57,942 nucleotides of DNA, taken from Erysipelotrichales bacterium (GTDB taxonomy: Bacteria > Bacillota_I > Bacilli_A > Erysipelotrichales > Erysipelotrichaceae). This document shows positions 1 through 57,942 of this stretch, one piece after another. Every line of letters begins with the position of its first letter. Position 1 is the stretch's first letter. Where the stretch lies: positions 1-57,942 of the forward strand of contig CAJTIT010000017.1 in the NCBI GenBank assembly GCA_910576345.1, in the 5' to 3' direction. The translations under genes were made by a program, and so were the position numbers. The notes under the pieces are model-generated. The model was not told where the DNA came from, did no database searches, and saw only the letters and a list, made by a program, of their open reading frames with translations.

Positions 1-158
1 CAAGAGCGATGAAGCTTGATTTCCTTGCCGATGGTGGACTTGTCTTTTCCTAAGGTGTCAGCAATAGCTTTTTTAGAGGAACCGTTACGGATACCATTTT
101 CAATAATAAAACGTTCTTGAAGAGAGAGGTGTTTGTTTTTGTTTGAGATAGCATTCAT
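1..158 (-). CDS. IS30-family transposase, N-terminal part (runs off the left edge)
   Basis: The minus strand is open from an ATG at 158-156 to the window edge and encodes about 52 residues. They begin MNAISNKNKHLSLQERFIIE and continue with a helix-turn-helix (GSSKKAIADTLGKDKSTIGK). This N-terminal layout, a basic start, an 'HLSLQERF' segment and a 'KDKSTIGKE' recognition helix, is typical of IS30-family transposases, whose N-terminal HTH binds the terminal inverted repeats. The catalytic DDE domain would lie to the left of the window and cannot be checked, so whether the element is intact is unknown. The insertion sequence lies just upstream of rplS and is transcribed away from it. Confidence 0.75.
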   Translation of the reverse strand, partial: MNAISNKNKHLSLQERFIIENGIRNGSSKKAIADTLGKDKSTIGKEIKLHRS

Positions 159-460
159 AAAAAATCAGCCTTTCTAAAGTGACGCTGTCAGCCATATAAA
201 CAATGCCATTATGTAAGAGTAAATTCAACTAGAATTTACTGAAAGACTGAATTCCATTTTTTACCCTTTGAAGTGGAATTTAACTTTTCACTTCAGGGTT
301 TAAATTTTGAAGAAGGTGTGATAATATTGTAGTTGTCCATAGAAACGTATCCTTTCTGTTAAGGTAACATAATGATAATGTTTCTATAGACTTTTTTCAT
401 CTTTTCTTAATTCCACTTTCATTTTACAATGAGCAGTTTGTGAAAATTAGAAAAAAAGTC
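159..460. other. Non-coding stretch upstream of rplS; probable insertion-sequence end with hairpin
   Basis: No gene is seen here. It contains a hairpin in which ACCCTTTGAAGTG (263-275) pairs with CACTTCAGGGT (289-299) with a 2-nt bulge. The motif AATTCCACTT recurs in both orientations: inside the hairpin (271-280, as its complement) and at about 410-420. Such repeats could be the terminal sequences of the IS30-type element, but the exact end cannot be fixed without a second copy. Confidence 0.35.
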
Positions 461-489
461 TATACAAGAGCGATAAAATGTGCTATTAT
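461..489 (+). promoter_or_regulatory. rplS promoter
   Basis: TATACA (461-466) and TATTAT (484-489) are separated by 17 nt. TG at 481-482 makes an extended -10. The predicted start is near 496, just before the structured leader. Confidence 0.6.
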
Positions 490-495
490 ATTTAA

Positions 496-591
496 GCCTT
501 TTGCATTATGTAATGCAAGGTACGAAGGTTCCGCTGAACAAATCCGATTCAAGAACCCCAACGGATTATAATAGTAAAGGAGTCAAGAATT
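496..591 (+). promoter_or_regulatory. Structured 5' leader of rplS, probable L19 autoregulatory leader
   Basis: Two short helices are visible between the promoter and rplS: TTGCATTA (501-508) with TAATGCAA (511-518), and AATCCG (541-546) with CGGATT (562-567). A structured L19 leader is a known element in Firmicutes, where the protein binds its own mRNA. Position and helices fit, but the call was not checked against a covariance model. The ribosome site AAAGGAG follows at about 576-582. Confidence 0.5.
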
Positions 592-942
592 ATGAATTTA
601 CAATTGGTTAATGAAGTAACAAAAAGTCAGTTAAAAAGTGACATTCCATTTTTCCGCACAGGAAGTACGGTTCGTGTCCATGTAAAAATCAAAGAAGGAG
701 ACAAATCTCGTATTCAGGTATTTGAAGGATTGGTAATCGTTCGCAAAGGCGGCGGGATCAGTGAAACATTCACAGTTCGTAAGATTTCCAATCAGATCGG
801 CGTAGAGAGAACATTCCCTCTGCATTCTCCAATCATTGATAAAATTGAAGTAGTTCGTCACGGTAAAGTACGTAGAAATAAATTGTACTACTTGCGTGGA
901 CGTTCAGGAAAAGCTGCACGTATCAAAGAAATTCGTAAGTAA
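592..942 (+). CDS. rplS: 50S ribosomal protein L19
   Basis: This 116-residue protein has the usual length of L19 and the family signature [20 protein letters not shown]. The conserved core [10 protein letters not shown] and the basic C-terminal end [18 protein letters not shown] follow. L19 sits at the 30S-50S interface and forms an intersubunit bridge. The gene has its own promoter and leader and is closed by an intrinsic terminator directly behind its stop, so it is essentially monocistronic. It is followed by signal peptidase genes and rbgA, the ordinary Firmicutes neighbourhood. A minus-strand frame inside it is a shadow. Confidence 0.98.
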
Positions 943-970
943 AAAAAGGCCGGATTGTCCGGCTTTTTTA
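943..970 (+). terminator. Intrinsic terminator of rplS
   Basis: GCCGGA and TCCGGC (949-963) form a stem with a short loop and are followed by a run of T. It begins 1 nt after the rplS stop. Confidence 0.9.
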
Positions 971-991
971 CTAGAATATGGAGGTATCCGC

Positions 992-1717
992 ATGGAAGAA
1001 AACAAGGAAAAACAAGAACAGCTGAATGAAATGCCGCTAGATGCACCTATGGATTTCGAAGTTGAAGAAGAACCAATATTAAAGGATGAACTTCCCGCAC
1101 AAGAATTTTTTAATTCATATATGGGAGAAAATTATCCGCCAAAACCTAAGTCAAACTGGGCAAAGCGATTCATGTATGAGGTTTTTGATTTGTTAAAGGT
1201 ATTCGTGATTTGTTTTGTCATTATCGTTCTGTTAACGAATTTTGTCGCAAAACCAATCAAAATTGAAGGTAAAAGCATGTATCCAACATTGGATGATGGT
1301 CAAATTGGTATTACCAATTTGTTTGCGGTTCAATTTTTGGATGTGTCAAGATTTGACGTTGTTATCATTCATAATGAAGAACGCAATGAATACTGGGTGA
1401 AACGCATCATTGCTTTGCCAGGAGAAACTGTGGAAGGAAAGGACGATGTGATTTACATCAACAATGAACCGATTGATCAGTCTTTTTTAGATGCGGCATA
1501 TGTAAAAGAGAACAGTGACAAAGATAATCTGTTTACTAGTGATTTTGGTCCTGTGACGCTGGGCGAGGATGAGTATTGGCTCATGGGTGATAATCGTATT
1601 CGTTCTGAAGACAGTCGTATTCATGGACCGTTTAAAAAGAGCGAATTGGTTGGAAAAGATGTACTTGTCTTCTGGCCTTTTGAAGATTTTGAATATGTGA
1701 AAAACGACACAGAGTAA
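992..1717 (+). CDS. lepB: Signal peptidase I (first of two)
   Basis: This 241-residue type I signal peptidase is membrane anchored and removes signal peptides from secreted proteins on the outer face of the membrane. The ATG at 992 is chosen because TGGAGG ends 7 nt before it; an in-frame ATG at 896 lies inside rplS. Residues 1-60 are an acidic, charged cytoplasmic tail, followed by one membrane segment at about 66-84. The catalytic serine is Ser95 in 'GKSMYPT', the general-base lysine is Lys137 in 'VKRIIALPGE', and the family box 'MGDNR' lies further on. The long acidic N-terminus is unusual compared with the neighbouring paralogue. A spacing of 15 nt to the next gene indicates co-transcription. 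Confidence 0.95.
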   Translation: MEENKEKQEQLNEMPLDAPMDFEVEEEPILKDELPAQEFFNSYMGENYPPKPKSNWAKRFMYEVFDLLKVFVICFVIIVLLTNFVAKPIKIEGKSMYPTLDDGQIGITNLFAVQFLDVSRFDVVIIHNEERNEYWVKRIIALPGETVEGKDDVIYINNEPIDQSFLDAAYVKENSDKDNLFTSDFGPVTLGEDEYWLMGDNRIRSEDSRIHGPFKKSELVGKDVLVFWPFEDFEYVKNDTE

Positions 1718-1732
1718 AAGGAGCTTACTTCA

Positions 1733-2314
1733 ATGAATGAACAGCGTTTGTCTAAAAAAACAAAGCGGGAAAGTTTTTTGATTGAAGCGGTTGATTTAAT
1801 GCGACTGGCCATTATTTTTTTGGTGCTTGTTTATACGATCCCGGCATTTGTATTAAGACCAGAAACAGTATCGGGGCGCAGTATGATGCCAACTTTGCAG
1901 GATGGCGATAAAGGAATGATCAATGTGTTCGCATCACTTGCTTTTGGATTGAATCGTTTTGATGTTGTCGCAGTAGTAGAGCCGGAAAGTGGCGAGCAAT
2001 GGGTCAAGCGAGTGATTGGATTGCCGGGAGAGCGAGTAAAATATCAAGATGGCGTATTGTATATCAACGGTGAAGTGATGGATGAGCCATTTTTAAACGA
2101 GGAATTTATAACAAGTTCCGGTTATACGATGCAGACATTCAGTCGTGATGTCGCAGAAGTAACACTGGCGGATAATGAATATTTTTTAGTGGGGGATAAT
2201 CGCCAGGAATCTTATGATTCTAGAGCACGCGGTCCTTTTCATCGATCAGATATCATCGGTAAACATTTTTATGGATTCTGGCCGTCCATCAAAGTAGTTC
2301 TCAATGATGATTGA
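1733..2314 (+). CDS. lepB: Signal peptidase I (second of two)
   Basis: This 193-residue paralogue of the upstream gene has a short N-terminus, one membrane segment at about residues 22-40, Ser50 in 'GRSMMPT', Lys92 in 'VKRVIGLPGE' and the box 'VGDNR'. All catalytic residues are present, so both copies should be active. AAGGAG stands 10 nt before the ATG. Multiple type I peptidases are common in Firmicutes and allow division of substrates. The two copies differ in their cytoplasmic tails. A terminator follows. Confidence 0.94.
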   Translation: MNEQRLSKKTKRESFLIEAVDLMRLAIIFLVLVYTIPAFVLRPETVSGRSMMPTLQDGDKGMINVFASLAFGLNRFDVVAVVEPESGEQWVKRVIGLPGERVKYQDGVLYINGEVMDEPFLNEEFITSSGYTMQTFSRDVAEVTLADNEYFLVGDNRQESYDSRARGPFHRSDIIGKHFYGFWPSIKVVLNDD

Positions 2315-2323
2315 TATGTGTTT

Positions 2324-2360
2324 AAAAGCATGTATGGATGTAAGATGCGTGCTTTTTTTC
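2324..2360 (+). terminator. Intrinsic terminator after the second signal peptidase gene
   Basis: AAAAGCATG (2324-2332) pairs with CGTGCTTTT (2348-2356) and leads into a T run. Confidence 0.8.
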
Positions 2361-2428
2361 TTTCAATCAAGTGCAAATGGATTTGTAAATTTGAATTAGG
2401 ATACATTCGCCCTCATTGACAAACGTTA

Positions 2429-2457
2429 TGTTACATTGTACAAGGATATGTTAAAAT
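2429..2457 (+). promoter_or_regulatory. Candidate rbgA-rnhB promoter
   Basis: The extended -10 TGTTAAAAT (2449-2457) has a weak -35 (TGTTAC) 17 nt upstream. A perfect TTGACA at 2416-2421 has only TACAAG at the right distance, so which pair is used is uncertain. Confidence 0.4.
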
Positions 2458-2504
2458 ATATTACAAGAACATAAAAGGAATCGTCATGTTAGGAGATGAT
2501 AAAA

Positions 2505-3392
2505 ATGAAGGATATGGATTTCGCACAATCCATCAACATCAACTGGTTTCCGGGACATATGACCAAGGCGAAACGAGAAATGCAGGAAAAATTGAAATTG
2601 GTGGATATGGTCATTGAGTTAAGAGACGCAAGAATCCCCAATGCTTCAAGAAATCCGATGATTGAAGAACTATGTCAAAACAAGCCCAGAGTTATTATTT
2701 TAAGTAAAAAAGATAAGGCAGAAAGTGAAAAAACAAAACAATGGATTAAGGCTTTAACTAATGGAAAGGTAAAGGTTTTGGCTTTGGATATACCAAAAGA
2801 GAATATTACACCTGTAGTTGTCGCAGCTGCCCAAGAAGTCATGAAAGAAAAAATTGAGCGCCAAAAACGCAGAGGAATACGCCCAAGAGCAATTCGTGCT
2901 ATGGTGGTCGGTGTGCCCAATGTAGGAAAATCTACTTTTATTAATAAGGTTGTAAAGAAACGCATTGCACAAACAGGTGATCGCCCCGGAGTGACACGTG
3001 CGCTAAAATGGGCAAGAGTCAATCAACAGATGGAACTGTTGGACACTCCCGGTGTGTTGTGGCCAAAGTTCGAGGATCCCATGACAGGGATGTATTTGGC
3101 AGCCTGCGGTTCAATAAGGGATGAGATATTGCCGATTGAAGAAGTGGCGGTATGGATGATGCATGCGCTTTGCAGAAAGAAACCGAATGCAATACAAGAA
3201 CGCTATCAAGTGGAAATATGTGATGATCCACATCAGATGTTTGAGATAATTGCATTATCAAGAGGATATCTAAAGGCAAATGGAATCATTGATCAAAAAC
3301 GCTGTATGGATGCTTTTCTAAAAGATGTGCGACAAGATAAACTGGGATGTATTACATGGGAGGAACCTAATGGAAACGGAAAATCAATATGA
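2505..3392 (+). CDS. rbgA: Ribosome biogenesis GTPase A
   Basis: This 295-residue circularly permuted GTPase (YlqF/RbgA) is needed for late assembly of the 50S subunit. The start at 2505 is preferred because AGGAG (2491-2495) lies 9 nt before it; the in-frame ATG at 2496 overlaps that site. The order of motifs is the permuted one: 'INWFPGHMTKAKREM' at the N-terminus, G4 'SKKD', G1 'GVPNVGKSTFINK', then G3 'DTPG'. The C-terminal part matches the ANTAR-like RNA-binding domain of the family. The gene overlaps rnhB by 23 nt, which is the conserved rplS-rbgA-rnhB order of Firmicutes. Confidence 0.96.
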   Translation: MKDMDFAQSININWFPGHMTKAKREMQEKLKLVDMVIELRDARIPNASRNPMIEELCQNKPRVIILSKKDKAESEKTKQWIKALTNGKVKVLALDIPKENITPVVVAAAQEVMKEKIERQKRRGIRPRAIRAMVVGVPNVGKSTFINKVVKKRIAQTGDRPGVTRALKWARVNQQMELLDTPGVLWPKFEDPMTGMYLAACGSIRDEILPIEEVAVWMMHALCRKKPNAIQERYQVEICDDPHQMFEIIALSRGYLKANGIIDQKRCMDAFLKDVRQDKLGCITWEEPNGNGKSI

Positions 3393-3993
3393 AAAGGCAT
3401 GGTGGAAAGAAGGGAGAACATCCATTGTTGGTTTGGATGAGGCAGGCAGAGGACCGATTGCCGGTCCATTGGTTGTTGCAGGTGTGATGTTTCCGAAAGA
3501 TTATCATCATGAAGCAATTTATGATTCTAAAAAATTGAGTGAAAAAAAGCGGAAGGAATTATTCCATGTGATTATTCAAGAAGCAAGTGAATTTCATATA
3601 GCGATTGTCTCACCCAAAGAAATTGACGAAAAGAATATTTATCGAGCAACCCGGCAGGCTATGGAGACAATTGTGGAGTGTTTCGCATATACAGATGGCG
3701 TATTAAGTGATGCAATGCCGCTTCCTGGTTGTAAGACAGAGGTGATTCCCATCATAAAAGGCGATCAAAAAAGCGTCAGTATAGCGGCTGCCAGTATTTT
3801 GGCAAAAGTAACGCGCGATTGTATCATGTGTGCCTATGATTATCGTTTTCCAAAGTATGGTTTTGCCAAGCATAAAGGATATCCAACAAAGGCGCATTTG
3901 GAAGCCTTGCGAAAATATGGCGTGTTGGATATTTATCGAAAAAGCTATGGACCGGTCGCAAAAATGAATCAGCTTCAATTTGATTTTGGATAA
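3370..3993 (+). CDS. rnhB: Ribonuclease HII
   Basis: This 207-residue RNase HII cleaves RNA in RNA-DNA hybrids and excises misincorporated ribonucleotides. The start at 3370 follows GGGAGG by about 7 nt; an upstream in-frame ATG at 3325 is deeper inside rbgA and has no ribosome site. Catalytic acidic residues are seen in 'GLDEAGRGPIAGP', and the family block 'KGDQKSVSIAAASILAKVTRD' begins the later core. In Firmicutes core order the next genes would be toward dprA and topA, but here an unrelated operon and the CRISPR locus come first. Confidence 0.96.
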   Translation: METENQYEKAWWKEGRTSIVGLDEAGRGPIAGPLVVAGVMFPKDYHHEAIYDSKKLSEKKRKELFHVIIQEASEFHIAIVSPKEIDEKNIYRATRQAMETIVECFAYTDGVLSDAMPLPGCKTEVIPIIKGDQKSVSIAAASILAKVTRDCIMCAYDYRFPKYGFAKHKGYPTKAHLEALRKYGVLDIYRKSYGPVAKMNQLQFDFG

Positions 3994-3994
3994 G

Positions 3995-4023
3995 AAAGAA
4001 CTGTTTTGTAAAGGTTCTTTTTC
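3995..4023 (+). terminator. Intrinsic terminator of rnhB
   Basis: AAAGAAC (3995-4001) pairs with GTTCTTT (4014-4020), followed by T residues. Confidence 0.75.
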
Positions 4024-4069
4024 CTAAATCATTGAGTATAATACAAATAAAAAAAATAAGATAAAAGCA

Positions 4070-4098
4070 TTGCATTATGAAATAATAAGATATATAAT
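4070..4098 (+). promoter_or_regulatory. Promoter of the orphan/NfeD/SPFH operon
   Basis: TTGCAT (4070-4075) and TATAAT (4093-4098) are separated by exactly 17 nt, 21 nt before the first start codon. Confidence 0.75.
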
Positions 4099-4119
4099 CT
4101 AAGTAAGAAAGGCGGTGTT

Positions 4120-4497
4120 ATGATGTTTACCTGGGTCAAAGGCAATGCATATGCTTTGGTCGCAACGCTTTATACCAATAACATCACACTGAATAATGCA
4201 GCAGCGGCTTATTTTCAAGATGTACGATGGGTCATGATTGGCATTGATCATACGGATAAAAAGGTTGCGATTAAGCCAGTGGCAAAACGTGAAATTGAGT
4301 TGAAAATCGTTCCTATGGAACAGCTTCATAAGGTTTCGATCGGAAAAGGTTATGCGCGCATTTCCAATAAGAGTGTCATGGATGAGATTCAGAGTTTGAT
4401 CAACGATACCATCAATGGAAGAAAATTTGATGCGTTTTATGATGAGCGCGAGAATCTGCTTATCATTGATTTGATGGTTGATTTAGAGAAAGGGTGA
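4120..4497 (+). CDS. Conserved-looking protein of unknown function, first gene of the NfeD/SPFH operon
   Basis: This 125-residue soluble protein is not recognised. It has no signal peptide or membrane segment and looks like a mixed alpha/beta fold: 'AIKPVAKREIELKIVP' in the middle, 'SIGKGYARISNK' and a C-terminal 'YDERENLLIIDLMVDLE'. The start at 4120 follows GGCGG; the next ATG at 4123 is equally in frame. It lies directly behind a good promoter and its stop is 5 nt before the NfeD start, so it is co-transcribed with the membrane-quality pair. A role linked to that pair is possible, but nothing in the sequence proves it. Confidence 0.75.
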   Translation: MMFTWVKGNAYALVATLYTNNITLNNAAAAYFQDVRWVMIGIDHTDKKVAIKPVAKREIELKIVPMEQLHKVSIGKGYARISNKSVMDEIQSLINDTINGRKFDAFYDERENLLIIDLMVDLEKG

Positions 4498-4502
4498 TAT
4501 GG

Positions 4503-4949
4503 ATGACAATGGAAATGATTTGGATTGTCATTGGGGTTTTGGCTATCGTTTTGGAACTTTCGACACCAACGGCGATGGTCAGTATCTGGTTTGCGGTAGG
4601 CGCGTTTGTGTCCGCCGTCTGTGCATTCTTCAATTTGCCAATAGTGGTACAGATCATTGTATGCTTAGTTGTGACAGTGTTGTTTATCTTGATTGTACGG
4701 CCAATGGCAGTAAAATATATGAGAGGGAATATTGTGGCGACCAATGCGGATCGCTTGATTGGCGATATTGCTGTGGTCACAAAAGAAATCAAAGAGGATG
4801 CATGGGGAGAAGTCAGGGTGCAAGGCATGACGTGGAGCGCTGTTGATTTGCATCATTCGATAATCCCTGAACATGCGAAAGTGCGCATTGTCGCTATTGA
4901 AGGGGCAAAATTACTTGTGAAAGCGATCAATCAGAAGGAGGATGTATAA
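4503..4949 (+). CDS. NfeD-like membrane protein
   Basis: This protein of about 148 residues has three hydrophobic segments ('IWIVIGVLAIVLEL', 'VSIWFAVGAFVSAVCAFF', 'IIVCLVVTVLFILIV') followed by a C-terminal OB-fold-like part ('AVVTKEIKEDAWGEVRVQG'). This is the short, protease-less NfeD type. The ATG at 4503 is favoured because AAAGGG sits about 8 nt upstream; GTG 4494 and ATG 4509 are alternatives. NfeD proteins act with stomatin/SPFH partners in membrane microdomains, and here the SPFH gene begins directly after the stop. An overlapping +1 frame in the same place is a shadow. Confidence 0.9.
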   Translation: MTMEMIWIVIGVLAIVLELSTPTAMVSIWFAVGAFVSAVCAFFNLPIVVQIIVCLVVTVLFILIVRPMAVKYMRGNIVATNADRLIGDIAVVTKEIKEDAWGEVRVQGMTWSAVDLHHSIIPEHAKVRIVAIEGAKLLVKAINQKEDV

Positions 4950-5849
4950 ATGATCACGATAATTTTATTGGTAGCAGCAATTCTTATTGTTGGTGCATTG
5001 CTTGCGTATATCATACGCATTGTGCCACAGGCGACTTCTTATGTTGTGGAGCGCTTGGGGGCATATCATTCCACATGGACCACGGGAATCCATTTTGTTA
5101 TTCCGTTTATTGACCGTATTGCAAACAAGGTCACATTAAAAGAAGTAGTAAAGGATTTCCCACCGCAGCCAGTCATCACAAAAGACAATGTCACGATGCA
5201 GATTGATACGGTTGTGTATTTTCAGATAACTGATCCAAAATTATATACGTATGGGGTAGTTGGTCCGATTACTGCGATTGAAAATTTGACCGCAACGACA
5301 CTTCGTAATATTATTGGCGATTTGGAATTGGATGAAACATTGACCAGTCGTGATATAATCAATACGAAGATGCGTTCCATTTTGGATGAAGCAACCGATC
5401 CTTGGGGCATCAAGGTCAATCGCGTGGAAGTGAAAAACATCATTCCACCGCGTGATATTCAAGAGGCAATGGAGAAGCAGATGCGTGCAGAACGAGAACG
5501 TCGTGAATCGATTTTGCGTGCCGAGGGTGAAAAGCGTTCTGCGATTCTGACAGCGGAAGGTGAGAAAGAATCTATGGTGCTTCGTGCAACGGCGAAAAAG
5601 GAAGCGATGATTGCGGAAGCAGAAGGACAGGCACAGGCAACGGAGCGTTTGTATCAGGCGCAGGCAAGAGGTATCCAGATGATTAAGGATGCAGATCCCA
5701 ATAAGGCGTATATGACGCTGAAATCATTAGAAGCATATGAAAAGATAGCGGATGGCAAGGCAACCAAACTAATTGTTCCATCTGAACTGCAGAATATGGC
5801 AAGTATTTTGACATCTACGAAAGAATGTTTAAATATGGAAAAGAAATAA
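4950..5849 (+). CDS. SPFH/band 7 (stomatin-like) membrane protein
   Basis: This 299-residue protein has an N-terminal membrane anchor (residues about 2-22), a band 7 domain containing 'GIHFVIPFIDRIANKV' and 'DETLTSRDIINTKMR', and a long helical Ala/Glu-rich coiled region ('RAEGEKRSAILTAEGEKE'). It is of the QmcA/slipin type that forms oligomeric rings and organises membrane domains. The ATG directly follows the NfeD stop, with AAGGAGG just upstream, so the two are translationally linked. NfeD-SPFH pairing is a known conserved arrangement. Confidence 0.93.
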   Translation: MITIILLVAAILIVGALLAYIIRIVPQATSYVVERLGAYHSTWTTGIHFVIPFIDRIANKVTLKEVVKDFPPQPVITKDNVTMQIDTVVYFQITDPKLYTYGVVGPITAIENLTATTLRNIIGDLELDETLTSRDIINTKMRSILDEATDPWGIKVNRVEVKNIIPPRDIQEAMEKQMRAERERRESILRAEGEKRSAILTAEGEKESMVLRATAKKEAMIAEAEGQAQATERLYQAQARGIQMIKDADPNKAYMTLKSLEAYEKIADGKATKLIVPSELQNMASILTSTKECLNMEKK

Positions 5850-5860
5850 CTGAATACAGA

Positions 5861-5897
5861 CAGTGTTTTTCGTAAATAGGAAGCACTGTTTTTTTGT
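5861..5897 (+). terminator. Intrinsic terminator of the SPFH operon
   Basis: ACAGTG (5861-5866) pairs with CACTGT (5885-5890), followed by seven T. Confidence 0.8.
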
Positions 5898-5905
5898 TTG
5901 AGAAA

Positions 5906-5928
5906 ACCCCCAGATTATCTGGGGGTTC
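5906..5928. terminator. Strong symmetrical hairpin upstream of cas9
   Basis: AACCCCCAGA (5906-5915) and TCTGGGGGTT (5919-5928) form a perfect 10-bp stem around a 3-nt loop. It could act as a second or bidirectional terminator insulating cas9 from the upstream operon. The downstream side lacks a pure T run on the + strand. Confidence 0.6.
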
Positions 5929-5949
5929 AATTTACTGTAAGAATTTTCC

Positions 5950-5978
5950 TTTTCAATGCAACTTGTCAATGTTATAAT
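5950..5978 (+). promoter_or_regulatory. cas9 promoter
   Basis: TTTTCA (5950-5955) and a perfect TATAAT (5973-5978) are separated by 17 nt. TG at 5970-5971 gives an extended -10. The start site would be near 5985, about 25 nt before the cas9 ATG. Confidence 0.65.
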
Positions 5979-6009
5979 AAACTTACATGAGAAGACAAGG
6001 AGTATTGAT

Positions 6010-9000
6010 ATGAAGAATTTGGTATTGGGTTTGGACATAGGAATTACAAGTGTTGGTTATGGCGTCATTGATTTGGATGATGGCAGATTTGTGGATTATG
6101 GCGTGCGCTTATTCAAGGAAGGCACGGCAGAAGAAAATTTAAAAAGACGTACTGCCAGAAGCAGAAGACGTTTGTTGACAAGGCGTAAAACACGTATTTC
6201 TGATATGAAAAATGTTTTAAAAGAATATGATATTATGCATGATGATTATCGTCCGTTATCAAATGTATATGAGCTTCGATGCAAGGGTTTAACGCAAAAA
6301 TTAACAAACAACGAGTTAACGTCAGTTATTTTGCATATCACAAAGCATCGTGGCAGTGTGGTTGAAACCGTAGAAGAAGACGTAGAAAAAAGTAAAGATT
6401 TCGAAAGCTTAAAAGCGATTTTGGCTAAAAATAAACAGATGATGAAACAAGGGAAGTATATTTGTGAGATTCAGATGGAGCGTTTGTTGAATGAGTTAGA
6501 AGTCAGAGGACATAGCAATAATTTCTCCACAAAGGATTATGTCAATGAGCTTTGCGAAATTCTTAATCATCAAGATGTTTGTGAAGACGCAAAACAAAAG
6601 ATATTAGCTTTGATACAAAGAAAAAGGGCATATTATGAAGGTCCGGGCAGTGAAAAATCGCCGACGCCTTACGGATGTTATATTGAAGTTAACGGACAAA
6701 TTGAAAAAATCGACTTAATAGAAAAAATGCGAGGTAAATGTAGCGTATTTCCAGATGAGCCAAGAGCACCGAAAATGTCGATCAGCGCAGATTTGTTTAA
6801 TTTTCTAAATGATTTGAATAATTTAACAGTACAGGAAGAAAAACTGACAACACAAGAAAAAGAACAGGTACTTTCTATCATCGATAAAAAAGGGAATGTG
6901 ACGTTAAAACAGCTGGCGAAATTATTTGAGGTAGAGGAATCGGATATAAGAGGATATCGAATTGATAAGAATGAAAAGCCGCTGTTTACAGAATTCAAGG
7001 GATATAAAAAACTAAAAAAGCTGTTTAGTGAAGCTGGATATTCCATATCTTTACAGGATTATGAATTTTTGGATGATGTGATTGAAATCTTGACTAAGAA
7101 AAAAGGCATTGAAGAAAGAAAGAATGCGTTTAAACAATGCGGAAGAGAAATGTCGGACTCTTTGCTTCATATGTTGGCGAATATGACGGGTATTGTCGGA
7201 TATCATTCCATGTCTTTGAAGGCAATACGATTGCTCAATAAAGAATTATTTGAGACCGGTATGAATCAGATACAGCTATTGCATGATTTGAAACTGTTTG
7301 ACAAATACCGTAAATCCTATAAGGGTAAGGAATCAATTGAAGCAGATACGGATGCGATTTTGTCACCTGTCACGAAACGTGCGCAGAATGAAACATTTAA
7401 AGTCATAAATGCACTACGGAAAAAATATGGTGAATTTGCATCCATTGTAGTTGAAATGGCCCGTGATAAAAATAGTGACGAGCGTAAGAAAAGAATCAAT
7501 CAGTTTCAAAAGAAAAAAGAAAATTCTCAAAAAGAAATGGATTCATTATTGAAGGAGCGAGGTTTTGATCCTGATAAAATCAATGGCAAAACACGTATGA
7601 AAATCAGCTTGTATTTACAACAAGATGGAAAAAGCGCCTATACTTTACAGCCACTAGATTTGGATCGTGTGATTAAGGATGCAACATATACGGAAATTGA
7701 CCATATCATTCCTATTTCTATTTCTTTGGACGATTCTCAAAATAATAAGGCGCTGATACTTCGCTCTGAAAATCAAATGAAAGGTAATTTGACACCTTTC
7801 ATGGCTTATCAAGCAGGTAAATTAGAGGGTTGCACCTATGATAAATATAAAGCGGTTGTATTGGCGAATAAACAATTGCCTTATAAGAAGAAGATGAATT
7901 TGTTGAATGAGAAAGATATAACCAAAATTGAAGTGAGAAAAGATTTTATTAATCGAAATTTGGTGGACACAAGGTATGCGTGTAGAGTGGTTTTGAACAC
8001 ACTGAGTAAATATTTTAAAGATAATGGGTTAGATACAAAAGTACATGTTGTTAATGGAAGATTGACTGATTTGTTCCGCAAAAAAATTCAATTGGATAAG
8101 GAGCGCAGTCAAGATTTTCTGCATCATGCGATTGATGCGTTGATCGTGGCTTCTATTAAGAAACTGAATTTATTGAATGAGTATTTATTGGGTCATGAGT
8201 TTAAAGAGATTTATAATGAAGAGACGGGAGAAATACATATACCAAATGACTCTGCCGTCTTTGATGAAAAATACATACGTTATATATTGGATTTAAAGAT
8301 GATCTATCAAGAAAGCAATCAGTATTATTATCATTTGCTTGATAAGAAGGATATGCATGTTAAGCCTATTAAGATTTCACATAAAATCAATACAAAGGCA
8401 AATCGTCAAATCGCAAATGAGACCATCTACAGTACGCGTAATCGAGACGGTATTGATTATTTGGTTGAAAAAATACCAGATATTTATGATCCGAAAAGCA
8501 AAAGATGCAAAGATCTTGTGGAATCAATTCTTAATAACGATGATCAAAAATACTTAATGGCGAGAAATGATCCTCAGACATTTTCAATCGTTAGGGAAAT
8601 TATTCAGAACCATTATTCTATGTATCAACAGGATGAGAAATTATATGGAATGAAAAATGGTAAAATTGAATTGAAGGGCGAAAATCCTTTAACAAAATAC
8701 AAGGAAGAACATGGCGTTATCAAGAAATATTCAAAAAAAGATAATGGGCCGGCGATTATATCAATGAAGTATGAAAGTGAAAAATTGGGAAATCATTTAT
8801 CAATATCTAAAAATTATGATTCGAAAAATAAAAAAGTGATTTTAAAACAGCTAAGTCCGTATCGAACAGATTTTTATCGTTGTAAAGACGGGAAATTTAG
8901 GATAGTTACAATTTATTATATAAATGTGAAATATGACAAGGTTAAAGATAAATTCTTTATTTCTGAGAAATGGTATGAAGATGAAATGAAAAAGAAAAAA

Positions 9001-9333
9001 ATTAAACAAACAGATGAGTTCTTATTTTCTTTACATCGAGATGAACTGATTGGAATTGTGCAGGAAGAAGGAAAATTGCTTTATTATGATGCCTCTACAG
9101 AAGGGAAGGGAGAAAAACAGTATTCAGATGGTAAACAAGCTCAGATATGGAAGTTTACTGCGACCAATAATGATAAAAATAATAAAATAGAGATAAAGCC
9201 GATCTTTACATATTGTAAAAAGCAATTGACGCCTAGTATAGCTTCTGTTGTTGATTTAAAAAAATTCTCCACGGATGTTTTAGGAAATTTATATGAAAAT
9301 AAACAAAATGTCTTGAAATTAGAATTTGACTAG
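6010..9333 (+). CDS. cas9: CRISPR-associated endonuclease Cas9, compact type II-A
   Basis: This is a 1107-residue RNA-guided DNA endonuclease. The ATG at 6010 has AAGGAG 7 nt upstream; the in-frame ATG at 5956 lies in the promoter. Domains in order: RuvC-I 'GLDIGITSVGYGV' with Asp9; an arginine-rich bridge helix at about residues 45-65; an alpha recognition lobe; RuvC-II 'IVVEMARDKNS' with Glu482; HNH 'EIDHIIPISISLDDSQNNK' with His565; RuvC-III 'HHAIDALIV' with His706 and Asp709; and a C-terminal PAM-interacting part. All nuclease residues are present. It follows the S. aureus Cas9 pattern closely ('DFINRNLVDTRYA', 'IKKYSKKDNGP', 'STDVLGNLYE') but is about 50 residues longer, mostly in the PAM-interacting domain. 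The tracrRNA promoter lies in its last codons. Confidence 0.97.
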   Translation: MKNLVLGLDIGITSVGYGVIDLDDGRFVDYGVRLFKEGTAEENLKRRTARSRRRLLTRRKTRISDMKNVLKEYDIMHDDYRPLSNVYELRCKGLTQKLTNNELTSVILHITKHRGSVVETVEEDVEKSKDFESLKAILAKNKQMMKQGKYICEIQMERLLNELEVRGHSNNFSTKDYVNELCEILNHQDVCEDAKQKILALIQRKRAYYEGPGSEKSPTPYGCYIEVNGQIEKIDLIEKMRGKCSVFPDEPRAPKMSISADLFNFLNDLNNLTVQEEKLTTQEKEQVLSIIDKKGNVTLKQLAKLFEVEESDIRGYRIDKNEKPLFTEFKGYKKLKKLFSEAGYSISLQDYEFLDDVIEILTKKKGIEERKNAFKQCGREMSDSLLHMLANMTGIVGYHSMSLKAIRLLNKELFETGMNQIQLLHDLKLFDKYRKSYKGKESIEADTDAILSPVTKRAQNETFKVINALRKKYGEFASIVVEMARDKNSDERKKRINQFQKKKENSQKEMDSLLKERGFDPDKINGKTRMKISLYLQQDGKSAYTLQPLDLDRVIKDATYTEIDHIIPISISLDDSQNNKALILRSENQMKGNLTPFMAYQAGKLEGCTYDKYKAVVLANKQLPYKKKMNLLNEKDITKIEVRKDFINRNLVDTRYACRVVLNTLSKYFKDNGLDTKVHVVNGRLTDLFRKKIQLDKERSQDFLHHAIDALIVASIKKLNLLNEYLLGHEFKEIYNEETGEIHIPNDSAVFDEKYIRYILDLKMIYQESNQYYYHLLDKKDMHVKPIKISHKINTKANRQIANETIYSTRNRDGIDYLVEKIPDIYDPKSKRCKDLVESILNNDDQKYLMARNDPQTFSIVREIIQNHYSMYQQDEKLYGMKNGKIELKGENPLTKYKEEHGVIKKYSKKDNGPAIISMKYESEKLGNHLSISKNYDSKNKKVILKQLSPYRTDFYRCKDGKFRIVTIYYINVKYDKVKDKFFISEKWYEDEMKKKKIKQTDEFLFSLHRDELIGIVQEEGKLLYYDASTEGKGEKQYSDGKQAQIWKFTATNNDKNNKIEIKPIFTYCKKQLTPSIASVVDLKKFSTDVLGNLYENKQNVLKLEFD

Positions 9334-9341
9334 TATATAAT
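9313..9341 (+). promoter_or_regulatory. tracrRNA promoter inside the 3' end of cas9
   Basis: TTGAAA (9313-9318) and TATAAT (9336-9341) are separated by 17 nt. The -35 lies in the last codons of cas9. The predicted start is near 9348. Confidence 0.8.
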
Positions 9342-9347
9342 ATAAGC

Positions 9348-9428
9348 GGTTATATTCTAGCAAAAATTCATATGACCTAACAAAACAAGGGTTTATCCCG
9401 GATTCGGCTCTTCGGAGCCTTTTCTTTT
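9348..9428 (+). ncRNA. tracrRNA
   Basis: The stretch 9354-9386 is an anti-repeat: it contains ATTCTAGCAAAAAT, CATATG and TAACAAAAC, each complementary to the CRISPR repeat on the same strand, with a small bulge (ACC opposite CC) between lower and upper stems. It is followed by a nexus-like hairpin GGGTTTATCCC (9389-9399) and a terminator stem GGCTC-TTCG-GAGCC (9406-9419) with a T run. The order anti-repeat, AAC-AAGG nexus, terminator matches the S. aureus Cas9 tracrRNA. It lies between cas9 and cas1, and the terminator separates the two coding transcripts. The exact 5' end is predicted from the promoter. Confidence 0.92.
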
Positions 9429-9437
9429 ATTTGCTAT

Positions 9438-10331
9438 ATGAGTTATAGGGTCATATACGTTAAGAAATGTGAATATCTGAGATTATATTTGGATAATTTA
9501 AAAGTGGAAGTAAATAATGATTCAATATTGTTGCCAATTTCAGATATTCAAATTCTAGTGATTGATAATTATCAGTCTCATTTGAGTGTACCTTTGATAA
9601 ACAAGTTAACAGAGAATAATGTATGTACGATTTTATGTGGAGTGGACCATTTACCAAAAAGCTATATTTTACCGATGAATGGTCATTTTTCAAGCAGCGG
9701 CAATATATTCAAACAAATTCATTGGAATGAAAAACGTAAAGCGACATTGCACGCAATGATTGTCAAATACAAAATTTTAAATCAAATCGAAATCTTAAAA
9801 ATGAATCAAAGGAATTTTGATGTAATAAAAAAATTATATGAATTCGCAAATTCTATTGTTTTGGATGATAAAACAAATCGAGAAGGCTTAGCAGCGAAAA
9901 TGTATTTCAGAGAATTATTTGGACAAGATTTTATCCGTTTTGACGAAGATGTGATCAATGCCGGATTAAACTATGGTTATGCAATTTTTCGCTCTTTGAT
10001 AACATCTATTGTTGTCGCAAAAGGTTATTTAGCAAATATCGGTATTTTTCATAAAGGAAAACAAAATATGTTTAATTTAAGTGACGATATTATCGAAGTG
10101 TTTCGACCAATTGTCGATCATTATGTTTATAATGAAATGAAGGAAGACATATTGTTTAAGCAAGAACATAGAGAAGCTTTGATTCAATTGGCAAATAAAA
10201 AGATTGAAATTGATGATCGTAAGCAAACGATCGCCAATGCAATCAGTTTTTATCTGGATTCCATTTTTAAATACTTAGATGGGGAAACAGGTCATATTTT
10301 GTATCCATTACCTGTTGTTTATGATATATGA
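9438..10331 (+). CDS. cas1: CRISPR-associated endonuclease Cas1
   Basis: This 297-residue spacer-integration nuclease works with Cas2 as the integrase complex. The N-terminal beta domain 'YRVIYVKKCEYLRLYLDNLK' is followed by a helical catalytic domain. Metal-binding residues are in 'REGLAAKMYFRELFG' (Glu), 'GIFHKGKQNMFNLSDD' (His) and 'IEVFRPIVD' (Glu/Asp). The protein has full family length. No Shine-Dalgarno sequence is visible before the ATG at 9438, and the tracrRNA terminator lies just 10 nt upstream, so expression probably depends on read-through or a weak local promoter. It overlaps cas2 by 11 nt. Confidence 0.95.
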   Translation: MSYRVIYVKKCEYLRLYLDNLKVEVNNDSILLPISDIQILVIDNYQSHLSVPLINKLTENNVCTILCGVDHLPKSYILPMNGHFSSSGNIFKQIHWNEKRKATLHAMIVKYKILNQIEILKMNQRNFDVIKKLYEFANSIVLDDKTNREGLAAKMYFRELFGQDFIRFDEDVINAGLNYGYAIFRSLITSIVVAKGYLANIGIFHKGKQNMFNLSDDIIEVFRPIVDHYVYNEMKEDILFKQEHREALIQLANKKIEIDDRKQTIANAISFYLDSIFKYLDGETGHILYPLPVVYDI

Positions 10332-10644
10332 TTTTATGAGATTGATATTATTTTTTGATTTACCTGTTGTCACAAAACAAGATAGAAAAATATATGCGAC
10401 ATTTCGCAAATACCTAATTAAAAATGGTTATATGATGATGCAATATTCTGTATATTGTAAAATGTTTGCGAATAGAGAAGCAGCTGTAAAGCATGTCAAT
10501 TTATTAGAGAGAAATGTGCCTAAAAAAGGTCAGATTCGGATATTGCTTGTCACAGAGAAACAGTATTCAAAAATCGAAATCATTGTTGGTGGTAAATCAA
10601 ATCAAGAAAAAATCGTGAACAGCGATTTCTTTATAAAAATATGA
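10321..10644 (+). CDS. cas2: CRISPR-associated protein Cas2
   Basis: This is a 107-residue Cas2 when started at ATG 10321; a second start at 10336 ('MRLILFFDLP') is possible. The longer form is preferred because many type II-A Cas2 proteins have the same short extension before the MR(L/M)ILxFD strand. The ferredoxin-like fold is evident: first strand 'LILFFDLPV', helix 'DRKIYATFRKYLIKNGY', then 'YSVYCKMFANREAAVKH' and 'KKGQIRILLVTEKQY'. Cas2 dimerises between two Cas1 dimers during spacer capture. It overlaps cas1 and csn2. Confidence 0.92.
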   Translation: MIYDFMRLILFFDLPVVTKQDRKIYATFRKYLIKNGYMMMQYSVYCKMFANREAAVKHVNLLERNVPKKGQIRILLVTEKQYSKIEIIVGGKSNQEKIVNSDFFIKI

Positions 10645-11513
10645 ATTCTTTTAAACTTACAAATGGATCAAAATTATGGGAATTTCAGATTGAACAAATG
10701 AAGTATATTATCGATACTTCAAATGAATGGTTTTCAATGGTGCAGGCGCTACGGCAATTTAACATCAAAGATAAGAGTGAATATCGAGAGGAATATGATT
10801 TAAAGGCACAGATTTTTATAGATGAGAATGTGTTGAATATGAGGAATAGTATATTTTTTGAAATATCCGATTCTTATTCGGTGATAGAAGATAGAAAGCT
10901 GAATAGCAAGTCTTTAATGTTAAAATATTTAGAATTGAAATTGCAAAATCAGGAGTGTTTTGAATCAATCAGTACCATTGACATATTATTGAGTGCATTA
11001 GCAGAGGAAATCAATGAATCTTCCATAGTGAAGGTATTGTTTGATTCTACTGGAGTCAAACAGTTATTGAAAATGCTCACATCCTTTTATGAAGATGAAT
11101 TACAAATGGATGAATATGATCTTTCTTTTAATGATTTATTTCGTTTGCAGATTCAAATGATTCGTTATATTGCAGAAAATCAATCAAAATATGATCATAT
11201 TATTGTTTATTTAAAATTGAATGTTTTAAATCAAAACATATTAGCAGAATTGCAGTCATTGAAAGATTGCAAAATACTCATTTTCACGAATCAATATAAT
11301 TCTTTGATGAATCTGAAAGATATTTGCTTGATACAAAAAGAATTAATAGATTTTGCGGATGAAGAATACTTTTATCATCAATTTACAAGATATTCATTTG
11401 ATTATTATACGATTGAGGAGGTTCAAATGATGATTCAAAAATATTTAAAAGAAAACTACACTCAAAAATATACGGATATTTATCAAGAACTGGAACATTT
11501 TTATAAAGATTAA
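10641..11513 (+). CDS. csn2: Csn2-type CRISPR adaptation protein (long form)
   Basis: This 290-residue protein overlaps cas2 by 4 nt (ATGA) and lies directly before the leader and array, the position of csn2 in type II-A loci. It is longer than the roughly 220-residue S. pyogenes Csn2 and belongs with the longer variants. Visible features are an N-terminal beta-rich part ('FKLTNGSKLWEFQIEQMK'), a helical middle rich in Glu and Leu, and a C-terminal 'IIVYLKLNVLNQNILAELQ' with a helix-rich end. Csn2 forms a ring on DNA ends and is required for spacer acquisition. The assignment rests on context and general shape; individual motifs are weak, as is usual for this family. Confidence 0.85.
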   Translation: MNSFKLTNGSKLWEFQIEQMKYIIDTSNEWFSMVQALRQFNIKDKSEYREEYDLKAQIFIDENVLNMRNSIFFEISDSYSVIEDRKLNSKSLMLKYLELKLQNQECFESISTIDILLSALAEEINESSIVKVLFDSTGVKQLLKMLTSFYEDELQMDEYDLSFNDLFRLQIQMIRYIAENQSKYDHIIVYLKLNVLNQNILAELQSLKDCKILIFTNQYNSLMNLKDICLIQKELIDFADEEYFYHQFTRYSFDYYTIEEVQMMIQKYLKENYTQKYTDIYQELEHFYKD

Positions 11514-11559
11514 AATATAAGGTAACGCAATCAAAAATATATGATATAATATTTTTGAG
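11514..11559 (+). promoter_or_regulatory. CRISPR leader with pre-crRNA promoter and leader-anchoring-like end
   Basis: The leader is only 46 nt between the csn2 stop and repeat 1. It contains TATAAT at 11545-11550 with TG at 11542-11543 (extended -10), so transcription should start around 11557, almost at the repeat. The last bases, TTTTTGAG (11552-11559), resemble the ATTTGAG leader-anchoring sequence that directs Cas1-Cas2 integration in type II-A systems. Confidence 0.75.
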
Positions 11560-13574
11560 GTTTTGTTACCATATGGATTTTTGCTAGAATGATACAAACA
11601 TAGTAGATATCTTGTAATCGCCCTGGTTTTGTTACCATATGGATTTTTGCTAGAATGATACGAAATGAAAAAGCTGATGTATATGCTCCGTGTTTTGTTA
11701 CCATATGGATTTTTGCTAGAATGATACCAATATGTGCTGTTTATTTTTTCTTTGCTCGTTTTGTTACCATATGGATTTTTGCTAGAATGATACAATTAAG
11801 GTGTTTATATTATTTATTAAATTAGTTTTGTTACCATATGGATTTTTGCTAGAATGATACTCATCCATTAGATTCATTACACCTTCTTTAGTTTTGTTAC
11901 CATATGGATTTTTGCTAGAATGATACTTAAAGGTGTACCATATATGATTACTCCGCGTTTTGTTACCATATGGATTTTTGCTAGAATGATACTAAAGATA
12001 TTACATATCGCTAATTTGTCAAGTTTTGTTACCATATGGATTTTTGCTAGAATGATACCAGAAGTTCAGACAAGAAGCGGTGGATGATGTTTTGTTACCA
12101 TATGGATTTTTGCTAGAATGATACGATTTAATTTCAAACGTCAACACGCCCTCTGTTTTGTTACCATATGGATTTTTGCTAGAATGATACATTTAAGAAA
12201 AAATATTATATTGAGTTTACGTTTTGTTACCATATGGATTTTTGCTAGAATGATACTAATTCATCAAAGGCTGAATTGTTGGGAAGGTTTTGTTACCATA
12301 TGGATTTTTGCTAGAATGATACACGGAAAACGATATATCCAATGCGATAACGGTTTTGTTACCATATGGATTTTTGCTAGAATGATACACTAATGATTTG
12401 TATCGCTTTTCCAGCTCAGTTTTGTTACCATATGGATTTTTGCTAGAATGATACGAAAAGTCATTGGAAAAGGGATTGTTGTGGGTTTTGTTACCATATG
12501 GATTTTTGCTAGAATGATACGATTTAATTTCAAACGTCAACACTCCTACTGTTTTGTTACCATATGGATTTTTGCTAGAATGATACTATATATTATACAT
12601 GTCATCCATATCAACTGTTTTGTTACCATATGGATTTTTGCTAGAATGATACTGACGTTAGGTGGAAATGCGCTACAATTTTGTTTTGTTACCATATGGA
12701 TTTTTGCTAGAATGATACATCATACGTTCTCCCCTTTCAAGAATTTACGTTTTGTTACCATATGGATTTTTGCTAGAATGATACAATTACCATCAACTAG
12801 ATATTCATAAGGATGTTTTGTTACCATATGGATTTTTGCTAGAATGATACTTGTTCAAAACGAACTGGAAAAAGAGACTTGTTTTGTTACCATATGGATT
12901 TTTGCTAGAATGATACGAAAAAGCGAATTAGGGGTGATTTGGAATGGTTTTGTTACCATATGGATTTTTGCTAGAATGATACGGAATTAAAGACGCAGGA
13001 AACAATGCGTATGTTTTGTTACCATATGGATTTTTGCTAGAATGATACGTTATTTGAATTAGCAATACATAAAGCCATGTTTTGTTACCATATGGATTTT
13101 TGCTAGAATGATACATACGTATGTTGTTAGTCGAAGTGCATATCGTTTTGTTACCATATGGATTTTTGCTAGAATGATACTCTTGACTCTTGATGATTTG
13201 TCTTTTTTGGGTTTTGTTACCATATGGATTTTTGCTAGAATGATACAAAAACCCAAGAGCCCAATCGACCGAATAGGTTTTGTTACCATATGGATTTTTG
13301 CTAGAATGATACTTTTTGTACACCGCAAATACGACCCATCTCGTTTTGTTACCATATGGATTTTTGCTAGAATGATACAAGGGATAATTATTCCAGATGA
13401 TATATCTGGTTTTGTTACCATATGGATTTTTGCTAGAATGATACTTATTCTTTCAGCATTGTATCGATGATTCAGTTTTGTTACCATATGGATTTTTGCT
13501 AGAATGATACACAATGTATATGTTACCCTGATTATAAGGTTTTGTTACCATATGGATTTTTGCTAGAATGATAA
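11560..13574 (+). CRISPR. CRISPR array, 31 repeats of 36 nt and 30 spacers
   Basis: The 36-nt repeat begins GTTTTGTTACCATATGG and ends TTTTTGCTAGAATGATAC. Repeat 1 is 11560-11595, and copies follow every 66 nt. Spacers are 30 nt except spacer 4 (31 nt, 11794-11824) and spacer 30 (28 nt, 13511-13538). All repeats I read are identical except the last (13539-13574), whose final C is A; this marks the leader-distal end. The leader is at the csn2 side, and crRNA is read on the + strand, as the tracrRNA anti-repeat requires. Spacers 9 (12125-12154) and 15 (12521-12550) are 27/30 identical. Because the 66-nt period is a multiple of three, long artificial reading frames run through the array on both strands; none is a gene. 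Confidence 0.99.
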
Positions 13575-13766
13575 CGCACTGCCTTTTTCACTTTTTTGCT
13601 ATTATTTATATTTAGCTAGAAGATAAACCAATACATAAAATCTAACACTTTTATCTTGTTTTCATCTGCTTTTTCTAATAAAAACATGCTTTTATTTAAT
13701 TTCTTTCAAATATTTTTGTAATTTCTCCCCGAAAAACGAACATATATTATTAGGAGGACAAAAACA

Positions 13767-14498
13767 ATGAGAGAAAAAATACTATACTATGCGATCCACT
13801 ATAATGGGAATTGGCATAAAATCGCCAACGCAATGCACAACCAAGAACCATGGAAAAAACTGACGTATCAAGGAGACTACATCACATATGAAGATGAAAT
13901 GTATCCAAAACAGCTCAAACAACTGGAACAACCACCATGGATATTATTCTATCAAGGAAACATCCAACTTTTAGAAAAAAAAGCAGTTGCGATTATCGGC
14001 TCAAGAATATGTGATGCTTATGGACAAACACGCACATCACATATTGTATCTCTTTTAAAAGAACAAGCAGTCATCATATCCGGCATGGCTAAAGGAATCG
14101 ATGCCATAGCACATAAAACAGCGTTAAGCAAACAGACAATCGGCGTAATTGGCTGTGGATTAGATATCATATATCCAAAAGAAAATGAATATTTATTTCA
14201 AAGAATGGCCAAACAACATTTAATCATCAGCGAATATCCAAATGGAACGGAACCATTATCTTCCCATTTTCCTATGCGCAATCGGATCATAGCGTCTTTA
14301 TCGCAAGCAATCATTGTCATACAAGCAAAGAAATACAGTGGGACGATGTTGACAGTCAACGAGGCCCTCAAACTAGATATACCAATTTATTGTGTGCCCC
14401 ACAAAATGGGAGAAATCTATGGCGAAGGATGCAATTACTTAATCTCACAAGGCGCAAATATCCTGCTAGACGATCATGATATTTTGTCAATTTTGTGA
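13767..14498 (+). CDS. dprA: DNA processing protein DprA/Smf
   Basis: This 243-residue protein protects incoming single-stranded DNA during transformation and loads RecA. The Rossmann-like core is intact: 'AVAIIGSRICDAYGQ', 'ISGMAKGIDAIAHKTAL' and 'TIGVIGCGLDIIYPKEN'. It also has 'FPMRNRIIASLSQAIIVIQA', the usual nucleic-acid-binding region. It is short, lacking the C-terminal winged helix of some DprA proteins. AGGAGG (13752-13757) stands 9 nt before the ATG. The 192 nt between the array and this gene are AT-rich and contain no other gene. It stands before topA as in most Firmicutes. Confidence 0.95.
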   Translation: MREKILYYAIHYNGNWHKIANAMHNQEPWKKLTYQGDYITYEDEMYPKQLKQLEQPPWILFYQGNIQLLEKKAVAIIGSRICDAYGQTRTSHIVSLLKEQAVIISGMAKGIDAIAHKTALSKQTIGVIGCGLDIIYPKENEYLFQRMAKQHLIISEYPNGTEPLSSHFPMRNRIIASLSQAIIVIQAKKYSGTMLTVNEALKLDIPIYCVPHKMGEIYGEGCNYLISQGANILLDDHDILSIL

Positions 14499-14506
14499 AA
14501 AACCAT

Positions 14507-14535
14507 TTGACAAATGCGCTATTTGCGTGAATAAT
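14507..14535 (+). promoter_or_regulatory. Candidate topA promoter
   Basis: TTGACA (14507-14512), 17 nt, then AATAAT (14530-14535), directly behind dprA and 35 nt before topA. Confidence 0.55.
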
Positions 14536-14569
14536 AAAAAACGTAAATTTTTTTGCGAGGAGGATATTC

Positions 14570-16753
14570 ATGAAGAATTTGGTTATTGTCGAATCACCAT
14601 CCAAATCAAAAACAATAGAAAAATACTTAGGAGAAAATTTTCATGTGGTTTCCAGCAAGGGCCATATTCGCGACTTGGCCACCACAGGAAAAGGTGGTTT
14701 GGGAATCGATATTGAAAACAATTTCCAGCCGACATATAAAGTCAGCTCCGATAAAAAAGAAGTTGTAAAAGAATTAAAACAGCTAGCCAAAAAAAGCGAT
14801 CACGTGTATTTAGCAAGTGACCCCGATCGGGAAGGAGAAGCCATCGCATGGCATCTTGCACAAATCTTAGATTTGAATATGGAAGAAGAAAACCGCATCA
14901 TCTTCCATGAAATTACCAAAAATGCTGTTTTGGATGCGTTCCGGCACCCCAAGTGTATTGATCAAGATCTGGTAAAAAGCCAAGAAGCCAGAAGAATGCT
15001 GGATCGTATTATTGGATTTAAACTATCCAAACTGCTACAAAGCAAAATCAAATCAAAATCTGCAGGACGCGTACAATCCGTTGCCCTGCGGTTAATTGTA
15101 GAGCGAGAAAATGAAATTCGTAAATTCAAAAGTGAAGAATACTGGACCCTCGCTGCCAACGTAAACAAAGATGGGAAACAATTTAGTGCGCAACTAGTAA
15201 AAATTGCTGGCAAAAAAGCGAAACTGAAAACACAAGAAGAAACCGATGCCATCATTCAACGGCTTAAGGAATTTCACGTTTCATCCATTGAAAAGAAAGT
15301 AAGACGCAAAGAATCCAAAATGCCCTTCATCACATCCACACTCCAACAAGAAGCGAGTACAAAACTAGGATTTGGTGCAAAAAAGACGATGCAGTTGGCA
15401 CAAAAACTATATGAAGGTATCGCTATGGGGAGTCAAAGTGAAGGTTTGATCTCTTATATGCGTACTGACAGTACACGTTTATCCGATGTTTTCGTCAAAG
15501 ATGCTATGGAATTCATTGAAGAAACGTATGGAAAAGAATATAAAGGAAAGGCGAGACAGAAAAAAGACGAACATGCACAAGACGCGCATGAGGCCATTCG
15601 TCCAACCAATATTCACAACACGCCCGAAAAAGTAAAGCAGTATTTGACCAATGATATGTATCGCCTCTATAAACTCATTTATGCACGAGCGATAGCTTCT
15701 TTGATGGCTCCAAGCAAAAGTGATGTGGTCAATGTATCCATCAACAGTGACGATTGCGATTTCAGTGCCAATGGAAGCATCTTGACCTTTGATGGATACT
15801 TAAAAGTATATGGCGATTATGAAACAACCAAAGACGAAATGCTGCCGGAAATGGAGCAAGGCGAGCAATTGAAAAAAGTGGAACTGGAAGGTAAACAGCA
15901 TTTCACTGAGCCACCTTTACGATACAGTGAAGCACGATTGATTAAAGACTTGGAAGAAAAAGGGATTGGTAGACCTAGCACCTATGCAATTATCATTGAC
16001 ACCTTGCAAGAACGCGGTTATGTAAATTTAGAAAGGCCAAGTGAAGGAAGCAGAACCAAAGTATTTATCCCAACGCAACAAGGAGAATTAACGGATGAAA
16101 AATTGCAGGAGTTTTTCAATTCTATCATCAATGTTACCTATACAGCCGGAATGGAAGTCCATTTGGACGAAATTGCTGCTGGCAACCGTGATCATATTGA
16201 TGAAGTTCGCACATTCTATGATACATTTGAACCGCTTTTACAAGAAGCATATGATAAAATGGAAAAGAAAGAATTGGAGCGTACCGGAGAAAGCTGTCCG
16301 GAATGTGGAAGTGATTTGGTCTATCGCAATGGTCGCTACGGACGATTTATTTCTTGCGCCAAGTTTCCGACATGCCGTTATACCAAAGGTGAAGAAGACG
16401 ATGAAATCTCTATTGATGAGACTTGTCCGAACTGCGGTGGCAAGCTGATTTTGAAAAAAGGACGTTACGGTTCCTTCTTTGCTTGTGCCAATTATCCGGA
16501 ATGTAAGTATATCAAGAGCACGAAGCCAAAAGAAGAACCAAAACCAACCGGAGAAAAATGTCCGGAATGCGGGCATGATCTGGTAGAGCGAAAATCACGA
16601 TTTGGCACGACCTTTGTTGGATGTTCCAATTATCCTAAATGCCGCTATATCAAAAAAGATTCAAAAAAAGAAAAAACTGCGAAAACAAAAAAAGCAACTA
16701 GAAAAACCACAACTAAAAAAGTAGTTAAATCCAAAAGCGAGGATGAAGCGTAA
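14570..16753 (+). CDS. topA: DNA topoisomerase I
   Basis: This 727-residue type IA topoisomerase relaxes negative supercoils. The TOPRIM domain opens with '[17 protein letters not shown]' and continues with '[15 protein letters not shown]'. The catalytic tyrosine is Tyr296 in '[12 protein letters not shown]'. Three C-terminal zinc ribbons are visible (starting 'CPECGSDL', 'CPNCGGKL' and 'CPECGHDL'), each ending with a CxxC-like pair. A lysine-rich tail follows. GAGGAGG stands at the right distance before the ATG. The stop overlaps the trmFO start (TAATG). Confidence 0.98.
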
Positions 16754-18048
16754 TGCAGCGCGTCCATATCATTGGCGCCGGATTGGCCGGATGTGAAGCC
16801 GCATGGCAATTGATCACAAGAAACATACCGGTAACCATCCATGAAATGCGGCCGAAAAAAATGACGCCGGCACATTCCGGCGGAGGATTTGCGGAACTGG
16901 TCTGTTCCAATTCACTGCGATCGGATGCATTAAACAATGCTGTCGGCGTACTGAAAGAAGAAATGCGCATCTGCAATTCCTTAATTATTAAAACCGCAGA
17001 TGAATGTCGTGTACCTGCCGGCAGCGCATTGGCCGTAGATCGTGACACATTTTCCAAGCGAATTGGTGAAACATTAAAAAAACATCCGCTGGTTGAAATT
17101 AAAGAGGAAGAAATTACGCAGATTCCAAAAGAGCCAACCATCATTGCCAGCGGTCCATTGACATCCGATGAATTGGCAAATGCCATAAAAGATTATGTAC
17201 GAGCAGACTATTTTCATTTTTACGATGCCGCAGCGCCAATCATTGAAAAAAGTTCAATAGATTTTAACAAAGCATATTTAAAAAGTAGATACGATAAAGG
17301 CGAAGCCGCTTATATCAACTGCCCTATGAATCAACAGGAATTTGATGCATTCTATGATGCGCTGATTCATGCAAAAACGACACACCTGCATGATTTTGAA
17401 AAAGAAATCTATTTTGAAGGATGCATGCCTTTTGAAGAAATGGCACGACGAGGAAAAAAAACACTGTTGTTTGGACCTATGAAACCGGTAGGCTTGGAAA
17501 CACCGGATGGTAAACGACCCTATGCAGTTGTACAGTTGCGACAGGACAATGCGATTGCCAGTTTATATAATATCGTGGGTTTTCAGACCCATCTCACATG
17601 GGGTGAACAAAAGCGTATCTTGTCTATGGTTCCAGGCTTGGAACAAGTATCCATTGTACGCTATGGCGTCATGCACCGCAATTCTTATCTTTGCGCACCG
17701 AAAGTATTGAGAGCTACATATCAGCACATACAAAGAGACGATTTGTTTTTCGCAGGTCAGATGTGCGGTGTGGAAGGTTATGTAGAAAGTGCAGCCAGTG
17801 GACTATTGGCAGGTTTCAATATGGCCAACCTGTACCGAAATAAGCAAGCCCATATTTTACCACCAACCTGTATGATGGGAGCCATGGCACATTATATCAC
17901 TCATGCGGATGCATCTTATTTTCAGCCGATGAATGCCAATTTTGGCATTTTGCAGTTTCAAGAAAAAGTGAAGAAAAAAGACCGTAAAGAAGCGATGGCA
18001 AAACAAGCTTTGCAAGTTGTGAAAGAACATTTGGAGCTATTCGCATGA
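16753..18048 (+). CDS. trmFO: Methylenetetrahydrofolate-tRNA-(uracil-5-)-methyltransferase TrmFO
   Basis: This 431-residue FAD enzyme makes 5-methyluridine at position 54 of tRNA using methylenetetrahydrofolate. The FAD-binding glycine motif is '[17 protein letters not shown]'. Family blocks '[18 protein letters not shown]' and '[20 protein letters not shown]' are present, as is '[17 protein letters not shown]' near the C-terminus. It starts on the last base of the topA stop, so it is translationally coupled. Its order topA-trmFO-xerC is the Firmicutes norm. Confidence 0.97.
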
Positions 18049-18971
18049 GCGATTATAAAGAGCGTTTTCTCAATTACATCGATCTGTTGAATACGGGATC
18101 AACGCATACGAAAGATGCTTATGAACGTGATATTGATGATTTCTATTCTTTTTTAAAAGAAGAAGGCATTGAAAACTTACAAGATGTAGATCGTATCGTA
18201 GTGATGAATTACATTGCGAACTTACGGATGCGAAGAACAAATACAGGGCAGATGAAAAATACATCGATCGCGCGCAGACTATCTTCGCTGCGCTCTTTTT
18301 ATCGGTATTTGAATGAATACATCGGTATTCAAAACAATCCGTTTTTATATATCAAAAGTCCAAAGATTTCACGAAGGATTCCGGAATTTTTGTTTTATGA
18401 TGAAATGGAGTTGTTTTTATCCGGTTTTGATCTTTCAAAACCGGTAGAATTGCGCAACCGTACCATGTTTGAACTGATGTATGCCTGTGGACTTCGAGTC
18501 AGTGAACTTGTGAGCTTGAAAATTTCTGAGATTGATCAAAGCGATCAAGTACTCCATATAACCGGAAAAGGCGATAAACAAAGAATCGTGCCGTTTTATG
18601 ATTTGGCAAATGCATTGTTAACGCACTACTTCCAAGAAGTGCGACCATTATGGATCGGAACTGAGACACACGATATTGCTTTTATCAATCAGCGTGGCAA
18701 AGGACTCACAACGCGCGGTGTGCAATATTTGATGCAGAAAAAGGCGGATCAGCTACAAATGAGCGTGCATATCCACCCTCATATGTTTCGCCATTCCTTT
18801 GCGACACATTTATTGGATAATGGAGCCGATCTTCGCATTGTGCAGGAATTATTGGGTCACTCTTCCTTGTCGACCACACAGATTTATGTGCATGTATCGC
18901 AAGAGCGTTTGAAAAATGTTTATGAACATGCGCATCCAAGAGCGGCATACAAGAAATCAAAGACATCATGA
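18045..18971 (+). CDS. xerC: Tyrosine recombinase XerC (CodV type)
   Basis: This 308-residue tyrosine recombinase resolves chromosome dimers at dif. The N-terminal SAM-like DNA-binding domain covers about residues 1-95. Catalytic residues are Arg in '[12 protein letters not shown]', Lys in 'GKGDKQRIV', His/Arg in '[14 protein letters not shown]', His in '[13 protein letters not shown]' and Tyr281. It overlaps trmFO by 4 nt. The clpQY and codY genes that follow it in Bacillus are absent; rpsB follows directly. Confidence 0.96.
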
Positions 18972-18987
18972 TTTTCATAAAAACGAT

Positions 18988-19016
18988 TTGCGAAATACGA
19001 ACAGTAATGGTATAAT
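18988..19016 (+). promoter_or_regulatory. rpsB-tsf promoter
   Basis: TTGCGA (18988-18993), 17 nt, TATAAT (19011-19016), with TG at 19008-19009 making an extended -10. Confidence 0.8.
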
Positions 19017-19022
19017 AAACAG

Positions 19023-19161
19023 CGGTGCGAATGAATACGCACAAATACACACATCATGGATACGATGGTTCCGTGCTTTCACAGGCCGATCAACTGGCAT
19101 TACAGGAAGTTACCATTGAGCAGAAATGATGGAGGTATAACGGAAAGCGAGGATATTTAAA
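19023..19161 (+). promoter_or_regulatory. Long 5' leader of rpsB, candidate autoregulatory RNA
   Basis: About 139 nt separate the predicted transcript start from the rpsB ATG. No reading frame with a ribosome site is present. The length and position fit a ribosomal-protein leader that binds S2, but I cannot confirm a specific fold by eye. GGAGG sits at 19131-19135; the base context close to the ATG (GCGAGGATATTTAAA) also contains GAGG. Confidence 0.45.
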
Positions 19162-20115
19162 ATGGCTATTGTTTCAATGAGAAAGCTTTTAGAAGCAGGT
19201 GTACACTTCGGACATCAGACACGCAGATGGAATCCAAAGATGAAACCAAACATCTATGCGAGTCGCAACGGTGTGTATATCATCAATTTGGAAAAAACAC
19301 AGGAACAACTAGAAACTGCATACAATGCGATGAAAGATATCGCAGAACGCGGTGGAAAAGTATTGTTCGTTGGTACAAAAAAACAAGCAACGGCTTGTGT
19401 AGTAGAAGAAGCGTTGCGTAGCGGATCATTCTTTGTTAATCAAAGATGGTTGGGTGGACTGTTGACAAACTTCAGAACCATTCAAAAACGTGTTAAACGT
19501 CTGGTAGAAATTGAAGAAATGGAAGCAAGCGGAATTTTGGAAGTATATCCTAAAAAAGAAATTGCGCAAATTAAGAAAGAAAAAGCACGTCTGGAAAATT
19601 TCCTGGGCGGTATCAAAGAAATGAAAAAACTGCCAAATGCATTGTTTGTGGTAGATCCAAAAGAAGAACATAACGCAGTCGCAGAAGCAAAAAAACTGGG
19701 TATTCCTGTATTTGCGATGGTAGATACAAACTGTGATCCTGAAATGGTGGATTATCCAATTGCATCCAATGACGATGCGCTTCGCTCTGTAAAATTGATC
19801 ACAACTTTAATGGCAGATGCAATCGTAGAAGCAAAAGGCGGATTATTGAGCGTGGCACATAACATTGATGAAAATGAAATGGATGTTACGATGAAAGACG
19901 TTATTACAAACGTTGAAGAACAAATTGCGGAAAATGAACGCCGTCGTCGTCAAAGAAATGAAGAACGTCGTAATCGCCGTAATAATTTCGACCGTAGTCG
20001 CAATCCACGTCGTGAGGGAGCGAAACCGTTTGTAAAACGTGAACAAGCGCCAAGCGGAGAAACAAAAACAGAAGAAAAAGCACCTGAAAAGACTGCGGAA
20101 GCAACAAACGAATAA
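19162..20115 (+). CDS. rpsB: 30S ribosomal protein S2 with extended C-terminus
   Basis: S2 is recognised from '[20 protein letters not shown]', '[18 protein letters not shown]', '[15 protein letters not shown]' and '[17 protein letters not shown]'. At 317 residues it is longer than most S2 proteins (about 230-260). The extra tail begins with an Arg-rich stretch ('[16 protein letters not shown]') and ends with an Ala/Glu/Lys/Thr-rich part ('[16 protein letters not shown]'), so it is probably disordered. S2 helps recruit mRNA and S1 to the 30S subunit. It is followed by tsf after 17 nt, the universal rpsB-tsf pair. Confidence 0.97.
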
Positions 20116-20132
20116 TCAGGAGGAAAATAATT

Positions 20133-21023
20133 ATGGTAACAGCTAAGGATGTAAAAGAATTACGTGAAAAAACCGGCGCAGGAATGATGGACTGTAAAAA
20201 AGCCTTGACTGAATGCGATGGAGATATGGAAAAAGCTATTGACTGGCTACGTGAAAAAGGCATTGCCAAAGCAGCGAAAAAATCAGATCGCATCGCAGCG
20301 GAAGGATTGAGCCGCGTTGGTGTGGAAGGCAATACGGCCGTCATCTTTGAAGTAAATTCAGAAACAGATTTCGTTGCGAAGAATGAACAGTTTTTAACAT
20401 TGTTGGACGATATTAAAAAAGCACTGTTCAGCGCAAAACCAGCTTCACTGGAAGAAGCGCTCAGCGCTCCATGCAACGGCGCAACCATTGCGGATGAATT
20501 AACTAACGCGACCGCAAAAATCGGTGAAAAAATCACACTTCGCCGTGTAGAAGTGATTGAAAAAGCAGATGATGCTTTCTTTGGTAGCTACATGCATATG
20601 GGCGGCAACATTTCTGCAATCGTCGTATTGAAAGGAAAAGCCAATGAGAAAGTTGCAAAAGATGTTGCTATGCAGATCGCAAGTATGGCACCGCAGTATG
20701 TAACACGTGATGAAATGCCATTAGAAGTGGTAGAACACGAGCGTAAAGTACAGACTGAAATCGTTAAAAATGATGAAAAACTTGCCAATAAACCTGAAAA
20801 AGTATTGGCTGGCATCATAGAAGGAAAAATTTCCAAGAACCTAAAAGATTTGTGCTTGGTAGAACAAGAATTCTTCTTGAATCCGGATCAAAAAGTAGGT
20901 CAGTATTTGAAAGAAAATGGCGCAGAAGTTGTTTCCTTTACACGTTATTTGGTTGGTGAAGGAATTGAGAAGCGTGAAGATAACTTCGCAGAAGAAGTTA
21001 TGTCACAAGCATTTGGAAAATAA
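20133..21023 (+). CDS. tsf: Elongation factor Ts
   Basis: This 296-residue nucleotide exchange factor for EF-Tu starts with the UBA-like domain 'VKELREKTGAGMMDCKKALT' and continues with the signature 'EVNSETDFVAKNEQF'. Two core subdomains follow. AGGAGG lies 9 nt before the ATG. The gene ends in an intrinsic terminator, closing the rpsB-tsf transcript. Confidence 0.98.
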   Translation: MVTAKDVKELREKTGAGMMDCKKALTECDGDMEKAIDWLREKGIAKAAKKSDRIAAEGLSRVGVEGNTAVIFEVNSETDFVAKNEQFLTLLDDIKKALFSAKPASLEEALSAPCNGATIADELTNATAKIGEKITLRRVEVIEKADDAFFGSYMHMGGNISAIVVLKGKANEKVAKDVAMQIASMAPQYVTRDEMPLEVVEHERKVQTEIVKNDEKLANKPEKVLAGIIEGKISKNLKDLCLVEQEFFLNPDQKVGQYLKENGAEVVSFTRYLVGEGIEKREDNFAEEVMSQAFGK

Positions 21024-21030
21024 TCATGCA

Positions 21031-21054
21031 AAAGGGCACATCGTGTCCTTTTTT
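21031..21054 (+). terminator. Intrinsic terminator of tsf
   Basis: AAAGGGCAC (21031-21039) pairs with GTGTCCTTT (21043-21051), including one G-T pair, and runs into T. Confidence 0.88.
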
Positions 21055-21096
21055 CACGATAACGTATAAAAATCCAAGAGAAAGTGAAAATTTTAC

Positions 21097-21125
21097 TTTC
21101 CTTTGGCATAGATTTTCTTTATAAT
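21097..21125 (+). promoter_or_regulatory. Candidate pyrH-frr promoter
   Basis: A perfect TATAAT (21120-21125) has a poor -35 (TTTCCT, 21097-21102) at 17 nt. An inverted repeat GAAAGT...ACTTTC (21080-21100) overlaps the -35 side and could be an operator. Confidence 0.5.
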
Positions 21126-21178
21126 GTATATAGTCTAAAAAAGTTTGAGAATCGAGTAAGGTAAGGTGGACAAAGAAC

Positions 21179-21889
21179 ATGTATAAACGAGTATTGCTGA
21201 AATTAAGTGGGGAAGCATTATCTTCCCAAGGGAATTCATTTGATCCCAATATTCTAGCCAATTTGGCAAAAGAATTAAGAGAAGTGCATGATTTAGGCGT
21301 CGATCTCGCCATTGTGGTCGGCGGTGGAAATTTTATCCGCGGCAAGATCGCTGAACAAATGGGTATTGAACGCGTACAGGCAGACTATATGGGGATGTTG
21401 GCAACAGTCATCAATGCATTAGCTGTACAAAGCGCTTTGGAACAGGAAGGTGTTCCAACTAGAGTACAGACGGCGATTGAAATGCAGAAGGTGGCAGAGC
21501 CGTTTATCGTAAGAAAGGCCATTCGCCATTTGGAAAAAGGCAGAGTCGTTATATTTGGTGCAGGAACCGGCAATCCTTATTTCTCAACTGATACGACGGC
21601 TGCATTAAGAGCAAGCGAAATCAAAGCAGATGTCATTTTAATGGCGAAAAACGGTGTAGACGGTGTTTATGACGCCGATCCCAAAACACATCCGGAAGCG
21701 ACGAAATACGATACGCTTTCTTATATGGATTTAATTAAAGAAGGGCTTCAAGTCATGGATACAACAGCGACCAGCATGTGCATGGATAATGAGATTGACT
21801 TAGTTGTATTTAATATGAATGAATCCGGCAATATTGTAAAAGCAGTGCGTGGAGAAATTACCGGCACAACCATTTCCAAGGAGGGTTAA
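21179..21889 (+). CDS. pyrH: UMP kinase
   Basis: This 236-residue amino-acid-kinase-fold enzyme phosphorylates UMP to UDP. Motifs are '[13 protein letters not shown]', '[13 protein letters not shown]', '[20 protein letters not shown]' and '[15 protein letters not shown]'. These are the ATP/UMP-binding loops of bacterial PyrH. The gene precedes frr by 4 nt, the conserved order. Confidence 0.98.
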
Positions 21890-21893
21890 GCAG

Positions 21894-22436
21894 ATGAGTT
21901 ATATGGAGACAATGCAGGAAAAAATGAATAAGGCTATTGAAAGTTTGGAATCCAATTTGAAAACGATTCGTACAGGACGCGCTAATCCAACAATTTTGGA
22001 TCGTGTAGAAGTGGAATATTATGGCTCCATGATGCCAATCAATCAGCTTGCCAGTATTTCAGTAGTGGAAGGAAGACAGCTGATGATCAAACCGTTTGAT
22101 AAGAACATGTTGAAAGAAATTGAGCGCTCTATCGCAATGGCAGATTTGGGTCTTGTTCCACAGAATGATGGCAATGTGGTACGCATTATGATCCCACCAT
22201 TAACGGAAGATCGACGCAAATCCTTGACCAAAGATGCAAATAAAATGGGTGAGGAAGCAAAAATAGCTGTTAGAAATATTCGTAGAGATGCCCAGAATGC
22301 AGCAAAAAAAGACAAGGAATTAACGGAGGATTTAAAGAAACAGACACAGGATGATATTCAGAAAGCCACAGATGAAGCCGTTAAAAAGATTGATAAAATT
22401 GTGGATGAGAAAAACAAAGACATCTTGTCCGTATAA
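21894..22436 (+). CDS. frr: Ribosome recycling factor
   Basis: This 180-residue factor splits post-termination ribosomes with EF-G. The ATG at 21894 is chosen because AAGGAGG stands about 8 nt before it; an in-frame ATG at 21849 lies inside pyrH. Family motifs are 'LKTIRTGRANPTILDRV' and 'IPPLTEDRRKSLTKDANK', and the C-terminal helices are Lys/Glu-rich. Confidence 0.98.
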   Translation: MSYMETMQEKMNKAIESLESNLKTIRTGRANPTILDRVEVEYYGSMMPINQLASISVVEGRQLMIKPFDKNMLKEIERSIAMADLGLVPQNDGNVVRIMIPPLTEDRRKSLTKDANKMGEEAKIAVRNIRRDAQNAAKKDKELTEDLKKQTQDDIQKATDEAVKKIDKIVDEKNKDILSV

Positions 22437-22454
22437 TACAATAGCGTTTGGCGT

Positions 22455-22480
22455 AACCCACACATGTGGGTTCTCTTTTT
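22455..22480 (+). terminator. Hairpin between frr and uppS, intrinsic terminator or attenuator
   Basis: AACCCAC (22455-22461) pairs with GTGGGTT (22466-22472), followed by CTCTTTTT. It overlaps the approach to the uppS ribosome site AGGAGG. Confidence 0.75.
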
Positions 22481-22494
22481 AGGAGGCTAATGAA

Positions 22495-23199
22495 ATGGAA
22501 AATAAGATTCCAAAGCACATTGCGATCATTATGGATGGCAACGGCAGATGGGCAAAAAAGCGCGGCTTGCCAAGAACGGCCGGACATAAACAAGGCGCAG
22601 AAACCATTCGCAAGATTGCAATTGCCTGTAATGATCGGCAGATAAAAGTATTGACGGTATATGCTTTTTCCACAGAAAATTGGAAACGTCCGGAAGAGGA
22701 AGTGGATTATTTATGTAAACTGCCGAAATTCTTTTTCCAGCGTTATATGGCAGAACTGAAAAAGAATAATATTCAAGTACGTTTTTTAGGAGAGATCGAG
22801 CGTTTCCCAAAAGAAACCCAGAACGTTATTCTAACAGCTGCAGAAGAAACAAAACAGAATACCGGCTTGATTTTATGCCTTGCGGTAAATTATGGAGGCA
22901 GAAGAGAAATCGTATTGGCTGCGAAACAGTATGCGAAAGATGTACTGGAAGAAAAAGCAAGTCAAGATCTTGATGAGCAGACATTCGCTTCTTATCTTAT
23001 GAGCAAGGATATGCCGGATGTGGATGTAATGATTCGCACAAGTGGAGAATTGCGCCTTTCTAATTTCTTGTTATGGCAGAATGCGTATGCGGAATTCATT
23101 TTTACGGATACGGCTTGGCCTGATTTTGATGAAAGTGAATTGGATAAGGCGATCACAGAGTATCAGGCAAGAGATCGTCGATATGGAGGGTTAAAATGA
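22495..23199 (+). CDS. uppS: Undecaprenyl diphosphate synthase
   Basis: This 234-residue cis-prenyltransferase makes the lipid carrier for cell wall synthesis. The catalytic Asp is in 'IAIIMDGNGRWAKKRGL', followed by 'GHKQGAETIRKI', 'YAFSTENWKRP' and the C-terminal 'IRTSGELRLSNFLLWQ'. AGGAGG is 9-10 nt upstream. It overlaps cdsA by 4 nt. Downstream come cdsA, dxr and rseP, the conserved envelope lipid block. Confidence 0.98.
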   Translation: MENKIPKHIAIIMDGNGRWAKKRGLPRTAGHKQGAETIRKIAIACNDRQIKVLTVYAFSTENWKRPEEEVDYLCKLPKFFFQRYMAELKKNNIQVRFLGEIERFPKETQNVILTAAEETKQNTGLILCLAVNYGGRREIVLAAKQYAKDVLEEKASQDLDEQTFASYLMSKDMPDVDVMIRTSGELRLSNFLLWQNAYAEFIFTDTAWPDFDESELDKAITEYQARDRRYGGLK

Positions 23200-23972
23200 A
23201 AACACGCATTATAACAGCGATTGGCATTCTAGCTTATATCATTCCTGCATTGTGGTTTGGCGGTTGGCTATTGTTTAGTTTGATTGGCTGTATCATCATA
23301 TTTGGTGGATTGGAAATCATGAATTTATCAAAGCAGGCAAAGCAATGGCCGCTGTTTATTCGACCTTTCGCAATATTGACGATGTTTGTGATTGTGTTTC
23401 AGCCACTCAAAGAACTTACAATTCCTTTGTTGGGGATTTGCGCGCTTTGTTTTTTATCCATACCGGTCTTTAGTGAAAAATTTCAGGCAAAAGATGCATT
23501 TTTATGTATATCTTATCAAGCATTTTTCTATGTATTGGCACACAGTTTCTTAGTAATTTATGATGCGGATCCCATGTATATATGGATGATTATCATCGCA
23601 ACCTATGTTTGCGACAGCGCAGCGTACTTTACCGGTTATTTTATTGGCAAACATAAATTGAATCCACGTATTTCACCAAAGAAAACTGTAGAAGGAAGCA
23701 TTGGTGGCTGGCTGTTTGGCGCGCTTTGTTCTTTTTTGTTTGCCTATACTTGCATTAAAGGAATGGAATGGTGGGCAATAGTAGCCTCAGCGGTTCTACT
23801 ACCGTTCTGTGGTCAGATTGGGGATCTTGCGTTCAGTGCGATCAAACGCTGTTACCAAGTGAAAGATTTTTCAAACTTATTGCCGGGACACGGTGGTATT
23901 TTGGATCGACTCGATTCATTGATTTTTAACTTTATATGTTTTTACATGATATTGGCGGTGGTAGCTTTATGA
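23196..23972 (+). CDS. cdsA: Phosphatidate cytidylyltransferase
   Basis: This 258-residue multi-pass membrane enzyme forms CDP-diacylglycerol. Several hydrophobic segments are visible from residue 5 on. The family signature near the end is 'LLPGHGGILDRLDSLIF', with the preceding 'RISPKKTVEGSIGGW' and 'GQIGDLAFSAIKR'. It overlaps both neighbours by 4 nt. Confidence 0.97.
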   Translation: MKTRIITAIGILAYIIPALWFGGWLLFSLIGCIIIFGGLEIMNLSKQAKQWPLFIRPFAILTMFVIVFQPLKELTIPLLGICALCFLSIPVFSEKFQAKDAFLCISYQAFFYVLAHSFLVIYDADPMYIWMIIIATYVCDSAAYFTGYFIGKHKLNPRISPKKTVEGSIGGWLFGALCSFLFAYTCIKGMEWWAIVASAVLLPFCGQIGDLAFSAIKRCYQVKDFSNLLPGHGGILDRLDSLIFNFICFYMILAVVAL

Positions 23973-25132
23973 AACGATTATTGCTTTTAGGAGCGAGCGG
24001 GTCCATTGGTTCACAGACGATCAATGTGGTGAAGCATCATAAAGATATGTTTTATATCATAGGATGCAGTATCGGATATCAAATCCATAAGATAGCGGAA
24101 ATTATCAATGATTTTCCTGAAATCCAAAGCATTTGCGTCGCAGAAGAGAGTGACAAGCAGAAACTTCAGAAACAATACAGTGGTATTGAATTCTATGCAG
24201 GTGAAGCTGGTTTAAAAGCGATTTGTGAGTTATGTAATTATGACATATTGGTCAATGCGGTGGTTGGATTTCGTGGATTGGTGCCGACTTTAACTGCCAT
24301 TCATCGCGACAAAGATATAGCGCTTGCCAATAAAGAATCCCTTGTGACAGGCGGAGAGTTGGTCAAACAGGCATTAAGCGAACATCCAAATGTGAACATG
24401 TATCCAATTGATTCGGAACATTCTGCGATATTTCAATGTTTGCAGGGCAATGACAAACAAGATGTGCAGAAACTCATTATTACGGCAAGCGGTGGAAGCT
24501 TTCGAGACCGCAAGCGTGAAGATCTTTGGCATGTAAGCCCACAAGAAGCACTGCGACATCCGAATTGGAATATGGGTGGACGTATCACGATTGATTCTGC
24601 GACAATGATGAATAAAGGTTTTGAAGTCATAGAAGCACATTATCTGTTTGATATTCCATTTGAACAGATTGAAACGATCATTCATCATGAATCGATCATA
24701 CATTCCATGGTACTTTTTCAAGATCAAGCGATTATGGCACAGATGGGCAATGCTGATATGCGATTACCGATTCAATATGCATTGACATATCCAAGGCGTG
24801 AAATTTTATATGACAGTGAACCGATTGATCTTCAAACGATTACAGCCATGCATTTTCAACCGATGGATTTTGAACGGTTTCCGTTATTAAAACTGGCATA
24901 TGAAGTAGGTAAAAGGAAAGGCAATGGAGGCGCCGTTATGAATGGCGCAGATGAATGTGCAGTGGCAGCGTTTTTAAACGGAAAAATTTCATTTTTGGAA
25001 ATTGAAAATTGTATCCAACGCGCTGTCGATACCATTGATTTTATAAAACATCCGACTCTGAAGGATTTGCAGGATAGCGATGCCAAGGCCAGAGCGTTTG
25101 TATATGATTATGTGGAAAGGAAAAGCATATGA
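23969..25132 (+). CDS. dxr: 1-deoxy-D-xylulose 5-phosphate reductoisomerase
   Basis: This 387-residue enzyme of the MEP isoprenoid pathway uses NADPH to make MEP. The start at 23969 (ATGA overlap with cdsA) gives the proper N-terminus 'LLLLGASGSIGSQTINVV', the NADPH-binding loop; the in-frame ATG at 23936 lies upstream inside cdsA. Further motifs are 'LANKESLVTGGELV', 'PIDSEHSAIFQCLQG', 'ASGGSFRD' and 'IDSATMMNKGFEVIEAH'. Confidence 0.98.
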   Translation: MKRLLLLGASGSIGSQTINVVKHHKDMFYIIGCSIGYQIHKIAEIINDFPEIQSICVAEESDKQKLQKQYSGIEFYAGEAGLKAICELCNYDILVNAVVGFRGLVPTLTAIHRDKDIALANKESLVTGGELVKQALSEHPNVNMYPIDSEHSAIFQCLQGNDKQDVQKLIITASGGSFRDRKREDLWHVSPQEALRHPNWNMGGRITIDSATMMNKGFEVIEAHYLFDIPFEQIETIIHHESIIHSMVLFQDQAIMAQMGNADMRLPIQYALTYPRREILYDSEPIDLQTITAMHFQPMDFERFPLLKLAYEVGKRKGNGGAVMNGADECAVAAFLNGKISFLEIENCIQRAVDTIDFIKHPTLKDLQDSDAKARAFVYDYVERKSI

Positions 25133-26169
25133 CGATTATTTATTTTATTCTGATTTTAAGTGTGATTATCGTATTACATGAATTGGGACATTTGATCACC
25201 GCAAAATATTTTCATGTTTATTGTAAGGAATTCGCAATTGGTATGGGACCAACGATTTTTAAAAAGCAATTTAAAGAAACAACCTTTGCGATACGGCTTC
25301 TTCCTTTGGGCGGTTTCGTCTCCATGGCGGGTGAGGAAGGAGTAGAAGATGAAAACATTCCGTTTGAGCGCACATTAAAAGGTATTGCATGGTGGAAACA
25401 AATCATCATTATGGCTGCCGGTGCGATTATGAATGTGCTGCTTGCTTGGGTGCTGTTTATCGGTGTAACGGCTGTACAAGGTAAGGTGATGTTGCCATCC
25501 GAGCCAGTAATTGCGAACTTCAGCGAAAATTCCGTCGCCAAAGAAAAAGGATTTGAAATCGGTGATCGCATTATCAAAATCTCAAATGCAAAAGAAACAA
25601 TAGAACCGAAAACTTTTGATGAAGTTAGTGAATACTTGGGTTACTTTCCAAAAGAGGAATCAACGTTTACTCTCCAAAGGGGCAATGAAACGATCACTGT
25701 CAATGCAACGCCAAGATACAACGAAGAACAAGATCGCTATTTAATGGGATTCACTGCGAAGGCGAACATTAAAGAAATTTCTGCTTTGGAATCCATTCCT
25801 TATGGCACAAGTAAAATGGTAGAAGGCAGCACAGCAATATTTCGTGCATTGGGCAAATTGATCAGAGGCATCGGATTAGAAAATCTGAGCGGTCCCGTCG
25901 GAATTTATCAAATTACAGCGGAAACGACACAGAATGGTCTTTTGCCGGTATTCTCTTTAATTGCGTTGCTTTCATTGAACATCGGCATATTCAATTTATT
26001 GCCGTTGCCGGTATTGGATGGAGGACGGATTTTCCTTACATTAATTGAAAAAATCTCCGGCAGAAAACTTTCGGAAAAAGTAGAGACAATCATTATGATG
26101 ATTGGTGTCGTGCTGCTTGTATTATTGATGGTATTTGCGACATGGCAAGATCTCCTCAGACTGTTTTAA
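25129..26169 (+). CDS. rseP: Site-2 intramembrane zinc metalloprotease RseP/RasP
   Basis: This 346-residue membrane protease cleaves anti-sigma factors and signal-peptide remnants. The zinc motif is 'HELGH' at residues 17-21 in the first membrane segment. A PDZ-like domain lies around residues 120-200, and the C-terminal motif 'NLLPLPVLDGGRIF' provides the third zinc ligand. It overlaps dxr by 4 nt and ends the operon. The proS and polC genes that follow in Bacillus are not here. Confidence 0.97.
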   Translation: MTIIYFILILSVIIVLHELGHLITAKYFHVYCKEFAIGMGPTIFKKQFKETTFAIRLLPLGGFVSMAGEEGVEDENIPFERTLKGIAWWKQIIIMAAGAIMNVLLAWVLFIGVTAVQGKVMLPSEPVIANFSENSVAKEKGFEIGDRIIKISNAKETIEPKTFDEVSEYLGYFPKEESTFTLQRGNETITVNATPRYNEEQDRYLMGFTAKANIKEISALESIPYGTSKMVEGSTAIFRALGKLIRGIGLENLSGPVGIYQITAETTQNGLLPVFSLIALLSLNIGIFNLLPLPVLDGGRIFLTLIEKISGRKLSEKVETIIMMIGVVLLVLLMVFATWQDLLRLF

Positions 26170-26207
26170 CCTGTTTTAAATTAGAACATTGATTTACAAA
26201 CGAAAAG

Positions 26208-26254
26208 AACCGTGTCATCGTTCAAATTATCATAGCGATTTACGGTTTTTTTTC
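26208..26254 (+). terminator. Intrinsic terminator after rseP
   Basis: AACCGT (26208-26213) pairs with ACGGTT (26242-26247), with inner ATCG/CGAT pairs and a run of T. Confidence 0.8.
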
Positions 26255-26348
26255 TTATAATCTTTCTTATATAAAACGTCATGAACTTTAAAAAAGGTTG
26301 TGTTTTTTGTTCACGCCATCCTTTTAACGGTTAGAAAAAGCAGATGGT

Positions 26349-27008
26349 TCACATAACCAATATAATGGCAATCATATGCAAAATACTGGCCATATCAATA
26401 CAGAAATGCCAAATCATATGGAAGTATTTTTTCTGTGGATGCGAATAAAAGAAAGCGCCAATTGTATACATCACACCGCCGCCGATAATCAAGCCTAAAA
26501 ACAAAGGAGAAGCGACACGTAAAAGCTTCGGTAAAAAGAAAACAGCCGTCCACCCCATGATCATATAGATGCACATCGATAGTTTTGGGAAACTTCGTTT
26601 GGCGATTGCTTTTAGTAAAATGCCAAATAAAACCATTGACCATTCAATAACTAGAATTAAAACAGCTTCCCATCCTTCGATCATTGTGATTGCTATAGGT
26701 GTATAGCTTCCTGCGATTGCCAACAGTATACAGATGTGATCCAATTTGCGGAAAATATATTTTTGTTGCGAATCATAAGCCATACTATGATAAATGCAAG
26801 AAATCAAAAACATAAGGAACAGGCATAAAACAAAAACAGAAACACCAAAGGCGCGTGAAATACCACCAACGATATAGGAATAAACAGCCGCTATTGGCAA
26901 TAAAAACAAACACAAAATCGCCGGTACACCGTGACTGATCGCATTTCCCACTTCTTCACCGAAAGACAAATGAAACATATTCTTCATCGTTTTGACTTCC
27001 TTTGCCAT
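26349..27008 (-). CDS. Hemolysin III (PAQR/YqfA) family membrane protein
   Basis: This 219-residue, seven-helix membrane protein starts at ATG 27008, with AAAGGAGG about 9 nt before it. A longer in-frame start at 27056 has no ribosome site. Conserved polar residues of the family are visible: 'NAISHGVPA', 'SCIYHSMAY', 'RKLDHICI' and the C-terminal 'HMIWHFCIDMASILHM', whose His and Asp residues are the metal ligands of PAQR hydrolases. Despite the name, most bacterial members are not toxins. It is the only gene on the minus strand in this half of the window and is divergent from smc. Confidence 0.9.
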   Translation of the reverse strand: MAKEVKTMKNMFHLSFGEEVGNAISHGVPAILCLFLLPIAAVYSYIVGGISRAFGVSVFVLCLFLMFLISCIYHSMAYDSQQKYIFRKLDHICILLAIAGSYTPIAITMIEGWEAVLILVIEWSMVLFGILLKAIAKRSFPKLSMCIYMIMGWTAVFFLPKLLRVASPLFLGLIIGGGVMYTIGAFFYSHPQKKYFHMIWHFCIDMASILHMIAIILVM

Positions 27009-27035
27009 AGAATAAGCCTCCTTTGAATTTGCACT

Positions 27036-27078
27036 ATTGTAACACAGTATACGCAAAACATCAAATTTGTGCTATAAT
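27036..27078. promoter_or_regulatory. Divergent promoters of the hemolysin III gene and smc
   Basis: Toward smc, the extended -10 TGCTATAAT ends at 27078. Toward the minus strand, the complement of 27036-27041 reads TACAAT preceded by TGT, again an extended -10. The two -10 boxes are about 30 nt apart and point away from each other. Confidence 0.6.
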
Positions 27079-27128
27079 TGTTTCGTGTGAAATTTTAGCA
27101 AAATAATCATACGACTGGGAGGTCTGTT

Positions 27129-30068
27129 ATGTTTTTAAAACGAATCGAATTACAGGGATTTAAGTCGTTTGCCGATAAATCTGTGATCAATTTTGACTCG
27201 GACGTGATTGGAATCGTTGGCCCCAACGGATGTGGGAAAAGTAATATCAATGATGCCATTCGCTGGGTTTTAGGAGAACAGAGTGTAAAAAGTTTGAGAG
27301 GAACAAGCATGAGCGACGTCATCTTCAGTGGTTCCACGCAGCGCAAGGCTGTCAATACTGCTGAAGTTACATTGGTATTTGATAATTCCAAACATTTTTT
27401 TAATGTGGAATTTGAAGAAGTGGAAATCACCAGATGCCTGCATCGTCAAAGCGGAGAAGGTGAATACTTTATAAATAAAACGCCATGCCGACTAAAAGAT
27501 ATTTTGAATTTGGTCATGGATAGCGGATTAGGAAGAGATTCTTTGTCGATTATATCACAAGGAAACATATCTGCATTCGCAGAAGCGAAACCGGAAGAGC
27601 GCCGTGCATTGTTTGAAGAAGCGGCCGGCGTCGCAAAATACAAGAAGCGCAAAAATGAATCGCTTTCGAAATTAAACCGAACCCAAGATAATCTGATGCG
27701 TGTGGAAGATATTATCGCTGAATTGGAACGTCAAGTAAATCCATTAAAACGGCAGGCTAAAAAGGCAGAGACTTATCTGGCCAAAAAAGAAGAACTGGAA
27801 ACCATTGAAGTCAGTGTTATCGTTGATGAAATTGAACAGTTGATGGAGACCATCGAAGTTTTGAAAAAGAAAGCGTTCGATTTGGATACGCAGAAAGCAA
27901 TGCATGAAACGACCATTCAAGTAGAGGATCTTAAAAACAGCGAACTTAGAAAAGAAATGTTTCAACTGGATCATGAAATCAATCAGCTTCAGGAAAGCTA
28001 TACCAAAATCATCAATGAAATTTCTACGCTGGAAACAAGAAAAGCGGAACTGGATGAAAAAAGAAAATATGCGATGGAATATGCAAATAACAAAGATAAG
28101 GCAAAAGAATTAAAAGCGATGCTGGAAGAAGCCAGTTACGAATATAAGGATCGCATGACAAGACTACAGGATTTGATGCGCGATATTGATTTAAAGAAAA
28201 AACAATTGAGCGACATTGAATATAAAGTAAGTGAATGCTCCAACGAAACCAATCAGGCCGCAGCAATGCTCAATCGCTTGGAAAATCGCAAAGAAGTATT
28301 GCATAATTTAATGAAACAACCGTTCAATCACCAACAGGGTGTAAAAGCCGTTATGGAGAACAAACATGCGCTGATGGGGGTTCTTGGCGTCATTTCGCAG
28401 TTGTTAAAACCAATGATGAATTATGAAGATGCCATATCCAATGCATTAGGTGGAGCGATGTATCATATTGTTACAGAAGATGAAGCAGCGGCACGTCATG
28501 CGATTACGTTCTTGAAGAAAAACCAATCCGGACGGGCAACCTTTTTGCCGCTCAGCGTACTGAGGACACGCAGAATCAATGAGGATCATCTGATGCTGGC
28601 AAGGCATACGGTAGGTTTTTTAGGATGTGCCAGTGATTTCGTTGAAAATGAAGAAACATTTGATATCGTGCGCGATTCGTTGCTTGGAAACGTATTGGTC
28701 TGTGATAACTTGATCAATGCGAATGAATTATCAAAAGTATTGAAATTTAATTATAAGATTGTCACGCTAGATGGTGATGTGGTACATAAAGGCGGTAGTA
28801 TGAGTGGAGGACGAACTAAAAATTCCGGATCTCCGTTAACGATACAGAAAGAATACAATCAGATCCAACAAAGTCTGGAAGGGCAACAAATGCAGGTGGA
28901 AACATTGCGCAATCAGTTGTATGCGTATCAAAGTAAGCGCCAAAATTATAGTGATGAACTTCATCAAACACAAATTGCGGTTGCACAATTGGAGCCAATC
29001 GTGGAAGCCAAACGTGCTAAATATGATCGTTTAAAAGCCGATTATGAACAAATTGCACCAGACGATTTGGATGAAAACGAAACACTGATGCAGGATGATT
29101 TGGTGGTGCAGTTGTCCACATTGTATTCCAAGCGTGATGACGCATTATCTTCGATACAAAACAAGCGGGATCGAAGAATGAAAGCCGGTATGGAAGTGGA
29201 GCGCAAGGAGGCAAGTATTCGACAGCTTCGAAGAGAACTCAATATTTTACAGAATGAAGAACGCAGTGTGGGAGAACATAAAGTGAAGGCGGAAACACAG
29301 TTGGAACATGCGCTGGAAAGACTTTCAACGACATATGAAATGACGTATGAATATGCCTTGACTCAAAAACAGGATGTGGACATTGAACAGGCAAAGCAGC
29401 GCGTGTTGGATTTGAGAAAAGAAATTCAACAACTGGGAAATGTCAATTTGGATGCGCCAAAGGAATATGAAGAAGTAAGCACACGCTTTGAATTTTTAAG
29501 TAAACAAAGAGAAGATCTCATGTCTGCCAAAGAAAAGATTCTCATTGCGATTGATGAAATGGATGAAGTTATGATTCGCGATTTCAAAGAAATGTTTGAA
29601 AAAATCAATGCGCAGCTCAATGATGTTTTTCGATCATTGTTTGGCGGTGGAAAAGCCAGATTATATATGGTGGATCCGGAAGATGTGTTGAATACAGGCA
29701 TTGACATTGATGTGCAGCCGCCAGGCAAGACAGTACAAAATATCCGTTTATTTTCCGGTGGTGAAAAGGCGCTGATTGCCATTTGCGTGCTGTTCTCCAT
29801 TTTAAAGGCTAGAACGATGCCTTTGTGTATTTTTGATGAGGTGGAAGCAGCCCTTGATCAAGCAAATGTGGAGCGTTTTGCGAAATATATCGGACGTTTC
29901 CGTGGGGAAAGTCAATTTATTGTCGTGACCCATCGTCCTGGAACAATGGCGCAATGTGATGCGCTCTATGGCGTAACGATGCAACAAAATGGTGTATCAC
30001 AGCTGTTAAAGGTGCAGCTACAAGATGCTATCAATCTAGTCGATAAAGAGGAAGGAGTGAATGCGTAA
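27129..30068 (+). CDS. smc: Chromosome segregation SMC ATPase, short form
   Basis: This 979-residue SMC ATPase is part of the condensin-like complex that folds the chromosome. The N-terminal Walker A is 'GIVGPNGCGKSNINDAI', followed by two coiled coils around a hinge (about residues 400-560, 'GVLGVISQLLKPMMNYED'). The C-terminal signature is 'IRLFSGGEKALIAICV', and Walker B is 'PLCIFDEVEAALDQANV'. The length is about 200 residues less than the B. subtilis protein, so the coiled-coil arms must be shorter. It overlaps ftsY (TAATG), the conserved smc-ftsY order. Confidence 0.97.
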   Translation: MFLKRIELQGFKSFADKSVINFDSDVIGIVGPNGCGKSNINDAIRWVLGEQSVKSLRGTSMSDVIFSGSTQRKAVNTAEVTLVFDNSKHFFNVEFEEVEITRCLHRQSGEGEYFINKTPCRLKDILNLVMDSGLGRDSLSIISQGNISAFAEAKPEERRALFEEAAGVAKYKKRKNESLSKLNRTQDNLMRVEDIIAELERQVNPLKRQAKKAETYLAKKEELETIEVSVIVDEIEQLMETIEVLKKKAFDLDTQKAMHETTIQVEDLKNSELRKEMFQLDHEINQLQESYTKIINEISTLETRKAELDEKRKYAMEYANNKDKAKELKAMLEEASYEYKDRMTRLQDLMRDIDLKKKQLSDIEYKVSECSNETNQAAAMLNRLENRKEVLHNLMKQPFNHQQGVKAVMENKHALMGVLGVISQLLKPMMNYEDAISNALGGAMYHIVTEDEAAARHAITFLKKNQSGRATFLPLSVLRTRRINEDHLMLARHTVGFLGCASDFVENEETFDIVRDSLLGNVLVCDNLINANELSKVLKFNYKIVTLDGDVVHKGGSMSGGRTKNSGSPLTIQKEYNQIQQSLEGQQMQVETLRNQLYAYQSKRQNYSDELHQTQIAVAQLEPIVEAKRAKYDRLKADYEQIAPDDLDENETLMQDDLVVQLSTLYSKRDDALSSIQNKRDRRMKAGMEVERKEASIRQLRRELNILQNEERSVGEHKVKAETQLEHALERLSTTYEMTYEYALTQKQDVDIEQAKQRVLDLRKEIQQLGNVNLDAPKEYEEVSTRFEFLSKQREDLMSAKEKILIAIDEMDEVMIRDFKEMFEKINAQLNDVFRSLFGGGKARLYMVDPEDVLNTGIDIDVQPPGKTVQNIRLFSGGEKALIAICVLFSILKARTMPLCIFDEVEAALDQANVERFAKYIGRFRGESQFIVVTHRPGTMAQCDALYGVTMQQNGVSQLLKVQLQDAINLVDKEEGVNA

Positions 30069-31042
30069 TGGGTATTTTTTCAAAGCTGAAACAGACGTTC
30101 TCAGGCAAAGAAGACAAGGATCGCTATCTGTCCGGTTTAGACAAAAGCAAGAAAACATTTGCGCAGCGTATCCGCAAGTTGGCGCTAGGATTTACCGGTG
30201 TCAATGAAGCATTTCTGGAAGATTTGATGATTGTTTTGTTGGAAGCGGACATAGGAATCAAAACTGCACAAAAAATAGTGGATCAGGTTGAAACAAAAGC
30301 AATGGATCAGCATTTGAAAAGTTTTGATCAAATCAGCGAATGTTTGATCGAAACGATGTTGGAGCTTTACCAAACAAAGGAAGAACGTCCCTTCTCCTAT
30401 GCGGAAAATGGTCCGACAGTGATCTTAATGGTCGGTGTGAACGGTAGCGGAAAGACAACGACGACAGCTAAATTAGCCAAGCGTTTTATGGAAGATGGCA
30501 AACGTGTGATGACTGCCGCTGCGGATACGTTTCGTGCAGGAGCGGTGGATCAGCTAGAAAATTGGTCAAAGCGATTGGACATTCCTTGTATCAAAGGCAG
30601 GGAGAATGGCGACCCGAGCGCTGTGTTGGTGGATGCATGTCGATATGCTAAAGAGCATCATGTAGATGTTTTGATTGGAGATACCGCAGGCAGACTTCAA
30701 AACAAAACCAATCTTATGAAGGAATTAAGCAAAATGAAACGCGTGGTAGAAAAAGAAATACCAAATGCTCCACATGAAGTTTGGCTTGTTTTAGATGCGA
30801 CGACAGGACAAAACGGTATATCGCAAGCACAAATTTTCATGGAAACGACAAATGTCACCGGTATCATTCTCACCAAGATGGATGGTACTGCCAAAGGCGG
30901 CATCGTCATCGCCATTCGTGATCTTTTGGGATTGCCGGTGAAATATATCGGATTGGGTGAGTCCATGGATGATCTACGTCCGTTTGATATTGATACTTAT
31001 CTCTATGGTTTATGTGAGGATTTGTTGGAACATGAGCATTGA
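30068..31042 (+). CDS. ftsY: Signal recognition particle receptor FtsY
   Basis: This 324-residue SRP-type GTPase docks ribosome-SRP complexes at the membrane. It has a short N-terminal A/N region, G1 'GVNGSGKTTTTAKLA', 'AADTFRAGAVDQL', G3 'DTAGR' and G4 'TKMDGTAKGG'. It has no long acidic A domain, as is typical of Gram-positives. It overlaps the next frame by 11 nt. Confidence 0.97.
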   Translation: MGIFSKLKQTFSGKEDKDRYLSGLDKSKKTFAQRIRKLALGFTGVNEAFLEDLMIVLLEADIGIKTAQKIVDQVETKAMDQHLKSFDQISECLIETMLELYQTKEERPFSYAENGPTVILMVGVNGSGKTTTTAKLAKRFMEDGKRVMTAAADTFRAGAVDQLENWSKRLDIPCIKGRENGDPSAVLVDACRYAKEHHVDVLIGDTAGRLQNKTNLMKELSKMKRVVEKEIPNAPHEVWLVLDATTGQNGISQAQIFMETTNVTGIILTKMDGTAKGGIVIAIRDLLGLPVKYIGLGESMDDLRPFDIDTYLYGLCEDLLEHEH

Positions 31043-32558
31043 TAAAACAAAACGTATGAATCAGCTAATGGATGCGTACAAATGCTTGCTGACGGAAAAG
31101 CAAAAGGAGATATTGAGTCTTTATTATGAAGAAGATTTTTCCCTTTCAGAAATCGCAGAATCACAACAGATTACAAGAGCAGCTGTCAGCGATCATTTAA
31201 AGCGAAGTGAAAAGCTTTTAAACACATATGAGGAAAAACTTCATTTGATAAAATTCAATGAAGAAAGAGCACGTATCTATGATAAAATAAAAGCATATGG
31301 ACACAAGGAAATCAATGTATATGTGAGGACCTTAGAAAATATAGAACAACAGGAGGATATTATGACAAAAATTATTTCAGTTAATGCAGGAAGTTCATCT
31401 TTGAAATTTCAATTGTTTGAAATGCCACAGGAAGAAGTATTGACAAGTGGTATTGTGGAGCGCATCGGTTTGGATGAAGGAATGTTTACGATCAAGGTAA
31501 ATGGTGATAAAATCGTGACAAAACTGCCGATTCCTGATCATGCGAAAGCAGTGGAACTATTATTGAATGCACTCGTCGAACATGCGATCGTCGTATCTTT
31601 GGAAGAAATCAAAGGTGTAGGACATCGTGTTGTACAAGGTGGTGATATTTATAATTCTTCACAGGTTTTCACATCAGATGTTGAAAGAGTCATTGAAGAA
31701 AACTCTGATTTAGCGCCGTTGCATAATCCGGCGTCACTGGTAGGATTCCATGCTTTTAAAAAAGCATTGCCACATGCCGGTCATGTCGCAGTTTTTGATA
31801 CGGCGTTTCATCAGACGATGGCACCAGAATCTTATATGTATCCATTACCAATGAGCTGGTATCGCGACTATAAAGTAAGGCGATATGGAATGCATGGAAC
31901 AAGTCATCAGTATGTATCTGCACGTTGCGCAGAATTGATGGAAAAAGATATCAAAGATACGAAAATTATTACATGCCATTTGGGCAATGGTGCCAGTATT
32001 ACCGCTATTGAAGGTGGAAAATGTATTAACACATCCATGGGTTTGACACCATTAGGCGGCATTATGATGGGAACACGCTGTGGTGATATCGATCCAGCGA
32101 TCGTTTGTTATATGATGAAGAAAACCGGCATGTCAGCGGATGAAATGGACAATGTTTTGAATAAGCAGTCTGGCATGTTGGGTGTGAGTGGAATCTCCAG
32201 TGACGCACGTGATATTGAAAAAGCATATGCGGAAGGTAATGAAGATGCGATTTTAACAACCAAGCTATATGTGAATCGTATTATTAATGTAGTAGGCGGT
32301 TATTATGCACAGCTTGGCGGTTTGGACGCAATCGTCTTCACCGGTGGTATTGGTGAAAACGATACGAACATTCGTAAATATGTCTGCGAAAAATTGTCAG
32401 GCGCTTTGCATATTTCCATTGATGAAGAATTGAATGCGAAGACACGTGGAAAAGAATGCAAACTCTCTACAAGTGAGAGCGCTGTACAAGTATGGCTGAT
32501 TCCAACCAATGAAGAATTGGTGATTTCTAGAGACACGTATCGATTATTGGGCTTTTAA
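31032..32558 (+). CDS. YlxM-like helix-turn-helix protein whose frame stays open through acetate kinase
   Basis: From ATG 31032 (overlapping ftsY), the frame encodes about 110 residues like YlxM/UPF0122: 'LTEKQKEILSLYYEEDFSLS', then the HTH 'IAESQQITRAAVSDHLKR'. YlxM is an SRP-associated sigma-like HTH protein normally encoded as a separate gene of about this size between ftsY and ffh. Here no stop codon occurs before the ackA ATG at 31362, and the reading frame is the same, so translation would produce a 508-residue YlxM-AckA fusion. An internal AGGAGG before 31362 would also give free acetate kinase. A missed stop from a sequencing error is possible. The ffh gene does not follow. Confidence 0.75.
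   Translation: MSIDKTKRMNQLMDAYKCLLTEKQKEILSLYYEEDFSLSEIAESQQITRAAVSDHLKRSEKLLNTYEEKLHLIKFNEERARIYDKIKAYGHKEINVYVRTLENIEQQEDIMTKIISVNAGSSSLKFQLFEMPQEEVLTSGIVERIGLDEGMFTIKVNGDKIVTKLPIPDHAKAVELLLNALVEHAIVVSLEEIKGVGHRVVQGGDIYNSSQVFTSDVERVIEENSDLAPLHNPASLVGFHAFKKALPHAGHVAVFDTAFHQTMAPESYMYPLPMSWYRDYKVRRYGMHGTSHQYVSARCAELMEKDIKDTKIITCHLGNGASITAIEGGKCINTSMGLTPLGGIMMGTRCGDIDPAIVCYMMKKTGMSADEMDNVLNKQSGMLGVSGISSDARDIEKAYAEGNEDAILTTKLYVNRIINVVGGYYAQLGGLDAIVFTGGIGENDTNIRKYVCEKLSGALHISIDEELNAKTRGKECKLSTSESAVQVWLIPTNEELVISRDTYRLLGF
31362..32558 (+). CDS. ackA: Acetate kinase
   Basis: This 398-residue protein, of normal family length, starts at ATG 31362 behind AGGAGG (7 nt spacing). Motifs: 'IISVNAGSSSLKFQLFE' (phosphate binding), 'HRVVQGGDIY', 'VFDTAFHQTM', 'RRYGMHGTSHQYV', 'ITCHLGNGASITAIEGGK' and 'DAIVFTGGIGEN'. 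It converts acetyl phosphate and ADP to acetate and ATP in fermentation. It shares its frame with the upstream ylxM, so two products may arise from the same region. The nrnA-like gene follows after 2 nt. Confidence 0.97.
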   Translation: MTKIISVNAGSSSLKFQLFEMPQEEVLTSGIVERIGLDEGMFTIKVNGDKIVTKLPIPDHAKAVELLLNALVEHAIVVSLEEIKGVGHRVVQGGDIYNSSQVFTSDVERVIEENSDLAPLHNPASLVGFHAFKKALPHAGHVAVFDTAFHQTMAPESYMYPLPMSWYRDYKVRRYGMHGTSHQYVSARCAELMEKDIKDTKIITCHLGNGASITAIEGGKCINTSMGLTPLGGIMMGTRCGDIDPAIVCYMMKKTGMSADEMDNVLNKQSGMLGVSGISSDARDIEKAYAEGNEDAILTTKLYVNRIINVVGGYYAQLGGLDAIVFTGGIGENDTNIRKYVCEKLSGALHISIDEELNAKTRGKECKLSTSESAVQVWLIPTNEELVISRDTYRLLGF

Positions 32559-32560
32559 AC

Positions 32561-33511
32561 ATGGATGCACTGTTCTCAAAAATCGAAGCATTTGATACGA
32601 TTACAATATTTCGACATATTGCAGCTGATGCGGATGCACTTGGTGCACAGTTTGGATTAAAAACATGGATTCAAGAAACTTATCCCAATAAAAAAGTATT
32701 CGCATTGGGAAACGACACTGGTCCAAAAGCAAATTTATTTCCACCGATCGATGTCGCAAGAGATGATCAGATTCAACATTCATTGGCGATTATTTTGGAC
32801 ACGGCCAACGCAGCGCGTATCGATGACAGCCGTTGGAAAAGTGCCGCATACAAAATAAAAATCGATCATCACATTTTTGTGGATGCATATGCGGATGAAG
32901 AATACATTGAGGATCGCAAAGGTGCGACATGTGAGATTTTGGCGGACATGTTTCAAAAAAAAGGACTGTGTTTATCCAAAACTTGTGCTGAGTATTTATA
33001 CGGTGGTTTGATTGCGGATACGCTACAGTTTTCCATTCAGGCAACCACACCGGAGATGTTACGCTGTGGTGCATATTTGGTGGAACAAGGCGTTGATGTC
33101 GCAAAAGTCAATGAACAGAATTTTTCAAAAAGTTGGAAAGAGTTTGAATTTGAAACCTATATTCGAACGCATTATACGCTTATGGATGAATGTATTGCCT
33201 ATATCATTGTTCATCCATCCGATTATGAGCGATATGATCTAACCTTAAATCAAGCAAAAGAAAAAGTATATGCATTAAGTAAAGTTCATGAGTTTCAAGC
33301 ATGGGCACTGTTTATTGAAACAGGACAAGAACAAGGTGAATCTGTTTATAATGGTTCGCTTCGCTCTAAAAATATTGAAATCAATGATATCGCAATGTCC
33401 TATAATGGCGGTGGTCATCGATTTGCTTGCGGTGTGAAAGGTTTAAAAGAGAAAGACATTCAATCTTTGTTACAAGATTTATCAAAGCGGATGAGAAAAG
33501 AGAAATCATGA
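32561..33511 (+). CDS. DHH-family phosphoesterase, NrnA-like
   Basis: This 316-residue DHH-DHHA1 protein is of the bifunctional oligoribonuclease/pAp phosphatase type. The first metal motif is 'FRHIAADADALGAQFGL', the second is 'LAIILDTANAARIDD', the DHH motif is 'IKIDHHIFVD', and the C-terminal RNA-binding box is 'YNGGGHRFACG'. Such enzymes degrade short RNA oligomers and recycle pAp. The ATG follows the ackA stop by 2 nt, so it is co-transcribed. A terminator closes the operon. Confidence 0.9.
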   Translation: MDALFSKIEAFDTITIFRHIAADADALGAQFGLKTWIQETYPNKKVFALGNDTGPKANLFPPIDVARDDQIQHSLAIILDTANAARIDDSRWKSAAYKIKIDHHIFVDAYADEEYIEDRKGATCEILADMFQKKGLCLSKTCAEYLYGGLIADTLQFSIQATTPEMLRCGAYLVEQGVDVAKVNEQNFSKSWKEFEFETYIRTHYTLMDECIAYIIVHPSDYERYDLTLNQAKEKVYALSKVHEFQAWALFIETGQEQGESVYNGSLRSKNIEINDIAMSYNGGGHRFACGVKGLKEKDIQSLLQDLSKRMRKEKS

Positions 33512-33532
33512 AAAGAAATCATATAAATATAG

Positions 33533-33566
33533 TGCGTTCAATCTGAATAGAAAGAACGCATTTTTC
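33533..33566 (+). terminator. Intrinsic terminator after the nrnA-like gene
   Basis: TGCGTTC (33533-33539) pairs with GAACGCA (33554-33560), followed by five T. Confidence 0.85.
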
Positions 33567-33592
33567 TAAATGTTGTAAAAGGAGAATGCTCT

Positions 33593-34050
33593 TTGGCTAA
33601 TTGGAAATATGTAAGTCAAAACACATTGGATTATATATATTTACATGACTGTGATTGTGAACGCATTTTTTATGATAACGATACCGTAGTTATGCGTATG
33701 GAGTGGATGCCAAAGATATCGCATCTCCTCCATTAAATACATATGCGAAAGCATATCAAACGGGAAATGGTATTATCACGTTTCTGAAACCACAAATCTT
33801 ATCGTGCAGTTATGAAACAGAAAACAAGGTTGTGACACTAACGGATGTTGAGTCCTTGGATTTAGAAAATCTTGAAGTATTAAAATTTCAAGAGAGAAAA
33901 GTTCAAAATGGATACATAGCGGATATATATATGATACAAGCAACAAGGAAAGGAAAATATGATAATGTATGCATAGAATTAAAATACCAATCCTCTGTTA
34001 TTGAATTCAATGAATGGGTAAACTGTTCTTGGTTTGCGGATTTAATATAG
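33593..34050 (+). pseudogene. Frameshifted gene of unknown function
   Basis: A TTG start at 33593 behind AAGGAGA opens a frame that reads NWKYVSQNTLDYIYLHDCD, then ...VVMRMEWM and stops at 33734-33736. The continuation is in another frame from about 33703 ('DAKDIASPPLNTYAKAYQ', 'SVIEFNEWVNCSWFADLI') and ends at 34050. Joining the two at about 33703-33706 would give one protein of about 152 residues, so a one-base deletion is likely. The family is not recognised; the 'HDCxC' and 'MEWM' patterns remind me of small conserved hypothetical proteins of gut Firmicutes. Confidence 0.6.
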
Positions 34051-34404
34051 GATGCATCGGCCTTTTAAATGGAAGTGCCTTTTGTGGACAAGAATAAATT
34101 TGAAACTGTGCTGTTTTTATTGGTATCTAAACTCATTTATTTCATTACAGAATGTGGTTATGAAGTTTGTGAATATTTCTTCTTGTTTTGAAACAATGCA
34201 TACGACATATGAGAACCATGTCATAGCGGAAATCAGCGCATTCATTCGCAGTAAAGAAGCATAATACTTAAGAGATCATCATCCTTTTTATATTCTATTT
34301 CTCTCTGTTTCGGCGCAGTATTTTCTCTTTCCATAAACGTAATAGTATAGTAAAATATAAATAGATGCATGATAAGAAAGATTAAGCGAAGGAGGCAAGA
34401 ATAC
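34051..34404 (+). other. Decayed stretch between the frameshifted gene and dnaE
   Basis: Two short overlapping frames (34069-34191, beginning MEVPFVDKNKFETVLFLL, and the end of another frame to 34264) look like pieces of a former gene. Neither has a ribosome site. The rest is AT-rich and holds no gene. GAAGGAGG at 34388-34395 belongs to dnaE. Confidence 0.4.
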
Positions 34405-37400
34405 ATGAGCGTCCATCTTCATGTCAGAAGTTCTTACACATTGTTGAATTCGACTTTAAAAATCAAAGATATTGTATCTTTTGCCAAGCAAAATGGTTTT
34501 TCTGCGGTTGCTTTATGCGATTATCAAGTTATGTATGGCGCCATGGCTTTTTATCATGAAACAAAAAAACAAGGAATTCACGCTATTTATGGTATGGAAT
34601 GCGACTGTCAAATGGAAGAAGATACATTCAACTTTATTTTATTGGCAAAAGATGATATCGGCTATCAACAATTGTTGGCACTTTCTACTCGATATAATAC
34701 AGATAAAACGATCGTGACATTATCAGAAATCAGATCGTATTGTGAACATATGATCGTGGTAACAGGTGGTGATCATTCTTCCTTGGAAGCCGCAATCATT
34801 AAAGAGAATAAGGAGGAAATCATAAGGCTGTTGGCCTTATGCAAGGCACAGTTTCCTGATTTTTATGTATCTGTTCCATGTAATGATTCTCCTTTGCTGA
34901 AAATCAAGAATCTGATTCTCAAAGCGTGCGCAAAGAATCTTGGTCTCACTACCGTAGCGCTGTCAAGAATATATTATGGCACAAAAGAGGAGGAAGAGCA
35001 TTATAAGATTCTTTGTGCGATAGATCAAGGCGTAACGATTGATGATAAAACTTTAAATTATACGCCAAGAAGATATTTTCGATCCCAAAATGAAATGGAA
35101 GAGCTGTATGAAAAAGAGGATTTAGATGCCACAGATGAAATTGCCACAAAATGTCAAGTTTCATTTGCGTTTGAACATGCACATCTACCGCATTTTGAAA
35201 ATAAATTAGGTATTTCCAGTGAAGAATATTTACAAAAACTTTGCCACAAAGGATTATTGAAAAGAATGAATTTTCAAAAAGTTCCTGACAATTACATACA
35301 GCGTCTGCAGTATGAACTGCGTGTTATATTGGATATGCATTATGCTGATTATTTCTTGATCGTTTATGACTTTATCCGTTATGCACGCTCAAAAGGCATT
35401 TACGTAGGACCCGGAAGAGGTAGTGCCGCAGGATCTTTGGTCGCATATTGTTTGGGAATTACACACGTAGATCCTATCAAATACCATCTGTTTTTTGAGC
35501 GCTTTTTAAATCCGGAGCGTGTATCCATGCCGGATATTGATACTGATTTCCCTGATAATCGACGCGATGAAGTCATACAGTATGTGAGAGAGCGTTATGG
35601 AAATCAGCATGTCGCTCATATCATCACATTCAATACGCTGGGTGCTAAACAAGTACTTCGTGATGTGGGCAAAGTGATGAAAATCAATCCAAGAGAAATC
35701 GATATGGTATGCAAACAAGTGCCATTCAAACCCAAAGTTACTTTGAAGGATGCTTATGAAGAAAGTTCGCGGTTTAAGCAGATGATCAATGCGAGTGCGC
35801 AAATGCGAAAAGTATTTCAGATTGCCTTACAGTTGGAAGGACTTCCACGACATGCCTCTTTACATGCGGCAGGCATTGTGTTTGCCAGAGAACGTATTTC
35901 AACCGTATGTCCGCTGATTGAAGTGGATGAAGGACTTTGTGCAACACAATTCACCATGGAGTATTTGGAAGAATTGGGCTTGATCAAAATGGATTTTTTG
36001 GGATTGCGCAATTTGACAATCATTGATGAAATTGTTCATGATATCAATCTGAATCATACATCGCAAATGGATATTATGAAACTGCCACTCAATGATGAAA
36101 AAACATATCAATTACTGCGCAATACCGATACGGTTGGCATTTTTCAGTTGGAATCAGAAGGCATCAAACAGCTGATTCGTCAGATACAGCCTAAAGAATT
36201 TGAAGATATCGTAGCGATCATCGCCTTATATCGTCCCGGTCCTATGGAAAACATTCCGGAATATCTGCGCCGCAAACAACAGCCGGAAGTCGTCACATAT
36301 CCGCATCCATCTTTGAAACCGATTTTAGAAAATACGTATGGAATTATGATTTATCAGGAACAAGTCATGCAAATTGCACAGAAAATGGCTGGTTTCTCAT
36401 TGGCAAAAGCAGATAATCTAAGAAAGGCTATCAGTAAGAAGCATGGCAATGAATTGAAGCAGTTGGAACAGATGTTTATTAACGGAGCAGTTCAAAACGG
36501 TTATGAAAAAATGCTGGCAAAGCAAGTATATGATATGATTATGAAATTTGCGAATTACGGATTCAACCGTTCTCATTCAGTTGCCTATGGATTGGTTGCT
36601 TATCAGCTGGCATATCTGAAAGCAAACTGGCCGTTATACTTCTTTTCTGCACTGTTAAACAGCGTGATTGGTTCAGAAACAAAAACGAGCGAATATATTT
36701 TTGAAGCAAAAAAGCGTGGTATAAAGATTCTATCCCCATCTGTCAATGCTTCTACATCTAGATATGTGATTGAACAAAATGCGCTGCGTTTTCCTTTGAC
36801 CGGAATTAAAAACATTGGCTCTGCCCTGTGTCAATCCATCGAGAAAGAACGAAATGCTCATGGCGCATTTCAAGATTATTTTGATTTTGTCGCGCGCATG
36901 ATTGCCAAGCGCATGAATAAAAGAAATGCGGAAGCATTGATCGATGCTGGTGCATTGGATGAATTCAGCACACAGCGATTATCCATGGTTGCGTCATTGG
37001 AAGATGCGTTTCGCTATGGAGAACTCGTACAGATTGAGGATGAAAATCAAATCATGATCGACTTTGATTTGGTTTCCAAACCAGCAATGAAAATGGTGAA
37101 GGAACATGCAGGACTGCGTTCTTTAAAAGAGCGCGATGTACTGGGGTTTTATTTAACACGTCATCCCATCGAAGACTTACGCAAACAAGTGGATTCTTCA
37201 TTAACAGCGATTATTACATTACATGAAAAACGTGGTTTCATCAAATTACTGTGCACATTGGAGCGCACAAGAGAGCATCGCACAAAGAATAATGAGTTGA
37301 TGATGTTCGCCAACGGCGCTGATGAAAGCGGAAAGATTGATCTGGTGATATTTCCAAGCGTTTATCAAAAATATAAGGAGTTGCTTGTCAAAGGCAATTA

Positions 37401-37482
37401 TCTATTGGTTGAAGCCAATAAAAAAGAACCACAGTCGTGTATCGTCAATAAAGTCATTAAAATCGAAATGAGTAATCCATAA
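34405..37482 (+). CDS. dnaE: DNA polymerase III subunit alpha, DnaE type
   Basis: This 1025-residue replicative polymerase starts at ATG 34405, with GGAGG 10 nt upstream; the in-frame ATG at 34369 has none. The N-terminal PHP domain begins 'VHLHVRSSYTLLNSTLKI'. The polymerase core has 'VGPGRGSAAGSLVAYCLG' and the catalytic 'PDIDTDFPDNRRDEV', then 'ALYRPGPMENIPEYLRRK' and 'GIMIYQEQVMQIAQKMAGF'. A helix-hairpin-helix region and a short OB-like C-terminus follow. In Firmicutes this shorter DnaE assists PolC, extending RNA primers. It stands alone without pyruvate kinase or pfkA downstream. Confidence 0.97.
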   Translation: MSVHLHVRSSYTLLNSTLKIKDIVSFAKQNGFSAVALCDYQVMYGAMAFYHETKKQGIHAIYGMECDCQMEEDTFNFILLAKDDIGYQQLLALSTRYNTDKTIVTLSEIRSYCEHMIVVTGGDHSSLEAAIIKENKEEIIRLLALCKAQFPDFYVSVPCNDSPLLKIKNLILKACAKNLGLTTVALSRIYYGTKEEEEHYKILCAIDQGVTIDDKTLNYTPRRYFRSQNEMEELYEKEDLDATDEIATKCQVSFAFEHAHLPHFENKLGISSEEYLQKLCHKGLLKRMNFQKVPDNYIQRLQYELRVILDMHYADYFLIVYDFIRYARSKGIYVGPGRGSAAGSLVAYCLGITHVDPIKYHLFFERFLNPERVSMPDIDTDFPDNRRDEVIQYVRERYGNQHVAHIITFNTLGAKQVLRDVGKVMKINPREIDMVCKQVPFKPKVTLKDAYEESSRFKQMINASAQMRKVFQIALQLEGLPRHASLHAAGIVFARERISTVCPLIEVDEGLCATQFTMEYLEELGLIKMDFLGLRNLTIIDEIVHDINLNHTSQMDIMKLPLNDEKTYQLLRNTDTVGIFQLESEGIKQLIRQIQPKEFEDIVAIIALYRPGPMENIPEYLRRKQQPEVVTYPHPSLKPILENTYGIMIYQEQVMQIAQKMAGFSLAKADNLRKAISKKHGNELKQLEQMFINGAVQNGYEKMLAKQVYDMIMKFANYGFNRSHSVAYGLVAYQLAYLKANWPLYFFSALLNSVIGSETKTSEYIFEAKKRGIKILSPSVNASTSRYVIEQNALRFPLTGIKNIGSALCQSIEKERNAHGAFQDYFDFVARMIAKRMNKRNAEALIDAGALDEFSTQRLSMVASLEDAFRYGELVQIEDENQIMIDFDLVSKPAMKMVKEHAGLRSLKERDVLGFYLTRHPIEDLRKQVDSSLTAIITLHEKRGFIKLLCTLERTREHRTKNNELMMFANGADESGKIDLVIFPSVYQKYKELLVKGNYLLVEANKKEPQSCIVNKVIKIEMSNP

Positions 37483-37491
37483 AATCAACGA

Positions 37492-37522
37492 TTGACTTGG
37501 AGCAGACTCCAGATGTTATACT
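37492..37522 (+). promoter_or_regulatory. MerR-type promoter with 19-nt spacer and operator palindrome
   Basis: TTGACT (37492-37497) and TATACT (37517-37522) are separated by 19 nt, as in promoters distorted and activated by MerR proteins. TGGAG (37498-37502) and CTCCA (37507-37511) form a palindrome within the spacer, immediately after the -35. It controls the downstream MerR gene and its two partners. Confidence 0.85.
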
Positions 37523-37546
37523 GAAGAAAATGAAGGAGGTTGCGCA

Positions 37547-37903
37547 ATGAAAATCAAAGAAGTAAGTGAGCGTATGTCCGTTAGTCAGGATACGCTGCGC
37601 TATTATGAAAAAATCCATTTGATTCCATCGGTGAAACGAAATGCTTCCGGGATAAGAGAGTATACAACAGAAGATCTTCAATGGATTGCATTCATCAAAT
37701 GCATGCGCGCAGCCGGTTTGTCAATTGATGCATTGTGTGAATATGTAAGGCTGTATCAGGAAGGCGATGCGACAACCAAACAGCGGATGCAGATTCTGTA
37801 CGATCAAAGAGAAGTGCTTCAAAAACGCATGGAAGCAATGCATACGACATTAAAGAAACTGAATGAAAAAATTCGTCATTATGAACAGGAGACATGTTTA
37901 TGA
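37547..37903 (+). CDS. MerR-family transcriptional regulator
   Basis: This 118-residue protein has an N-terminal winged HTH ('MKIKEVSERMSVSQDTLRYY', then 'YEKIHLIPSVKRNASGIREY') and a long dimerisation helix ('QRMQILYDQREVLQKRMEAM'). No cysteine-rich metal-binding tail is seen, so the signal is likely a small organic compound or protein state. AAGGAGG lies upstream. The promoter with 19-nt spacing directly upstream implies autoregulation and joint control of the next two genes, which overlap. Confidence 0.92.
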   Translation: MKIKEVSERMSVSQDTLRYYEKIHLIPSVKRNASGIREYTTEDLQWIAFIKCMRAAGLSIDALCEYVRLYQEGDATTKQRMQILYDQREVLQKRMEAMHTTLKKLNEKIRHYEQETCL

Positions 37904-38457
37904 AAACAAGGAAAATGACTTTTGAGGCATTATGCTTGGCAATGGCTTTATTACTTCCGCAAGTGTTTCATTTATTGGGTATGGCGCAGGCAGGACAAAT
38001 ATTTCTTCCAATGCATATACCGGTATTGATGGGTGGACTGGTTCTAGGATGGAAATATGGCGCATTCTTAGGTATGATGGCACCGCTTTTGAGTTGTTTG
38101 TTTACAGGCATGCCAAGCGCAGAGCGTGTGATTTTTATGATGGTGGAACTGATGAGTTACGGAGCCGTCGGCGGCTTTTTGTATCAAGAACATAATGTGA
38201 AAAATTTGCCGTTTGGTGGATACATTGCATTGATATCGGCGATGGTCATTGGACGATTGGTTTATGGATTTGCATTGGTGCTGGGCACGGCGTTGTTTTC
38301 TTTGCATTTGGGTGGTTTCCCGATAGTGTGGGGTGCAGTTATTACCGGTATTCCCGGTATATGCATTCAGCTGATTTTTTTGCCGGCATTGACCGGAATT
38401 ATAGAGAAAGGCGGTTATCTTCATGAATCTTACGCAACAACGTTTCATTCAAAATAA
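37900..38457 (+). CDS. ECF-type transporter substrate-binding (S) component family protein
   Basis: This protein of about 185 residues is very hydrophobic, with five or six membrane segments ('ALCLAMALLLPQVFHLLG', 'MHIPVLMGGLVLGWKYGAF', 'GYIALISAMVIGRLVYG', 'VWGAVITGIPGICIQLIFL'). The 'FLPMHIPVLMGGLVLGW' block with the following loop is typical of ECF S components of the general type, which bind vitamins or similar compounds and share an ATPase/T module encoded elsewhere. The start at 37900 overlaps the merR stop (ATGA) and has CAGGAG 9 nt upstream; ATG 37894 is an alternative. The substrate cannot be read from the sequence. Confidence 0.8.
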   Translation: MKTRKMTFEALCLAMALLLPQVFHLLGMAQAGQIFLPMHIPVLMGGLVLGWKYGAFLGMMAPLLSCLFTGMPSAERVIFMMVELMSYGAVGGFLYQEHNVKNLPFGGYIALISAMVIGRLVYGFALVLGTALFSLHLGGFPIVWGAVITGIPGICIQLIFLPALTGIIEKGGYLHESYATTFHSK

Positions 38458-38842
38458 TGCAGGATATTCTATTGTTTCCGCAAAACCGCATTTTCTTTAT
38501 GTTTCTCGACAAAAGGGTATTGCGCCAATTATGGATATGTTAAAGAAGGATCGAACTTTTTTCAAGGATTGCGTGATTGTGGATGCGGTGATTGGAAAAG
38601 CTGCTGCAATGATGCTGGTATATGGTGATGCAGCGTATATACATGGACGGATCATGAGTGCATCGGCAATTGCATTTTTGAATACGCAGAATATAGCCTA
38701 CAGTTTTGATGAGCGCTGTTCTTACATTATTAATCGCACCAAAGATGGCATGTGTCCTATGGAACAAGCAGTGTTATCAATCAATGATTTGGATCAAGCG
38801 TATCAAGCATTGACATTGAAACAAATGCAGTTGCGTAAATAA
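38423..38842 (+). CDS. DUF1893-family protein
   Basis: This 139-residue protein resembles the DUF1893 (TM1506-like) family, small cytosolic proteins related to the cytidine-deaminase fold: 'DCVIVDAVIGKAAAMMLVYG' in the middle and 'MCPMEQAVL' near the end, the latter resembling the catalytic-type PCxxE/MEQ region of that fold. It starts inside the end of the S-component gene (35-nt overlap), with GAAAGGCGG upstream, so it is translationally coupled. The grouping MerR, ECF S component, DUF1893 suggests a small regulated uptake or salvage unit, but its substrate is not known. Confidence 0.8.
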   Translation: MNLTQQRFIQNNAGYSIVSAKPHFLYVSRQKGIAPIMDMLKKDRTFFKDCVIVDAVIGKAAAMMLVYGDAAYIHGRIMSASAIAFLNTQNIAYSFDERCSYIINRTKDGMCPMEQAVLSINDLDQAYQALTLKQMQLRK

Positions 38843-38928
38843 TCCTCTGTATTTTTTTCATCTTATCGTTTTGTTTACCCAAGTGATAATCCGTTTGTTT
38901 CATAGAATATGGCGGAGGTGTTTTGTAA

Positions 38929-39957
38929 ATGGCAAAACCAATTGTTGATGTAAGTGAACACAATGGATTTCTTAATTGGGATCTGATCAAAGGACAGATT
39001 GACGGCGCAATTATACGCTGTGGATATGGCGGTAATCTTGCCGTTCAGGACGATAAGCAGTATATCCGCAATGTCAGCGAATGTACAAGATTAAACATAC
39101 CATTTGGCGTATATCTTTTTTCTTATGCTAGAAATGAAGCAGAGGCATTGGATGAAGCCGAACATGTGCTGCGTTTGGTAAAAGGATGGAATTTAAAACT
39201 GCCCATTTATTATGATATTGAATATAGCGCATACGTCGGGGATCTTTCCGCTGAGACTTATACAAAAAATGCGAATGCATTTGGAAAGCGCATCGAACAG
39301 GCAAATGGATTTGTCGGTATTTATGCAAACTTAGATTATTGGACACGGAAATTATATAACGTCAATGCGTATTCACGATGGCTTGCACAATGGAGCAATG
39401 CGCCTACATTTGATAAGGAATTCAAACTCTGGCAATATTCCAGTGACGGTGTGATCAACGGATCCAATCTTCGCACGGATGTCAATCGCTATTACGGAGA
39501 TTTCATGACCATGGTGGGTAATAAAAACAAATTTGGAAACGGCGAGATACCCAAGCCAGAGGAGCCGGTAACACGTTATAAGGAAGGCGATCAAGTGAGT
39601 TTTCGCGCATTGTATACGTCTTCTCAATCAACGCAGCCAATTACCAATATCGCAATAACCAAAGGTGTTATTACAAAAGTGATTGCTAATGCGCATAATC
39701 CTTATTTGATTAACAATGGTACGGGTTGGGTCAATGATCAAGTGATTGTCCAATCAACAATTGTGCCGGAAATTTTTAAAGTAAATGATAGGGTAAAGGT
39801 AAAAAAAGGAGCCAAAGACATCAATGGTACTTCCTTGGCACCATTTGTATATGACACGGTTTATAAGGTAATGGAAGTGAAAGGAAAGCGCATCGTGATT
39901 GGCAACGGAACGCAGGTAACTGCGGCAATTTCTGCCAATAATTTGATGCATGCATAA
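38929..39957 (+). CDS. GH25-family lysozyme (muramidase) with C-terminal SH3-like region
   Basis: This 342-residue protein has an N-terminal glycoside hydrolase 25 domain of about 195 residues: 'IVDVSEHNGFLNWDLIKGQ' (catalytic-site Asp), 'LPIYYDIEYS' (Asp-x-Glu), 'GIYANLDYW' and 'AQWSNAPTF'. The C-terminal part has two similar segments with 'YKEGDQVSFRALYTSSQST' and 'VNDRVKVKKGAKDINGTS', which look like SH3-type wall-binding repeats. No signal peptide is present, so release may need a holin, lysis or an unusual route; phage endolysins are built this way. AGGTG is about 9 nt upstream. Confidence 0.9.
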   Translation: MAKPIVDVSEHNGFLNWDLIKGQIDGAIIRCGYGGNLAVQDDKQYIRNVSECTRLNIPFGVYLFSYARNEAEALDEAEHVLRLVKGWNLKLPIYYDIEYSAYVGDLSAETYTKNANAFGKRIEQANGFVGIYANLDYWTRKLYNVNAYSRWLAQWSNAPTFDKEFKLWQYSSDGVINGSNLRTDVNRYYGDFMTMVGNKNKFGNGEIPKPEEPVTRYKEGDQVSFRALYTSSQSTQPITNIAITKGVITKVIANAHNPYLINNGTGWVNDQVIVQSTIVPEIFKVNDRVKVKKGAKDINGTSLAPFVYDTVYKVMEVKGKRIVIGNGTQVTAAISANNLMHA

Positions 39958-39976
39958 GAATAAGTTATATTGACAG

Positions 39977-40003
39977 GTGCGTCTTCAAGGATGCACTTTT
40001 TTT
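39977..40003 (+). terminator. Intrinsic terminator of the GH25 gene
   Basis: GTGCGTC (39977-39983) pairs with GGATGCAC (39989-39996), with wobble pairs, followed by seven T. Confidence 0.75.
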
Positions 40004-40161
40004 CATGTTCATGTATGTACGATTGTACCACAAAGCAGAAATATGCATAAGAAATAGAGGAAATATGTATATTAAATTATCAGAAACGTGTATAATGAAT
40101 GGGATGGAATAAGAATAGATCTATGAAAAGCAATCAATAGAAAGATATGGAGGATTAGGAA

Positions 40162-41277
40162 ATGACAAAAAAATTGGGCTTTGGCTGTATGAGGTTTCCT
40201 TTATTGGATGCAAACGATAATAAAAGCATGGATTTTGAACAGATATGTCATATGGTGGATACGTTTTTGGAAAGAGGCTTCACTTACTTTGATACCGCAT
40301 ATATGTATCACGAGGGACAAAGCGAATGCATGGTAAAAGAAGCATTGGTCAAACGTCATGAAAGGAACACATTTACGTTAACCACAAAATTACCAACGAT
40401 GTTTCTAAAAGAAGAAGCAGATAATGCACGTATTTTTATGGAGCAGTTGAATAAGTGTGGTGTGGATTATTTTGATTATTATTTGATTCATAACTTGAGT
40501 GTGAAGAATTATGCAATTGCCAAGCGTTGTAACTGCTTTGCTTTTATTGAACAAATGAAAAGGGAAGGCAAAATCAAGCATACCGGTTTCTCTTTTCATG
40601 ATACACCGGAACTTTTGGATGAGATTTTACACAATCATCCGGAGATTGAATTCGTACAACTGCAAATAAATTATCTTGATTGGGACAGCGAAAGTATTCA
40701 ATCCAGACGCTGTTATGAAGTCGCATGCAAACATCACAAGCAAATCATAGTAATGGAACCTGTCAAAGGCGGCTCTTTGGCAAAAGTTCCCAAACAAGTA
40801 GAAAGTGTTTTTTTGAACGCCGATCCACATGCGTCTATCGCATCTTGGGCCATACGTTTTGCGGCCAGTCTCGATCATGTATATATGGTGCTAAGTGGAA
40901 TGTCTACTTACGGACAGCTGCTGGACAACACTGACTACATGCAAAATTTCCAACCGCTCACTTCTGATGATTGTAAAGTCATTGAAAAGGCAGTGACGTT
41001 GTTAAAAAGTGATACGATCATCCCTTGTACCGCATGTGAATATTGCGTGGAAGGATGCCCGAAGAAAATCGCCATTCCTAAATATTTTGCTTTATATAAC
41101 ATGGAAAAACAATGTGATGGCTTTTCTACCCAGAAACTGTATTATAAAAATCTCAATCAATATTATGGCAAAGCCAGTGACTGTATTGCATGCGGTCAAT
41201 GTGTGCAGTCTTGTCCTCAGCATTTGCATATTATTGAGCATCTGAAAACAATTTCTGAAACATTCGAAACTGAATGA
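40162..41277 (+). CDS. Aldo/keto reductase with C-terminal 4Fe-4S ferredoxin domain
   Basis: This 371-residue protein has an aldo/keto reductase barrel at about residues 1-270 ('LGFGCMRFPL', 'FTYFDTAYMYHEGQSECMV', 'DYYLIHNLS', 'HTGFSFHDTPELLDEIL'). Its C-terminal part contains cysteine-rich motifs 'CTACEYCVEGCPKKI' and 'CIACGQCVQSCPQHL' that would hold 4Fe-4S clusters. Proteins of this build are common in anaerobic Firmicutes; substrates are largely unknown. GGAGG lies upstream, and a TATAAT is present at 40091-40096. Confidence 0.93.
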   Translation: MTKKLGFGCMRFPLLDANDNKSMDFEQICHMVDTFLERGFTYFDTAYMYHEGQSECMVKEALVKRHERNTFTLTTKLPTMFLKEEADNARIFMEQLNKCGVDYFDYYLIHNLSVKNYAIAKRCNCFAFIEQMKREGKIKHTGFSFHDTPELLDEILHNHPEIEFVQLQINYLDWDSESIQSRRCYEVACKHHKQIIVMEPVKGGSLAKVPKQVESVFLNADPHASIASWAIRFAASLDHVYMVLSGMSTYGQLLDNTDYMQNFQPLTSDDCKVIEKAVTLLKSDTIIPCTACEYCVEGCPKKIAIPKYFALYNMEKQCDGFSTQKLYYKNLNQYYGKASDCIACGQCVQSCPQHLHIIEHLKTISETFETE

Positions 41278-41580
41278 TTTGTAAATATTTTGCATATGTT
41301 GCATCATACTATTTTATAAATCACTTCATCTTTTGAAACAATATTTTGTTTCATTGAGACTATATCATTTTCGAATCATAAACAAGGAGAAACTGCATTT
41401 ATACATTTGCATTAAGTATGACGGTGGTATATAATAGAGAAAGAGTTACAATGAAATTTTGTTATTATAAAGCGATTTGGAACCATTTATAAATATGTAC
41501 CTGATTAACGTAATGACATTCAATTGAATTTAAACAGGTACATTTTATATAATTGCTGAATGCATAAAGAAAAAGAGAGA
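41278..41580 (+). promoter_or_regulatory. Promoter and long leader upstream of the CAP-domain gene
   Basis: A very good promoter lies at 41407-41435 (TTGCAT, 17 nt, TATAAT). It would give a leader of about 140 nt. In it, ATGTACCTG (41495-41503) pairs perfectly with CAGGTACAT (41535-41543), followed by TTTTAT, which resembles a terminator or regulated hairpin. The stretch 41278-41406 is AT-rich and holds no gene. Confidence 0.6.
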
Positions 41581-43053
41581 ATGAAAATGAAGTAAAGTGT
41601 AATCGGATTAGCCGCAATCACAGCGTTAACAAGTGTCGGCATGCCACAAGTTGTTATTTGCGAAGAAGGCAGATCCCCAATGGTCAGCGATTTAAACGGA
41701 AGAGCTGCCACAGATTTGGCTACGCTAAAATCAAAGTATGAAGAGGCAAAAAAGCACACCAAACAAGCGCAGGAAGCTAAAATCAAAGCAGAAAATGAAT
41801 TGGAAAGCGCCAATAAGAATTTGGGAAGTGCGAAGACAAATCTTGCGGCTGCGAAAAAAGACAAAGAAGAAGCAGACAAAAATGCGGGACAAAGTGGAGA
41901 TTCTACACAGATTGCTCAAGCGCAAAAGCGATATGATGATGCAGTGGCAAAGTATAATCTAGGATCGGCAGGTTTCTTTAAAGACTTGGCTGATCAAGGT
42001 GATACGGATGCAAGTTTTGCGTATAACATAATTACTGCAAAGAACAACGTTTTACAAGACGGAGCTTTAAAAGATACCGATTACAGCGGTTTTACGAATC
42101 TAGGGGCTGTCCATGATGCGACGAATCTTGAAAATATGAAGAAAGCAATAGATGAATTGGATCAAGTGAATGTATATCGTCAAAATGAGAATACAACTGA
42201 AGGAACACATCTGATCGATTTGAAAGTTAGTTCTTCTGCGATGGCAATTTCACAGTATCAATTAAATTATTCTAAAGATCATACCGGACATTCTCAAGCA
42301 TTCAATATCGGAGAAAATCTTGCATGGGGATATTCAAATCCGTTTATAGGCTGGTATGATGAAGAAAAAGAAATATTTAAAAACGGCGGAAGTGGAGTAA
42401 CCGGACATTATCTGAATATTGTAAATGAGAATTATACGGTTATGGGATATTCTTACATATCCGGTTCAAGAGCGCTTTATAATCATACTTATGGTCAAAC
42501 GTTTACTTTTGATGGATCCAAATATGGCACGAATGCGGTAAGTGTGGCTGCTTATAAAGGAAAATTCAATACGTATTATAATGCAGTTAAACAAGAAATC
42601 GCGGATGCGAAAACGGCGTTGGACGAAGCAAATGCGGCAAGTGGTCCAAAGACGCCGGAACAAGTCGCAGCGGAAGAAAAACTGGCGCTGGCCCAGCAAG
42701 CATATAACGCAGCACTACAAGCAGTGACTCAGGTAGAAGTAACAGCGAATGTCAAAAAGGCAGAATATGAAGTTGCGGTTGCCAATGAAGCTGCTTTAAA
42801 GAAAGCTTTGGCATTGGTAAATGGCGGAAGCAATGTGGAAACCGATACGAATCAACCTTCCAATGCGACAAAGCCTTCTACACCAACTGTGGATAACAAT
42901 GTGAATCAAAAGGAAACAGAAAATAAAAAGATGGCAGGTTTGGTAAATACAGGTATTGAAATCAATTTGGGCGGATACATCATTACAATGGCCATCGCAG
43001 GCGCAGCGTTGGTAACGTCAGCAAAAAAACAGAAGAAATACGCTTCTAAATAA
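41581..43053 (+). pseudogene. Secreted CAP/SCP-domain cell-wall protein with nonsense mutation at codon 5
   Basis: From ATG 41581 the frame reads MKMK, then TAA (41593-41595), then SVIGLAAITALTSVG, a normal signal peptide, and goes on open to 43053. With one sense codon at the stop, the protein would have about 490 residues: a signal peptide, a Lys/Glu/Ala coiled coil, a CAP/SCP domain ('GHSQAFNIGENLAWGYS', 'TGHYLNIVNENYTVMGYSYI'), a second coiled coil, a Thr/Pro/Asn-rich stretch, then 'LVNTGIEINLGGYIITMAI' and a positive tail, resembling a variant cell-wall sorting signal. The downstream ATG at 41641 follows the hydrophobic core, so a restart would give no export. The coding region itself is clean, so the mutation is recent or an error. 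Confidence 0.85.
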
Positions 43054-43129
43054 AGAAAATAGATAAAAAAACAGAATCATGACAAGGCAGCAGATATCAT
43101 TGATTAGATCTACTGTCTTTTCTTAATAT

Positions 43130-43413
43130 GTGTGGCATTGGCATAATATAGATGGCTAACGTCCACTATAGGGACGTTCATCGCAACCGCCAACTGCTAG
43201 TCAAAGTACAAGGTGTTTGTAAGTGGAATCTGCAAGGGGACGTAGGAAAAGTCCTGTTCCACGGAACACGAATCACACAGAGGCCTAGTATTGTTACTAT
43301 ACCTTTATCAGTTCAAGCATATTTAACAAAAATCTGAACCGCCATGTGCCAAACGCCATGCATGGTGGAGTGAGAGAACAAAGATTGAACAAGTTAATTT
43401 CCTTCTACTCGAT
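43130..43413 (+). mobile_element. ORF-less, internally deleted group II intron remnant
   Basis: The segment starts with GTGTG (43130), the usual 5' end of group II introns, followed by a clean hairpin AACGTCC/GGACGTT (43158-43178). 43336-43368 resembles domain V: GAACCGCCATG... paired with CATGGTGG, followed by GAGTGAGAGA as at the beginning of domain VI. The 3' end CCTTCTACTCGAT (43401-43413) matches the intron 3' end I know from bacterial introns of this type. No reverse transcriptase frame is present, and only about 285 nt remain, so most of domains I-IV is deleted. It cannot move by itself. Boundaries are approximate. Confidence 0.65.
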
Positions 43414-43479
43414 TTCTTTCGCTGATTACTGACAAAAAATCCTTATTCTTTTCATATACTTTGATGAGGAGGATGGAAA

Positions 43480-44460
43480 ATGCGGAAACTGATAATTACC
43501 ATCTGCTTGATTTTTTGTTTTACAACGAATGTTCACGCAGAAAGTTATTGCGTAATGAGTGGAAATGATGGGACGGTCACTAAAGAAAAAGACATGCATG
43601 AAACACAGAGTGTTGCCAGTATATCAAAAATCATGACTGCATTGATTGCCATTGAACAAGGAAATTTAAACGATACTTGGGTGATCAGTGATGATGTCTT
43701 GAAAATCAACGGCTCCAGTGTATATTTGATTCCGAAAGAAACTGTCACACTTGAAGCACTGTTATATGGTCTGATGTTAAGAAGTGGTAATGATACGGCG
43801 CATGAAATTGCTTTATGCATTTCTGGCAGTGAAGAAGCCTTTGTCAAAGAAATGAATGAAAAAGCAAAGATTTTAGGAATGAACGATACGTTATTTCGCA
43901 ATCCCAGCGGATTAGACGAAGAAGACGGCGGTAATATTTCCAGTGCATATGATATGGCATTGTTAATGCGCTATGCAATGAACAATGAAACGTTTTCCAA
44001 AATTGTATCCAGTGAATATTATGATTTTAAAAAAGGTGTGCGTTGGAAAAATAAAAATAAGCTGTTGTTCACATATGATAAAACAACAGGTGGAAAAACC
44101 GGCTTTACCAAACGCGCAGGCAGAACGCTTGTCACCAGCGCATCGAACGATGACACAAGATCCATCGTTGTATCATTGAATATGGGAAATGATTTTGCAT
44201 TTCATGAAAAATCGCACGAAGAATTATTTGAACAATATGCAGCTTATGTAATTTTAAAAGCTGGCTTGTATCATATAAGCAATCACACGTTTGTGATTGA
44301 ACAAACCCTGCAGATTTTATTGTCAAAGACGGAAACCACACAGCTGGAAGTTCATACGAAAGTGGAAAATCATACACTGATCATCGAAGTGAATAAGGAT
44401 GGAGAACTTCAAACGTATACGTATGAAGGTACAGCGGATAAAGGAGGTTGGTTCTCATGA
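43480..44460 (+). CDS. D-alanyl-D-alanine carboxypeptidase, DacB/DacF type
   Basis: This 326-residue penicillin-binding protein has an N-terminal signal peptide (residues 1-20, 'LIITICLIFCFTTNVHAES'). Its active-site SxxK motif is 'SISK' (Ser47, Lys50), SxN-like 'SGND' follows in 'LMLRSGNDTAHEI', and the KTG box is 'GGKTGFTKRAGRTLV'. It trims stem peptides in peptidoglycan. Standing directly before spmA and spmB, it occupies the place of dacB in the sporulation operon of Bacillus and related bacteria, where it sets cortex cross-linking. GAGGAGG lies just upstream of ATG 43480. Its stop overlaps the spmA start. Confidence 0.94.
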   Translation: MRKLIITICLIFCFTTNVHAESYCVMSGNDGTVTKEKDMHETQSVASISKIMTALIAIEQGNLNDTWVISDDVLKINGSSVYLIPKETVTLEALLYGLMLRSGNDTAHEIALCISGSEEAFVKEMNEKAKILGMNDTLFRNPSGLDEEDGGNISSAYDMALLMRYAMNNETFSKIVSSEYYDFKKGVRWKNKNKLLFTYDKTTGGKTGFTKRAGRTLVTSASNDDTRSIVVSLNMGNDFAFHEKSHEELFEQYAAYVILKAGLYHISNHTFVIEQTLQILLSKTETTQLEVHTKVENHTLIIEVNKDGELQTYTYEGTADKGGWFS

Positions 44461-45029
44461 ATTTGCTTTGGCTCATCATGATTGCTGTATCATTGATGTA
44501 TGCGTTTTTTACTGGCAATATTTCCGTTATCAACGATGTTTGTTTAAAGGTCGGAAAAGATACGTTTGATTTTGTACTCCCGCTCATTTGTATGACTTGT
44601 TTTTGGAACGGCGTACTGTATGTCGCAAAGGAAGCAGGAATGATCAAAGTATTGGAAAAATGGTTTCATCCGTTTTTAAAATGGCTGTTTCCTGACATCA
44701 AAGAGGATGAGGAGACACTGGGCTATGTAGCGACCAATATTACTGTAAATATGTTTGGTCTAGGTTCAGCGGCAACGCCTGTTGGCTTAAAAGCTATGCA
44801 GGGAATGCAAAAACACAATCCAAAGAAAGATACTGCCACAAGATCTATGGTGACGTTTCTTGTGCTGAATACCGCAGGAGTTACATTGCTTCCGACCACA
44901 TTGATTGCGCTCAGGAGTGAATTTCATTCGTTGGATATCACCGGTTTCATGCCGTTGGCAATTTTTTCCACTGTTTTTGCTTCCTTTGTGGGCGTGATGG
45001 TAGATCGGTGGTGTAATCATCGTGATTGA
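44457..45029 (+). CDS. spmA: Spore maturation protein A (nucleoside recognition domain)
   Basis: This protein of about 190 residues has several membrane segments and the nucleoside-recognition/gate-like core 'VTVNMFGLGSAATPVGLKA' (approximate; the sequence reads 'NITVNMFGLGSAATPVGLKA'), followed by 'NTAGVTLLPTTLIALRSEF'. ATG 44457 follows AAAGGAGG and overlaps the dacB-like stop (ATGA). SpmA and SpmB are needed for spore core dehydration in Bacillus and Clostridium. A GTG at 44448 is an alternative upstream start. Confidence 0.95.
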   Translation: MNLLWLIMIAVSLMYAFFTGNISVINDVCLKVGKDTFDFVLPLICMTCFWNGVLYVAKEAGMIKVLEKWFHPFLKWLFPDIKEDEETLGYVATNITVNMFGLGSAATPVGLKAMQGMQKHNPKKDTATRSMVTFLVLNTAGVTLLPTTLIALRSEFHSLDITGFMPLAIFSTVFASFVGVMVDRWCNHRD

Positions 45030-45534
45030 TACTTCTTTTTTACTGCCGGGACTTGTTTTATTTGTTTTTACGTTTGCGTTATTACGCCGTGTATCGGCTT
45101 ATCATGCGTTTACGGATGGCGCCAAGGATGGAATGAAATTGTTTGTCGATGTTTACCCAGCTTTATTAGCAATGATGTTTGCGATTACATTGCTAAGAGA
45201 AAGTGGCCTTATGTTGATGTTTACCGACTGGATGAAGACAATCTCTGGTAGCGTGCCTTCTGAAATATGGCCAATGGTCGTGTTTCGGCCCATTTCCGGA
45301 AACGCATCGCTGGCTGTCTTGATTGACATCTTTAAAACATGCGGTGTCGATTCGTTGGCGGGGCAAATGGCCAGTGTCATTCAAGGCAGCACGGATACGA
45401 CGTTTTATGTGATTACGTTGTATTTCTCCAGTGTCGGCATTCGCAAAATAAAAAACGCATTGTCCATTGGTTTGATTGCGGATGTAGCTGGAATATCCAT
45501 GGCTGTTTTACTAACGTTGTTGTTTTATGCTTGA
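45022..45534 (+). CDS. spmB: Spore maturation protein B
   Basis: This 170-residue membrane protein starts at GTG 45022, overlapping the spmA stop. It carries 'VYPALLAMMFAITLLRESG', 'RPISGNASLAVLIDIFK' and 'VIQGSTDTTFYVITLYFSSV', the family pattern of nucleoside-recognition proteins. It works with SpmA in spore maturation. The presence of dacB-spmA-spmB points to a spore-forming lineage; it does not show that this strain sporulates. Confidence 0.95.
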   Translation: MIDTSFLLPGLVLFVFTFALLRRVSAYHAFTDGAKDGMKLFVDVYPALLAMMFAITLLRESGLMLMFTDWMKTISGSVPSEIWPMVVFRPISGNASLAVLIDIFKTCGVDSLAGQMASVIQGSTDTTFYVITLYFSSVGIRKIKNALSIGLIADVAGISMAVLLTLLFYA

Positions 45535-45644
45535 AGTCATCATGCATTGGTACACGTTCCTATTTTCATTCTTCTATAAAAACCTTTTACTTTTTGTGTC
45601 ACTTTGTGTAAAATAGTAGAGGAACAAAATAAGGATGTGAAACG

Positions 45645-46391
45645 ATGGAGCGTTTACAAAAAGTCATAGCGCAGGCTGGCATTGCTTCCAGAAGAAAAGC
45701 AGAAGCGATGATTTTAGAAGGCCGTGTATTTGTCAACGGCGTTCGTGTAAAAGAAATGGGAACCAAAGTAAAGCGCAAAGATGTGATCATGGTGGATGGC
45801 AAGATGATTGAGCGAGAGAATAAGGTCTATTTTGTCATGAATAAACCTAAAAAATGCGTCTGCACGAATGCGAATGATGAAGATCGGAAAAAAGCGATTG
45901 ATTTGATTGATTGTAATGAGCGTATTTTTACCGTAGGCCGTCTTGATTACGATACAAGCGGCGTTCTGATTTTAACAAATGATGGTGAGTTTGCGAATAT
46001 GATGGTACATCCGCGTCACCATATCCCAAAAGTGTATAATCTGACCATCAATGGTACATTGAGTGGAGAGGATATGAAAAAAATCAATCAGGGTATTGTT
46101 TTGGAGGATGGTCATAAAACACTTCCGGCAAAAGTCAAGCATATTCGTAAAGAAAAAGATGCAAAACAGACTACGTTTGATTTGATTTTGGTGGAAGGCA
46201 GAAACCGACAAGTCAAGCGAATGATGGAAGCGCTTGGCTATCAGGTCAAACGTCTTCATCGCAAGCAGCTTGGTTTTTTACGCGTGGATGATCTTAGCCA
46301 AGGTGAATATCGTATTCTCAAGCCTTTTGAAGTAAAAAAACTGAGGGCATTGGCAATGGATGGAACCTTTGAACATTTAATTAAAGAGTAG
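45645..46391 (+). CDS. rluB: 23S rRNA pseudouridine synthase, RluB/RsuA family
   Basis: This 248-residue protein has an N-terminal S4 RNA-binding domain ('LQKVIAQAGIASRRKAEAMI') and a catalytic domain with 'FTVGRLDYDTSGVLILTNDG', whose Asp is the nucleophile, and 'VEGRNRQVKRMMEALGY'. It modifies uridine in 23S rRNA near the peptidyl-transferase centre. The order spmA-spmB-rluB is conserved in Bacillus. GGATG precedes the ATG. Confidence 0.94.
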   Translation: MERLQKVIAQAGIASRRKAEAMILEGRVFVNGVRVKEMGTKVKRKDVIMVDGKMIERENKVYFVMNKPKKCVCTNANDEDRKKAIDLIDCNERIFTVGRLDYDTSGVLILTNDGEFANMMVHPRHHIPKVYNLTINGTLSGEDMKKINQGIVLEDGHKTLPAKVKHIRKEKDAKQTTFDLILVEGRNRQVKRMMEALGYQVKRLHRKQLGFLRVDDLSQGEYRILKPFEVKKLRALAMDGTFEHLIKE

Positions 46392-46482
46392 AAATCTTTT
46401 CATTATTCATTTTGTTGGCTTGAAGTACTCGTTTTTTCTTCCATTTATGACAAAAATAAGGTAAAATAGATAAGGTGATTTG

Positions 46483-47208
46483 ATGCAGCAGTATTTTGTA
46501 AATACGCTATTTGAAAATGAATGCTTGTCGCTTGATAAAGAACAAAGCCATCATATCTTGCATGTGTTGCGTATGAAAGAACATGAGAAAATACGTATTG
46601 TGGATAAAGAAGGCGTGGTATATCTTTCAGAAATCCATATTTGCGGCAAGCAGGTAATCGCACAGCGCTTACAGATGCTTCCACCCAATATTTCACCTAT
46701 TTCCATTACGTTGGCGCTGGCGCTGATTAAAAAAGAGCGTTTTGACTTTGCGATTCAAAAGGCATGTGAATTGGGTGTAAAGCAAATTCAGCCTTTTGTT
46801 TCATCACGCTGTGTTGTCAAATGCAAAAAGGATGATGCAAATAGAAAAATGGAGCGCTGGAATAAAATCGCTTTGGAAGCATGTGAGCAATGCAAACGCA
46901 CAGATTTGGTAGAGGTGATGCCTCCTTGTTCCATCAACGATTTAATTGGAATGCATGCCGACGTGAAGTTATGTGCATATGAACATGCCGATCATCATGC
47001 GAATGCATTGAAAAACATTTTAAAGAAACAAAATACTGTACAATCTTTTTTATGTGTTATCGGTCCGGAAGGCGGATTTCAAGAAAGTGAAGCTAAGACT
47101 TTGATCAGTCACGGCTTCCTTTGTACCTCACTTGGACCTAGGATCTTGCGAGCGGAAACTGCGGCGATGTCCATTGTCAATACGATCAGTGTATTTTATG
47201 AGAGTTAG
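46483..47208 (+). CDS. rsmE: 16S rRNA (uracil-1498-N3)-methyltransferase RsmE
   Basis: This protein of about 241 residues starts at ATG 46483 behind AAGGTG; TTG 46480 is in frame. It is a SPOUT/knotted methyltransferase: N-terminal PUA-like part 'QSHHILHVLRMKEHEKIRIV', catalytic part 'ALALIKKERFDFAIQKACEL', 'CVIGPEGGFQESE' and the knot 'TSLGPRILRAETAAM'. It methylates U1498 of 16S rRNA in the decoding region. Confidence 0.95.
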   Translation: MQQYFVNTLFENECLSLDKEQSHHILHVLRMKEHEKIRIVDKEGVVYLSEIHICGKQVIAQRLQMLPPNISPISITLALALIKKERFDFAIQKACELGVKQIQPFVSSRCVVKCKKDDANRKMERWNKIALEACEQCKRTDLVEVMPPCSINDLIGMHADVKLCAYEHADHHANALKNILKKQNTVQSFLCVIGPEGGFQESEAKTLISHGFLCTSLGPRILRAETAAMSIVNTISVFYES

Positions 47209-47219
47209 GGGCGTAATCG

Positions 47220-47975
47220 ATGAAGAAAAACGTAGAGGAAGTTTTACATAAAAAATATCACAAGAAACTGGAAAAATTAAATGCATACAAGGAAAAACTG
47301 AAACGCATGCAGATGACGTTTCGCGAGTACGGTGTTGGGTGCGTCATCAAAGACGAATGGAGTTATTACCAGATTGAGATTATTTATGAAAGCATTCTCA
47401 ATAAGAAGAAATTTGAGGATACATATTTGACGACGTATGTATCCATGCATGACTTTTGGCACGATTTGGATTATCAGGAGCGCAAGCATCAGATGAATGT
47501 GGATATAGATTTAATGCGCAGGGAACTGAAGTCATTTCCTTATGAAAATGAGGATATCTACATGCCCATGTTTGATCAGCGCATGAATCGACTGTATGTG
47601 CAGGAAATCGTGTTGATGGAACTGAAACAGTATCATCGTTATATTAAAAAATTCGATGACGTGATTCAAAAGAATATGTATGGTATTTTACCATATGTAT
47701 ATAATTTTACAAGTTGTTTGTTTATTTGCGGAGACGATTCGTATTTCTGTATCTACAATCCGGATGTGAATCGACTGTATTTTATTGAGAATTTCAATTG
47801 TACGCATACGCTAAATTTTGATCCTTCCAAAAATCATGCGACGACGTTTGAGGAGTTGAAGGCAATCGCAGATGCATACATGCACAAAGAGGATCAGTTG
47901 TGCGCCAAATTGATCGCAGGCAGCCGTTTGGTGTCCGATCGAACAAAGAAAAAGATGAAACGATTGGCTAGGTGA
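47220..47975 (+). CDS. Protein of unknown function downstream of rsmE
   Basis: This 251-residue soluble protein is not recognised. It begins with a Lys-rich helix ('EEVLHKKYHKKLEKLNAYKE'), has a Tyr/Asp-rich middle ('TTYVSMHDFWHDLDYQERKH') and a cysteine-containing block ('NFTSCLFICGDDSYFCIYNP'), and ends in a basic helix ('SDRTKKKMKRLAR'). No membrane segment or signal peptide is present. It starts 11 nt behind the rsmE stop and is probably co-transcribed. The clear start and full open frame argue that it is a real gene. Confidence 0.75.
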   Translation: MKKNVEEVLHKKYHKKLEKLNAYKEKLKRMQMTFREYGVGCVIKDEWSYYQIEIIYESILNKKKFEDTYLTTYVSMHDFWHDLDYQERKHQMNVDIDLMRRELKSFPYENEDIYMPMFDQRMNRLYVQEIVLMELKQYHRYIKKFDDVIQKNMYGILPYVYNFTSCLFICGDDSYFCIYNPDVNRLYFIENFNCTHTLNFDPSKNHATTFEELKAIADAYMHKEDQLCAKLIAGSRLVSDRTKKKMKRLAR

Positions 47976-48377
47976 TTACAATCGTTTTTTTATACATCTG
48001 TATTTTTTCTATGTATTTTGAAAGATTGTTTTATTAGAGTTTTGGACAGATAATTGATTACTTAAGGCTACCTTTGAGAATGGCGATCCTGTGGAAATCT
48101 TGGAGTATGAACACAATCGCAGTTAAGGAATTATCTCTATTGTTTCGTGAGTTTGGCGCCTTTATTCATTCTGATAAGGTGCGCCATCTTTCGTGCAAAT
48201 TATCTAATGGTTTTACCCGCATTTGTAAATTCTCTTGGTATGATGTTCTTTTTTATCTTTTTTTACGTTTTGAAAAATGTACCCTTCTGAAATCGCTAAG
48301 TATTGCAGTGGTATTGTTGTTCATTGGCTGACATTCTATTTTCCATCTTAGTGCTATTTAATTATCAATCTTTAAGA
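47976..48377. other. Gene-poor stretch with coding relics
   Basis: No complete gene is supported. A short open stretch on the + strand ending with '...FENGDPVEILEYEHNRS' and a stop at about 48126 looks like the C-terminus of a lost protein. An overlapping 85-codon frame (48074-48331) has no ribosome site and no recognisable motif. The reverse strand has an open piece of about 22 residues flanked by stops. I read the region as a decayed accessory insertion. Confidence 0.4.
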
Positions 48378-48827
48378 TTACTTCCTGCGTTTCTTAAATT
48401 TCTCCTTTGCATACTCGTAGGCTTCTTGGATATATGGTTTCAATTCCTCGAATGTCTGTTTAGAGGGGTTCAATGCACATATCCACGCCATCCATGCGTA
48501 GACAGGATGGGGGAGTATCTCATTCAATACGGTAAATTCATAATCCATATCTACAATGCCGCCTGCTGGCGGACGTTTTGGGATTGATCCAAACAATTCC
48601 ACAAAAGTGCTTTTCTTTATTCCCATATTCACACGGTAGACGTTCTCTCTGTTTAAACCGGAACTTTTGTCATTGTCACCGTCTTTTTCCTTAACCGTCA
48701 ATATATAAACGCCACGCTTCAGTACATGGTCCGGGTTATAGAAAATCCCTTTCTCGCCCCAACTTTCAACTAAGACTGTCCCCTCAAGATTTTGAAGGCA
48801 GTAATTCAATATTTTATCTGGTGTCAT
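48378..48827 (-). CDS. DUF6194-type conserved protein
   Basis: This 149-residue protein begins 'MTPDKILNYCLQNLEGTVLV' and continues with 'ESWGEKGIFYNPDHVLKRGV', 'YILTVKEKDGDNDKSS' and a C-terminal 'HPVYAWMAWICALNPSKQTF'. It resembles a widespread family of small cytosolic proteins of unknown function (DUF6194-like, MmcQ/YjbR-like size and shape). GGAG lies before the ATG. It has full length and is not damaged, unlike its surroundings. Its strand matches the AraC unit to its right but not the core genes to its left. Confidence 0.75.
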   Translation of the reverse strand: MTPDKILNYCLQNLEGTVLVESWGEKGIFYNPDHVLKRGVYILTVKEKDGDNDKSSGLNRENVYRVNMGIKKSTFVELFGSIPKRPPAGGIVDMDYEFTVLNEILPHPVYAWMAWICALNPSKQTFEELKPYIQEAYEYAKEKFKKRRK

Positions 48828-48961
48828 TTTGCCAGCTCCATTTCTGACTTACTTCTAATTTTCCTATGAGGTTTTTAGAATATCATAGTGGCTATATCTG
48901 TGTCAAGATTTTGGACAAGCTTTTTAGTAATCCCTGTTGTCAGAGATTTTATTCAAGGTGC

Positions 48962-49000
48962 CATAAAAATTGGGTGAGAGAATTTTATCCCTCACCCAAT
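48962..49000 (-). terminator. Intrinsic terminator on the minus strand after the AraC/KTR unit
   Basis: ATTGGGTGAG (48969-48978) and CTCACCCAAT (48991-49000) form a perfect 10-bp stem. Read on the minus strand, it is followed by TTTTT. Confidence 0.85.
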
Positions 49001-49139
49001 AGCCCGTTGGAAAATGGCTTGTCTTAGAAACCTATAAAATTTTCTTCAGCTTTTCCATAAGTGTTCCAATTTTGCATAAATCGCTTCTACAATCAATACC
49101 GATAATGGAGTTTCATTTTCAATATCATTTCGCAAGCCC

Positions 49140-49317
49140 TCAATACGCTGGCTCTTTAATGACGATTACTTGTAAATGTGTTACTTTAATCAATGTTTTC
49201 TGCTTGCATTTCGGACAGGATACCAAGAAATTTGTTCACTCTGTATCTTTCCTGATTCTGGTTTTGGATCTTGTTGCCGCAAATAGGGCAGTTTATCCAT
49301 TGTATCATAGAATTCAT
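49140..49317 (-). pseudogene. Cysteine-rich KTR-domain protein, frameshifted and interrupted
   Basis: From ATG 49317 the minus strand reads 'MIQWINCPICGNKI' and loses the frame. In the next frame 'KTRIRKDTE', a stop, then 'TNFLVSCPKCKQKTLIKVTH' and 'IKEPAY' follow to the TGA at 49140-49142. Together they match the small zinc-binding Cys-rich KTR protein (two CxxC pairs), which is frequent in integrative elements of gut Firmicutes and often lies behind an AraC gene. One frameshift and one nonsense codon make it inactive. It starts 2 nt after the AraC stop. Confidence 0.75.
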
Positions 49318-49319
49318 AG

Positions 49320-50165
49320 CTATTTTTTTACTACAGGTATCCATACTTCATATTGTGCATTTTGTGGGTCCGGATTTAGGTAAACCTCGACATCGGGAGC
49401 ATTGCCATATTCGTATCCCGATGTTGGCAGCCATTCTGTTACGATACGTCGTTCTAATTCCTGAATAGACTGATTTGTACCCTCTCCAGAAAAGATTGCC
49501 CATGTAGATGCCGGCACGATATATTCTTCAAGTTCATTCTTTTCTTGTGAAGTTGATACTGCAATATAATACTTCCATGGTTCAGTATCATTACAAGTGC
49601 TGACGCCAAGTACTCCCATAGGCGGCGTATCCATTATACTGATTAATCTTTGCAATGTTCCGTTCATAGATATTTCCTGCCATTTTGGAGGTATCACTGT
49701 AAAATTTTTTTCAATGTCCTTATGAAGCGGTACCGATACGCCTACAATACGGAATGCATCTTTTATTTCAATTCGATAATTCATTTCTTCCACTCCTTTA
49801 ACTGTAATTTTAAATAAGATAGGCGGGAAGGATTTTACGGATACACCCTCGTTTTTAACGGCAGATGGGGCGACTCCATGAACAGATTGAAATGCTCTGT
49901 TAAATGCAGTTGGGGAATTATATCCATATTTTCCTGCCACATCAATGATTTTCATACCTTTACCCTGTAAATCTACAGCGGCAAGTGACATTTTTCTTCT
50001 ACGGATATATTCAGATAAAGAAATTCCTGCCATATAGGTAAACATTCTCTGGAAATGATAAGAAGAACAACAGGCAATCTGCCCAAGCTGTTCATAATCT
50101 ATTTCATCTGTCAAATGTTCCTCAATATAATCGATTGCATCATTTAATCTTTCAATCCATTCCAT
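49320..50165 (-). CDS. AraC-family regulator with GyrI-like effector-binding domain
   Basis: This 281-residue protein has an N-terminal pair of HTH motifs ('LGQIACCSSYHFQRMFTYMA' and 'IDVAGKYGYNSPTAFNRAFQ') in residues about 8-105, then a GyrI-like domain ('YRIEIKDAFRIVGVSVPLHK', 'YIVPASTWAIFSGEGTNQ', 'VEVYLNPDPQNAQYEVWIPV'). Such proteins resemble Rob/SoxS-like sensors of small amphipathic compounds. AGGAGG stands before the ATG at 50165. The gene is intact although its neighbours are broken. It belongs to a mobile AraC-KTR unit. Confidence 0.92.
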   Translation of the reverse strand: MEWIERLNDAIDYIEEHLTDEIDYEQLGQIACCSSYHFQRMFTYMAGISLSEYIRRRKMSLAAVDLQGKGMKIIDVAGKYGYNSPTAFNRAFQSVHGVAPSAVKNEGVSVKSFPPILFKITVKGVEEMNYRIEIKDAFRIVGVSVPLHKDIEKNFTVIPPKWQEISMNGTLQRLISIMDTPPMGVLGVSTCNDTEPWKYYIAVSTSQEKNELEEYIVPASTWAIFSGEGTNQSIQELERRIVTEWLPTSGYEYGNAPDVEVYLNPDPQNAQYEVWIPVVKK

Positions 50166-50198
50166 AACAAAAATCCTCCTAGCCGTTTTTAGTATATA

Positions 50199-50488
50199 TT
50201 ACGATTCCGTTTTTTTCCTCTCAATCTCTGCACAAAAAAGAGAGGTAATTATGATAGTGATTGATATTTGTTTTTCTTGCTTGACTGCATAAGTCCGGGT
50301 AAATAAAGTATAGCATATTTCGTCTTTGATAAAATGTGTCCCACACTGCCGAAATTCAAAATGTACTTTGCAGGCGATACATTGCTCCTGTATGGAAAGT
50401 ACCCACGCATAGTCAAGTGGTCTGATATTTCTTTCTGATTCAGATTCCATTATTTTGCGGCTTCTTGTGCTGTCATATATTCAAACAT
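50199..50488 (-). pseudogene. Remnant of a small excisionase-like HTH protein
   Basis: AGGAGG precedes ATG 50488 on the minus strand, and the frame reads 'MFEYMTAQEAAK' then TAA, followed by 'WNLNQKEISDH'. This start fits the short MerR/excisionase-like HTH proteins found in integrative elements, which read xYMTxxEAAxxWxIS. The rest is out of frame and not interpretable. The identification is tentative. Confidence 0.45.
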
Positions 50489-50516
50489 GTTTGACCTCCT
50501 ATTGCGTACTGTATAT

Positions 50517-50545
50517 AGTATAGCCGCTTGAACAAACTGTATCAA
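50517..50545 (-). promoter_or_regulatory. Promoter of the HTH-AraC-KTR unit
   Basis: On the minus strand TTGATA (50545-50540), 17 nt, TATACT (50522-50517). It is 29 nt before the ribosome-site/ATG of the HTH remnant. Confidence 0.75.
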
Positions 50546-51069
50546 GTGCAGAATTATGAACTTCAATCAAAGTTCTCCGAAAAGAAAAGCGGCGTTTACC
50601 CTCTGTCGCCATGTTGTTTATGCAAAATGATTTACTCGTTTGTAATCTCCCTCGCATAAGCCCTTATGTTACCTAGGTGTCAGTCCATTCTAAGGCGTTT
50701 TCTGCCTTTAACTGTAAATTGGTGCACAAAATTAAAGTGCCTATTCGCCTCGACAGACACAATCAACGTTGGGGTAGGAATGTCGCTTTCAAGTAATCCT
50801 CTTTGCTTCCGCTTGGATGGCAGAAATTGGCTCAAAGTTGCTTATAATAGAGAACGTTTACGTAACGTTGAACCGTAATTAAGTTCAAGAGCTATATCAT
50901 AACTTAATATTGGTGGAAGGCTTTTCAAGTAAGAAAATTGTTTTAATGTACTTTTTTTAAACGTTGCCTTTTCTATTTTGTAGGAAAGAAGATTTGAGAA
51001 ATAAAAGATGCCAACCTATAATCTTAAGTTGACACCATTGGCCCTTAATTATGGGCGATCATTTATGTA
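50546..51069. other. Gene-poor stretch left of tRNA-Thr
   Basis: No gene with a ribosome site is seen. A + strand frame (50666-50878) and minus-strand stretches such as '...IPTPTLIVSVEANRHF' are open for 50-70 codons, but without a start or recognisable domain. Base composition is somewhat richer in G+C than the flanks, and the stretch is likely the rest of the inserted element whose right border would be the tRNA gene. Confidence 0.35.
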
Positions 51070-51144
51070 TGGTGCCGACGGAGGGATTTGAACCCCCGAC
51101 CTACTCATTACGAATGAGTTGCACTACCCCTGTGCTACGTCGGC
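51070..51144 (-). tRNA. tRNA-Thr (anticodon CGT)
   Basis: Read on the minus strand, the acceptor stem GCCGACG (51144-51138) pairs with CGTCGGC (51080-51074), the anticodon arm is ACTCA-TTCGTAA-TGAGT with anticodon CGT, and the T arm is GGGGGTTCAAATCCCTC. The CCA end is encoded (TGG at 51070-51072 on +). The 3' end points to the decayed element at the left, which is the side where integrases usually insert. Confidence 0.97.
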
Positions 51145-51332
51145 ATTTGCAAGTCATATTTTAACATCAAATGTATAGAAATTCAATATATTTATCAATG
51201 AAATGCGATAAACGTGAATTGAAAAAGTTTAATAAGTGTGGTCGCTTGTAATTCCATGATTCAAGCGGTGCTATTCTTTTTAACAAAAACTGCTTTGTAT
51301 AATACTGTGCAATACAAAGGGAGGTGATAATT

Positions 51333-51500
51333 ATGAACTTTTTAATCAGAATGAATGAACAAGCAGAAAAGTTGTTTAAGAGGTATGTAGATTTTCATGG
51401 TTTCTCTTTAGTTGAGGCATATAAAACAGCTTTATTAGAAATAAACGTAGATGAATATGATATCGCTTTGTCAGAACAAGATTACAATGAACAGTCTTAG
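51333..51500 (+). CDS. RelB-like antitoxin (DUF6290 type), no toxin beside it
   Basis: This 55-residue protein begins 'MNFLIRMNEQAEKLFKRYVD' and continues 'FHGFSLVEAYKTALLE' and 'EYDIALSEQDYNEQS'. The start resembles the ribbon-helix-helix of RelB/DUF6290 antitoxins: one beta strand, a helix, and an acidic tail that would wrap a toxin. GGGAGGTG is well placed. A RelE/ParE toxin gene normally starts right at the stop of such an antitoxin; here only non-coding sequence follows. The gene is too short for ordinary gene calling. Confidence 0.75.
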   Translation: MNFLIRMNEQAEKLFKRYVDFHGFSLVEAYKTALLEINVDEYDIALSEQDYNEQS

Positions 51501-51752
51501 TCGATGGTTGTTTAATTTAGGGAAAAGAAAGAAACGAGAATAGAAATTGCTATAAGGAAAACCATGAAATTCAATGTATGAAGCAAACAAAAGCGATGAA
51601 CATGAAGAAAATCATGGATGAATTATCACTAAAAGTATTGAGAATCAATTCACAAAATTCAAAAATTATGATAAGATTTTTTATGTTTGAAATATGAATA
51701 GTATTCTATTATCTACATCCTTATGGATGTCATTCTTATAAATGGTGAACAT

Positions 51753-52592
51753 ATGCAATTTAAAAAAATATATATTGAAATTACAAATGTATGCAACTTA
51801 CATTGCAGCTTCTGTATCCAACATCAGCGTCCATCTGCATATATGGATCTGTCTAGTTTTTCGCATATTTTACAACAGATTCAACCATATACACGCTATA
51901 TCTATCTGCATGTTATGGGAGAACCGTTATTGCATCCGCAACTTCATGATTTTTTAATATTGGCAAAACAAATGGGATTTTTTGTAAATCTAACCAGCAA
52001 CGCTACTTTGTTAAAACAGCGTAAGAATATACTGTTGGGAAACATACGGCAATTGAATCTGTCTATTCATTCATTTCCTATGGAGCAAGGATGTCATCCT
52101 GTAGATTATATGGAACAATGTTTGGATGTTGGAGATGCATTGGCAGAACATGACACGTATGTCAGTTATCGTTTCTGGAATCAGAAACAAGGTAGATTGG
52201 ATCATGAAAGTATGCGAGTGCTGGAAATGATTTTTGATCATTATCAAATAGCGAAAACATATGAAAATACATGTTTAAAAGATAAGCGTTTTTTACATTT
52301 TGAGGAACAATTCGCATGGCCGGATCTTTTCAGTCCTTGGATTTCTGCGACAGGCAGCTGTTATGGTCTGCGGCATCAATGTGCTATTTTGGTGGATGGA
52401 AGTGTAGTACCGTGCTGTTTGGACGCAAAAGGTGTTTTAACGCTGGGAAACATTATGGAACAGCCTTTTTCAAAGATTTTGTCTTCATCAAAAGTGCAGG
52501 CAATCATACAAGGCTTTCAAAATCGAAAATGTGTAGCATCCCTTTGCCAACATTGTGGATATCGAATGCGATTTGATGAGGTGAAGAAATGA
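51753..52592 (+). CDS. Radical SAM protein with SPASM-like C-terminal cysteines
   Basis: This 279-residue protein (start at ATG 51753; ATG 51723 gives a 10-residue extension without better ribosome site) begins 'MQFKKIYIEITNVCNLHCSF', containing the CxxxCxxC cluster motif 'CNLHCSFC'. The barrel continues with 'YIYLHVMGEPLLHPQLHDF' and 'VNLTSNATLL'. The C-terminal part has extra cysteines ('GSCYGLRHQCAILVDGSVVP', 'CCLDAKG', 'CVASLCQHCGYR') as in SPASM/twitch proteins holding a second cluster. The substrate is unknown. It overlaps the GNAT gene by 4 nt. Confidence 0.9.
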   Translation: MQFKKIYIEITNVCNLHCSFCIQHQRPSAYMDLSSFSHILQQIQPYTRYIYLHVMGEPLLHPQLHDFLILAKQMGFFVNLTSNATLLKQRKNILLGNIRQLNLSIHSFPMEQGCHPVDYMEQCLDVGDALAEHDTYVSYRFWNQKQGRLDHESMRVLEMIFDHYQIAKTYENTCLKDKRFLHFEEQFAWPDLFSPWISATGSCYGLRHQCAILVDGSVVPCCLDAKGVLTLGNIMEQPFSKILSSSKVQAIIQGFQNRKCVASLCQHCGYRMRFDEVKK

Positions 52593-53119
52593 TAAAAAAA
52601 GTCTCTGTACAGGAATTTGATGCTATATATGAAATCATGAGTGTTTCATTTCCTCGCTGTGAGCGAAGAACAAAAGATGGTCAAAGAGCGTTGTTTTCCC
52701 TTGCAAACTATACAGTATACGGATGGTATGAACAAAAACGAATTTGTGCGTTTTTGGCAGCTTACACATTGGATCAATGGCGCTTTGTGGAACATTTGGC
52801 AACGGATCAGACATTTCGCGGTCAAAATATTGGACATCAGATCATGGAGGCATATGTAAACGCAGATCCACGTAAAGTCGTACTGGAAGTTGAACCGGAT
52901 GAGAATACAATCACACATCGCCGCATTGCTTTTTATAAGCGATTGGGATTTTCTTTGTATCCTGATTTTCCGTATGCACAACCATCATTTCATGGAGAGA
53001 ATGCAGTGCCGCTTTGTTTGATGGTCAATGATAAACATTTGAAAACAGATGATTTGAGAGCCATTCAAAGGTCTTTGTATCAGGATGTTTATCATCTTGA
53101 TATAAGCAATATTATTTAA
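52589..53119 (+). CDS. GNAT-family N-acetyltransferase
   Basis: This 176-residue acetyl-CoA-dependent acyltransferase has 'VEHLATDQTFRGQNIGHQIM' with the acetyl-CoA-binding loop (RGQNIG), followed by 'VVLEVEPDENTITHRRIAFY' and 'YKRLGFSLYPDFPY'. It starts 4 nt inside the radical SAM gene (ATGA), so the two are coupled. A joint pathway is possible but not shown. The substrate cannot be read. Confidence 0.9.
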   Translation: MIKKVSVQEFDAIYEIMSVSFPRCERRTKDGQRALFSLANYTVYGWYEQKRICAFLAAYTLDQWRFVEHLATDQTFRGQNIGHQIMEAYVNADPRKVVLEVEPDENTITHRRIAFYKRLGFSLYPDFPYAQPSFHGENAVPLCLMVNDKHLKTDDLRAIQRSLYQDVYHLDISNII

Positions 53120-53192
53120 TTTGGAATTAGGCGAACATTACAGTACCATTTTTATAATCCTCATATACTGTTAGGGAAAGGAGGATTTTGTA

Positions 53193-53717
53193 ATGTATAC
53201 TCGTAGTGTATTAAAACAAGGAGATATTGGCATTGGTGTGAATAAACATCAGGCATATCTGAACATGTTCCAACAGCGTGGATTCATCCAAACGCGCAAC
53301 TTGCAAGATGGTGTCTATGGACCAAGAACGATTCAGGCTGTCAAAGAATTTCAGCGCTATTCCAGCTTACCTGAGGATGGAGTGATTGGCAATGCGACTT
53401 GGGATGCGATTGTAAACAAGATTCGTGAGCTTGGTATTATCACCAATATTCCGGTCGCAGACAATAACTTCTTTTTATCATCTGGCGTAACCGGTATCAG
53501 CGTATTTAAAATGCAGGAGTATCTCAATGAAATCGCAGCTGAAAATCAGTGTTTGCGTCCTGTTCCTGTTGATGGGATGTATGGCCCTCGCACAACGACA
53601 GCTGTGCAGATGTTTCAGTATTTGTATGATCTGAACATTGATGGTGTGATTGGAAAAGCAACATGGGATGCGATTGTCAATGAAAGAAATCGTATCACCA
53701 AACCAACACAAATGTAA
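53193..53717 (+). CDS. Protein with two peptidoglycan-binding domains
   Basis: This 174-residue protein consists of two PG_binding_1 repeats: residues about 8-75 ending in 'GPRTIQAVKEFQRYSSLPED' and 'GVIGNATWDAIVNKI', and residues about 88-168 with 'GPRTTTAVQMFQYLYDLNID' and 'GVIGKATWDAIVNER'. No catalytic domain or signal peptide is visible. Proteins like this recognise cell wall or spore cortex and are often parts of lytic enzymes. GGAGG is about 9 nt upstream, and a strong terminator follows. Confidence 0.9.
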   Translation: MYTRSVLKQGDIGIGVNKHQAYLNMFQQRGFIQTRNLQDGVYGPRTIQAVKEFQRYSSLPEDGVIGNATWDAIVNKIRELGIITNIPVADNNFFLSSGVTGISVFKMQEYLNEIAAENQCLRPVPVDGMYGPRTTTAVQMFQYLYDLNIDGVIGKATWDAIVNERNRITKPTQM

Positions 53718-53730
53718 GAAAATCAGACGG

Positions 53731-53767
53731 AGAAATCGATTGAGCGTATCAATTGGTTTCTTTTTTT
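53731..53767 (+). terminator. Intrinsic terminator after the peptidoglycan-binding gene
   Basis: AGAAATCGATTGA (53731-53743) pairs along 13 positions with TCAATTGGTTTCT (53749-53761), including G-T pairs, followed by T. Confidence 0.88.
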
Positions 53768-54013
53768 ATATTTGCTTGGAGATGATAGAAATATCATTGA
53801 TATTTACTTGTTATATAACTTTATTTCGTATATCCATACAGCTTGTGACCCATATACATGTAATGTATAAAATGCTAGTTTTTGATAATTTATATACAAA
53901 AAATGTAAATTAATATTATAAATATGAAATATTTATATTAAATTAACGTTTTTGAAATAAAAAGATTGAATTTTTTTGTTGTTTCTTGTATGATGAAAAA
54001 AAGGGGTGTTGTT

Positions 54014-54985
54014 ATGGAATACAATTCATTGGAAACAGAGCTCTTGATTAAACGTATACAGGCAGGTGATGAGTCTGCGTTCCAACAGCTGTATCAGGAA
54101 TGGTATCCCAAAGCATATTACATTGCCTTGGCTATTACTCATCATGAGGCTGATGCCAAAGACGCTGCGCAGGAAACCATGATTGAAATTCATCGATCAA
54201 TTCATAATTTAAGAGATGTAAAATATTTCAAACTGTGGCTGAATCGAATTGTGTTAAGCAAGTGCAATCGCATTTTTCGCAAGAAAAAAGCAGTAACGAT
54301 GGATGAAGAACAATCGAAACTTTTGAATCAACAAGAAGAACAGCGCAAAGATTTTCTTCCAACTCCACAAATGCATAAGCAAAGCGATGAATCGGTTTTA
54401 CAATCGTTAATGTGTAGAATACCTGCCATATATGCCGATGTGTTAATGCTGATGTATTTTGAACAGCGCTCTGTAAAAGAGATTGCGCATCTTTTACATA
54501 TACCGGAAGGCACAGTAAAAAGCAGATTAAGCAGCGGCAAAGCCAAATTGAAAGAAGAAATTTGCCGTTATGAAGAACAGGAACACATACGCTTGGATTT
54601 TCAAGGAAGATCTTTGGAAACCGTGTTGGCAGGTTTAGTGCTTTCGAATGGTACCCATCGTTTTACGAAGTTGCTTGGCTCAAAAGCAGTTGTTTTTTTT
54701 GCTGCTACAGTTTTATTATTCTCTACTTTACAAGTCGGATGGAATGTATATCAAGCACAGGATCATCAGGATCAAAGTACAGTTAGCGAATTCGAAGCAA
54801 TTCAGTTTAAACATCTTACGGTTGCTTCAGAAAAAGACGCTTATTTCGTATTGCTGAAATATGCGCATTGTGAAAAGGAACTTTCTGAATTGAATGCAGA
54901 GGAACTGCAGAAAATTGACTGGATGAAAGCCCGATTATTACAATCAAATAGTGCTTATTCAAAGTTGTGGAGCAAAAAAAAGTAA
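54014..54985 (+). CDS. ECF-type sigma factor with C-terminal transmembrane and outside domain
   Basis: This 323-residue protein starts at ATG 54014 (GGGGTG upstream; the in-frame ATG at 53966 has none). Residues about 20-90 form sigma region 2 ('FQQLYQEWYPKAYYIALAIT', 'DAKDAAQETMIEIHRSI') and 130-183 form region 4 ('RIPAIYADVLMLMYFEQRSV', 'KEIAHLLHIPEGTVKSRLSS'). After a linker, a single membrane segment lies at about 224-243 ('AVVFFAATVLLFSTLQVGW'), then about 80 residues that would be outside. ECF factors are normally soluble, so this one would be tethered and may need cleavage or a conformational switch. No separate anti-sigma gene follows; the outside domain may sense the signal. Confidence 0.88.
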   Translation: MEYNSLETELLIKRIQAGDESAFQQLYQEWYPKAYYIALAITHHEADAKDAAQETMIEIHRSIHNLRDVKYFKLWLNRIVLSKCNRIFRKKKAVTMDEEQSKLLNQQEEQRKDFLPTPQMHKQSDESVLQSLMCRIPAIYADVLMLMYFEQRSVKEIAHLLHIPEGTVKSRLSSGKAKLKEEICRYEEQEHIRLDFQGRSLETVLAGLVLSNGTHRFTKLLGSKAVVFFAATVLLFSTLQVGWNVYQAQDHQDQSTVSEFEAIQFKHLTVASEKDAYFVLLKYAHCEKELSELNAEELQKIDWMKARLLQSNSAYSKLWSKKK

Positions 54986-55079
54986 AATAATTGAATTTTT
55001 TTCATTTTTTGCGAACCTAGAATATTTGCTTTGGTTCACTATGTCCGAAGTAGTGGGTCAAAGTGAAAGGATGGTACGT

Positions 55080-55169
55080 ATGCGTAAGAAGTTCGAGATT
55101 ACTTTGATGTCTTTGATAGGCACTTTTTATATTGGTAATGCAGGCGAAGGCTTTGTTAATGTTTTATGA
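55080..55169 (+). CDS. Small peptide resembling the signal sequence of the next gene
   Basis: A 29-residue frame 'MRKKFEITLMSLIGTFYIGN' ending in 'AGEGFVNVL' is preceded by GAAAGG at a fitting distance. It has the shape of a signal peptide and shares the LxGTxxIG pattern with the start of the giant surface protein 100 nt downstream. It may be a truncated duplicate, or a small secreted peptide. Evidence is limited to length, ribosome site and this resemblance. Confidence 0.35.
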   Translation: MRKKFEITLMSLIGTFYIGNAGEGFVNVL

Positions 55170-55267
55170 CAATGTTTATGTTGAATAAAAATCATATATT
55201 TTTCTTTAAAAAACACGTATTCAGAAATGTTTACATTTATGGATAGAAACAGAAAGGAAAGATGGTT

Positions 55268-57942
55268 ATGTGGAAGAAGATTATGATTGTATGCATGACT
55301 TTGCTTGGAACGTTATCTATTGGTTATGCATATTATCAAACCGCTTTGCATGCGGCAGTTAATACTTATCGAAGCGGCGGTGAAATAGCAGGTAGAGTCC
55401 ATCAAGCACCTTCCAATATTACCGGTAGCCATATTGGTATGCAAAAGGGTGATAAATTTCATATTGGCGCAATCAATCCAAAAGATGGAAGTCCTCTTGG
55501 TTTTATGGTCATTTTGAAAAATGAAAATTATAATGACTATATATCTCCTGCTGATGCAGGTACAGTCCAGTATGGGGACGATCTTACAGGATGGTTCTCC
55601 ATGACTACAGAGAGTATAGCGGAGGTCAAACCTGTTGATTCTCCAAGTGCATTTACAGAATATTCCGTTGGCTCATATTACTTTGCCAGTTACAACTCTA
55701 CTAATATAAAAGGTCCAATCGATCAATTAACAAATTCATTTCTTTCGACACCGAAAGGAAGTTTATTATTACCTAGAGATATAAAAGATATACGATTGAC
55801 TTACCAAAATTCATACTCTTATAACAACTGTGGAGGAGATATTCTAACAAAAACCTATGAAATGGGAAATGTTTTTTTTCCATTAACGTCATTTAATTAT
55901 GTAGGAATGGGGGCTGCATCAGGTTATGATACAAGTTATACAGGAAGGTTATCTTCAAACGATCTAACATTTTCCTCAGATTATTGGACGCCAGTGAGTT
56001 ATTATCGTTATTTTGATTACAATTATGTATTTGAGTATTTTATAGGATCATCTGGTCAACAAGGGATGGCAGCAGCATCCTACACAGTTGTAAAATCTGT
56101 ACGACCAAGTGCTTTCTTTGATTTAAACAAAGTCGTGTTTGGTGTCTCAAAAGGTACATCCAATCAAATAGGGAAAGTAAAAGAGTTCACTTCTTCCGGT
56201 GGTTCATTATGGAATGAAACATCTTCTAACAGTCATATGAAACTTCGCTTTTTGAATTCTCAAATGCAGGCTTCTTTATTTAAAATACAAAATGAACAAA
56301 ATGTGGATGTGTCCAAGGTAGTAGAAAATTCTAAGGTACATTTAATCGCAGATGCCAATCAAGGTAAAGATGCGAATGGAAATCCATATACGTTATCAGT
56401 TATTGTCTTTGATAAAGATAATCACTTCAAATATTATCAGCCGTTAGAAAATGCAAAAGGCAGTGATATCTATGAATTTGATACAACAGGAATTATTCCG
56501 GGTAATTATAAAATCGCTGTTGTGAATGAGGCATATCATGAAATAGACAATGAATCAATCGATAGTTCACTTATTTCAAATGCATTAGATTTAGAAATAG
56601 TTGAACCACATAAATTAACATATACCAAACAACCGCAAAGTGGAGCGACAAGTGGTAACGATTACGAATTTAGTAAGAATGTAAACGCAGGTCAAGTAGT
56701 AGGTATAATCACAGTAAATCCACAAGGTGTCACGCCTTTGACATATACTATTGAAAGTAACGGAGATAACAGTTATCAAAACTTTGAAATAAATGGATTG
56801 AATGGTAATGGTGCTTCCAACAGTACATCATTGGATGTGGTAATTAAAAGCGGTGCGCCTGATTTAGTAAATGGCGGTTTAAAGGCAGGCGCTTATAAAT
56901 TCTGTGTAAGTGCAGTAGATGCGAATGGAGATCCTACAACAGCTACTTCTGATTCTAAAGTTTGTACAACATTGAATGTCGCAAAAACAGATCTTACTAT
57001 CGTATTCAATGATCCAAACATGACAAAGAAATCTATCAGTGATGCAAGTACGTCATGGAGTGAAACAGCAACTGCGACTCCATCAAGTGGAACCAAGATT
57101 ACCTATACAAAAGTGGGTGGAGATATCAGTATGATCAATATTGATCCGGATACTGGAGCGATTACCTATAACGGGGGAAATGCATTTGGTAAAGTGAAGA
57201 TAAGAGCTACGGTTGATGATGATCCTAGCACCGGTAATGACAATTATAATCCTTCTTTTGTAGAAAAAGAGATTGTGATCTATCGAGAAGTGGATGGAGT
57301 GATTACGCCTGATCCTGCATCCAGTGATACGACTATTCCAACGTTCTCTGCCAGTGATACCAATATTAAAACGGGTGGAACCATTGGTAAAGTTCAAGGA
57401 TCGCTAGGAACACCGGATACCATTGGCGGTTCTACAACGACTTATTCTTATACAATTAAACCGGATCCAACCAGTGATGGCAGTTTATTTCAAGTGAACT
57501 CCAGTACCGGTGTCATTAAGGCAAATGCCAATCTTGGTGTAGATACGTATAACTTTGTGATCATTGTTAGTGATAAGTGGAGTTCAAAAGAAATACCTGT
57601 GACAGTGAATGTAGGAAAGGCTCCTGCGGAGAACTTGAAGTTCTATCAAAGTCCAACTTCCAATACAATCATTACCACAAAATCAGCTGCTTTAACAGAT
57701 ACAGGCGTTACTGTATTTGCGACAGTCAAGGGAAGTACCAATACCAATCCGGTAACGTATCGAATCAAAGATGGATCCACAAATGTGATTACGGTACATC
57801 CAAATAGTGGAGCGATTACGATCAACGGTGTAGGAACGGTAGTCATTGTCGCAGAAAAAGCAGGAAACACAGGTCAAGCAAACGCAATCACGGAATTAAC
57901 ATTTACTGTAACAGCCGGATCTCAACAATTCATCTATACAGA
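55268..57942 (+). CDS. Very large surface protein with signal peptide and cadherin-like repeats (runs off the right edge)
   Basis: The frame starts at ATG 55268 (AAAGGA 9 nt before; ATG 55262 is in frame) and is open to the window end, giving at least 891 residues. It begins with a signal peptide, 'MWKKIMIVCMTLLGTLSIGY'. Up to about residue 400, the chain is a Ser/Thr/Tyr/Gly-rich region without recognised domain. From about residue 455, beta-rich modules repeat, each ending in a pattern such as 'INIDPDTGAITYNGG', 'VNSSTGVIKANANLGVDTYN' or 'VHPNSGAITINGVG', the signature of cadherin-like/putative Ig domains. This suggests a secreted adhesin. The anchor would lie beyond the window. The gene is missing from a simple list of closed ORFs because no stop is reached. 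Confidence 0.85.
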   Translation, partial: MWKKIMIVCMTLLGTLSIGYAYYQTALHAAVNTYRSGGEIAGRVHQAPSNITGSHIGMQKGDKFHIGAINPKDGSPLGFMVILKNENYNDYISPADAGTVQYGDDLTGWFSMTTESIAEVKPVDSPSAFTEYSVGSYYFASYNSTNIKGPIDQLTNSFLSTPKGSLLLPRDIKDIRLTYQNSYSYNNCGGDILTKTYEMGNVFFPLTSFNYVGMGAASGYDTSYTGRLSSNDLTFSSDYWTPVSYYRYFDYNYVFEYFIGSSGQQGMAAASYTVVKSVRPSAFFDLNKVVFGVSKGTSNQIGKVKEFTSSGGSLWNETSSNSHMKLRFLNSQMQASLFKIQNEQNVDVSKVVENSKVHLIADANQGKDANGNPYTLSVIVFDKDNHFKYYQPLENAKGSDIYEFDTTGIIPGNYKIAVVNEAYHEIDNESIDSSLISNALDLEIVEPHKLTYTKQPQSGATSGNDYEFSKNVNAGQVVGIITVNPQGVTPLTYTIESNGDNSYQNFEINGLNGNGASNSTSLDVVIKSGAPDLVNGGLKAGAYKFCVSAVDANGDPTTATSDSKVCTTLNVAKTDLTIVFNDPNMTKKSISDASTSWSETATATPSSGTKITYTKVGGDISMINIDPDTGAITYNGGNAFGKVKIRATVDDDPSTGNDNYNPSFVEKEIVIYREVDGVITPDPASSDTTIPTFSASDTNIKTGGTIGKVQGSLGTPDTIGGSTTTYSYTIKPDPTSDGSLFQVNSSTGVIKANANLGVDTYNFVIIVSDKWSSKEIPVTVNVGKAPAENLKFYQSPTSNTIITTKSAALTDTGVTVFATVKGSTNTNPVTYRIKDGSTNVITVHPNSGAITINGVGTVVIVAEKAGNTGQANAITELTFTVTAGSQQFIYT

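What the first reader, a model, noticed from the sequence alone, without database searches (positions are those of the whole stretch)
12125..12550. Two near-identical spacers that differ only in the PAM-proximal seed
Spacer 9 (12125-12154) and spacer 15 (12521-12550) share the first 23 bases, and differ only at spacer positions 24, 27 and 28. Type II targets have the PAM at the 3' side, so all differences lie in the seed. Read in frame 1 both are open; the changes at 24 and 27 are silent (Thr, Pro) and 28 changes Ser to Thr. This is what two diverged homologues or an escape variant of one coding target would give. The newer, leader-near copy appears to update the older one.
Basis: partly seen in the sequence, partly recalled or inferred. 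Interest (0 to 1): 0.72.

Follow-up and report, generated by a model that had tools for sequence, protein, structure and literature searches.

The report
Same phage site immunised twice
This gut bacterium's Cas9 immune memory holds two almost identical guides, most simply explained by two separate captures of the same spot from two slightly different versions of a virus gene; the mechanism is ordinary, but related arrays suggest that such twin guides tend to differ where Cas9 is least tolerant of mismatches.

Summary
Confirmed: spacers 9 (12125-12154) and 15 (12521-12550) of a type II-A array match at 27 of 30 bases and differ only at positions 24, 27 and 28, which lie 7, 4 and 3 nt from the PAM side; a tracrRNA at 9351-9424 fixes the guide direction. 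I therefore tested the class: 120 Cas9-linked arrays (2781 spacers) from Erysipelotrichales, Mollicutes and Lactobacillaceae hold 20 such groups, all in exact register. Their differences share one codon phase (37 of 58 site pairs, about 18 expected) and several sister pairs differ only synonymously: repeated captures of one PAM site from diverged homologous genes. Leaving this pair out, differences are moderately enriched in the last 8 nt (22 of 49 against 13, p about 0.003; p 0.13 with one group per locus). That fits, but does not prove, re-immunisation after the older guide failed. Reading frame 1 is not established: reverse frame -2 (EGVLTFEIK/VGVLTFEIK) is equally open. A resident prophage carries diverged targets of four other spacers, each with a mismatch within 5 nt of the PAM side.

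The parts
12125..12154 (+). Spacer 9, the newer twin
   Evidence: Differs from spacer 15 at positions 24, 27, 28
12521..12550 (+). Spacer 15, the older twin
   Evidence: farther from the leader
11560..13574 (+). CRISPR array, 31 repeats of 36 nt, 30 spacers; last repeat degenerate
11514..11559 (+). Leader-side region between csn2 and first repeat
   Evidence: Sequence position; leader role inferred from type II-A layout and from the degenerate repeat at the other end
9351..9424 (+). tracrRNA: anti-repeat, nexus and terminator hairpin
   Evidence: Pairs with the repeat at -37.4 kcal/mol and ends in a hairpin plus T-run
5956..9333 (+). cas9 (1125 aa)
   Evidence: TIGR01865 E 5.5e-188
9438..10331 (+). 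cas1
   Evidence: TIGR03639 E 4.6e-81
10279..10644 (+). cas2
   Evidence: TIGR01573 E 1.5e-21
10641..11513 (+). csn2, marks subtype II-A
   Evidence: PADLOC Csn2 E 3.8e-88
12323..12352 (+). Spacer 12, matches the host's own prophage with one mismatch 2 nt from the PAM side

Best explanation
An ordinary type II-A CRISPR-Cas9 system captured the same PAM-adjacent site twice, at different times, from two diverged homologues of one phage or mobile-element gene. Shown: identical register, guide direction, differences confined to the last 7 nt, unrelated neighbouring spacers and unchanged repeats (so no block duplication), and the same kind of in-register, codon-phased pairs in relatives' arrays. 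Inferred: the two alleles sat in coding DNA. Inferred, less certain: the second capture was favoured or kept because seed mismatches 3, 4 and 7 nt from the PAM made the older guide (spacer 15) ineffective against the new variant, so spacer 9 restored immunity. Whether the variant arose by escape mutation or was simply another phage lineage cannot be told.
For: Same register and 27/30 identity. Neighbouring spacers unrelated (3-11 of 30 matching), so not a block duplication; repeats invariant. tracrRNA fixes the seed end. In 120 Cas9-linked arrays, 20 groups of such twins, all in register, one other pair shifted by 1 nt; none in 19,390 between-array comparisons. Codon phase 36/57 against 17.7, p 5e-5. 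Sister pairs wholly synonymous in one frame: G169 11/29, Floccifex porci 7/31, G272 10/11/13, L261 25/32. Excess of differences in the last 8 nt without this pair: 22/49 against 13.1, p 0.003, stable to the mismatch limit. The resident prophage keeps diverged targets of spacers 12, 21, 25 and 28, each with a mismatch within 5 nt of the PAM side.
Against: No protospacer for either spacer in any collection, so homology, PAM and coding state of the real targets are unproven. In this pair only two of three changes share a codon phase. The seed excess weakens to p 0.13 with one group per locus, and several groups come from a few long Mollicutes arrays. Sister pairs with changes outside the seed show that twins also arise without an evident seed change.
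Confidence: 0.78

Rival explanations
1. Two unrelated co-circulating phage lineages were sampled at the same conserved site, with no role for failure of the older guide; the seed position of the differences is chance.
For: For one pair p is only 0.014-0.054; the Floccifex porci pair differs 12 and 15 nt from the PAM side and the G169 and L248 groups also differ at the far end.
Against: Excess of PAM-side differences in the other groups (22/49 against 13.1).
Confidence: 0.4
2. A spacer-repeat unit was duplicated inside the array and one copy then mutated.
For: Exact duplicate spacers do occur in other arrays.
Against: Neighbours of 9 and 15 are unrelated, while exact duplicates elsewhere often come as blocks of neighbours. 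Thirty repeats (1080 nt) carry no change while 30 spacer bases carry three; about 2e-5 if mutation were even, though repeats may be homogenised. Codon phase in sister pairs.
Confidence: 0.05
3. Chimeric spacer: recombination or a capture error joined the first 23 nt of one spacer to a different 7-nt end.
For: All differences sit at one end; one pair elsewhere (L176 8/9) is shifted by 1 nt with changed 3' ends.
Against: Four of the last seven bases still match, neither 7-nt end matches another spacer better than 4 of 7, and two of three changes are codon-spaced.
Confidence: 0.03

Closest known systems
Phage escape by seed or PAM mutation followed by new spacer capture (Streptococcus thermophilus with phage 2972, PMC6452269; staphylococci carrying a type II-A system, PMC7105378)
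   Same: Type II-A, mismatches in the 3' seed, arms race with the same kind of phage.
   Different: In the passages read, hosts respond with added spacers; re-capture of the very same site is not described there, and here it is read from a natural array without the phage.
Exact duplicate spacers made by within-array recombination
   Same: Two like spacers in one array.
   Different: In the arrays searched the exact copies often come as blocks of neighbours (L143, L232, L242); this pair is single, with three substitutions.
Primed or Cas9-cleavage-stimulated acquisition (for example Streptococcus mutans, PMC8265633, abstract only)
   Same: An existing spacer can raise further capture from the same phage.
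   Different: Priming gives spacers from other sites of the phage; here the same site was captured from a different allele. Not tested.

Membership tests
Type II-A CRISPR-Cas | cas9, cas1, cas2 and csn2 in one operon next to the array | tested here: met
Type II-A CRISPR-Cas | tracrRNA with anti-repeat to the array repeat | tested here: met
   9351-9424
Repeated capture of one PAM site from diverged homologues | Same register and orientation, substitutions only, neighbours not duplicated | tested here: met
Repeated capture of one PAM site from diverged homologues | Protospacers in homologous genes with the same PAM | tested here: inconclusive
   No protospacer in any collection
Repeated capture of one PAM site from diverged homologues | Differences follow codon phase | tested here: inconclusive
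   Two of three here (24 and 27); clearly met for the class
Update after seed escape | Differences lie in the PAM-side seed | tested here: met
   3, 4 and 7 nt from the PAM side; class tendency moderate
Update after seed escape | Older guide does not cut the newer target | not testable with these tools
   Needs a cleavage or plaque assay

The most novel reading that the evidence does not exclude
Natural type II arrays systematically hold 'update' spacers: second captures of the very same PAM site, kept mainly when the target's seed has changed, so that within-array twin spacers are readable fossils of seed escape in the wild.
Probability: 0.4. Interest if true: 0.62.

Novelty: new member of a known kind. 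Interest (0 to 1): 0.42.

Why it matters
Seed escape and re-immunisation are known from laboratory co-culture. If twin spacers in natural arrays mark the same events, any sequenced genome with Cas9 can be read for past escape without having the phage, and the rate of same-site re-capture becomes measurable. The evidence here is a moderate statistical tendency, not proof.

Tried and rejected
Protospacer searches for the pair, all without a true hit: exact 23-mer in IMG/VR and GTDB; codon-degenerate patterns for frame +1 (nothing) and frame -2, where IMG/VR gave only off-frame or unrelated matches (L005-L008 with stops in frame; L300 an unrelated 1310-aa ORF with GVLTFEIK, 18/30 nt); a shortened core (L009, 19-20/30 nt in a tail-like ORF); up to 3 mismatches in 272 family genomes; frame -2 pattern in the family; BLAST of phages and plasmids. 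The resident prophage's cytosine methylase gives 21/30 for spacer 15 in frame -2, but the peptide lacks the methylase's EMDP residues and 9-mismatch hits occur in controls, so it was rejected. Eighty IMG/VR relatives of the prophage RecT held no protospacer for any spacer above control level. Block duplication and chimera were rejected. Searches for phage copies of the G272 trio and the G169 pair also failed. The paper library showed no report of a seed bias of twin spacers, but most subscription papers are not held.

Full report
Observation. The array at 11560-13574 has 31 repeats and 30 spacers. By base composition such a match has a chance of about 1e-9 in this array; the next most similar pair reaches only 18/30. 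The locus is a complete type II-A system: cas9 (5956-9333), cas1 and cas2 and csn2. The host is an unnamed Erysipelotrichaceae-like species; its closest Cas9 relatives include Bacterium c-19, Holdemanella, Floccifex porci and Amedibacillus dolichus.

Direction. A tracrRNA lies between cas9 and cas1: anti-repeat 9351-9386, nexus AAGGGTTTATCCCGG, and the terminator hairpin CGGCTCTTCGGAGCC followed by T's. It pairs with the + strand repeat (-37.4 kcal/mol). The degenerate repeat at 13539 marks the old end, so spacer 9 is newer than spacer 15.

Frame. Both spacers are open in frame +1 (DLISNVNTPS/T), in +3 and in reverse frame -2 (EGVLTFEIK/VGVLTFEIK). Third codon positions of +1 and -2 coincide, so the codon spacing of 24 and 27 cannot choose between them.

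Targets. No protospacer for either spacer was found. Other spacers do have relatives. The host's own genome (contig C4, about 53-88 kb) carries a prophage with RecT, a YqaJ/RecE-like exonuclease, a replication initiator, a cytosine methylase and a terminase. Its early genes match spacers 12 (1 mismatch, 2 nt from the PAM side), 21 (4), 25 (5) and 28 (6), and each has a mismatch within 5 nt of the PAM side. Control (reversed) spacers give nothing below 7 mismatches. The host thus lives with a relative of phages it was immunised against, one whose seeds are changed. Spacer 24 matches sister genomes exactly or with one mismatch, near a relaxase gene.

The class. Because the pair itself cannot be matched, I asked what such pairs look like elsewhere. 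Cas9-linked arrays were taken from relatives by HMM search and read de novo: 120 arrays, 2781 spacers. They hold 20 groups of spacers of equal length with up to 5 mismatches, all in exact register; only one other near-identical pair is shifted, by 1 nt. A control of 19,390 between-array comparisons in the order-level set gave none. Differences within a group fall in one codon phase far more often than chance: 36 of 57 site pairs against 17.7, p 5e-5 in the first 82 arrays, and 37 of 58 overall. In G169 11/29 (DMYDYFYAN), Floccifex porci 7/31, the G272 trio 10/11/13 (NDIEQRYLN) and L261 25/32 every change is synonymous in one frame. This is the signature of diverged homologous coding targets sampled repeatedly at the same PAM, and it argues against in-array mutation as the general cause.

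Seed. Guide direction was checked by tracrRNA in 11 loci (the window, L144, L208, L232, L233, L235, L240, L242, L247, L248, L254) and agreed with the assignment made beforehand; L142 shares the window's repeat type, and L261 was assigned by repeat only. Leaving the window pair out, 22 of 49 differences lie in the last 8 nt against 13.1 expected (p 0.003); limits of 5 to 12 nt give p between 0.003 and 0.021, and mismatch limits from 2 to 7 give p 0.003-0.013. The 8-nt limit is the literature seed (6-8 nt, PMC7105378). Using one group per locus the mean fraction is 0.38 against 0.27, p 0.13. Several groups come from a few long Mollicutes arrays, so this is a moderate result.

Mechanism. Most likely the site was captured first from one allele (spacer 15). 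Later a homologue with changes in the seed entered, was not cut, and the same PAM site was captured again (spacer 9). The two-capture step is strongly supported by the class evidence. That the older guide failed is inferred from known Cas9 seed rules (PMC6452269; PMC7105378; PMC10132644, abstract) and from the moderate seed excess. Escape by mutation and mere co-circulation of two lineages cannot be separated; the rival 'two lineages, no role of escape' shares the two-capture step, so its confidence overlaps with that of the best explanation.

Verdict. The biology is known; the possible new point is the seed bias of twin spacers in natural arrays, which needs a larger, phylogenetically corrected test.

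Noticed in passing
Window genome contig C4 about 53000-88000 (L040, L047); window spacers 12, 21, 25, 28: A resident prophage is matched by four spacers of the array with 1, 4, 5 and 6 mismatches, each with a seed mismatch: near self-targeting tolerated, possibly an escaped relative.
   Followed up: partly
L208 (G272) spacers 10, 11, 13: Three near-identical spacers in one array differing only at synonymous sites of NDIEQRYLN: the same site captured three times.
   Followed up: partly
Window spacer 24 (13115-13144); L041:9948-9977, L042:9926: Exact or one-mismatch protospacer in two sister genomes, beside a relaxase gene, so the array also targets a mobilisable element.
   Followed up: partly
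Protospacers of spacers 12, 21, 24, 25, 28: 3' flanks AGACA, GCGAG, ATAAG, GACAA, ATAAA hint at a PAM near NNNAR; too few and too diverged to settle.
   Followed up: no
L232 (G320) spacers 18-42: Several nested block duplications of spacers inside one array.
   Followed up: no
L144 (Floccifex porci array) spacer 34 against L040:11783: A Floccifex porci spacer also matches the window genome's prophage with 5 mismatches, suggesting related phages across genera of the family.
   Followed up: no
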